Shown: positions 1-36,542 of the stretch, one piece after another | How positions within the stretch are numbered: the first letter of the stretch is position 1 | Layout of the letters: each line of letters starts with the position of its first letter | Source: Candidatus Aminicenantota bacterium | Lineage (GTDB): Bacteria > Acidobacteriota > Aminicenantia > JAMOAD01 | Length of the DNA stretch: 36,542 nucleotides | NCBI GenBank assembly: GCA_027067555.1 | Contig: JAMOVU010000016.1 | Coordinates: 1 to 36,542, forward strand | Direction of reading: 5' to 3' | The notes under the pieces: generated by a model | What the model saw: only the letters and a program-made list of their open reading frames with translations | Database searches by the model: none | What the model was told of the DNA's origin: nothing | Position numbers and translations under genes: made by a program

Positions 1-927
1 AATATCCTGGTAGGCTCCACCAATCCAGAACCATACTTTATCTTTTTTAATAGGTCCACCAATGTTTAAGCCATAATCTCCTATGTAATGAATTTTGTTT
101 CCCTGTTTTAGACCTGCTTCTTCAAGGTCAGGTGTCATATTATCGCTTTGAAGTGATTCTGATGTAATGTAAGTTCTACCGCCTCCGAAGAGTTTGTTAC
201 TACCTCTTTTTGTAACAAAGTTAATCTGAACTCCTGCTGAAAAAGCGGAGATATCATTGGCTGCTGTCTGAATCTGGATTTCTTCGAAACTGTCAAAATC
301 ATAATATTGAGGAGCTGCTCCAACAGCTATCTGGTCGGTTACATTAACTCCGTCCATATTCCAATTCGCACCAACTCTTCCCACTCCTCTTGAAACAAAA
401 TTTGACTGCTGTCCGGATTCCGAACCTCCGACATTTTCCCTATCCATGACAATACCGGGTGTTAATTCCATTATAACAAAAGGATCCCTTGCTGTTGGAA
501 GTGCCTGAAGTTCTTCACTTGTGAGGTTTGTAGCTGTTGTTGTTTTTCTTGTGTCAATAACAGGAGGAGTGGCTTTTACGACTATCTCCTCTTTTAGTGT
601 TTTAGGTACCATTTTGACTTTTAATGTTACATTTGAACCAACGCTGACTGTTATATTTTCCCTCTTTACAGTGGAAAATCCCGATAATTCAGCTATTATA
701 CTATACTTTCCCGGGGGTAAAGACAAGAATCTAAAAACTCCCTTTGCTGTGGTAATTGTTGTTATTTTACCTACCTGATCTGATACGAGAGTAACTGTTA
801 CTCCCGGAATAGGAAGATTATTTTCATCAACTACTGTACCGTAGATATTACCTGTTTGAACCTGAGCAAAGGAAATACTCGCCAAGATAAAAAATAATGC
901 GAGTGTAATTGCTAAATGCTTACGCAA
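1..927 (-). CDS. TonB-dependent receptor, N-terminal part (carboxypeptidase-regulatory-like domain + plug), truncated by window start
   Basis: Minus-strand reading from a TTG start at 927 after SD GGAGGTG gives (L/M)RKHLAITLALFFILASISFAQVQTGNIYGTVVDENNLPIPGVTVTLVSDQVG...LSGFSTVKRENITVSVG...DPFVIMELTPGIVMDRENVGGSESGQQSNFVSRGVG...NWNMDGVNVTD..., typical CarboxypepD_reg + TonB plug; not in ORF track because it is open at the edge. Confidence 0.85.
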   Translation of the reverse strand, partial: MRKHLAITLALFFILASISFAQVQTGNIYGTVVDENNLPIPGVTVTLVSDQVGKITTITTAKGVFRFLSLPPGKYSIIAELSGFSTVKRENITVSVGSNVTLKVKMVPKTLKEEIVVKATPPVIDTRKTTTATNLTSEELQALPTARDPFVIMELTPGIVMDRENVGGSESGQQSNFVSRGVGRVGANWNMDGVNVTDQIAVGAAPQYYDFDSFEEIQIQTAANDISAFSAGVQINFVTKRGSNKLFGGGRTYITSESLQSDNMTPDLEEAGLKQGNKIHYIGDYGLNIGGPIKKDKVWFWIGGAYQDI

Positions 928-962
928 AATACACCTCCTTATAAAGTTTGATAAAATAAAGT

Positions 963-978
963 TGCAAGAATTATTCCA
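963..978 (-). promoter_or_regulatory. Candidate sigma54 (-24/-12) promoter TGGAATA-ATTC-TTGCA for the TonB receptor gene
   Basis: Reverse complement of TGCAAGAATTATTCCA; matches TGGCACR-N4-TTGCW at TGG, position 5 A, R and TTGCA with correct GG-GC spacing; lies 36-51 nt upstream of the TTG start. Confidence 0.5.
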
Positions 979-1029
979 CCATTAAAATATTACTATTCTT
1001 GAATTAGGAGCTTAATTATAAATAATTTA

Positions 1030-1065
1030 TCCAAAAATTTGGACTTTTTATCCAATTTTTTGGAT
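1030..1065. promoter_or_regulatory. Tandem palindromes TCCAA-N4-TTGGA (two copies, 21 bp centre to centre)
   Basis: TCCAAAAATTTGGA (1030-1043) and ATCCAATTTTTTGGAT (1050-1065). Confidence 0.55.
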
Positions 1066-1073
1066 TTTTTTTA

Positions 1074-3098
1074 TTACATAAGAATCTTCCAGATCATTTT
1101 GTCCTTTTTGTTATATAAGAATATATTTCCTCTGGACGGAACAAAAATAAAATTTCTTCCTGTCCATTTTTTTAATATGTAAGAAAATTTATCATTATCT
1201 ATTATTCTCAGTCCATTTTCAGAAAGGATTAAAATTTCGTCATTTTTATTTAAAGTTATATCATAAGGATTTTTTATTTTAACTTCTTCTGCCCAACCAT
1301 TATCTCTTCCTCTTCCGTTTATCCCTGCCAGTGTAAAAACCACCCCCGAAGGGGTTAAACTTCTTATGGAAAAATTATCTGCATCTAAAAAAACAAGCTC
1401 ATCCCTATAATTCCTAAGGGCTTTTAATGGGTTGCTTACCAATGAAAGGAGTCCTGTTCCATCTCTGAACCCTGCCTTGTTGTTTTTACCTGCTTTTTTC
1501 TGGATTCTTTTTTTTCTTAAATCTATGTTTATTATTATGTGTTTTGAAAAAACTCCTGCATAAAGATTATTTCTTACTCTTACTAAAAAGGATAATTCTG
1601 CCTTATTCAGATATTTTTTAAATCCTTTAAAATTTGAGAGATTGTATGTTTTTTCAATTTTAAAAGTTTTTCCATTGAGTATATTGAGTTTTGCTTTGTT
1701 GTAGAGATAGATTTTATTATTTAAGCCTTTAGCTAAAAGCACTCTTTTATTTTTTAATTTTAAATGTATTTTTTTATTTTCCTTCTTTTTTGTTTTAAGG
1801 TCTAAAAGAATAATTTTACCTTTTTCTGTTGTAAAGATAATTCTGTTTTTTTTAAGTGCGAGGAAGTTTGATTTTATTCTTTCCTTTATTTTAATGTATG
1901 GAGTAAATTTCATTCTTTTACTCATATTGAAGTAAAAAAACTCTTTGTTGATTTTTTTATAATTTTTGTAGGCTTTGTTAGCTATGTATTTTTGAAAAAG
2001 AGCAATTGTTTTTTTACCTGGAAAAGATTTACCCCAGTTTTCAAGAGCTGATTCCGTTTCTTTGAGAATTGAATCTTCGAGGGTAAATATTTTTCTTAAT
2101 AAATTTGGAGAGTTTTCTCCTGCGAGATAGGAAACATCAAGAGTATAAGCTTTGTCATGCGGATAAATATATGAATAAATTTTCATCTGTTCAAAATTGA
2201 GAGGGGAATGCTTGTAATTTTCAACTAATCCCGGAACATTTCCTGCTTTTACCCATAGAGGGATAGCGCTACCTGTTAAAGGATTTCCTAATATTATGTA
2301 AAAAGTTGAAAGATACTCAGGCTCATCAGGTTTTACTCCTCTAAAAACCATGCTTGAGACAGAATAAGGTCTGCAAATAGAATCTTTTGTGTAATAAAAT
2401 CTTTTATCACCTCTTTTAAATCCCTTTTTATAGTCAAAAATGGTTCCATCCTTATCCTTTATATCCCTGAAAACATTTTTTAAAAGAAAATTAACATCCA
2501 GTTTGCCTTTAAGTTCTTTTTCAAAAATTTCCTTTTCTCTTTTAAATCTTTTTATTCCGACACTTCCTCCTCCCGAAAATGAAAAATTGGTTCTGAGTAA
2601 ATATCCTTTTGGAGATTTATTGGCATCAAATTTTTTATAATTGTTTGATGATGTTTCAAAAATAGCTGCTCCTCCATGAGAGTCTATGACTCCAAAATTT
2701 GCCGCAAGATCATATTTACCTAAAAGTCTTTTTAATAAACTTTCAAACTCTTCTATTGTTGCGCACTCTTCAAGAGCTTTTTTCATCAGTCTGCCATTGT
2801 CAAAGCCTCCTGTTTTTCCAAGATCATAGGCAACAGAGTTCATTATTGCAAACCCTCTTTCATTCATCCCTCCATACATGGAGGAAGGGATACCTCTACT
2901 GAATAATCCGAGATAGCTATATCCATTGCTTATAAAATATCTTACGTAGTTTTCAAAGCCTGAAGAATCCCTGTTTTTCCAGAGAAGGGGTCTTCCGTCA
3001 GCAGTAGCCTTTCCTGAAGCCACTCCTACGGTGCAGGGGAGAAGAAAAGTATTTATGATTATAAGCACTAATGGAATTAAAAGTACCGTTTTTTTCAT
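1074..3098 (-). CDS. Secreted C45/AAT (acyl-CoA:6-APA acyltransferase-like) Ntn hydrolase with C-terminal NHL-like repeats
   Basis: Signal peptide then CTVGVASGKATADGRPLLWKNRD (typical Ntn Cys motif); C-terminus has GFRDGTG...LAGINGRGRDNGWAEEVKIKNPYDITLNKNDEILI NHL-like repeats. Confidence 0.75.
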   Translation of the reverse strand: MKKTVLLIPLVLIIINTFLLPCTVGVASGKATADGRPLLWKNRDSSGFENYVRYFISNGYSYLGLFSRGIPSSMYGGMNERGFAIMNSVAYDLGKTGGFDNGRLMKKALEECATIEEFESLLKRLLGKYDLAANFGVIDSHGGAAIFETSSNNYKKFDANKSPKGYLLRTNFSFSGGGSVGIKRFKREKEIFEKELKGKLDVNFLLKNVFRDIKDKDGTIFDYKKGFKRGDKRFYYTKDSICRPYSVSSMVFRGVKPDEPEYLSTFYIILGNPLTGSAIPLWVKAGNVPGLVENYKHSPLNFEQMKIYSYIYPHDKAYTLDVSYLAGENSPNLLRKIFTLEDSILKETESALENWGKSFPGKKTIALFQKYIANKAYKNYKKINKEFFYFNMSKRMKFTPYIKIKERIKSNFLALKKNRIIFTTEKGKIILLDLKTKKKENKKIHLKLKNKRVLLAKGLNNKIYLYNKAKLNILNGKTFKIEKTYNLSNFKGFKKYLNKAELSFLVRVRNNLYAGVFSKHIIINIDLRKKRIQKKAGKNNKAGFRDGTGLLSLVSNPLKALRNYRDELVFLDADNFSIRSLTPSGVVFTLAGINGRGRDNGWAEEVKIKNPYDITLNKNDEILILSENGLRIIDNDKFSYILKKWTGRNFIFVPSRGNIFLYNKKDKMIWKILM

Positions 3099-3219
3099 TT
3101 TTTTTCTCCTTGCGATTTTTTTATTTTATATACTATTATAAAAATTTTTCTTATACAAGTTTGAAGTTTGATTTGACTTAATATTATTTTTTATTTAAAA
3201 TCTAAAAAGGAGGCTAAAA

Positions 3220-3864
3220 ATGGGTGAACAAAGAAGTAGAGCATTTTACTTAAATTTAAGAGAAAAAATAATGAAATGGGCTGAGAGAAAAGGTGTTAGG
3301 GAGAAGAGTGTTTTTAAGTATATTGTCGCTGCCCCTGATTTTTTCTATCTACTTTGGAAACTTTCAACAGATAAAGAACTTCCTGCTGAAGATAGACTTC
3401 TGGTAGGAGTTGCTCTTTTCTACTTTATATCACCTTTTGATCTTTTCCCGGAAGGAGTTATGGGCCCGATAGGCTATCTGGATGATATTGCGATAGCAGC
3501 TTATGTTATAAAAAAGATAATAAATAGAGCAGGGGAGGAAAAAGTTAAGAGATACTGGCTTGGTGATGAAGACCTTTTGCTTTCAATAGAGAGAATACTT
3601 GGTACAGTTGATCGATATCTGGGTTCCGGTCTGTGGAAACGATTGGTTAACTTTATTGAAAAGAGAGAGCAAAAATATTATGGCAGGAAAACTGCTACAG
3701 AAGAGGGGAAGAAGAGTAAAGAGTTATCTTTAAAAGTAAAAAAAGAAGCAGAAAGAGAAACAAAGACAAGAAAGAGTAGAAATACAACTAAGAAAGTAAC
3801 AAAAAAGAAAGCAAAAAGAGGAAGGCCGAAAAAGTCTTCTGGAAAAAACAAGGAGGAAAAATGA
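3220..3864 (+). CDS. YkvA/DUF1232 family protein with Lys-rich AT-hook-like C-terminal tail
   Basis: LPAEDRLLVGVALFYFISPFDLFPEGVMGPIGYLDDIAIAAYVIKKI core; tail ...KKAKRGRPKKSSGKNKEEK; SD AGGAGG. Confidence 0.75.
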   Translation: MGEQRSRAFYLNLREKIMKWAERKGVREKSVFKYIVAAPDFFYLLWKLSTDKELPAEDRLLVGVALFYFISPFDLFPEGVMGPIGYLDDIAIAAYVIKKIINRAGEEKVKRYWLGDEDLLLSIERILGTVDRYLGSGLWKRLVNFIEKREQKYYGRKTATEEGKKSKELSLKVKKEAERETKTRKSRNTTKKVTKKKAKRGRPKKSSGKNKEEK

Positions 3865-4559
3865 TTAAAAAAATTAGTTTGTTTTTTATTGTCTTTTTTA
3901 TTGTAATTGTTTTTGCTATTTCAGGATACTACATTGAGCAAAAGAGTGAGACAACTTCACCGCAGGGTACAAAAACTTCGATTACAAAGCTCTGGTACAA
4001 TCCTTCAATGATTAGGACTGATTCAGGAGATAATATTACGGTTATTAATTATCAGAATAATACAGTTTTGATTGTTAATAAACAGAGAAAAACATATTCC
4101 ACCCTTGATATGGCAAAGTTCAAACAGATGACAGGAATGATAATAAACATGTTAAAGCAATTTTCAAAAGATAAGAATGCAGGGATTAAAGTTAAAGTTA
4201 CAGGGGAGAGAAAAATTATAGATGGTTATAAATGCTATAAAGTTCTTACCGATATTTACGGGATGAAAAGTGAAAGCTGGGTTACAAAGGACATTAATAT
4301 ACCTAAGGACCTTTTTATAAAGAGTTATGAAATGATGCTTCCTGAAGAGGATTTGAAAAAATTGCTTAATAATCCTGAGTTTAAGAAGATTGAGGGCTTC
4401 CCTGTTGAAAGTACTCAGACTGCAAGTTTTATGGGCCAATCATCTGTTACAAAGACAAAACTTATAAGATTTAAAAAAATGACTATTCCTCTCTCGGTTT
4501 TTAAGATTGATCTAACCGGTTATCAAAAAAAGAGTCTTAATATGATGGGAGGAAAATGA
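3861..4559 (+). CDS. Exported protein, DUF4412-like
   Basis: N-terminal signal/TM; GERKIIDGYKCYKV..YGMKSESWVTKDINIP pattern of DUF4412-type periplasmic proteins; 4-nt overlap with upstream CDS. Confidence 0.55.
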   Translation: MIKKISLFFIVFFIVIVFAISGYYIEQKSETTSPQGTKTSITKLWYNPSMIRTDSGDNITVINYQNNTVLIVNKQRKTYSTLDMAKFKQMTGMIINMLKQFSKDKNAGIKVKVTGERKIIDGYKCYKVLTDIYGMKSESWVTKDINIPKDLFIKSYEMMLPEEDLKKLLNNPEFKKIEGFPVESTQTASFMGQSSVTKTKLIRFKKMTIPLSVFKIDLTGYQKKSLNMMGGK

Positions 4560-5356
4560 TAAGAACACCTGTTGTAGCTGGCAAGTTTTATCCTGATGAT
4601 CCGGATACCTTAATTCAGACTATTAAGGTAAAGGTTGTAGAAGTAGAAGAAAAGTTAAAAGCAAAGGGAGTGGTGAGCCCCCATGCCGGTTATTTTTACT
4701 CGGGAAAAGTTGCCGGGGAGGTTTTCAGCAATATTGAAATTCCTGAGAATGTAATTATAATAGGTCCTAATCATCAAGGAGTAGGACAGTTTTATGCCCT
4801 TTCTGGGAGTGATTATTGGGGCACTCCTCTTGGTATTGTTGAGGTGAATAAAGAATTGATTGAGAAAATAATTAAATATACACCTTATGTATACATAGAT
4901 GAAACAGCTCATATGTACGAGCATTCGATAGAAGTTCAGATTCCGTTTTTACAATTCTTCAGAGAAGATGTAAAAATAGTTCCCTTTTCTATAATGGGTT
5001 ATGATTTAAATGAGATTCTCCTTATAGGGAGAGGACTGAAAAAGGCAATAGAGGAATATGGAAAGGATGTTTTAATTGTAGCGAGCAGTGATTTTAGTCA
5101 CTATGTCCCTCAGTGGGAAGCAGAGGAAAAGGATAGACTCGCAATTGATCAAATTTTATCAGTTGACCCTGAAGGTTTGTGGAAAAAGGTGAAAGAGAAA
5201 AGAATATCAATGTGTGGTGTCGCTCCTGTAACTATAATGTTAGAAGCTATTAAAAGAGATAATTTAAAAACTAAATTGATTAAATATACAACTTCAGCGG
5301 AAGCTTCAGGGGATTCCTCAAATGTAGTTGGCTACGCAGGTATAGTTTTATATTAA
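4556..5356 (+). CDS. MEMO1 family protein (AmmeMemoRadiSam system protein B-like)
   Basis: VVAGKFYPDDPDTL..VVSPHAGYFYSGKVAGEVFS..VIIIGPNHQG..HSIEVQIPFLQ..VASSDFSHY; typical MEMO motifs. Confidence 0.9.
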   Translation: MIRTPVVAGKFYPDDPDTLIQTIKVKVVEVEEKLKAKGVVSPHAGYFYSGKVAGEVFSNIEIPENVIIIGPNHQGVGQFYALSGSDYWGTPLGIVEVNKELIEKIIKYTPYVYIDETAHMYEHSIEVQIPFLQFFREDVKIVPFSIMGYDLNEILLIGRGLKKAIEEYGKDVLIVASSDFSHYVPQWEAEEKDRLAIDQILSVDPEGLWKKVKEKRISMCGVAPVTIMLEAIKRDNLKTKLIKYTTSAEASGDSSNVVGYAGIVLY

Positions 5357-5369
5357 ATAAAAGAGTTTT

Positions 5370-5942
5370 TTATCCATTTAAAAGGACTCTATAAGGGAGC
5401 TCCTGTCCGCGTGAAATTCCTATTCTTCCTGTAAATTTTAACTTGGAAGGAGGAATCCTTTTCCCGTAAAAAAGTTTTAAAGGGGAGGATGGCGAATAAA
5501 TTTTGTATCCATTGAGCTTATCTGTAATTCCTAACGCAATAGAGAGTTTCCCGGGCCCATCTGTTAATCCTTTGAGTATATTTTTCCCTCTTCTTTTTTT
5601 CATTATATCCACTCCTATCTCCGGTAAAATGGACCTTACCAAAATAGCTCCGGCTTTCTCTTTTGGTTCTGTTATTATGTTCAGAAGAAAGTACATCCCA
5701 TAGTTTAAATAAACGAATATTGTCCCCTCTTCATCGTACAAAGGGCTACTTCTTTTTGTGCGCTTTCCGCCGTAAGCAAAACTTCCGGGATCATTTTCTC
5801 CTAAATATGCTTCAGCTTCCACTATCATCCCTCCTGTTTTAACTCCTCCAATCTCGGAAACCAAATTCATTCCTATGATTTTTTTTAAAATATCAAGTGT
5901 GTTACTTTTGAAAAAATCCTTTTCAACCTGTTTCATAGACAC
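5370..5942 (-). CDS. mpg: DNA-3-methyladenine glycosylase (AAG/MPG family)
   Basis: GGMIVEAEAYLGENDPGSFAYGGKRTKRSSPLYDEEGTIFVYLNYGMYFLLNIITEP..GAILVRSILP..LTDGPGKLSIALGI. Confidence 0.92.
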   Translation of the reverse strand: MSMKQVEKDFFKSNTLDILKKIIGMNLVSEIGGVKTGGMIVEAEAYLGENDPGSFAYGGKRTKRSSPLYDEEGTIFVYLNYGMYFLLNIITEPKEKAGAILVRSILPEIGVDIMKKRRGKNILKGLTDGPGKLSIALGITDKLNGYKIYSPSSPLKLFYGKRIPPSKLKFTGRIGISRGQELPYRVLLNG

Positions 5943-6674
5943 ACCTGTAGAGTTCAGATAATTGATAAATAGATAATTGCTCCGCTCTTTTTTCTATTAA
6001 ATCATTTTCTTTCAAAATTTTTAGCTCTTCAACTGTTAAGTTATTTTTTAATTTTTTTCTCCTTTGGTTAAAAAGTCTATCTAAAAAGGATTTGAATTGT
6101 TCAGGGTTTTTTAATTTCAAAAGAGGTTTTTCTCTTTTTTTTATTACAAGGGCTGAAGAATCAACAAGTGGAGGAGGGTTAAAACTTCCCGGAGATAGAT
6201 GAAAGGCTATTTTCATGTCAAAAAATATTTGAAGGAGTATGGAAAGTGGTGAATATTTTTTAGAATTTTCTTTTGAAACTATTCTTTCGGCAAGCTCTTT
6301 TTGAATGACAATCACGCCCTCTCTGAATGTTTCTCTGTACTTAAATATTTTTAAAAGTGTTGGGGATGAGATTTTGTAAGGAAGATTGCTTACCAATTTA
6401 AAATCTTTCTTTAATAATGAGTCAAGGTCTATCTTAAGAAAATCTCCCTCTATTATTTTGAGCTTTTCAAACTTTTTTTTAAGTTCTCCCGCAAGTTTTT
6501 TATCAATTTCAATTGCCACAAGGTTTTCAGTTTTTTTAAGTATAAACTCTGTTAAAATACCCTTGCCCGGCCCAATTTCTATAACAAAATCACCTTTTTT
6601 TATTTCAATAAGATTTACGATTTTTTCAGCAAGTCCTTTATTCCAGAAAAAGTGTTGTCCCCAATGTCTTCCCA

Positions 6675-6675
<1 letters not shown>
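5923..6675 (-). CDS. rsmA: 16S rRNA dimethyladenosine transferase
   Basis: GQHFFWNKGLAEKIVNL..FVIEIGPGKGILTEFIL..NLPYKISSPTLLKI..FNQRRKKLKNNL. Confidence 0.92.
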
Positions 6676-8890
<2,215 letters not shown>

Positions 8891-8895
8891 CCGCT

Positions 8896-8924
8896 ATTTT
8901 AAATAAATCTCAGCTAAAAATCAA
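8896..8924 (-). promoter_or_regulatory. Promoter TTGATT-17-TAAAAT, -10 ends 5 nt before ATG (leaderless EamA transcript candidate)
   Basis: Minus strand TTGATT TTTAGCTGAGATTTATT TAAAAT AGCGG ATG. Confidence 0.5.
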
Positions 8925-8974
8925 ATTTGCCTTAAAGAGTATTAAAGTAAAAGAGGAAGAATTTGTAAATCCTT

Positions 8975-9523
8975 TTATCGCTCTTTGCTAAAGAGCTCTT
9001 CTATATCAAGATCAGGATGAATAAATGATCCCGGAAAAAAGTATTTTATGAGTTTTTCTTCAGGTAAATTTTCTCTGTTTTTGAGCTCTTCATACTGCTT
9101 TTCCATATATCCTCTGATTATGAAGAATATTCCTCTGTCAAAAAATGAGTGAAAGGTTGTTTGAAGTTCAAGGGCCGTTTGAAGAGCTATAGTACTATCA
9201 AATATGTTTTTTTCCAGAATTGTTTTCCAGAGAATTCTTTTTAAAAGGTAAACAGCGTATTGAACTTCACAGAGAGGAAATTTCTCTTTGTATCTTTCTC
9301 TTCCTACTCCAGCAAAATACTTTCCTATTTTATTTTTTGAAATATCCTCTTTCAGGAATATTATAAGGTTTTCGATAAGTTTTTTACTCCTTTTTTCAAG
9401 TTCTCCGTCTGTCAGTTTCTGGTATGTTCTCATATATTTTGATGCTCTTGTTTCATTAACCCACATTTTGGCAATTAAATCCTTTTTTTCTTCAATAAAA
9501 CTTACAAGACGGCGGTAAACCAT
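8975..9523 (-). CDS. RsbRD_N-like all-helical sensor-domain protein
   Basis: LVSFIEEKKDLIAKMWVNETRASKYMRTYQKLTDGELEKRSKKLIENLIIFLKED resembles RsbT co-antagonist RsbRD N-terminal domain; SD GGAGGT. Confidence 0.55.
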   Translation of the reverse strand: MVYRRLVSFIEEKKDLIAKMWVNETRASKYMRTYQKLTDGELEKRSKKLIENLIIFLKEDISKNKIGKYFAGVGRERYKEKFPLCEVQYAVYLLKRILWKTILEKNIFDSTIALQTALELQTTFHSFFDRGIFFIIRGYMEKQYEELKNRENLPEEKLIKYFFPGSFIHPDLDIEELFSKER

Positions 9524-9651
9524 TGTTACCTCCTTCCATTATCTTTATATATATTAATATAGTGCAAAAAAAGAAAAAGGCAAGATTGTTTTAAAACCGG
9601 AAAAATATATTGATATTTCATTATTTAATGAATTAATAAAATAAGAATATA

Positions 9652-9680
9652 TTGACATGTTAAAATTTTTTTCATATATT
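9652..9680 (+). promoter_or_regulatory. Promoter of sulfur operon: TTGACA-17-TATATT
   Basis: TTGACA 9652-9657, 17-nt spacer, TATATT 9675-9680; ATG at 9689. Confidence 0.65.
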
Positions 9681-9688
9681 AAGATATT

Positions 9689-10042
9689 ATGGCTGGTAAT
9701 GACTCTTTTTATGAGTATTATTCTTTGATTTGTAGGACCATTACAACTCCATCAAGGCTTAAGATATTGGAAGCAATAGGTTTGAAAAAGATGAATGTCT
9801 CCGAAATATATGAAGCTACCGGACTTTCGAGGAGTAATCTTTCAAATCATTTGGGAGCTCTTTATAAAATAGGGATATTAGGTAGAGAGAAAGTTGGCAA
9901 CTATATTTACTATTACCTTGCCCAGCCTGAAATTTTAAAGGTAATGGAAATGATGATGGACATAGTGCGAAAAATTTCAAAGGAAAGACATAGCTTTGTA
10001 AATAATGGTGAAAATTGTGAGAGTGTAAATGGAAAAGATTAA
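9689..10042 (+). CDS. ArsR-family winged-helix regulator
   Basis: TTPSRLKILEAIGLKKMNVSEIYEATGLSRSNLSNHLGALYKIGILGREKVGNYIYYYL; Cys at 15 and 110. Confidence 0.88.
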   Translation: MAGNDSFYEYYSLICRTITTPSRLKILEAIGLKKMNVSEIYEATGLSRSNLSNHLGALYKIGILGREKVGNYIYYYLAQPEILKVMEMMMDIVRKISKERHSFVNNGENCESVNGKD

Positions 10043-10565
10043 TTTTTACCTGATTTTTGCGAATCTTTTAGATTATCCTGATGAGAAAAAATTATCTCTC
10101 TTTGAAAGATTCGAAAACATTGTTGGTCTACACTATACTGGTGAAATCCCTCCTTTGGAGAATTTAGAAATAGAATATACAAAGCTTTTTGTTAATGCTC
10201 ATCCGTATCTTCCTGCTCCTCCCTTTGCCTCAGTTTATTTAAATTCTGAAAACCTTTATGATGAAATTGAATCATTTTACCAGAGTGTCGGATATGGAAT
10301 CGAAACAAGGGAATTTCCTCCAGATTATCTGATTTATGAGTTAGTGTTTCTTTCAAATTTATTTAATGATGAAAATTACAAAGCTGAAAGAAAATTTTTG
10401 ATATCACATTTTTTACCATGGTTTGAAAAATTTGTTAAAAAAGTTAAGGAAAATGATGAGACCGGATTTTACTCTTTTATTTGCGAAAAAATTAATATCT
10501 TTTTAAATAATAGATTAAAGGAGTTAAAAGATGGGGAAACCAATCTCCAGAAGAGAGTTTTTTAA
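10029..10565 (+). CDS. TorD/DmsD-like molybdoenzyme chaperone
   Basis: IEYTKLFVNAHPYLPAPPFASVYLNSENLYDE.., adjacent to and overlapping molybdoenzyme gene. Confidence 0.8.
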   Translation: MEKINFYLIFANLLDYPDEKKLSLFERFENIVGLHYTGEIPPLENLEIEYTKLFVNAHPYLPAPPFASVYLNSENLYDEIESFYQSVGYGIETREFPPDYLIYELVFLSNLFNDENYKAERKFLISHFLPWFEKFVKKVKENDETGFYSFICEKINIFLNNRLKELKDGETNLQKRVF

Positions 10566-12846
10566 AAGATCGCTCCTCGGTGCAGGAGCAATAGGTGTTA
10601 CGGATTACTCTTATGTGTTCAAAAAGTTTCCTCCGGGAAAGGCAGGCAGGGAAGATGTTGAGCTGATTCCTTCTATTTGTGAAATGTGCTTCTGGAAGTG
10701 TGGGATTATTGGGAAGGTTAAAAATGGAAGGCTTTTAAAGATTGAAGGAAATCCCAGGAACCCTCACAATGGTGAAAAGATTTGTGCAAGAGGGAACTCT
10801 GGTATAATGCAGCTTTATGATCCTGACAGACTTAAGTATCCATTGTTAAATGTTGGGAAGAGAGGGGAGCCCAAGTGGAAAAGGATTTCATGGAAAGAGG
10901 CTCTTAATAGAATTGCTGAAAGGATGCTTGAGTATAAAAAAAAGTATGGGGCAAGAAGTATAGCCAACTTGTCTCACGGCTCATCCTCTATTCCGATGAG
11001 AAAACTTTTGAAAAATTTTGGTACTGACAGAATAGCTCATGCCTCTTTTGATCAGTGTAGAGGAAACAGAGATGTTGCTTTTGAGCTTACCTTTGGTATG
11101 GGAGCTGGTTCTCCCGAAAGAGTGGATTTGATAAATGCAAAAGCCATTCTCTTAATAGGCTCTCACATAGGAGAAAATGTTCATACTTCCCTGGTAAAAG
11201 AGTTTATAGAGGCAGTTGAAGGAAGAAAGGCGAAGCTCGTTACGGTTGATCCGAGATTTTCGATGATTGCAGGTAAATCGGATTACTGGCTTCCTATCAA
11301 ACCGGGAACTGATACAGCTTTGATTTTGACTCTTATAAATTATATTATTCAGCACAATCTTTATGATAGGGAGTTTGTTAATAACTATACTTATGGTTTT
11401 GATAAATTAAAGGAAGAGGTGAAAAACTATACTCCTGAATGGGCTGAAAAGATTACAGAGATAAAGAAAGAAATAATTATTGAAATAGCGGAACTTTTTG
11501 GAAGGAGTAAACCTGCTGTTACAATATTCCCTGGAAGACAATCAACATGGTATGGAAATGATACTCAAAGAGTAAGAGCTCTTGCAATTCTTGCCTCTAT
11601 TTTAGGGGCAGTAGGTAGAAGGGGAGGTTACTTTTTCCCGACTAAGATTAAGTTGAAAGGATGTCCATGTCCCAATAAAATTGAAGGGGAAGATTTTCTT
11701 TGTGATACAAGTGAATATCCTTTTATGGAGACTACTACCGAATGCATTAGAGAAGCTACTTTGAATGATGAAGTTAAGATGTGGATTGTCTATGGTTCCA
11801 ATATAATACACAATACACCGAATCCACAGAAAACAATAAAAGCCATTAATAAACTCGATTTTATGGTTGTTGTTGATATTAAACCAACAGAACCATCTCT
11901 TTATGCTGATATTGTTCTTCCGGAAGCCACTTATCTTGAAAGATATGATATTCCCTTTATGGTTGCTGATTCAAGGACTCCATTTATTCAGATAAGAAGA
12001 CCTGTGGTTCAACCACTTTACGAATCAAAAGATCCATTTTATATAGTAAGTGAACTTTCAAAGAGGCTTGGGCTTAAAGATTGTTTCCCATGTGAAACCA
12101 TGGAGGATTATCTTAATCTTGCTCTTTCTTCAATAGGGACAAACTTGAGAAAATTAGAGAAGGAAGGAGGGGTTTACAGGTATGAAGGAAAACCTTTTCT
12201 TGATGATTTTGGAGGAAATTACAGATTTCCCACACCAACAGGGAAGATTGAGCTTTATTCAACTAAGTTAAGCTTGAATGATAAAGACCCGATTCCCAAA
12301 TACGAACCTGTGGAAGATCCTCCGAAAGGATGGGCAAGGTTGAGTTACGGAAGATCGCCTGTTCATACTTTTTCAAGAACTGAAAATAACAAATGGCTTC
12401 ATGCTCTCAATCCTGAGAATGACCTCTGGATTAATGAAGAAGCTGCAAAAAGTATGGGATTAAAAGATGGAGAGTATGTAAGATTAAAAAATCAGGATGG
12501 AGTTGTTTCTGATCCTGTTAAACTTAAAGTTACTCCGGGGATAAGACCTGATATGGTTCATACATATCATGGTTTTGGTTCTCAATCCCCATTCTTAAGG
12601 TTGGCATATAAAAAGGGAATGTTTGAAAATGCTCTTATCACAAAAATTGTTCTTGATCCGATAATGGGAGGAATGGCAAAAAGAATCAATTTTGTGAAAA
12701 TAATCAAAGATGGGAAAGAGATTGATTTCCCTGTAATAAAACAAAAACCTTCCGGGTTTAAGAAAAAACCGGAAAAGGAGATAAAGATTAAATTAACCGC
12801 TCCTCTGCCCGTAGGCGGGCATGAAGAGGAAGAAGGAGGTTGCTAA
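10531..12846 (+). CDS. Tat-exported molybdopterin oxidoreductase, polysulfide/thiosulfate reductase chain A-like
   Basis: SRREFFKRSLLGAGAIG Tat motif; CEMCFWKCGI..EKICARG 4Fe-4S motif; ASFDQCRGNRD putative Cys Mo ligand; molydopterin dinucleotide-binding C-terminus GRSPVHTFSRTENNKWLHALNPENDLWINEEAAKSMGLKDGEYVRL. Confidence 0.85.
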   Translation: MGKPISRREFFKRSLLGAGAIGVTDYSYVFKKFPPGKAGREDVELIPSICEMCFWKCGIIGKVKNGRLLKIEGNPRNPHNGEKICARGNSGIMQLYDPDRLKYPLLNVGKRGEPKWKRISWKEALNRIAERMLEYKKKYGARSIANLSHGSSSIPMRKLLKNFGTDRIAHASFDQCRGNRDVAFELTFGMGAGSPERVDLINAKAILLIGSHIGENVHTSLVKEFIEAVEGRKAKLVTVDPRFSMIAGKSDYWLPIKPGTDTALILTLINYIIQHNLYDREFVNNYTYGFDKLKEEVKNYTPEWAEKITEIKKEIIIEIAELFGRSKPAVTIFPGRQSTWYGNDTQRVRALAILASILGAVGRRGGYFFPTKIKLKGCPCPNKIEGEDFLCDTSEYPFMETTTECIREATLNDEVKMWIVYGSNIIHNTPNPQKTIKAINKLDFMVVVDIKPTEPSLYADIVLPEATYLERYDIPFMVADSRTPFIQIRRPVVQPLYESKDPFYIVSELSKRLGLKDCFPCETMEDYLNLALSSIGTNLRKLEKEGGVYRYEGKPFLDDFGGNYRFPTPTGKIELYSTKLSLNDKDPIPKYEPVEDPPKGWARLSYGRSPVHTFSRTENNKWLHALNPENDLWINEEAAKSMGLKDGEYVRLKNQDGVVSDPVKLKVTPGIRPDMVHTYHGFGSQSPFLRLAYKKGMFENALITKIVLDPIMGGMAKRINFVKIIKDGKEIDFPVIKQKPSGFKKKPEKEIKIKLTAPLPVGGHEEEEGGC
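12801..12830 (+). repeat. GC-rich hairpin at 3' end of molybdoenzyme gene, just upstream of next SD
   Basis: TCCTC-TGCCCG-TAGG-CGGGCA-tgaa-GAGGA: 11 bp with a 4-nt bulge. Confidence 0.55.
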
Positions 12847-13580
12847 TGGCTAAGTATGGAATGGTCATTGACCTTGATCGCTGTGTTGGTTGTCAGGCTT
12901 GTATGGTTGCCTGTAAAGCTCAGTGGCAAACTCCTGAAGACTATTTCAGAACATGGGTTAAACATATAGGTCCTGTTCAAATTAAAGATGAGATGGTATT
13001 TACCTCTTATGTCGGTCAGTGTAATCATTGTGATAACCCCCCGTGTGTTCCTGCTTGCCCAACTCAAGCAACTTTTAAAGATACTGAAACCGGAATTGTT
13101 CTTGTGGATTATGATCTTTGTATCGGGTGCGGATATTGTGTCGAAGCATGTCCATATGGGGCAAGATTTATAAATCCTGTTACTAAGAAAGTTGAAAAGT
13201 GTGATTTTTGTTATCCGAGATTGGGAGAAGAGGATCCTGCTTGTGTAAAAACATGTATTGTTTCTGCGAAAGTTTTTGGGGATCTTGAAAACAAAGACTC
13301 TTATATCTCCAAGAAAATAAGTGAAGGTAATACTTATATAATTGCCACTAAAGAGGTTAATCCTGGTCCTAATGTTTATTATAAAGGTAGAAGAAGCAAA
13401 ATTGAGGCTATTATAAAGAATTATCCACCTGAGAAAAAGGATACACTTCCTGCTAAAATCTGGTCAAATGTTTTAAGACCTTTTGTAATTTTAGGCGCAG
13501 GAGCAACCTTTATCGGTAGTCTTGTTGCCTTTCTGTTTCAAATAAATCAAGGAGAAAAGGAGGGTGAAGATGAGGAATGA
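12846..13580 (+). CDS. 4Fe-4S ferredoxin-type electron-transfer subunit with C-terminal TM helix (PsrB/FdnH-like)
   Basis: CVGCQACMVAC, CNHCDNPPCVPAC, CIGCGYCVEAC, CDFCYPRLGEEDPACVKTC; C-terminal FVILGAGATFIGSLVAFLF TM; start refined to ATG after GGAGG. Confidence 0.92.
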   Translation: MAKYGMVIDLDRCVGCQACMVACKAQWQTPEDYFRTWVKHIGPVQIKDEMVFTSYVGQCNHCDNPPCVPACPTQATFKDTETGIVLVDYDLCIGCGYCVEACPYGARFINPVTKKVEKCDFCYPRLGEEDPACVKTCIVSAKVFGDLENKDSYISKKISEGNTYIIATKEVNPGPNVYYKGRRSKIEAIIKNYPPEKKDTLPAKIWSNVLRPFVILGAGATFIGSLVAFLFQINQGEKEGEDEE

Positions 13581-14826
13581 GATTTTAGAGAAATACCTCC
13601 CTTTGACACCTGAAGAGAAGGAAGAGTTAAAGAAAAAAAGGATAAAAAAGCATCATGTTGCCACAATTTTTCTTCACTGGTTTAATATGTTGGTATGGCT
13701 TACAGAGCTTATTACAGGTGCTGCTTTAATAATTTCATCCAACTATATTTTTGTACCGAGGTTTTTTACCAAACTTGTAAGTGATATTTACGGAACGAGG
13801 GGTAATATAATAAGAACACATATTTTTGTAGGTGTCGTTTGGGCCATCGTTTTGATTTTGTATGCTCTTTTCGGATGGAGAAGATATTTAAAACCAACTT
13901 TAAAGGAGATTTTTGGGATAACCAAAGATGACATAGGATGGTTAGTATCAAAATTTGAAGAGGTCGCCCTTGGTAAAAAAGTACATTATCCTCCTCAGGA
14001 TTCTTATAATGGAGGACAAAAACTTTTTGCCATAGTTGTAGCTCTTATGGTGCCAGTGATAATCATTACTGGTTTTATAATGGCATTTCACCTTTTAACT
14101 CCTGCTTTAATCAGATGGGCAATAATTATTCATTTTATAGCAGTTGGACTTGTTGTAATGGGATTATCTGTTCATATATATATGGCACTTCTCTATCCTC
14201 CTGAGCAAGAAGGTCTTTTTGGTATGATTCATGGCTATATTTCCGAATATTTTGCTTACCATCACCATTATAAATTTTGGCGTAAAAAGAAAAAGGGGCT
14301 TGATAAACCTGCAGAACTTCCACCAAAAAAAGATCTTTCTCCCATAAAAGCAGGTATCTTTTTGGGTGTTGTACTTTTCTTCTCCTTTTATTTAACCGGT
14401 TTTGGGCTTGGCTCTTCCGGTTTTGTGCAGAGAACACTTGTGGCTATCTTTGGTGCATTTGCTCCGGAGAGTGTAAAAAATCACCCCTATATGGGGCATT
14501 ATTGGGGTGTTTATCCTCTGTGGAATTTCTTAGTGTTTATGGGGTTTGGAGTTATTATTGGAACTCTTTTTGCAATGTTTTTGTCAAATCATAAATTTAG
14601 ATTCAGAATTGAAAAGGGAGATAAAATATCAGATATTCAAAGACTTATTTATGCTGTAATTGGGGGAATTATCGTGGGATTTGCCACAAGAATTGCCGGA
14701 GGATGTACTTCCTCTATGGCTCTTTCAGGTGGCTCTGTATTTTCTCCCGGAGGGTGGCTTTTTATGATTTTCCTCTTTGTTGGAGGATACCTGGGAGCTT
14801 TCTTTTTTAGGAGGTTATGGAAATGA
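13564..14826 (+). CDS. Fusion: cytochrome b (FdnI/Ni-hydrogenase type) + YeeE/YedE (PmpA/TsuA-like) half-transporter
   Basis: N-terminal KHHVATIFLHWFNMLVWLTELITG..RTHIFVGVVW..IHFIAVGLVVMGLSVHIYMALL; C-terminal GGIIVGFATRIAGGCTSSMALSGGSVFSPGGWLFMIFLFVGGYLGAF. Confidence 0.82.
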   Translation: MKMRNEILEKYLPLTPEEKEELKKKRIKKHHVATIFLHWFNMLVWLTELITGAALIISSNYIFVPRFFTKLVSDIYGTRGNIIRTHIFVGVVWAIVLILYALFGWRRYLKPTLKEIFGITKDDIGWLVSKFEEVALGKKVHYPPQDSYNGGQKLFAIVVALMVPVIIITGFIMAFHLLTPALIRWAIIIHFIAVGLVVMGLSVHIYMALLYPPEQEGLFGMIHGYISEYFAYHHHYKFWRKKKKGLDKPAELPPKKDLSPIKAGIFLGVVLFFSFYLTGFGLGSSGFVQRTLVAIFGAFAPESVKNHPYMGHYWGVYPLWNFLVFMGFGVIIGTLFAMFLSNHKFRFRIEKGDKISDIQRLIYAVIGGIIVGFATRIAGGCTSSMALSGGSVFSPGGWLFMIFLFVGGYLGAFFFRRLWK

Positions 14827-15407
14827 TAGGTCCTCTTTATAAAGTTTTAGGTTGGAGTCATGGAACTTTGCTTGTACTTGCTCTTATTGTTGGGTTTTTC
14901 TTTGGTTACGCTCTTTATAGATCAGGTTTTTACAGTGCAAAAAAGTTAGCAGGTGTTTTTTATCTTTATGATTTTGCTGTATACAAGGTTATATTTGTTG
15001 GAATCATTGCTGCAGCCCTGCTTTTGTGGCTTTTTTCAGGGATAGGGTTATTGAAATTTGAGCTTTTAAGCTTTCATCCATCATACCTTATTTCGGCAGC
15101 AATAGGAGGTTTTATTTTTGGTATAGGATTTTCAATAGGTGGATTTTGCCCCGGAACTTCTCTTGTAAGTGCTGTTACCGGAAGTTTTGATGCAATGGCT
15201 TTTTTTGTGGGGGTTTATCTCGGAATTGCAATATGGGATTTGGGTTATCCTTTTTTATTTAAAGGTTTAAATCATATTGGAAAGATAGATGCCAAAACAT
15301 TGATGGAGGCCTGGGGGGTACCTTATATTGTTCTGATTATAGTTGCTTTGATTATTGCTGTTGTAACATTCCCTGTTGTAAGTAAAATTGAAGATAAAAA
15401 CAAATAA
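14817..15407 (+). CDS. YeeE/YedE family (PmpB-like) sulfur-compound transporter half
   Basis: SAAIGGFIFGIGFSIGGFCPGTSLVSAVTGSFDAMAFFVGVYLGIAIWD. Confidence 0.85.
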   Translation: MEMIGPLYKVLGWSHGTLLVLALIVGFFFGYALYRSGFYSAKKLAGVFYLYDFAVYKVIFVGIIAAALLLWLFSGIGLLKFELLSFHPSYLISAAIGGFIFGIGFSIGGFCPGTSLVSAVTGSFDAMAFFVGVYLGIAIWDLGYPFLFKGLNHIGKIDAKTLMEAWGVPYIVLIIVALIIAVVTFPVVSKIEDKNK

Positions 15408-15422
15408 TAAAGGAGGGATAAA

Positions 15423-15848
15423 ATGAAAAAGAGACTTATTATTTTTTCAATTGTAATTTTGATGGTTTTTTCTGTATATGCGCAGATTAAACCAGCGAGG
15501 TATTTTGTTGAAAGAGCTATTGCAAAAATTAATATGATAACTCCTCAGGAAGCAAAAGCCATGATGGACAAAGGGGGAGTTATTGTAATTGATGTTAGAA
15601 CAGAGAAAGAGTATAAGAGAGGAACAATACCTGGAGCTATGCACATTCCGCGAGGATTACTTGAATTTAAGGTGTATAAGGTTATTACTGATCCTAATCA
15701 AAAAATCATAATCTTTTGCAAATCAGGGGGAAGAGGAGCCCTTGCTACTTTAAGATTAAAAGAAATGGGGTACAAAAATGTATATAATATAAAAGGAGGT
15801 TTTAAAGGCTGGAAGAAAGCAGGTTTACCTGTTGGAAGAGGGAAATAA
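15423..15848 (+). CDS. Periplasmic single-domain rhodanese
   Basis: Signal peptide; MITPQEAKAMMDKGGVIVIDVRTEKEYKRGTIPGAMHIPRG..KIIIFCKSGGRGALATLRLKEMGYKNVYNIKGGFKGWKKAGLP; active-site CKSGGR. Confidence 0.92.
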   Translation: MKKRLIIFSIVILMVFSVYAQIKPARYFVERAIAKINMITPQEAKAMMDKGGVIVIDVRTEKEYKRGTIPGAMHIPRGLLEFKVYKVITDPNQKIIIFCKSGGRGALATLRLKEMGYKNVYNIKGGFKGWKKAGLPVGRGK

Positions 15849-15866
15849 TAAAGTATACTTATAAAT

Positions 15867-15892
15867 AAAAATTTAATCTAAAAATTTAATCG
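15867..15892 (+). repeat. 13-bp near-perfect tandem duplication AAAAATTTAATCt/AAAAATTTAATCg
   Basis: Directly read, immediately upstream of SD of next CDS. Confidence 0.7.
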
Positions 15893-15902
15893 GGAGAAAG
15901 AT

Positions 15903-16874
15903 ATGAAGGTAGGTGTGGTAGGTGTAGGTTACTGGGGAAGAAACATAGTTAGAAACCTTGTTAATTGCCCAAAGGTAGAAAAAATATTTGTTTTTGACAA
16001 AAATGACAAAAAGAGAAAAGAGATAAAAAGATATTATCCTTCGGTAGTGTTAATTGAGAGCATGGAGGATCTCCTTAATGCAAATAGTGAAATTGTGTTT
16101 GTTATAACTCCTCCTGAAACTCATTTTGAGCTTGGGAAAAGAGTTTTGGAAAGAAACAAACATCTTTATCTTGAAAAACCTTTTGTTTTATCTTTGAAAG
16201 AAGCTGAGTTCTTAATAAAGGAAGCTGAGAAGAAAAATTTAAAAATAATGAGTGGACATACTTTTTTGTATAGCCCACCAGTTAGAAAGATAAAAGAGCT
16301 TATTGATTCAGGAGAAATTGGAAAAATAGAATTTATATCATTTAGAAGAATTAATCTGGGAATTCACCGACAGGATGTGAATGTCTTGTGGGATTTGCTT
16401 CCCCATGATCTTTCGATGATTTTTTACTGGTTAGATTTTAATGTTGAAATTTTGGAGTCAAAAACTTTATTAAAGACAACTGTTGGAGAGCATCCCGATG
16501 TTGGATTTGTAATGCTTAGATTTTCTGATAATATCATTGTAGAGGGGATTGTAAGCTGGCTTTCTCCTCGTAAGATAAGAGAGACTATTATTGTAGGAAG
16601 TAAAAAAATGATTCTTTATAATGATACTGAGGCTGAGGAAAAAATTAAGGTTTATGATAAGAAAGTTGAAGAGTTGGAGCCCTCTGACTTTGGAGAGTAT
16701 CAGCTTGCATATCGAGTAGGGGATATTATAGTCCCCTCACTCGATACTTATGAGCCTCTTTCTTTGATGGTAAAAGATTTTATATCTTCTATTGAGGAAG
16801 ATAAATCTCCTCTATCGGATGGGAACCTGGGATTAAAAATTGTTAAAAGTATTGAAAAAATATTAAAAAGTTGA
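15903..16874 (+). CDS. Gfo/Idh/MocA family oxidoreductase
   Basis: VGVVGVGYWGRNIVRNL..VVFVITPPETHFELGKRVLERNKHLYLEKPF..SGHTFLYSPPVRKIKELID. Confidence 0.9.
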   Translation: MKVGVVGVGYWGRNIVRNLVNCPKVEKIFVFDKNDKKRKEIKRYYPSVVLIESMEDLLNANSEIVFVITPPETHFELGKRVLERNKHLYLEKPFVLSLKEAEFLIKEAEKKNLKIMSGHTFLYSPPVRKIKELIDSGEIGKIEFISFRRINLGIHRQDVNVLWDLLPHDLSMIFYWLDFNVEILESKTLLKTTVGEHPDVGFVMLRFSDNIIVEGIVSWLSPRKIRETIIVGSKKMILYNDTEAEEKIKVYDKKVEELEPSDFGEYQLAYRVGDIIVPSLDTYEPLSLMVKDFISSIEEDKSPLSDGNLGLKIVKSIEKILKS

Positions 16875-16899
16875 AATCTTTATTTTTTTTTGCTATTAT
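16871..16899 (+). promoter_or_regulatory. Promoter TTGAAA-17-TATTAT with extended TGn
   Basis: TTGAAA 16871-16876, TGC TATTAT 16894-16899; upstream of aldolase. Confidence 0.6.
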
Positions 16900-16917
16900 T
16901 AAAATATGGAGGGCTAG

Positions 16918-17967
16918 ATGAGTGTAGATATTGAAGCATTATTGGGTAGGGAAAGTGATTATCTTTTAAATTATGAAAGTAAGACTATTCCTAAAGATCA
17001 GCTTCATCTTCCGGGGCCGGATTTTATCGAAAGGGTAATGGTTAATAGCGATAGATCTCCTGCTGTGTTGAGAAACATGGCATTAATTTTTAATCATGGA
17101 AGATTATCAGGAACAGGATATCTTTCGATTCTTCCTGTTGATCAGGGGATAGAGCATAGTGCTGGTGCCTCTTTTGCCCCAAATCCAATTTATTTTGATC
17201 CGGAAAACATTGTGAAGCTTGCAATTGAAGGTGGATGTAATGCAGTTGCTTCTACACTTGGTATTTTGGGGGCAGTTTCAAGAAAATATGCTCACAAGAT
17301 ACCTTTTATTGTGAAAATTAATCACAATGAACTTTTGACTTATCCTAATAAATATGATCAAGTTTTATTTGCTGATGTTGATCAAGCTTTTGAACTTGGT
17401 GCTGTTGGTGTCGGTGCTACTATATACTTTGGTTCTCAACAGTCTATGAGACAGCTTCAGGAAATAAGCCAGGCTTTTAAGTATGCTCATAGTCTCGGGA
17501 TGGTGACTGTTTTATGGGCTTATTTGAGAAATTCTGAGTTTAAGAAAGATAAAGATTATCATCTTGCAGCGGATTTAACCGGGCAAGCAAATTATATTGG
17601 AGTAACTATAGAAGCTGATATAATAAAACAAAAACAACCTCAAAACAATGGTGGGTTCTTAGCACTTAACTTCGGAAAAACAAGTAAATTAATGTATGAA
17701 AAGCTCATGACAGACCACCCGATAGATCTTACCAGATATCAGGTTGTGAATTCATTTATGGGGAGAGCCGGCTTAATTAATTCAGGTGGCGCTTCTGGAA
17801 AAAATGATTTAGCACAGGCTGTAAGAACAGCTGTTATTAATAAAAGAGCGGGAGGTATGGGTTTAATTACAGGAAGAAAAGCCTTTCAGAAGAGTATGAA
17901 AGAGGGGGTTGAGATTTTAAATGCTATTCAAGATGTCTATCTTGATGAAAAAATAACAATTGCGTAA
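16918..17967 (+). CDS. fbaB: Class I fructose-bisphosphate aldolase (DhnA/FbaB type)
   Basis: [85 protein letters not shown]. Confidence 0.9.
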
Positions 17968-18160
17968 GGTGGGAAAGCTGTGTTTAAAAGGAAAAAAAGG
18001 CTTTATTTTTTATTAAACTTTACATTTGTGTTGAGAAAATTAGAAACGAAAATTTTTGAAATATTGAATTTTATTTATTTTAGAAAAAAATTTTTAAAAT
18101 ATATTGACTTTTTTGCAAAAAATAATATATTATTAAGAGTATAGAAAAAAGGAGAGAAGC

Positions 18161-19219
18161 GTGAGTTTGTTTAAAAAAAAGAATTTAGTTGGGCTTGATA
18201 TTGGAAGCTTTGCTGTAAAGGTTGTGGAATTAATACCCAAAAAGAAAGGTGGAAGAGAGATCTACGAGCTGGCCGGACTTGGATATGAACCGCTACCTCC
18301 TCAGACAATTGTTGAAGGGACTATAATGGATTATACTTCCTTGGCTGAGACAATAAACAAGGTTTTTTCTAATGCTCATATTAAGAACAAGAATGTTGCA
18401 ATAAGCTTATCGGGAACAGCTGTTATTACCAGAAAACTGATTCTTCAGAAAATGTCTGAAGAGGAATTGGAAGAATCTATTGAGTTTGAAGCAAAGGGAC
18501 AGTTGACATCTCCTATTACGGATGTTTATCTTGATTATGATGTTGTTAATGAGGATGAGGAGAGGATGGAAGTTGTACTTGTTGCTATTAAGAGGGAAAA
18601 GGTTGATGAATATAGAGGCGCTGTGCTTCAAGCTGGTAAAAATGTTGAAGTCGTTGATACTGACCATTTTGCACTTGAAAATGCTATTGAATACAATTAC
18701 TCTATACCTCCTGATACTACTTATGCTATTCTTAATGTTGGAGCATCTCTAACAAATATAGTAATTGTAAGAAATGGGGCTCCTATTTTAACAAGAGATG
18801 TGAATCTTGGAGGTGCGAATCTTACGGATGTTATTCAAAAGGAATTTCATCTTGATTTTGAAAAGGCTGAGAAAATAAAAAAAGGACAGACAGTTTCCGG
18901 AATTTCGGCTGAAGTAGTAGAACCAAGTTTAAGAGTCCTTTTTAATGATTTAAAGATGGAGACATTAAAAACCTTTGACTATTATCAAGCTATTTCTGTC
19001 AAGGATTCCATTTCTAAAATTTATCTCAGCGGGGGAAGTGCAAAGATGAAAAATTTATCCTCGTTTTTGGAAGAAGAATTGAGTCTTCCCGTGGAATTGG
19101 TTAATCCATTTCAGAATATTTACTACAATGAGAAAAAGTTTAACCCCGATTATCTTAATGAAATGGAAAGTACCTTTGTTGTTGCTGTAGGTTTGGCAAT
19201 GAGAAAAATGGGAGAATAA
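18161..19219 (+). CDS. pilM: Type IV pilus assembly protein PilM
   Basis: LVGLDIGSFAVKVVEL..VAISLSGTAVITRKL..IYLSGGSAKMKNLSSFLEEEL; GTG start with SD GGAG. Confidence 0.93.
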   Translation: MSLFKKKNLVGLDIGSFAVKVVELIPKKKGGREIYELAGLGYEPLPPQTIVEGTIMDYTSLAETINKVFSNAHIKNKNVAISLSGTAVITRKLILQKMSEEELEESIEFEAKGQLTSPITDVYLDYDVVNEDEERMEVVLVAIKREKVDEYRGAVLQAGKNVEVVDTDHFALENAIEYNYSIPPDTTYAILNVGASLTNIVIVRNGAPILTRDVNLGGANLTDVIQKEFHLDFEKAEKIKKGQTVSGISAEVVEPSLRVLFNDLKMETLKTFDYYQAISVKDSISKIYLSGGSAKMKNLSSFLEEELSLPVELVNPFQNIYYNEKKFNPDYLNEMESTFVVAVGLAMRKMGE

Positions 19220-19221
19220 AG

Positions 19222-19806
19222 ATGATAAAGATAAATGTACTAAAATCAGAAAAAAGAGAGAAAGGTAAAAAGAAAAAAGCTTTTGTTACTGGAGAAGCTG
19301 ACAAAAGATTGACAAATATGTTTGTTGGGGTGATGATTGTGACTGTGCTTATTATTGCAGCTATGTGGTATACCCAGAGCAGTAAAATGGATCAACTGAG
19401 ACAGGATATAGATACTCTTACAGCAAAAAAGAATAGTCCTGAGTTGAAAAATGTTGAAAAAAGGTTAAAGGAGTTAGAGAGGAAGCAGCAAGTCATAAAT
19501 AAAAAAATTGAGATTATTGATAGGTTGAAGAAGTATAGAACCGTACCTGTTGAGATAATAGATCTTTTATCTAAGAATATTCCTGATCAAGTTTGGTTTA
19601 CTTTTATGAGTTACAAAGAGGGATTTGTTAAGATTAATGGTTATGCTTTTTCAAATGAATTAGTAGCACGGTTTATCACAAATCTTGAAAAAACTGATAA
19701 ATTTTCTAATTTTAATTTGATAAATACAAAAAAGCTAAGAAAGGGTGGTGTTGAATTTTATAGCTTTAGCATGAATTTTAAATACAAGATGCCTGAGGTG
19801 AAATAA
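19222..19806 (+). CDS. pilN: PilN-like T4P inner-membrane protein
   Basis: Position after pilM; single TM + coiled coil + PilN domain (LLSKNIPDQVWFTFMSYKEGFVKINGYAFSNELVARFITNLE). Confidence 0.88.
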   Translation: MIKINVLKSEKREKGKKKKAFVTGEADKRLTNMFVGVMIVTVLIIAAMWYTQSSKMDQLRQDIDTLTAKKNSPELKNVEKRLKELERKQQVINKKIEIIDRLKKYRTVPVEIIDLLSKNIPDQVWFTFMSYKEGFVKINGYAFSNELVARFITNLEKTDKFSNFNLINTKKLRKGGVEFYSFSMNFKYKMPEVK

Positions 19807-20486
19807 TGGATATAAAAAGTTTGCCGTGGTATGGCCAGTTACTTGTTTTTGTTTTGTTGGGGTTATTGTTTATAGGAATTTATTATAAAATGTATTATAG
19901 CCCGGGGCAAGAAGAAGTGCTTTCTTTGGAAAAGCAGAAAGCACAGTTAGAGTCAGAGATAAAAACTCTTCAGAGAAAGAAGAGGGAAATTAATAAAATT
20001 CAAAGAGACATAGAGTTAAAAAAGGCTAATCTTGAAAAGCTTCAGGAAATTTTACCTAACAGAAAGGAAATCGCTAAAATTTTAACCATAATACAGGGGA
20101 GAGCAAAAGATTGTAATCTTTCGATTCTTAGTTTCACACCTCAAGGGGAAATTCCAAAGAGTATAATTATTAAGCAGAGGGTAACTGTAAGACAGGGGAA
20201 TGTTGAAAGGACTCAATATAGAAATGTAGCAGTAAAAAATGTTTTTGCGGAATGGCCTATAAGTCTTACATTAAGAGGTGGTTATCATGACCTGGCTGTC
20301 TTTTTTGTACATTTGTGTAGTTTGTCCAGAATCTTCACAATCTCAAATTTTGAAATTAGAGCTCTTCCCAAACAAACGCGAAGCGAAACAATCTCTGCTC
20401 GAGTCTTAGCCAAGACTTATATATTTATTGAAAAGGAGAATAAAGGGCCCAAGGGAAAGAAAGTAGTTGTGGTGAGAAGGAGGTAG
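19806..20486 (+). CDS. pilO: PilO-like T4P inner-membrane protein
   Basis: TM + coiled coil + LPNRKEIAKILTIIQGRAKDCNLSILSFTPQGEIP..YHDLAVFFVHLCSLSRIFTISNFEI. Confidence 0.9.
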   Translation: MDIKSLPWYGQLLVFVLLGLLFIGIYYKMYYSPGQEEVLSLEKQKAQLESEIKTLQRKKREINKIQRDIELKKANLEKLQEILPNRKEIAKILTIIQGRAKDCNLSILSFTPQGEIPKSIIIKQRVTVRQGNVERTQYRNVAVKNVFAEWPISLTLRGGYHDLAVFFVHLCSLSRIFTISNFEIRALPKQTRSETISARVLAKTYIFIEKENKGPKGKKVVVVRRR

Positions 20487-20488
20487 AA

Positions 20489-20983
20489 ATGAAGGGAAGT
20501 AAAATTGTATCTATATTTATTATAATGTTTGTAATTATTAGTATGAGTGGAATTTCAGCTGTGCAAAAGACGGGAAAGAAATCTCCTCTTAAAAAACCTG
20601 TGAATAATTCATTTAAAAACATTTCTGATTCTAATTTGCTTTATAATTATGATCCGCAAAACAGAAGAGACCCTTTTTATGATCTTTTAAAGGGATTAAA
20701 AGCAGCTAAAAAGAAAGTACAGAAAGGTGTTAAACCCTTTTATATTACTGAAATTCAATTAACAGGGATAATTGGGTTTAAAGGACAGTATTCAGCTATG
20801 GTGGTGACTCCAGAAGGTGAAGCTTATTCTATAAAGAAGGGAGATAAGTTGATGGATGGAGTCGTTGAGGAAGTTGGGGCAGATTATGTAAAGTTTATTC
20901 AGGTTTTAAAATCGCCCATAATGCTGAAAAAAACGAGAGAAATTATTAAAAGAATAAATATAGATGAAAATTCGAAGGAATAA
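20489..20983 (+). CDS. pilP: PilP-like T4P assembly protein
   Basis: NRRDPFYDL..EIQLTGIIGFKGQYSAMVVTPEGEAYSIKKGDKLMDGVVEEV. Confidence 0.88.
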   Translation: MKGSKIVSIFIIMFVIISMSGISAVQKTGKKSPLKKPVNNSFKNISDSNLLYNYDPQNRRDPFYDLLKGLKAAKKKVQKGVKPFYITEIQLTGIIGFKGQYSAMVVTPEGEAYSIKKGDKLMDGVVEEVGADYVKFIQVLKSPIMLKKTREIIKRINIDENSKE

Positions 20984-20999
20984 TATTATGGAGGAGAAG

Positions 21000-23189
21000 A
21001 TGAAAAAGCTTAAAGTGTTTACTATAGTTTTTGTGCTTATCTTCATCGGGAGCTTTTTGATGGCCTACCAGAATAAAATCGTGAAGACTTATTTTAAAAA
21101 TGATGCAAAGAGCTTGAAAGTAGTTTTTGTGGGGACCAATGAATTTAGTGAAATACCTGATTTCTTTGAAAATGAAGGTGATACAAGAGAAATTGTTCTA
21201 AGGTTTAAAGGAGTTTCTGCAGATAACAATAGGAAAATTAAGGGTAGAGGAATTGTTAAAGGTATTTCTTTTGAAGAAAAGGGTGGAGAGCTTTACTCCC
21301 ATTTAAAAATGGAGGCGTCCGCTCCTTTTAGAATTTACAAAAAGGGTACAAATGTTATCGTTGAAATTTATAAAACAGTAGAGCCTCCGGTTATTAAAGG
21401 TGAAACAAATGATATCCTTTTGAATGAACTTGCAATTGAAAATGTAGGAAATGATTTGAAGATACATTTAAAATTTAATGGGGATATTCCTACTTACGAT
21501 GTTTTTTATGTTGATAATCCCAGAAGATTGGTTTTTGACCTTTATGACACCAGGAATAGAGTAAGAAAAAGTATTTTTTCTGTTCAATCCTCTGATATTT
21601 CAAGGGTAAGAGTGGGACAAAATAAAGTAGTCCCTCAGAAAGTTACAAGGCTTGTTTTTGATTTAAAAAAGGATGTTATTAATTATAGTGTTGATGAAAG
21701 TGGCGAAGAGTTGATAATAAATGTAAAGAGTAATGCGGTAAAGATTAAAAATGATAATTTTATAAAAGATAAGAAAATTAACAATGTGGTAAAAGAAGAT
21801 AAGAAGATTATTGCTAAAGCTGTTGAAAAGGTAAATGAGAGAAAGATAAGGAAGGTGGAGAATAAGAAAATAAAAGTGGTCCCTATCGAAAAGGCAAATA
21901 CAAAGAAATTTGAGGCAAAAACCATTCATAGCGAGGAGAGCATTTACAAAGGAGCTTTAATTTCACTCAGATTAAAAGATGCTGATATAAGAGATGTCTT
22001 AAGGGAAATAGCTGTTAGGGCTGGCTTAAATTTAATTATTGACCCAGGAGTTTCCGGTAAAGTTACCTGTGAATTAATTAAAATTCCGTGGGACCAGGCT
22101 CTTGATCTAATATTAAAGTCAAACAAACTTGGGAAAGTGCTGGAAGGGAATGTTTTGAGAGTTGGTAAAACTGAGGTTTTAGCAAGAGAGGAAGAAGAGA
22201 ACAGAAAACTTATGGAAGCAAAAAAAATGTCAGGCCCGCTTAAAGTACTTACAAGAACATTATCCTATGCAAGAGTAAAAGCGGTAGAGCCACTGTTAAA
22301 AGCTCAATTAAGTAAGAGAGGTAAAATTTTAATTGATCAGAGAACGAATACTGTTATTGTGTCAGATGTTGTTCCCAAAGTAAAAGTTATTGACAAAATG
22401 ATTGATATATTGGATACTCCAAACCTTCAGGTCAATATAAAAGCGAGAATTGTTGAAACAACATCTAATTATGCAAGGAATCTTGGAATTCAGTGGGGGT
22501 TTAAGGGTATAAGTAATTATTATTATGGAAACCAGACATCACTAAAATTCCCCAATAATATTACAGTAGCAGGCAATAGCGTTGCTTCTCAGCAAGGAAT
22601 ATACGGACCGTTGGGGGGCTATGCAGTAAATTTACCGGCTCCTGCATATTCAAGTGGAATAGGTCTTACATTGGGTAATGTACTTGATACTTTTAGATTG
22701 GATGCTGCTCTTACGGCTCTGGAGAATAAAGGTAAAGCTAAAATCCTCTCTATGCCAGAAGTTACAACACAAGATAACACCCGGGCAGATATTATTCAAG
22801 GTAAGATGATTCCTGTGCAAACAGTAGCATATAATACAGTGTCTACAAGATATGTGAATGCAGCTCTTGAACTTCATGTAACTCCCCATATAACAGCTGA
22901 AGGTACGATAATTATGACTATTGAAATAAGAAATGATAATGCTGACTTTTCAAATCTTGTAAATGGTATTCCTCCAATAATTACACAATCGGCAAAAACT
23001 TCGGTTCTTGTTAAAGATGGGGGTACGACCGTTATTGGTGGAATTTATAAAGTTGAAGATAGTATAACTAAAAATACAGTCCCAGGGTTGGGTAAAATTC
23101 CTATAATAGGATTTTTATTTAGAGGAACTCAAAGAGTTGGAACGAATAGAGAGTTATTAATATTTATTACTCCAAGAATTGTTAGATAG
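21000..23189 (+). CDS. pilQ: PilQ secretin (AMIN domains + STN + secretin)
   Basis: ISLRLKDADIRDVLREIAVRAGLNLIIDPGVSGKVTCELIKIPWDQALDLIL; C-terminal secretin VKDGGTTVIGGIYKVEDSITKNTVPGLGKIPIIGFLFRGTQRVGTNRELLIFITPRIV; start refined to ATG after GGAGGAG. Confidence 0.95.
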   Translation: MKKLKVFTIVFVLIFIGSFLMAYQNKIVKTYFKNDAKSLKVVFVGTNEFSEIPDFFENEGDTREIVLRFKGVSADNNRKIKGRGIVKGISFEEKGGELYSHLKMEASAPFRIYKKGTNVIVEIYKTVEPPVIKGETNDILLNELAIENVGNDLKIHLKFNGDIPTYDVFYVDNPRRLVFDLYDTRNRVRKSIFSVQSSDISRVRVGQNKVVPQKVTRLVFDLKKDVINYSVDESGEELIINVKSNAVKIKNDNFIKDKKINNVVKEDKKIIAKAVEKVNERKIRKVENKKIKVVPIEKANTKKFEAKTIHSEESIYKGALISLRLKDADIRDVLREIAVRAGLNLIIDPGVSGKVTCELIKIPWDQALDLILKSNKLGKVLEGNVLRVGKTEVLAREEEENRKLMEAKKMSGPLKVLTRTLSYARVKAVEPLLKAQLSKRGKILIDQRTNTVIVSDVVPKVKVIDKMIDILDTPNLQVNIKARIVETTSNYARNLGIQWGFKGISNYYYGNQTSLKFPNNITVAGNSVASQQGIYGPLGGYAVNLPAPAYSSGIGLTLGNVLDTFRLDAALTALENKGKAKILSMPEVTTQDNTRADIIQGKMIPVQTVAYNTVSTRYVNAALELHVTPHITAEGTIIMTIEIRNDNADFSNLVNGIPPIITQSAKTSVLVKDGGTTVIGGIYKVEDSITKNTVPGLGKIPIIGFLFRGTQRVGTNRELLIFITPRIVR

Positions 23190-23202
23190 GGAGGAGAGAA
23201 AA

Positions 23203-23820
23203 ATGAAGAAAATAAAAATAATTTTACTTTTTATTTTGTTAGGAGGGATGGTTCTTTTCTATTTTACTTCCTGTAATGCTATTGAAAATAAGACGCGATC
23301 CGGAAGTACACTAATTCTTGATAGTTTATTGGATAGTAAAGGGGAAAAAACAGTAATTGACTCCGATGTTTGTATATTGGATGAAAAAACAAATACATGC
23401 TCTTTTCAGGAAGATCTTGCAACAGCGACGGTTAGAAATGTTCCTCTTAATCCAGATGCAGATACTTCCTATTATGGAGATGTTATTATAAAGAGATATA
23501 GAGTTTCTTTTACAAGACACGATGGAAAGAATAAAGAGGGGGTGGATGTTCCTTATACCTTTGTAGAAGATATTAATGTGTCTGTAAAAATTAACGGAAC
23601 AACAAAATTTTCTTTTGTAATAGTGCCGGTAAGAGCTAAACTTGAACCACCTTTGATAAGACTTGTTGGATTAAGCAATGAAAGCGTTATTCAGACGACT
23701 GCACATGTGACATTCTATGCAGAAGATATGGCAGGGCATCAAATGGAACTCAATGGCAACATTGATGTTTATTTTGCCGATTGGGCAGATGAGAAGAAGA
23801 AAAAAAATGGGAGGAGGTAA
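23203..23820 (+). CDS. Putative lipoprotein of unknown function in pil operon
   Basis: MKKIKIILLFILLGGMVLFYFTSC lipobox; SD GGAGGAG. Confidence 0.7.
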   Translation: MKKIKIILLFILLGGMVLFYFTSCNAIENKTRSGSTLILDSLLDSKGEKTVIDSDVCILDEKTNTCSFQEDLATATVRNVPLNPDADTSYYGDVIIKRYRVSFTRHDGKNKEGVDVPYTFVEDINVSVKINGTTKFSFVIVPVRAKLEPPLIRLVGLSNESVIQTTAHVTFYAEDMAGHQMELNGNIDVYFADWADEKKKKNGRR

Positions 23821-23821
23821 A

Positions 23822-24271
23822 ATGAAGAATAAAATATCAATCTTTTTAATAATTGTTTTAAGTGTTTTTTTTATTAATTATTGCAAAAGAAGTGAATATA
23901 CTGCTCCTGATTTTACAGGACCTGCGGTTAAAGATCTTTATGCTATGATGAATGTGGGAAAAACAGTTTTAAGTGCGGGAGAAAATACTACTGTTATGGT
24001 AAAAGTTTTGAGTAATCTTGGTCCTATTAAAGGAGTTACTGTTAGTCTTGTTATTACTACTTATGATGGTACTTCTTATTCGAAGTTTGGTTCACTTGAC
24101 CCTGTAACAGGAAAGACGGATGATGATGGTATTTTCAGGAGTACTTTGTATGCACCTGATGTTATTTTTGGGTTACATTATGTTAAAGTTGTTGCTCATG
24201 TAAGTGGAGACCCTTATTTATTTAATAATAGAATTTTAACTGCCGATGCAGTTGTAGTTTTTAGTGAATGA
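23822..24271 (+). CDS. Putative lipoprotein with Ig-like (Big_1/invasin-like) domain
   Basis: MKNKISIFLIIVLSVFFINYCKRS; VLSNLGPIKGVTVSLVITTYDGTSYSKFGSLDPVTGKTDDDGIFRSTLYAPDVIFGLHYVKVVA. Confidence 0.65.
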   Translation: MKNKISIFLIIVLSVFFINYCKRSEYTAPDFTGPAVKDLYAMMNVGKTVLSAGENTTVMVKVLSNLGPIKGVTVSLVITTYDGTSYSKFGSLDPVTGKTDDDGIFRSTLYAPDVIFGLHYVKVVAHVSGDPYLFNNRILTADAVVVFSE

Positions 24272-25145
24272 GATGGAGCTTATTGAGTACCTTGAAAAAT
24301 TAGAAATACATGAGAATAAAAAGGAATGGGATGAACTTCTAAAGCTTTCTGAGGAGGCAGTAGAAAATTTTCCCTATTCCCAAACATTAAAAATTTACAA
24401 AATAAGAGCTCTTATTGAAAAGGAAAGACTAAATGAAGCTAAATTTTTGTGTGAAGAACTAATTAAAACCAATCCTGGAAGCTCTATAATTCATTCTTTG
24501 TTGGCAGATATATATGAGAGGAGAGGAGATATAAAGAGAGCGATAGATGAGTATAACAAAATATTGTTTTTGAATCCCGGTGATACAAAATCTATTTCTG
24601 AGATAGAAAGATTAAAAAAGATGTTGGGAGAAGAGGAATCACCCGATGAATCAGAAACAAAAGAAGAGGTAGTTGAAGGAGAGAAAAAGAAATTTATAGG
24701 AGCTGAAGGAGAGGAAGAATCTGAAGTTGAAATTAATGGGGAGGAGGAGATTGAAACTACTTCTGAAGAAATGGTAAAAGATGATGAAGAGGTTATGGAA
24801 GATAAAAGACCATCCCTGTCTGATGAGGTATCAGAAGAAAAATTAGAAGATCAAAGTAATTTAATTGATACGGAATTGTCTTCATCTGATGATAATAAAA
24901 TTAAAGAAGAGAAAATAGAAAGAGGAGAAAGTGAGATTATTTCAGATGAGGATCTTTATACAACAGTTTCAATGGCAGATATATTAGAAAAGCAGGGCAA
25001 ATATTATGAGGCTCAGAAAATATTTTATAAATTGTACAAAAAGGATAAATCTATCAACGCTTTAAAAGGGTATAAGCGTACGGGTCTTAAATTTTATGAG
25101 TCATTTCTTGATAAGCTTAATAGGAGGATAAGCAGGAGTGTATGA
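24264..25145 (+). CDS. TPR-repeat protein with long acidic linker
   Basis: TPR residues (GSSIIHSLLADIYERRGDIKRAIDEYNKILFLNPGD), Glu/Asp-rich linker, C-terminal TPR-like helix pair; GTG 24264 or ATG 24273. Confidence 0.75.
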   Translation: MNEMELIEYLEKLEIHENKKEWDELLKLSEEAVENFPYSQTLKIYKIRALIEKERLNEAKFLCEELIKTNPGSSIIHSLLADIYERRGDIKRAIDEYNKILFLNPGDTKSISEIERLKKMLGEEESPDESETKEEVVEGEKKKFIGAEGEEESEVEINGEEEIETTSEEMVKDDEEVMEDKRPSLSDEVSEEKLEDQSNLIDTELSSSDDNKIKEEKIERGESEIISDEDLYTTVSMADILEKQGKYYEAQKIFYKLYKKDKSINALKGYKRTGLKFYESFLDKLNRRISRSV

Positions 25146-25485
25146 AATCTTAAAAGATTTGAAAGAAAAATTAAATTTAGAATATATAGGAATAATGGGG
25201 AAAGACGGATTTTCTGTTTATGAAGTAAAAGATGGTTTTGAAAATTCCGAAGAAAAGATAGCTGAATTATCAGAAATCCTTTTGAGTGAAATAAAATTTT
25301 CCCGAGATACGATGAAATCTGATATCTTATCAAGTTTTCTAAGATTGGAGAATGAGCTTAATGTTTACATATTTAAATTAAATGATGAATACTTTTTAAT
25401 TGCAATTTTTAGTAGTTTAACTCCATTTGGGAAAGTTAATTTTTATTTTTCAAAGGAAAAGGAAAAAATAATAAGAAAACTTTAA
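25138..25485 (+). CDS. Roadblock/LC7-like small protein
   Basis: KEKLNLEYIGIMGKDGFSVYEVKDGFENSEEKIAELSEILLSEI..NVYIFKLNDEYFLIAIFSSLTPFGKVNFYF resembles Roadblock alpha/beta pattern. Confidence 0.5.
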   Translation: MYEILKDLKEKLNLEYIGIMGKDGFSVYEVKDGFENSEEKIAELSEILLSEIKFSRDTMKSDILSSFLRLENELNVYIFKLNDEYFLIAIFSSLTPFGKVNFYFSKEKEKIIRKL

Positions 25486-25489
25486 ACTA

Positions 25490-26311
25490 TTATTTTAAAG
25501 AAACAAATCGCCATTTATTGAAGATATCCTTGTGAAAAGAAAGAGAAGGAAATTCCTTTTCTAAAATTTCTTTTTGTGTTTCCCCTATTTCTATTATTAA
25601 ATTTCCATCTTTTTTTAGAAATTTTTCTGAAGTCTTTATTATTTTTTTTATAAAAAAAATTCCATCATCATCGGCTATGAGTGCATTTTTTGGTTCATTT
25701 TTGACTTCATGAGAAACCTTTTTATATTCATTTTTACTTACATAGGGTGGGTTTGATACAATTAAATCAAATGTTGAGTTTTTGTTAATTGCTTTAAAAA
25801 GATCAGAGCAAAAGAAATTTATTTTTACTTTATTTAATATTGAGTTTTTTTTTGCTATCCTTAAAGCTTTCAAAGAAATATCAGAAGCAAAGTATTTTGC
25901 TGGTTTTGAGTAATTCTTTGCTATTGAAATTATTATGTTTCCGGATCCTGTTCCTATATCAAGTATATTGGGTTTTTTCTTCTTTTTTAAAAAATCGAGA
26001 GCAAGATCTACAAGGCCTTCTGTTTCTATCCTTGGAATTAAAACATCTGGGGTGGTTATAAATTTTATGGAATAAAATTCTCTGTAGCCTATGAGATAGG
26101 AGAGGGGAATTCTCTTATTAATTCTTTTGGTTAATATCTTATTATACTTAATAATATCTTCTTTTGTTAATTTTTTTTCATAATTTATAAGAATTTGTTC
26201 TCTGGATGATTTTAAAATATTTTCCAACAGGATTATTGCCTCAAGATGGGGATTCCCACTGACTTCTTTAAGTTTTAATGTTGCCTCTCTAATTATTTCC
26301 TTTATTTTCAT
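25490..26311 (-). CDS. prmC: Release factor N5-glutamine methyltransferase (start probably internal Met of 26350 ORF)
   Basis: PNILDIGTGSGNIIISIAK..FDLIVSNPPYVSKNEY; overlaps prfA end. Confidence 0.93.
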   Translation of the reverse strand: MKIKEIIREATLKLKEVSGNPHLEAIILLENILKSSREQILINYEKKLTKEDIIKYNKILTKRINKRIPLSYLIGYREFYSIKFITTPDVLIPRIETEGLVDLALDFLKKKKKPNILDIGTGSGNIIISIAKNYSKPAKYFASDISLKALRIAKKNSILNKVKINFFCSDLFKAINKNSTFDLIVSNPPYVSKNEYKKVSHEVKNEPKNALIADDDGIFFIKKIIKTSEKFLKKDGNLIIEIGETQKEILEKEFPSLSFHKDIFNKWRFVSLK

Positions 26312-27383
26312 CAAAGGAGGCAAGTTCTTCTTCCAATTTTTTTGATTCAAAATATGTTAACAGAGCATCTATAATTTCATCCATTTCGCCATTGAGAAAT
26401 TCATTTAGATTGTAGATGCTCATGTTAATTCTATGATCAGTTACTCTGTTTTGAGGAAAATTATATGTCCTGATTTTTTCACTTCTTTCTCCTGTTCCAA
26501 CTTGAGATTTTCTTTTTTTAGCGATTTCTTCTTCCTTCTTTCTTCTTTCTATTTCATAAAGTTTTGTTCTTAAGATTCTCAAAGCCTTTTCCTTGTTTTT
26601 ATGCTGTGACTTTTCATCCTGAATACTTACTACAATTCCTGTGGGAATATGGGTAATTCTTATTGCCGTATAATTTCTATTTACATTTTGCCCTCCGGGG
26701 CCGGAAGCAGAAAAAGCATCTATTCTAAGATCTTTGGGATCTATTTTCACATCAACAGCTTCTGGCTCGGGTAAAACTGCTACTGTGGCAGTGGATGTAT
26801 GAATTCTTCCGGATGCTTCGGTTTGAGGGACTCTTTGAACTCTGTGCACCCCACTTTCATATTGGAGTTTTGTAAAAGCTTTTTCTCCCTTTATAGCAGC
26901 GGAAATTTCTTTTATTCCCTTTAAATCGGAAAAATTTGAGCTTAATATTTCTATTTTCCAATTGTTTTTTTCTGCATATCTGCTATACATCCTGAAAAGT
27001 TCTGAAGCGAAAAGAGCAGCCTCTTCTCCTCCTGTACCTGCTCTTATTTCTAAAATAATGTTCTTTTTATCTTCTTCTTTGCTCTTTATTAATAATTTCT
27101 TAATTTCATCTTCTAATGTTTGTTTCTGCTTTTCGAGTATTTTAATCTCTTCTTCTGCAAGTTCTTTTAACTCTTTGTCGCTGCTTTTTAATAAGGTCTT
27201 ATCTTCTTGAATTTGATTTTCTATCTTTTTATATTCCCTATATTTCTTTATTATTGGTTCTATCTGGGACAATTCTTTAGAGAGATCTCTGTATTTTGTA
27301 AAATCTTTTACTATTTCTTCCTGTGATAATAATTTTACAATATCATCATATCTCTTTTCGAGAGAGTCTAATTTTTTTAACAT
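26289..27383 (-). CDS. prfA: Peptide chain release factor 1
   Basis: GVHRVQRVPQTEASGRIHTSTATVAVLPE..SASGPGGQNVNRNYTAIRITHIPTGIVVSIQDEKSQHKNK..GTGERSEKIRTYNFPQNRVTDHRIN. Confidence 0.95.
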   Translation of the reverse strand: MLKKLDSLEKRYDDIVKLLSQEEIVKDFTKYRDLSKELSQIEPIIKKYREYKKIENQIQEDKTLLKSSDKELKELAEEEIKILEKQKQTLEDEIKKLLIKSKEEDKKNIILEIRAGTGGEEAALFASELFRMYSRYAEKNNWKIEILSSNFSDLKGIKEISAAIKGEKAFTKLQYESGVHRVQRVPQTEASGRIHTSTATVAVLPEPEAVDVKIDPKDLRIDAFSASGPGGQNVNRNYTAIRITHIPTGIVVSIQDEKSQHKNKEKALRILRTKLYEIERRKKEEEIAKKRKSQVGTGERSEKIRTYNFPQNRVTDHRINMSIYNLNEFLNGEMDEIIDALLTYFESKKLEEELASFDENKGNN

Positions 27384-27399
27384 TAATTATAATTGATGA

Positions 27400-27612
27400 T
27401 TATTGTTTTAAATAACTGTCTCCATATTTTTTCTTGAATTTTTCAATCTTACCTGCAGTATCAACAAATTTTTGTTTACCTGTATAAAAAGGATGACATT
27501 CTGAACAAATTTCAACTCTTATCTCTTTTTTTGTGGCTCTTGTTTTAAATGTATTACCGCACGCACAAATAACAGTGCATTCTCCATACCAAGGATGTAT
27601 ATCTTTTTTCAT
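27400..27612 (-). CDS. rpmE: 50S ribosomal protein L31 (zinc-binding C+ form)
   Basis: [62 protein letters not shown] before ATG at 27612. Confidence 0.95.
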
Positions 27613-27683
27613 TCTTACCTCCATGAAAGTCCATATTTTACCATTTCTTTTAAACTAATTCAACAGAAAGATTAAGCGGTCTG

Positions 27684-28634
27684 CTAAAATCTAAAAAAGA
27701 CGCCTATTACTGCTTTTGTTCCTGAGAAATTTGTTTTTGCTACTCCCTGATCTGTTTCTTCTCCGGGAGGAAGAGGTTTAACTTCTGGTCTTATGTATGT
27801 CATATTAGACCCTTCTCCCTTTCTTATTATAATGTGATAAGTTCCGTTTCCTGTATATGTTGAACTATTATTATATTCACTGCTGTCAAAGGAAGAAGTA
27901 AATTTGGAAGTTGCTGTGTATCTAAAATTACCGGTTAATTCTTTTGGAGAGTAATAAGAATAATAAGCTCCTATAAAAACTCCCATTGATTTTTTTATAT
28001 TTACATTTAATCTTAATCCTGCCTTACCTCCAAAGGTATTTGATTCCAGATCCCATACTTGAGAAATCTTGATTTCATTGTTTGCATATTCTTCTCCGAA
28101 GGTGAGTCTATTATTTATTGTTGCTGTATAATTATTATCATCTTTCACTTTTATATAAGAAGCTCCTATTCCTGCTTCAAGCTCTAAGAAGGATGAAATA
28201 GGGAATTTCCAATAAAGGTTTAAGCCAAATACATTTATATCATAATCACTGGTAAAATTATCTATATTTCCTGAAATTGATTCTAAAACATCAACTTCTG
28301 TTTTTTCAAAAGCCCAATTCCCTGATTGCACATGATTTAATTTTGTTTTTATGTATTCTATTCCTAACCAGAGAGAGGAAGAGATAGAAAATTTAATTTC
28401 TCCTCCAAAATCCTTAAAATAATCTGGCGAGGTAAAATTATAATCGCTTTTAGCAGTAAATCCCTGTTTTTTTAGATTATTAAGCTCATCATTTTGAGCT
28501 GAGTATAGATATTCTAAATCACCTAAATTGGGTTTTGTCATTCCGTAAATAAAATTTATTTCTACATCAGAATAAGCATAGCTTAATAAAATTCCTATTA
28601 ATGCTAAAAATAAAAGTACTTTATTTTTTCTCAT
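27684..28634 (-). CDS. Outer-membrane beta-barrel protein
   Basis: Signal peptide, alternating amphipathic strands, terminal ...AVIGVFFRF aromatic C-terminus. Confidence 0.7.
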   Translation of the reverse strand: MRKNKVLLFLALIGILLSYAYSDVEINFIYGMTKPNLGDLEYLYSAQNDELNNLKKQGFTAKSDYNFTSPDYFKDFGGEIKFSISSSLWLGIEYIKTKLNHVQSGNWAFEKTEVDVLESISGNIDNFTSDYDINVFGLNLYWKFPISSFLELEAGIGASYIKVKDDNNYTATINNRLTFGEEYANNEIKISQVWDLESNTFGGKAGLRLNVNIKKSMGVFIGAYYSYYSPKELTGNFRYTATSKFTSSFDSSEYNNSSTYTGNGTYHIIIRKGEGSNMTYIRPEVKPLPPGEETDQGVAKTNFSGTKAVIGVFFRF

Positions 28635-28643
28635 GTTAACCTC

Positions 28644-30137
28644 CTATTGAACTATTATAAAATTTGGTTTAATACTTTCAACGCCATTTTTGCCAACCGC
28701 TGTCACAGTATAAGCAGCTTTTTTTCTGATTACCCCTTTTGGAATTATTATGTATTTTGGTTGATTTACCCTTATTACTCCAATCATTTTCTCGCTTACT
28801 TCATCACCATCATAACTTCTTTCATAAATTCTATACTCTTTAATATTAGCGTCTCCTGTGGGGCTTGCTTTCCAGGTTACAACATCATAGTATAAGTTAT
28901 ATAGAAGAAAATTCTTAACAGTTCTATTTACACTTATTCCCACAGGTGGTTTGGGTGCATTTGGTAATTCGGATGGATAGATCTGAAGAATTGCATTTTC
29001 CCATTCTATGTTGTTAAAACCGTGAATATTATTAGGTTTGTAGTATCCATCATAGGATCCGCTCCATCCCATATTAATATGAAAGTATTCATCTATTCCG
29101 TCGATTTTATATCCGTCAACTACGACAGAGTGTCCGGAATCTTCGGTATATATTGCTAAATTTACAGGTCTTGGTATTGGTGCGTCTAATTCCTTTTTTA
29201 CAACAATAAACCATTTATGCAGGTTTCTGTAGTTATTATACTCGTCGTATTTAATATTTGTAGAATATTTAAAAAACATTGGCATTCTTTTTACCATATA
29301 GGAAGGGTAGGCGCCGGAACCATCCGGTGTATAATCCATGTCCACTGCAACGCCTACATCATATATAAGTTTTGCAACAGCATCTATTTGTACTTTTGGA
29401 CTACCTGCGTTTATGCTGTTTGGCATCTTATTCCATTCATAAGTATGATTAAAATTGGCAGAAACTCTTACATTATGGGTGTCTGTCACATAAGAATGTG
29501 AGCCCTGTCCTTTCGGAGGGTAATTCCAGTATTTCATTATTTGAGAAAAAGAAGTTGCAACACATCCAGCATAACTTCTACGCCCTCCAATAACAGGTGC
29601 ATATTTATTGTATGGGTTATTTTGATTCCATTTAGTCTTTACAACAGGTCCTTTAATTACTACTGTTAGTTTGGAGCTCATCAATTTAGGATCTGTATTT
29701 AAAAGTTTTTTCCACTTTGCTCTGTTTTCCGAAGCTATTTGATTTAGTCTTTCTTCTGAAAAGCTTTCTGCCTTTCTTATCATTTTATAGTATATTTTTT
29801 TTATTAGAGGTAATAGATTACTGTTTTCTATTGGACTTGAATATGAATATAATTTTACGGGTGGTAAGAATTTATAGGCGGAAAGTAATATATGACCATA
29901 AGGGTAGAGGTTAAAGTTATATCCTATTATTATACCCTTTTCTTTTATTTCTTCCACGGAAACAATCTGCCACCTTACTCCCTGAATTCCAATTTTTTCT
30001 AAAGAGCCTATTTGCTGGTTTAACCAGACCTTTGCTGCATTTTTTGCTTGGGTTAAATCTACTTTTTTTAAAGTGGCTGAAAACGAGAAACTTAATAGCA
30101 CAATTAAAAAACCTATCAAGATTAGTTTTTTCCTCAT
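28644..30137 (-). CDS. Secreted C10 (streptopain-like) cysteine peptidase with propeptide and C-terminal Fn3-like domain
   Basis: GGRRSYAGCVATSFSQIMKYWNYPPKGQGSH (Cys); DSGHSVVVDGYKIDGIDEYFHINMGWSGSYDGYY (His); signal peptide. Confidence 0.88.
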   Translation of the reverse strand: MRKKLILIGFLIVLLSFSFSATLKKVDLTQAKNAAKVWLNQQIGSLEKIGIQGVRWQIVSVEEIKEKGIIIGYNFNLYPYGHILLSAYKFLPPVKLYSYSSPIENSNLLPLIKKIYYKMIRKAESFSEERLNQIASENRAKWKKLLNTDPKLMSSKLTVVIKGPVVKTKWNQNNPYNKYAPVIGGRRSYAGCVATSFSQIMKYWNYPPKGQGSHSYVTDTHNVRVSANFNHTYEWNKMPNSINAGSPKVQIDAVAKLIYDVGVAVDMDYTPDGSGAYPSYMVKRMPMFFKYSTNIKYDEYNNYRNLHKWFIVVKKELDAPIPRPVNLAIYTEDSGHSVVVDGYKIDGIDEYFHINMGWSGSYDGYYKPNNIHGFNNIEWENAILQIYPSELPNAPKPPVGISVNRTVKNFLLYNLYYDVVTWKASPTGDANIKEYRIYERSYDGDEVSEKMIGVIRVNQPKYIIIPKGVIRKKAAYTVTAVGKNGVESIKPNFIIVQ

Positions 30138-30236
30138 TTCTCCTCCTTATCCATAATTAAATATTAATAATAAAAAAAAAAGAAAAACAAGTCAAATGAA
30201 GAAAAGGTGTGGTTGAAATTTGATTAACAAGACAAT

Positions 30237-30265
30237 TTGTTCTTTAGTGATCTTTACTATATAAT
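30237..30265 (+). promoter_or_regulatory. Promoter TTGTTC-17-TATAAT, -10 ends 5 nt before ATG
   Basis: TTGTTC 30237-30242, TATAAT 30260-30265, ATG 30271, no SD. Confidence 0.55.
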
Positions 30266-30270
30266 ATCTT

Positions 30271-31233
30271 ATGAGAGTGCTTACCACAGGTGGTTCAGGT
30301 TTTGCAGGAAGATATCTTTTAGAGACTCTTGTTCAGAATGGTTTTAGTGTTGTAAATCTTGTGCACAATAATAAGTCCGGCATTAAAGGAGTAGAGGAGT
30401 ACAGAATCGCTTCTTATAGTGTGGAATTTTTTAAAAATAAGACAAAGGGAGTAGACATTATTGTTCATCTTGCAGCAGCTCTTGGAAGTTCAAAGGGGGA
30501 TTATGAATATTTTTATAAGATAAATACGGATTTTCCGGAAAAATTGATTTTAGGTGCAATTGATTCAAAAGTGAAAAAATTTATCTATGTTAGTTCTGCT
30601 GGTGTTTACGGGAAAGGTAGTAAAAAACCTATTGATGAAAAAGTTTCTCCTCAGCCTGTTGATAATTATGAAAAGACTAAATTTTTTGGGGAGAAAGCTG
30701 TTTTAAAGTATAAGAATAAAGTTGATGTTATTGTATTACGTCCCGGGTGGATTTATGGCCCAAATGATAAGAGAACACTAAAGTTATATAAAACTATAAA
30801 CACCGGCAAATTTTTTATTGCAGGTAAAGGTGACGGGAAACAGACTCCAATTTTTGTAAATGATTTTATAAATGCAATACTCTTAACAATTAAGAAAGAT
30901 ATTAAATCAGGTGAGATTTTTAATATAGCAGGAGATGAGCAGCTTACGATAGAGCAGATGGTCAAAATTATTGCAAATATTTTAGGAAAAAAGATTCTGC
31001 CATTTAAAGTCCCTTTAACTCCTCTTATCTTTATTTCACATATTCTTGACTTTATAAATGATTTAACAGGGATCTCTTTCCCTGTTACCCGTTCGAGTTT
31101 GGCTTTTTTTGAAAGAAGCAAACCTCTTTCAATAGAAAAAGCAAAAAATCTTTTAGGTTTTTTGCCCAAAACCAGATTTGAAGATGGTATGAAAGAAACC
31201 CTAAAATGGTATAAGGATAGAGGATTGCTTTGA
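30271..31233 (+). CDS. NAD-dependent epimerase/dehydratase (extended SDR)
   Basis: TTGGSGFAGRYLLETL..DIIVHLAAALGSSKGDYEYFYKINT..YVSSAGVYGKGSK..NYEKTKFFGE. Confidence 0.92.
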   Translation: MRVLTTGGSGFAGRYLLETLVQNGFSVVNLVHNNKSGIKGVEEYRIASYSVEFFKNKTKGVDIIVHLAAALGSSKGDYEYFYKINTDFPEKLILGAIDSKVKKFIYVSSAGVYGKGSKKPIDEKVSPQPVDNYEKTKFFGEKAVLKYKNKVDVIVLRPGWIYGPNDKRTLKLYKTINTGKFFIAGKGDGKQTPIFVNDFINAILLTIKKDIKSGEIFNIAGDEQLTIEQMVKIIANILGKKILPFKVPLTPLIFISHILDFINDLTGISFPVTRSSLAFFERSKPLSIEKAKNLLGFLPKTRFEDGMKETLKWYKDRGLL

Positions 31234-31260
31234 GCTTTGCTTATATGTTATATTTTTTTT

Positions 31261-32142
31261 ATGAAAATCAATGAAAAACTTATAAAAAAAATAGTGATAG
31301 AGTTAAAAAAGAGATCGGAAAGTGAACTTACAGGCATTTATAAATCTCTTTTTAAGGGAGAAGGGATAGAATTTGAAAATTTAAGAGAGTATACATATCT
31401 GGATGAATATAAGAATATTGAATGGAATACAAGCTCTCGGACGGGGAAATTATATGTAAAAGAGTTTAAAGAAGAAAGAAATATTCCTGTTTATATTGCT
31501 GTGGATATAAGTTCCTCTATGAATGTTTCATTGAAAGGTAAGAATAAAGTGGAATATGCGGCTGAGCTTTCTGCAATAATCGGAGCAGTTGCAGTTAAAA
31601 ACGGTGATCCTATTTCTCTTACACTTTTTTCTTCAAAGATAGAGGCTTTTTCCCCTCTGATTAAGGATGAAAAAAGATTAATCTCAAATTTTGTGTTAAT
31701 CTTGAAGAATAAATATAAAGAAACGGAGAAGACGGATTTTTCTGCTATTATAGAATTTTTTTCAAATAGAGTTAAGAGAAGATCCATAATTTTTATTATA
31801 TCTGATTTTTTACCTTTTTACTTTGAAAAAAAGTTTTTGAGATTAGCAAAAAAAAATAATCTCTTTTTTATTTTATTAAAAGATCCTTTTGAAGTTTCTC
31901 CTCCGGACACGGGAATCTTTCATCTGTATGATCCTGAGAGCCGTATTTTTAAAGAAATAGATTTTTCAGACAAAGAGGCTTTACACACGTATAAAAACAC
32001 ATATCATACAATGTATTCCCGTTTTATGAAATCTGTCTTATCATATGGGATTGATTTTATAGATATTATGACGGATAAGGAACCATTTGAAGAGTTTTAT
32101 TCTTATTTTAAAAAGCGATATAAAGGGGGCAAGAAAATTTGA
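31261..32142 (+). CDS. DUF58 protein with vWA-like MIDAS
   Basis: GEGIEFENLREYTYLDEYKNIEWNTSSRTGKLYVKEFKEERNIPVYIAVDISSSM; start refined from 31237 to ATG 31261. Confidence 0.9.
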   Translation: MKINEKLIKKIVIELKKRSESELTGIYKSLFKGEGIEFENLREYTYLDEYKNIEWNTSSRTGKLYVKEFKEERNIPVYIAVDISSSMNVSLKGKNKVEYAAELSAIIGAVAVKNGDPISLTLFSSKIEAFSPLIKDEKRLISNFVLILKNKYKETEKTDFSAIIEFFSNRVKRRSIIFIISDFLPFYFEKKFLRLAKKNNLFFILLKDPFEVSPPDTGIFHLYDPESRIFKEIDFSDKEALHTYKNTYHTMYSRFMKSVLSYGIDFIDIMTDKEPFEEFYSYFKKRYKGGKKI

Positions 32143-33731
32143 ATGTTGATAAAGAAACAGAATTTTCTTTTTATATATTTCTTTTAGGATTTTTAACCTC
32201 AGGTTTTTTTTCGATTTATGTTAAATTTTTTCTTGTAAATTTTGCTTTTAACATTAAAAGAACTTTGTTTATTTTGTTTTTTGCTTCCTTCTTTATGTTT
32301 GCTGGTTTCTTGATTAAGGGGGAGGGAATAAAAAAGAGAGATTTAAAAAATTATATTCTTTGGAATTTTTTTGGATTTTATCTTGTCTTGTATGTTTTAA
32401 GCTTACAAGTAACTTTAAATCCTTCTTTTGCCAATATAAAAAAAATATTCTTCTTTTCCTTTCTGACTCTTCCCCTCCCTTTCTTTTTTTCCGGAGTTGT
32501 ACTGGGGAAGATTGTGGAAAATAGTAAAGGGTTTCTAAGCTCAATAAAACTATTATTGGTTTCCTTTGCGCTTTCTCCTCTTTTTATTTTTTTTATTCTT
32601 TCAAAAAGGCTAAATACTTGGTTTTCTGCTGGTACTCTTGGAATAATTTATATCGGTTTTCTTTTAGTTTTTATTGAAAAGGGGAAAAGGAGATTGATTC
32701 CCATTTTATTTGTTGTTCCTGTTTTTGCCTTTATGATTGTTGGGAATAAAGCAATCTTAAAAAAAATGGCCTCTCCTTATAAACCGAATTTGTATTTTGA
32801 ATCAGAACAGGGAACTTATTTTATTGTTTTTGGAGATAAAAAGGTGAATTTTTACAAAAACCTTTTTCTTTTGTACTCTTTTCCATTTAAAAAGGAAGCT
32901 TATAAAAAAAGTGTTTTAAAAATCATTAGAAATTCAAAGAAAAACATGGGGAGTGTTTTGATATTAGGGGAAAATCCTAAAATAGTGGATATCTTTCTTT
33001 CTACGGGACTTTTCAAGATCTACTATTCATTTGAAGATAGGGGATTAAAAGAAAATATTCTTTATAATTATCCTTCCATTATAGTTTACCTTAAAAAAGC
33101 CGGTGTAAAAATTTTAAATGACAATGCCTTTTTATTTTTAAAAAAGAATCCTGTTAAGTTTGATTTAATTTTATTTAATATTAATTTTCAGAATTTTACA
33201 GGTTTATATAAAGAAAAATATTTTCGCCTTTTAAATAAATCACTAAAGAATGATGGACTAATTATTGTAGATACAAAAGACAAAATTATTAAAGTATACA
33301 ATAAAGGAAAGTTAATTTTTGAATTTAAAAAATATTATTTATTACTATTTCTGTTATTGGGGATTATACTTGTTTTCTCCCCGTTTTTTATTAAAAGAAA
33401 AGGAGTTCTCTCTTTCATTCTTTTATTTGGTTTTATTATGAATTACTTTTTAGCTATGAAACTGTTCTCATTATTATCGGAAAAACTGTATTCTTATTCC
33501 TCTCTTTTACTTTTTATTATCCTCTTTTCCTATTATATTTCCTTTTTGTTTTTTGAGGATTTTAAACCTTCTCGTATTAAAATATCCTTATTTTCTTTGT
33601 TCTTTTTATTTCTTATCCTTATCTCATCTTTATTTTTATGTTTAATTGCTTTTTATATATTCCTTTTCTTTTATTCTTTTTTCTATTTTCCTTTGTATTT
33701 TAAAAGAATTGCAGGTACCAGCGGGTTTTGA
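32139..33731 (+). CDS. Multi-TM protein with degenerate spermidine-synthase-like domain
   Basis: Two blocks of TM segments flanking YFESEQGTYFIVFGDKKVNFYKN..GSVLILGENPKIVDIFL..KFDLILFNINFQN..YFRLLNKSLKNDGLIIVDT. Confidence 0.6.
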   Translation: MNVDKETEFSFYIFLLGFLTSGFFSIYVKFFLVNFAFNIKRTLFILFFASFFMFAGFLIKGEGIKKRDLKNYILWNFFGFYLVLYVLSLQVTLNPSFANIKKIFFFSFLTLPLPFFFSGVVLGKIVENSKGFLSSIKLLLVSFALSPLFIFFILSKRLNTWFSAGTLGIIYIGFLLVFIEKGKRRLIPILFVVPVFAFMIVGNKAILKKMASPYKPNLYFESEQGTYFIVFGDKKVNFYKNLFLLYSFPFKKEAYKKSVLKIIRNSKKNMGSVLILGENPKIVDIFLSTGLFKIYYSFEDRGLKENILYNYPSIIVYLKKAGVKILNDNAFLFLKKNPVKFDLILFNINFQNFTGLYKEKYFRLLNKSLKNDGLIIVDTKDKIIKVYNKGKLIFEFKKYYLLLFLLLGIILVFSPFFIKRKGVLSFILLFGFIMNYFLAMKLFSLLSEKLYSYSSLLLFIILFSYYISFLFFEDFKPSRIKISLFSLFFLFLILISSLFLCLIAFYIFLFFYSFFYFPLYFKRIAGTSGF

Positions 33732-34591
33732 TAAGCTTTTTTTAACAACTCTCGTCCCTCTCTGGAAATAAGAAATTCAACGAATTTTTCAGCTTCTTTT
33801 TTATTCGGTGCTTTTTTTAGAACCGTTATTCCGTAAACTATGGATTTTCCATGTATTATAACCTTTTTCCCGCTTTTTTTAGTAAGCTCAACTTTTGCGG
33901 TTTTGTAAAAATCTTCGTATTCAGGGGAGCTTAAATTTATCTTCTGGGGCAAAGATACAAAAGGCAATTTGTGTTGAAGGGCAACGGAACTGTACTCAAA
34001 AGCAGCATCCATCTCTCCCGTTTCAAGAAGAGCAAGGAGTTCCACTGATTTAGGCCTTATCCATTTATCACCGATTTTTTTTCTCATCTTTTGATAAAAA
34101 CCCTTTTCATTGTAATACTTTTCTGCAAGTTGCATGACCATGAGGGATCTATAGCCACATGGATCAAGCTCAGGGTCAGAATGACCTATGATAAAGTCCT
34201 TTTCCTGTATGACTTTATACCAATTATTTTTATTTATTTTTTTTAGCCATTTTGATTCAGGACTCATTGTGATTACAATCTCATTTGTGGCAAATTCATA
34301 AAGGAAATCTGCAAACTCCGGGAACATCATTGTTTTTATCAACCTATAATCTGCTGAAGCTACTATATCTGGGGTTTTCCCAAGCTCTGTTACTCTTCTT
34401 ATTATTCCTCTTGAACCTCCGGATTCTGTGTAAACCTTGATTCCTGTCTTTTCAGTGAATTTTTTTGCGATAATTTTAAATGGGTATGAGAGAGAACCTG
34501 CATGAAAGATTGTGATACTCTCATTTTCAGCCGATAATAAAAAAGAAAGTGAAACCAAAAAGATTGTTAAGATGCTTAAAAATTTTTTCAT
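33683..34591 (-). CDS. wtpA: Tungstate/molybdate ABC transporter substrate-binding protein (WtpA/ModA-like)
   Basis: ITIFHAGSLSYPFKIIAKKFTEKTGIKVYTESGGSRGIIRRVTELGKTPDIVASADYRLI..IGHSDPELDPCGYRSLMVMQLAEKYY. Confidence 0.9.
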   Translation of the reverse strand: MKKFLSILTIFLVSLSFLLSAENESITIFHAGSLSYPFKIIAKKFTEKTGIKVYTESGGSRGIIRRVTELGKTPDIVASADYRLIKTMMFPEFADFLYEFATNEIVITMSPESKWLKKINKNNWYKVIQEKDFIIGHSDPELDPCGYRSLMVMQLAEKYYNEKGFYQKMRKKIGDKWIRPKSVELLALLETGEMDAAFEYSSVALQHKLPFVSLPQKINLSSPEYEDFYKTAKVELTKKSGKKVIIHGKSIVYGITVLKKAPNKKEAEKFVEFLISREGRELLKKAYQNPLVPAILLKYKGK

Positions 34592-34610
34592 TAAATCCTC
34601 CTTTCCTGAA

Positions 34611-34690
34611 TTTGGGAGGCAAAGCCGTTTCCAGCTTTACCCTATCGGTCGGAAGGCATAGCATTCAGCCTTAGCCTTGCCGACTCGGAG
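34611..34690 (-). ncRNA. Moco/Tuco riboswitch-like leader RNA upstream of wtpA
   Basis: Minus-strand RNA CUCCGAGUCGGCAAGGCUAAGGCUGAAUGCUAUGCCUUCCGACCGAUAGGGUAAAGCUGGAAACGGCUUUGCCUCCC: stem GUCGG(C)AAGGC/GCCUUCCGAC and a 10-bp GAAA-tetraloop hairpin; ends about 20 nt before wtpA ATG. Confidence 0.7.
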
Positions 34691-34708
34691 TTTTTCAAAT
34701 AAGTAAAA

Positions 34709-34736
34709 ATTTTATCATAAAAGATTTTTTATTCAA
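34709..34736 (-). promoter_or_regulatory. Promoter TTGAAT-16-TAAAAT for wtpA leader
   Basis: Read on minus strand just upstream of the structured leader. Confidence 0.45.
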
Positions 34737-34861
34737 AGGAAAATCCTAATTTAATCTTATCTGGGAAAAAAATTATTAATATTGAATATTACCATAAAGT
34801 TTGGTTTGTATGTTGTGATTTAAAATATTGATTTTTTTCTGTTTTTTTGCAATACTGAAAT

Positions 34862-35560
34862 ATGAAAAGGGTTGGAATTATAGGTGGAATGAGCTGGCAA
34901 TCAACAATAGAGTATTATAGGGGGCTTAATGCACTCTCTGAAAAGTATGGAAATGGTTTTAGTACAATTGATATTATTATTTATTCCCTTAACTTTAGAG
35001 ACATAGAGAATTTTCAGAGACTCAATGATTGGGATAGTATAGAGAAGATGGTTTCACTTGCAGCAGTAAATCTTGAAAGAGCTGGGGCAGCTTTTTTAAT
35101 AATAGCTTCAAATACTATTCATAAAATTTTACCTTATGTGAAGATGAGGGTAGAGATACCATTTTTAAGCATAGTTGATGCTATAGGAGATGAGATTAAT
35201 AGGAGAGAGAATAAAAAAGTAGCACTTCTCGGGACAAGATTTACAATGGAAGAAAAATTTTACATTAAAGGCCTTAGCGAAAAGACCAAGGCTGAGATAA
35301 TAGTTCCGGAAAAAAAAGATAGAGAGATAATTGATAGAATAATCTTTGAAGAGCTTACAAAAGACATAATAAGTGATAAGTCAAGGAGTGTGCTTTTAAA
35401 TATCATAGAAAAATTAAAAAAAGATGGAGCCGACGGAGTGATACTTGGGTGTACGGAGCTTCCTTTAATTATTTCTCAGGAAATATCTCCGATTTCTCTT
35501 TTTAACTCAACTGAGATTCATATCAAAAAAGCCTTTGAATTTGCTCTGAAAGATAATTAA
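34862..35560 (+). CDS. Aspartate/glutamate racemase family protein
   Basis: VGIIGGMSWQSTIEYYRGLN..FLIIASNTIHK..GADGVILGCTELPLII. Confidence 0.92.
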   Translation: MKRVGIIGGMSWQSTIEYYRGLNALSEKYGNGFSTIDIIIYSLNFRDIENFQRLNDWDSIEKMVSLAAVNLERAGAAFLIIASNTIHKILPYVKMRVEIPFLSIVDAIGDEINRRENKKVALLGTRFTMEEKFYIKGLSEKTKAEIIVPEKKDREIIDRIIFEELTKDIISDKSRSVLLNIIEKLKKDGADGVILGCTELPLIISQEISPISLFNSTEIHIKKAFEFALKDN

Positions 35561-35582
35561 AAAGAATAGAAGGAGGGGGAAG

Positions 35583-36461
35583 ATGAAAAAAATACTAAGT
35601 TTTTTATTTTTAACACTTTTTTTGTTCTCATTTTGTTTGGCTGATTCTGTAAAGGATAGAGAAAAGGAAGGGCTTTCTCTTGCTAATAAGGCTAAAACAA
35701 TTGCAAATAGTGGTAGTTTCAAGGAGGCTTTTGAGCTTTATGGCAAGGCAGCAAAAATCTTTAGGGAATTGATGGGAGAAGAGCCAGATAATCCGAATCA
35801 TGTCCAAAATTATAAGCACTGCGTGGAGATGCCGGGATACATTCAGCTTATGGAAGCAATAAAGTATGAAAAAATGGGTGATAGTGAAAATGCTGCCAAG
35901 TACTTTAAAGCTGCTATGGAAATATATGGTAAAATTTCAAAAGAGTTCCCCAAACAAAAGAGCTTTGAGAATAATTATAAGTATGCCAAACATCACTGGT
36001 ATGTTGAAAAATTCAAAGTCCTTGAAAAGAAAAGAGGAAAGGCCTTTGATTTTTATGCACTTAAAATTCCAGGCGGGCTTATAAAATTACATGATTACAG
36101 AGGAAAAGTAATTCTTCTTGAGTTTTGGGTATCATGGTGTCCGGAGAGTCGGAAGAGCCTTTTTATGCTTGACCAAATTTATAAAAAATATAAAGATAAA
36201 GGAGTAATTATTATTGCACTTTCAATGGATAAAGTGGGAGGATATTTTAGAGATGGGGGACCGGAAAAGGCAATCGCGCTTTCAAAAGGGCACAAATATT
36301 TGTTTGGTTGGAGTGCTCCGACAATATCCGATGAATACGGTTATATTGATGCTGTCCCGAAAGTTTTTTTAATAGATAAAAACGGGAATATATACAAGAG
36401 GTTATCTGAAAAAGAGAGAACCGAAGAGAATATATCAAAGATCATTGAAAAATTGCTTTAA
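35583..36461 (+). CDS. Exported TPR + TlpA/redoxin-like protein with CxxS motif
   Basis: Signal peptide; TPR-like repeats; LIKLHDYRGKVILLEFWVSWCPESRKSLFMLDQIYKKYKDKGVIIIALSMD. Confidence 0.85.
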   Translation: MKKILSFLFLTLFLFSFCLADSVKDREKEGLSLANKAKTIANSGSFKEAFELYGKAAKIFRELMGEEPDNPNHVQNYKHCVEMPGYIQLMEAIKYEKMGDSENAAKYFKAAMEIYGKISKEFPKQKSFENNYKYAKHHWYVEKFKVLEKKRGKAFDFYALKIPGGLIKLHDYRGKVILLEFWVSWCPESRKSLFMLDQIYKKYKDKGVIIIALSMDKVGGYFRDGGPEKAIALSKGHKYLFGWSAPTISDEYGYIDAVPKVFLIDKNGNIYKRLSEKERTEENISKIIEKLL

Positions 36462-36542
36462 CCTTCATAAAGCTAAACAGCATACCAGCCGTTCCAGCTG
36501 AGCAGCAAAATTGTCACGCTCTGTTGTCCCTGAAAAAGTTTA

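Follow-up and report, generated by a model that had tools for sequence, protein, structure and literature searches.

YeeE/PmpAB proteins are sulfur importers, and Psr/Phs enzymes are periplasmic sulfur reductases. In the window analyzed here, a 36,542-nt stretch of a Candidatus Aminicenantota genome (contig JAMOVU010000016.1), a single reading frame joins a cytochrome b to half of a YeeE protein inside an operon for a molybdenum (Mo) enzyme, raising the question of whether electron transfer and sulfur passage are connected at this locus.

A seven-gene operon with a cytochrome b::YeeE fusion

All seven ORFs lie where the original prediction had placed them within 9689-15848, on the + strand and mostly overlapping, in the order ArsR, TorD-type chaperone, Mo subunit, FeS subunit, cytochrome b::YeeE-A, YeeE-B, and rhodanese (Table 1). 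The rhodanese is of the periplasmic type, as had been proposed, with a signal peptide that we assigned by eye from the sequence. Upstream of the first gene, a promoter-like site matches 11 of 12 positions of the consensus by which it was identified; relatives have a comparable TTGACA stretch upstream of arsR.

Table 1. Coordinates and supporting evidence for the features of the operon in the window
Feature	Position	Strand	Evidence or remark
Promoter-like site, TTGACA-17-TATATT	9652..9680	+	Ends 8 nt 5' of ArsR start codon
ArsR-family regulator, Cys15 and Cys110	9689..10042	+	PF01022 (HTH_5), 1.4e-10
TorD/DmsD-type Mo-enzyme chaperone	10029..10565	+	PF02613 (Nitrate_red_del), 1.7e-16
Catalytic Mo-bisPGD subunit, PsrA/PhsA/SrrA family, Tat motif SRREFFK	10531..12846	+	Pfam, PsrA alignment, tree
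Four-cluster [4Fe-4S] subunit, 16 Cys, C-terminal hydrophobic helix 215-233 (FdnH-like)	12840..13580	+	PF13247 (Fer4_11), 1.5e-23
Cytochrome b::YeeE-A fusion, 420 aa	13564..14826	+	PF01292 and PF04143 within one ORF
Diheme cytochrome b domain of fusion	13651..14235	+	FdnI (1kqf_C) by sequence and fold
PmpA-like C-terminal YeeE half (YeeE-A), GGCTSS motif	14311..14790	+	PF04143, alignment, half logic of PMC11582611
Codon of YeeE-A Cys381	14704-14706	+	
PmpB-like N-terminal YeeE half (YeeE-B), CPGTS motif	14817..15407	+	PF04143, 1.5e-13; alignment to 6leo
Codon of YeeE-B Cys111	15147-15149	+	
Single-domain rhodanese, Sec-type signal peptide, active-site loop CKSGGR (Cys99)	15423..15848	+	PF00581, 4.8e-26

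Cys15 of ArsR is invariant across 13 operon-linked ArsR proteins from several phyla. We considered a paired-cysteine sensor and rejected it, as only Cys15 is conserved outside Aminicenantes. ArsR proteins may often carry LC-[KR] near the Cys15 helix, so we give its conservation little weight. In one relative (L060), the TorD-type chaperone is fused to ArsR.

The Mo and FeS subunits resemble PsrAB, and the anchor resembles FdnI

The catalytic subunit contains the Molybdop_Fe4S4, Molybdopterin, and Molydop_binding domains and aligns over its full length (residues 6-727) with Thermus thermophilus PsrA (2vpw) at 619 bits, compared with at most 202 bits for the next best match and at most 190 bits for formate dehydrogenases. 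Its Cys176 corresponds to the Mo ligand Cys173 of PsrA, and its Arg336 to the active-site Arg332; the cysteine is found in 73 of 74 homologues and the arginine in 58 of 74. As in PsrABC of T. thermophilus and Wolinella, these residues are accompanied by features typical of PsrA/PhsA/SrrA enzymes, namely a Tat signal, a four-cluster FeS partner, a membrane anchor, and ABC gene order. By its sequence, the subunit belongs with PsrA/PhsA/SrrA, in agreement with the predicted Psr/Phs-type enzyme; the scores exclude a formate dehydrogenase, and arsenate and tetrathionate reductases score lower. PhsA of Salmonella PhsABC is its best NCBIfam model, but at 483 bits the subunit falls under the equivalog cut-off of 694 (NF012032). 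Sequence within the PsrA/PhsA/SrrA family does not reveal the substrate.

The FeS subunit matches 2vpw_B at 148 bits, with its cysteines counted directly and its C-terminal helix identified by hydropathy. The anticipated cytochrome b anchor proved to be diheme and FdnI-like in both sequence and fold: the structural model of the domain has the four-helix diheme fold and matches FdnI (1kqf_C) with an E value of 2e-6 and a TM-score of 0.79 by target length, and the heme-ligand positions His38, His86, His190, and His204 are invariant in the alignment. It scores 77.2 bits against the formate dehydrogenase gamma equivalog (TIGR01583), below the cut-off of 115.85. The encoded subunits share with FdnGHI the cytochrome b fold, heme ligands, and membrane helix on the FeS subunit, but the Mo subunit is Psr/Phs-like rather than a formate dehydrogenase. 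The set differs from PsrABC in having a diheme cytochrome b in place of NrfD/PsrC, an FeS subunit with its own membrane helix, and the added YeeE halves and rhodanese. PhsC is likewise a cytochrome b and is not known to be fused to YeeE in Salmonella; it forms a 5-helix anchor (PMC2500031).

The fusion is genuine and recurs in Acidobacteria

The profile check suggested for the 13564-14826 product returned both families, PF01292 at residues 30-224 (1.7e-20) and PF04143 at residues 250-409 (4.8e-17). The fusion is present in at least 16 genomes, four from Aminicenantes and 12 from Bryobacterales-type Acidobacteria, and both families were matched in 16 of 16 fused proteins. Because it is intact in three independent relatives (83-91% identity) and in the 12 more distant Acidobacteria (40-45% identity), the fusion is true, and an assembly frameshift is ruled out; gene order is also kept in relatives, with a wide spread. 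Searches through the full text of open-access papers turned up no account of either the fusion or the gene set.

In trees of the Mo subunit, cytochrome b, and YeeE-A, Aminicenantes adjoin WOR-3 in all three, and in the cytochrome b tree they group with unfused WOR-3 sequences (support 97/97). An approximately unbiased (AU) test on cytochrome b rejected a single clade of all fused sequences (p 0.0006) and did not reject Aminicenantes together with the whole Bryobacterales/Terriglobia clade (p 0.15); for YeeE-A, a single clade of all fused domains was not rejected (p 0.39). Since the latter two constraints stand, these sequence data only suggest that the fusion arose twice.

Beyond the fused forms, unfused clusters of cytochrome b, YeeE, and Mo genes occur in WOR-3, Chloroflexi, Myxococcota, Deltaproteobacteria, and one Bacteroidetes MAG, and a parallel NrfD version has the order Mo-FeS-NrfD-YeeE-A-YeeE-B(-rhodanese). 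Across organisms, we observed FeS::cytochrome b, cytochrome b::YeeE-A, and YeeE-B::rhodanese fusions. A scan using DNA patterns confined to cytochrome b covered 36 full-flank cytochrome b/Mo loci; YeeE-A was present at 25 (9 fused, 4 adjacent, and 12 upstream), and 11 lacked YeeE in their vicinity, so this enzyme type can do without the channel. In Chloroflexi, the YeeE genes lie upstream of the Mo gene, apart from cytochrome b. Anaeromyxobacter oryzae, which is available in culture, is among the relatives whose cytochrome b is unfused.

Each YeeE half carries one conserved cysteine

Two YeeE halves had been predicted; both indeed exceed the PF04143 cut-off, and their identities can now be refined. 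The fused part covers profile positions 169-309, making it the C-terminal half, and the separate gene covers 1-147, the N-terminal half. Cys381, the sole cysteine of the fusion protein, is invariant in 16 homologues, and Cys111, the only cysteine of YeeE-B, is invariant in 27. TsuA is a single chain with three conserved cysteines, whereas here two genes provide two of the three, and neither half has a counterpart of Cys22 on the cytoplasmic side. In TsuA, Cys22 meets the cytoplasmic carrier YeeD; because its counterpart is missing, passage into the cytoplasm may differ from that in TsuA. The halves conform to the half-size PmpA/PmpB type, in which PmpA is the C-half and PmpB the N-half of YeeE, with one conserved cysteine each, equivalent to TsuA Cys293 (Cys381 here) and Cys91 (Cys111 here), both of them essential in TsuA (PMC11582611). 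They depart from that type in that the PmpA half sits on a cytochrome b and the operon has no TusA-like partner gene. Models of the halves, built from shallow alignments and of mid confidence, gave no fold match to 6leo/TsuA, so the YeeE link rests on sequence profiles and cysteine motifs. The best NCBIfam matches of the halves are selenium-type YedE models, at 38.3 bits (cut-off 350) and 27.9 bits (cut-off 200).

A proposed quinone-linked sulfur oxidoreductase with a putative sulfur conduit

We favor, at a probability of roughly 55%, a Psr/Phs-type membrane-bound, quinone-linked sulfur oxidoreductase with its own sulfane-sulfur conduit. The subunit assignments support a route for electrons between quinone and a sulfur substrate in the periplasm, which would run through Mo-bisPGD, the four-cluster FeS subunit, and the diheme cytochrome b. 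Menaquinol electrons would reduce periplasmic polysulfide or thiosulfate. YeeE-A, held on the cytochrome b C terminus, would pair with YeeE-B next to the cytochrome b, and sulfane sulfur left unreduced at the Mo site would pass from the rhodanese through the pore cysteines Cys381 and Cys111 to the cytoplasm, where acceptors could be the genome's TusA/DsrE/Hdr-type proteins. The TorD protein is probably the chaperone for the Mo subunit, and ArsR is probably the operon's regulator, responding to reactive sulfur.

The genome gives this scheme a partial setting. TusA is encoded beside DsrE2/FlpD/Hdr-type genes, on another contig than the operon. MenA is above its cut-off, and menB and MqnA were not found in the genome, which makes the quinone uncertain. 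We prefer the reductive direction because the characterized members of the PsrA/PhsA/SrrA family act as reductases and a search of the genome found no heme-copper oxidase (PF00115); reversal is possible. The operon also bears comparison with two clusters of sulfur disproportionators, MOLY and YTD: like MOLY, it has Mo A/B subunits and a TorD-type chaperone, but MOLY clusters (MolyABC) belong to the OG1 clade and have no membrane anchor, in contrast to the cytochrome b here; like YTD, it pairs YedE with sulfur carrier proteins in the same genome, but YTD has no Mo enzyme and clusters tusA/dsrE (PMC12998232).

We judge it improbable that the operon encodes an SrrABC-like respiratory selenite reductase whose rhodanese and YeeE/YedE pair handle reduced selenium instead of sulfur. 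SrrA does belong to the same PsrA/PhsA/SrrA family and has the same Cys ligand (PMC10100899), the srr operon likewise includes an FeS subunit, a chaperone, and an anchor, together with a rhodanese gene beside the Mo operon (PMC12481199), and the YeeE halves' best models are of the selenium type, though far under cut-off. SrrABC has a separate anchor, SrrC, and its operon as given in PMC12481199 has no YeeE genes. Against a selenium role, rhodaneses and YeeE/PmpAB proteins act on sulfur just as well, the genome has the TusA/DsrE cluster, and selenite is rarer than sulfur intermediates. No selD scores above cut-off in the genome, which thus gives no hint that selenoproteins or selenouridine are used; respiration of selenite, though, can proceed without selD. 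Oxidation of periplasmic sulfide or polysulfide, with electrons passing via cytochrome b to quinone for proton-motive force and sulfane sulfur imported by the YeeE pair, seems just as unlikely. In formate dehydrogenase-N, the FdnI-type cytochrome b carries electrons inward and electrogenically, a direction that would suit oxidation, as would the TusA/DsrE/Hdr-type cluster and the import of sulfur for oxidation by YeeE/SoxT proteins (PMC11582611). Against it stand the reductase activity of the characterized family members and the absence of both PF00115 oxidases and dsrA from the genome, which leaves the acceptor for sulfur oxidation not evident.

The loci without YeeE and the Chloroflexi arrangement would fit a looser association, in which the operon of a conventional Phs-type thiosulfate reductase simply includes a rhodanese for sulfur detoxification and an importer of sulfur, and the fusion does no more than fix stoichiometry or co-localization. 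We give this little more than an outside chance, since several distinct fusions join FeS, cytochrome b, YeeE, and rhodanese, and cytochrome b and YeeE are fused in two separate clades. Going further than the favored sulfur oxidoreductase, one may speculate that a single complex connects the quinone-linked Mo enzyme to the Cys-lined channel via cytochrome b and couples sulfane-sulfur translocation to electron flow, a redox-driven translocator with cytochrome b and NrfD versions in several phyla; we hold this only tentatively.

The repeated occurrence of this gene set, direct fusions included, offers a testable account of how periplasmic sulfur respiration connects to sulfur entry into the cell, and one machine may handle both the flow of electrons and the movement of sulfur. 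Such a system would assign a defined redox role in sulfur (or selenium) metabolism to the uncultured Aminicenantes and to several Acidobacteria from soil and the subsurface, one that annotation as formate dehydrogenase gamma or as a sulfur transporter would miss.

Gene content and conservation of the fusion

Profile searches confirmed every part of the seven-gene set named in the original prediction, from ArsR and a TorD-type chaperone through the molybdopterin (Mo) and FeS subunits, the fusion and the separate YeeE gene to a rhodanese, as overlapping or closely spaced ORFs. PF01292 and PF04143 were both present in the fusion product. The YeeE part of the fusion covers positions 169-309 of the PF04143 profile and the product of the separate gene covers positions 1-147, so the former is the C-terminal half (YeeE-A) and the latter the N-terminal half (YeeE-B). 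An RsbRD_N/HisK_N-domain gene (8975-9523, - strand) diverges from the operon and was not seen beside it in the relatives with upstream sequence.

Coordinates of the operon, its YeeE genes and a second sulfur cluster
Feature	Location	Strand	Details
Seven-gene operon	9689-15848	+	ArsR to rhodanese
Cytochrome b::YeeE fusion	13564-14826	+	420 aa; PF01292 residues 30-224, PF04143 residues 250-409
Separate YeeE half	14817-15407	+	196 aa; PF04143 match
Sulfur-carrier/Hdr cluster	L161 (host genome, contig C65), 2907-8667	-	DsrE2-like, TusA, FlpD/MvhD, two Hdr/Qmo-like FAD/FeS proteins, QmoC-like membrane FeS protein

The fusion ORF recurs at 83-91% identity in three relatives, all keeping the operon (one also fuses ArsR to TorD). 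A scan of GTDB species genomes with two DNA patterns identified these as Candidatus Aminicenantes and added at least 12 Acidobacteria (Bryobacterales/Solibacteraceae where named) that carry the fusion as a single ORF. These counts, at least 16 fusion proteins in all, are minimum figures because the two patterns fall within cytochrome b and only the 80 best of 129 hits were retained. All 16 proteins matched both Pfam families, and His38, His86, His190, His204 and Cys381 were invariant in their alignment.

Molybdenum enzyme and YeeE halves

From end to end, the Mo subunit aligns with PsrA of Thermus at 619 bits (versus 202 for acetylene hydratase and at most 190 for formate dehydrogenases), with PsrA Mo-ligand Cys173 and Arg332 corresponding to Cys176 and Arg336; it misses the PhsA equivalog cut-off (483 versus 694 bits). 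Fourteen Mo subunits, probably those of Chloroflexi (L093-L115), carry Trp in place of Arg at the Arg332 position and may act on a different substrate. The 16 Cys of the FeS subunit fall into four groups, and like FdnH this subunit carries a hydrophobic helix at its C-terminus. The cytochrome b domain resembles FdnI in sequence and, with a TM-score of 0.79 by target length, in fold. In its sequence, basic residues at the two termini suggest a cytoplasmic location for both of them and for the linker that leads to YeeE-A.

PmpB aligns to the N-half and has the Cys91 equivalent, PmpA to the C-half with the Cys293 equivalent (PMC11582611); the same split occurs here, with the C-half fused and the N-half separate. 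Each half has one Cys, Cys381 in GGCTSS (YeeE-A) and Cys111 in CPGTS (YeeE-B), the latter unchanged across 27 homologues. In TsuA the path runs Cys293, Cys91, Cys22, where the cytoplasmic partner YeeD meets Cys22 (PMC11073785); the position aligned with Cys22 is not Cys here. Neither of two AlphaFold models, one for the fusion (mean pLDDT 83.6, with lower values over YeeE-A) and one for YeeE-B (77.2), matched TsuA, so a TsuA-like fold for the pair is tentative.

Gene neighbourhoods and origin of the fusion

The gene neighbourhood proved conserved beyond the Aminicenantes: YeeE-A accompanies cytochrome b at 25 of 36 full-flank loci, fused at 9, adjacent downstream at 4 (L088 among them entered by hand) and upstream at 12, and is absent from 11. 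One WOR-3 locus (L073) reads ArsR-Mo-FeS-cytb-rhodanese-rhodanese-YeeE-A-YeeE-B. Chloroflexi place YeeE-A-YeeE-B upstream of Mo-FeS-cytb; their clade of 14 rows, mostly with YeeE upstream of Mo, was counted apart from the 14 Trp-bearing subunits. In Acidobacteriota, other Aminicenantia among them, the order is Mo-FeS-NrfD-YeeE-A-YeeE-B, and a rhodanese gene is often present as well; PF03916 confirmed the NrfD.

Other adjacent parts are also fused, FeS to cytochrome b in three loci (L100, L111, L114) and YeeE-B to rhodanese in four (L139, L142, L145, L156; a Mo operon lies alongside L139 only). Such fusions in different organisms argue that the FeS, cytochrome b, YeeE and rhodanese parts work together. 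YeeE/rhodanese pairs also occur on their own, as in L142 (5608-10253), where YeeE-A lies beside YeeE-B fused to multiple rhodanese domains and a further multi-rhodanese gene, with no Mo enzyme in the stretch. Aminicenantes group with WOR-3 in the Mo, cytochrome b and YeeE-A trees alike, and the Bryobacterales fusion falls in a separate clade. Trees and AU tests suggest that the fusion arose twice, in Aminicenantes and Bryobacterales; by the AU tests it may instead have arisen once and later split in some lineages.

Host genome and proposed sulfur route

In the host genome (97.7% complete), PF00384 matched, besides NuoG and the operon's own subunit, one further protein of this Mo-enzyme class, whose gene is partial and lies on a short contig. 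We found neither dsrA nor a PF00115 oxidase in this genome, and no selD above cut-off. The L161 genes form a cytoplasmic sulfur-carrier/Hdr cluster in this genome without dsrA. MenA scored above its cut-off, but searches gave no menB and no MqnA, the latter missing from the results for six relatives too; upstream menaquinone steps may be unusual. On another host contig (L173, contig C173, 78-3444), a gene of FGE-sulfatase type and one for a 511-aa membrane protein that matched no family precede a heme o synthase gene, present although no PF00115 oxidase was found.

Sequence and gene content support a periplasmic Mo enzyme of Psr/Phs type anchored by a diheme cytochrome b, to which a fusion joins a pair of PmpA/PmpB type. 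Quinol would drive polysulfide or thiosulfate reduction, rhodanese would hand sulfane sulfur to the putative YeeE pore for delivery into the cytoplasm, and ArsR would act as sensor; rival readings have the enzyme reducing selenite, oxidising sulfur, or linked only loosely to YeeE and rhodanese. Our search of open-access literature, with subscription journals mostly outside its coverage, returned no prior description of the fusion or gene set. The cultured Anaeromyxobacter oryzae, which carries cytochrome b and NrfD versions of the Mo/YeeE cluster side by side (L119, 4868-17006), is a possible experimental host.

Follow-up and report, generated by a model that had tools for sequence, protein, structure and literature searches.

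A single gene of an uncultured Aminicenantes bacterium (Acidobacteriota) was found to join a diheme cytochrome b domain to one half of a split YeeE-family sulfur transporter. The gene lies on a 36,542-nucleotide stretch of DNA (hereafter, the window), in an operon predicted to encode a molybdoenzyme complex of the Psr/Phs type, a clade whose substrate is not readable from sequence. With a probability of roughly 0.6, the encoded system is a quinol:sulfane-sulfur reductase of Psr/Phs type, facing the periplasm, with a cytochrome b anchor tethered to a split YeeE sulfur importer. Judged from these sequences, the enzyme and the transporter of one uncultured Aminicenantes family seem to be made as a single unit.

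The fusion gene and its operon

The operon encodes, in this order, an ArsR-type regulator, TorD, PsrA/PhsA, an FeS protein, the fusion, a YeeE N-half, and a rhodanese with a predicted export signal:

9689 to 10042 (+): ArsR/SmtB-type regulator, encoded at the head of the operon (PF01022, E 1.4e-10; HTH_metalloreg over cut-off; L017 and L018 keep it upstream, L019 has it fused to TorD)
10029 to 10565 (+): TorD/DmsD-type chaperone for the molybdoenzyme (PF02613, E 1.7e-16)
10531 to 12846 (+): PsrA/PhsA-type catalytic molybdoenzyme with twin-arginine leader SRREFFK (2vpw_A, 619 bits; PhsA NCBIfam, 483 bits)
12840 to 13580 (+): FeS electron-transfer subunit with a hydrophobic, FdnH-like C-terminal tail (2vpw_B, 148 bits; 1kqf_B, FdnH, aligned over 4-245 including the tail)
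13570 to 14826 (+): cytochrome b–YeeE C-half fusion, 418 aa from the likely start ATG 13570 (PF01292 and PF04143; kept in four genomes; 8 hydrophobic segments)
13570 to 14283 (+): within the fusion, FdnI/PhsC-type diheme cytochrome b domain with 4 TM segments and haem ligands H38, H86, H190, and H204 (match to 1kqf_C; four His invariant)
14284 to 14337 (+): basic linker around RKKKKGLDKPAELPPKKD, predicted to be cytoplasmic (loop charge pattern)
14338 to 14823 (+): YeeE C-terminal half with 4 TM segments, Cys381 corresponding to TsuA Cys293 (profile match to TsuA 8k1r/6leo, E 4.5e-17; Cys in 26/26)
14817 to 15407 (+): YeeE N-terminal half with 5 predicted TM segments, Cys111 corresponding to TsuA Cys91, start overlapping the fusion stop (PF04143 profile positions 1-147, E 1.5e-13; 6leo alignment; Cys in 26/26)
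15423 to 15848 (+): rhodanese with an N-terminal signal-like sequence and Cys99 in a CKSGGRG loop (PF00581, E 4.8e-26; sequence)

Positions 13564 to 14826 form one uninterrupted open frame. The original prediction had placed a single protein of 420 aa in this region; the single frame stood, but 418 aa is the likelier length, because GTG 13564 sits within the ribosome-binding region (AAGGAGGGTGAAGATG) and the relative in L019 likewise starts at the later ATG. All motifs cited in that prediction were recovered: FLHWFN (H38), RTHIFVG (H86), IHF (H190), VHIYM (H204), and GGCTSS (C381) in the fusion, and GGFCPGTS (C111) in its partner. Pfam matches were obtained to PF01292 at residues 30-224 (E 1.7e-20) and to PF04143 (Sulf_transp, YeeE/YedE) at residues 250-409, covering profile positions 169-309 (E 4.8e-17). 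Approximate domain limits are residues 30-240 for the cytochrome b domain and 259-420 for the YeeE half.

The presence of both domains in one frame, intact in four metagenome-assembled genomes (G000, G001, G002, and G004) with protein identities of 82-91%, confirmed the predicted fusion and led to rejection of an assembly or frame artefact. These four are among the five genomes of the family, the fifth of which is 85% complete. Over the whole frame, dN was about 0.07-0.13 against a large or saturated dS, which indicated purifying selection on the fusion, including its YeeE part. The same operon order was found in L017, where the contig stops inside the YeeE N-half, in L018, and in L019. In the latter locus, from the most distant relative, ArsR and TorD form one 291-aa ORF (L019:6106-6981; HTH_20 just under cut-off plus Nitrate_red_del).

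No other match spanned both domains in about 520 other Acidobacteriota genomes, drawn from overlapping sets of 142 genomes of the class, 297 of the phylum, and 149 of another Acidobacteriota class; absence elsewhere applies to these sampled Acidobacteriota, other phyla having been scanned for close relatives only. A plasmid search returned FdnI and YeeE matches separately only, and no description of the architecture was found in the searchable literature, outside which most subscription papers fall. Within this coverage, the proposal that the architecture is new was upheld.

Hydropathy analysis of the fusion gave 4+4 TM segments with basic loops alternating regularly to the inside, a pattern that puts the linker on the cytoplasmic side. 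The C terminus of FdnI is cytoplasmic, so a join between cytochrome b and YeeE at this point is topologically permitted.

The window PsrA matched the Thermus Psr/thiosulfate reductase structure 2vpw_A with 619 bits across positions 6-727. The Cys of its DQCRGN motif aligned with a Cys of 2vpw, and a CxxCxxxC FeS motif accompanied the Tat leader. Its best NCBIfam model was PhsA, but the protein was not filed as PhsA itself because 483 bits falls below the cut-off of 694. No other PF00384 protein was found in this 98%-complete genome. Both the FeS and the membrane quinol subunits are encoded in the operon, the membrane anchor being of the FdnI type, not NrfD. No TusA/YeeD gene occurred among the operon genes; the TusA of the same genome lies on another contig (C65). 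No NIR_SIR sulfite reductase match was found in the genome, which therefore probably needs reduced sulfur from outside.

Elsewhere in the window, a run of ORFs 3' of the operon (18161-23189) resembles a type IV pilus assembly cluster, its first ORF being PilM-like, and a Peptidase C10 family protein is encoded at 28644-30137 on the minus strand (E 1.5e-56).

Haem ligands, cysteines, and complementary YeeE halves

The N-terminal part of the fusion matched FdnI-type formate dehydrogenase gamma subunits, including 1kqf_C. Its four haem-ligand histidines lie in a 4-TM domain, as in FdnI/PhsC-type diheme cytochromes b, and were invariant across all fused and unfused relatives examined. The predicted topology places H38 and H204 on the cytoplasmic side and H86 and H190 on the periplasmic side, the sidedness of the two haems of FdnI as well. 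For the cytochrome part, Foldseek with a low-confidence model of the fusion ranked FdnI first (probability 1.0, although E was 0.067); the YeeE part gave no match. The earlier description of the cytochrome b domain as an electron carrier needed revision: rather than a free carrier, it would be the anchor of the operon's Psr/Phs-type molybdoenzyme on the quinol side.

The C-terminal part of the fusion and the product of 14817-15407 cover PF04143 profile positions 169-309 and 1-147, respectively, and are therefore complementary halves of one YeeE domain. This agreed with the prediction that the partner half is the next gene, although gene order is reversed, the C-half preceding the N-half. Of the essential TsuA cysteines, C91 mapped to partner C111 in the 6leo alignment and C293 to fusion C381 in the profile alignment, both equivalences being counted from printed alignments. 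Each was invariant in 26/26 homologues, and the glycines of the half-domain were invariant too. A degenerate YeeE half, the outcome that would have overturned the original prediction, was rejected on this conservation. The pair has no counterpart of the third TsuA cysteine, C22, the position being taken by Tyr39 of the partner in the 6leo alignment. The 5 hydrophobic segments of the partner bring the YeeE pair to 9 predicted TM segments in total, in agreement with the nine TM helices of TsuA (PMC11582611). Adjacent genes with complementary halves and one Cys each at the C91/C293 positions are the features of split YeeE proteins such as PmpAB and YedE1E2.

AlphaFold2 single-chain models were weak (mean pLDDT 54 for the fusion, from a thin 5-row alignment, and 43 for the partner, from 3 rows). 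The suggestion that the fusion forces a 1:1 stoichiometry stands as far as the cytochrome and the YeeE C-half are concerned; it would extend to the whole channel only if the two halves pair.

Unfused relatives and possible origin of the operon

FdnI-type cytochromes 40-47% identical to the window domain follow PsrA-PsrB in L068-L072, and no YeeE occurs in that operon. YeeE C-half and N-half genes were located downstream of PsrA-PsrB in about 17 Acidobacteriota loci (L047, L049, L050, L051, L068, L073, L074, L075, L079, L081, and L091-L097). NrfD was detected between PsrB and YeeE by Pfam in L049, L051, L074, L075, and L079 and by BLAST in L091-L097; a gap of NrfD-fitting size is present in L047, L050, L068, and L073, but not in L081. 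In many PsrA-PsrB-NrfD-YeeE(C)-YeeE(N) loci, a rhodanese gene or domain follows. No description of this Acidobacteriota operon was found in the searchable literature.

In 4 loci, cytochrome b genes also immediately precede the YeeE pair. YeeE halves follow an octahaem-type (tetrathionate-reductase-like) cytochrome c plus cytochrome b in L077 and L080 (L080:4905-8871), multihaem c-cytochrome b proteins in L048 and L052, and metallo-beta-lactamase/rhodanese proteins in L054 and L057, with L055 and L059 similar in appearance. In L080, L077, L048, and L052, the YeeE N-half carries a fused rhodanese domain, in L080 without an obvious catalytic Cys. Candidates for further fusions at other YeeE C-halves (open frames of 400-577 codons) were rejected as high-GC read-through, with NrfD in another frame. 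The YeeE pair is part of a module found, in unfused form, alongside respiratory reductases throughout Acidobacteriota.

The window FeS subunit scored about 220-250 bits against cytochrome b-type operons versus 110-147 against the NrfD type, and the window PsrA was 46-47% identical to the cytochrome b type versus about 42-44% to the NrfD type. A PsrA tree, built with no outgroup, resolved three clean groups (NrfD-type, cytochrome b-type, and the window family) but did not settle which two are sisters. Kinship of the window operon to the cytochrome b type is indicated by PsrA identity and by the FdnH-like tail of the FeS subunit. The fusion operon looks like a hybrid, in which a cytochrome b-type reductase core would have been combined with the YeeE-rhodanese module of an NrfD-type operon. 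In genomes G361 and G512 (loci L068 and L092), NrfD-YeeE and cytochrome b operons lie about 5-17 kb apart, and such closeness of the two Psr operon types is a possible route to a hybrid operon. Anchor and first YeeE half look to have been joined after the hybrid formed, a scenario inferred from these comparisons and not rooted by the PsrA tree.

Proposed function and relation to known systems

In the proposed mechanism, the FdnI/PhsC-like cytochrome b would oxidise quinol, and its two haems, followed by the FeS subunit, would carry electrons to the molybdenum site of PsrA. This site would cleave, in the periplasm, a sulfane-sulfur compound such as thiosulfate or polysulfide that the exported rhodanese probably hands over. 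The C-terminal half of the fusion and the product of the next gene would together restore a YeeE of 9 helices, with Cys381 and Cys111 along the path. This pair would draw on the same periplasmic pool and bring sulfane sulfur, as thiosulfate or zero-valent sulfur, into the cytoplasm. Import, as direction of transport, is supported by the precedents of YedE1E2 (PMC10812762) and SoxT1A (PMC11582611). Tethering reductase to transporter would presumably be of benefit. Counting against this reading are the missing C22 equivalent, the lack of TusA/YeeD in the operon, and the FdnI-type PsrAB-cytochrome b operons elsewhere, which have no YeeE in the operon, so that the reductase does not require it. 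A tighter coupling, with quinol electrons or local charge movement driving or gating sulfane sulfur through the tethered pore, is unlikely; if true, an electron-driven or gated YeeE would make sulfur respiration and sulfur import one coupled event.

The ArsR-type gene at the head of the operon raises the alternative that the tethered YeeE is mainly a sensor, passing sulfane sulfur inward to the repressor so that reductase expression tracks substrate supply. SoxT1B acts in this way for SoxR (PMC11582611), and ArsR proteins 53-55% identical to that of the window adjoin the unfused YeeE clusters L048 and L052. However, most PsrABC-YeeE loci were found without a matching ArsR nearby, the ArsR relatives have just one N-terminal Cys in common (Cys15, 4/5), and sensing needs no fixed link to a reductase. 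We regard this role as rather improbable. Several molybdoenzymes of the Psr/Phs superfamily can run in either direction, and here sulfide or another reduced sulfur compound could instead be the electron donor and the quinone pool the acceptor, with YeeE dealing with what is produced; since the closest solved and named relatives are thiosulfate and polysulfide reductases, we consider this quite unlikely.

A respiratory selenite reductase (SrrABC-like), with the YeeE pair moving selenium, is very unlikely. Rhodanese-like neighbours are regarded as typical of SrrA, a member of the Psr/Phs clade (PMC8528874), and the window operon has a rhodanese. Some YedE proteins do transport selenium, and seleno_YedE was the weak best NCBIfam match of the partner, but matches to selenium YedE models were far under cut-off, no SelD above cut-off was found in the genome, and split-YeeE neighbours in Acidobacteriota include persulfide-dioxygenase-like and tetrathionate-reductase-like genes. 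Least probable of all is a YeeE half that serves merely as extra membrane anchor or as an incidental fusion without transport: the fusion is confined to one family and cytochrome b alone suffices in related operons, but the invariant key Cys and glycines, the intact, conserved partner gene, and purifying selection on the YeeE part speak against it.

As a natural arrangement, the covalent joint hints strongly that YeeE-family sulfur transporters cooperate with respiratory sulfur reductases, and this hint is reinforced by the widespread unfused PsrABC-YeeE operon of Acidobacteriota, often with rhodanese. That broader association may be a more useful result than the fusion. It offers a handle on how sulfur-respiring bacteria apportion sulfane sulfur to respiration and to the cytoplasm, and can serve as a marker of sulfur-respiration metabolism in uncultured lineages.

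Among known systems, PhsABC/PsrABC of the CISM family likewise combine an exported PsrA/PhsA-like catalytic subunit, an FeS subunit, a membrane quinol subunit, and a TorD-type chaperone, and PhsC is an FdnI-like cytochrome b anchor, as in the window operon. In contrast to these systems, the window anchor carries a C-terminal YeeE half, and the operon adds a second YeeE half and a rhodanese. Formate dehydrogenase-N shares an FdnI-like diheme cytochrome b and an FeS subunit with a C-terminal TM helix (FdnHI), whereas the catalytic subunit of the window is Psr/Phs-like, not a formate dehydrogenase. The YTD cluster of sulfur disproportionators, defined by yedE with tusA, dsrE, and chp, also has a YedE-type transporter among sulfur-metabolism genes, but no TusA, DsrE, or Chp occurred among the window operon genes. 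The thiosulfate transporter TsuA/YeeE (with TsuB/YeeD) belongs to the same family as the window pair (9 predicted TM in total); unlike TsuA, the window YeeE is split, in reversed gene order, without a C22 equivalent, and with no TsuB/TusA in the operon. The split YeeE transporters PmpA/PmpB and YedE1/YedE2 are likewise encoded by two adjacent half genes, and each half has a single conserved Cys at the position of TsuA C91 or C293. PmpAB has been proposed to be a heterodimer with these cysteines (PMC11582611), and split YedE1E2 imports zero-valent sulfur, requires both halves and both cysteines, and showed import, not export (PMC10812762). The window halves are longer (about 160 and 196 aa versus about 130), the C-half is fused to cytochrome b, and the pair accompanies a respiratory reductase, whereas PmpA/PmpB and YedE1/YedE2 accompany persulfide dioxygenase.
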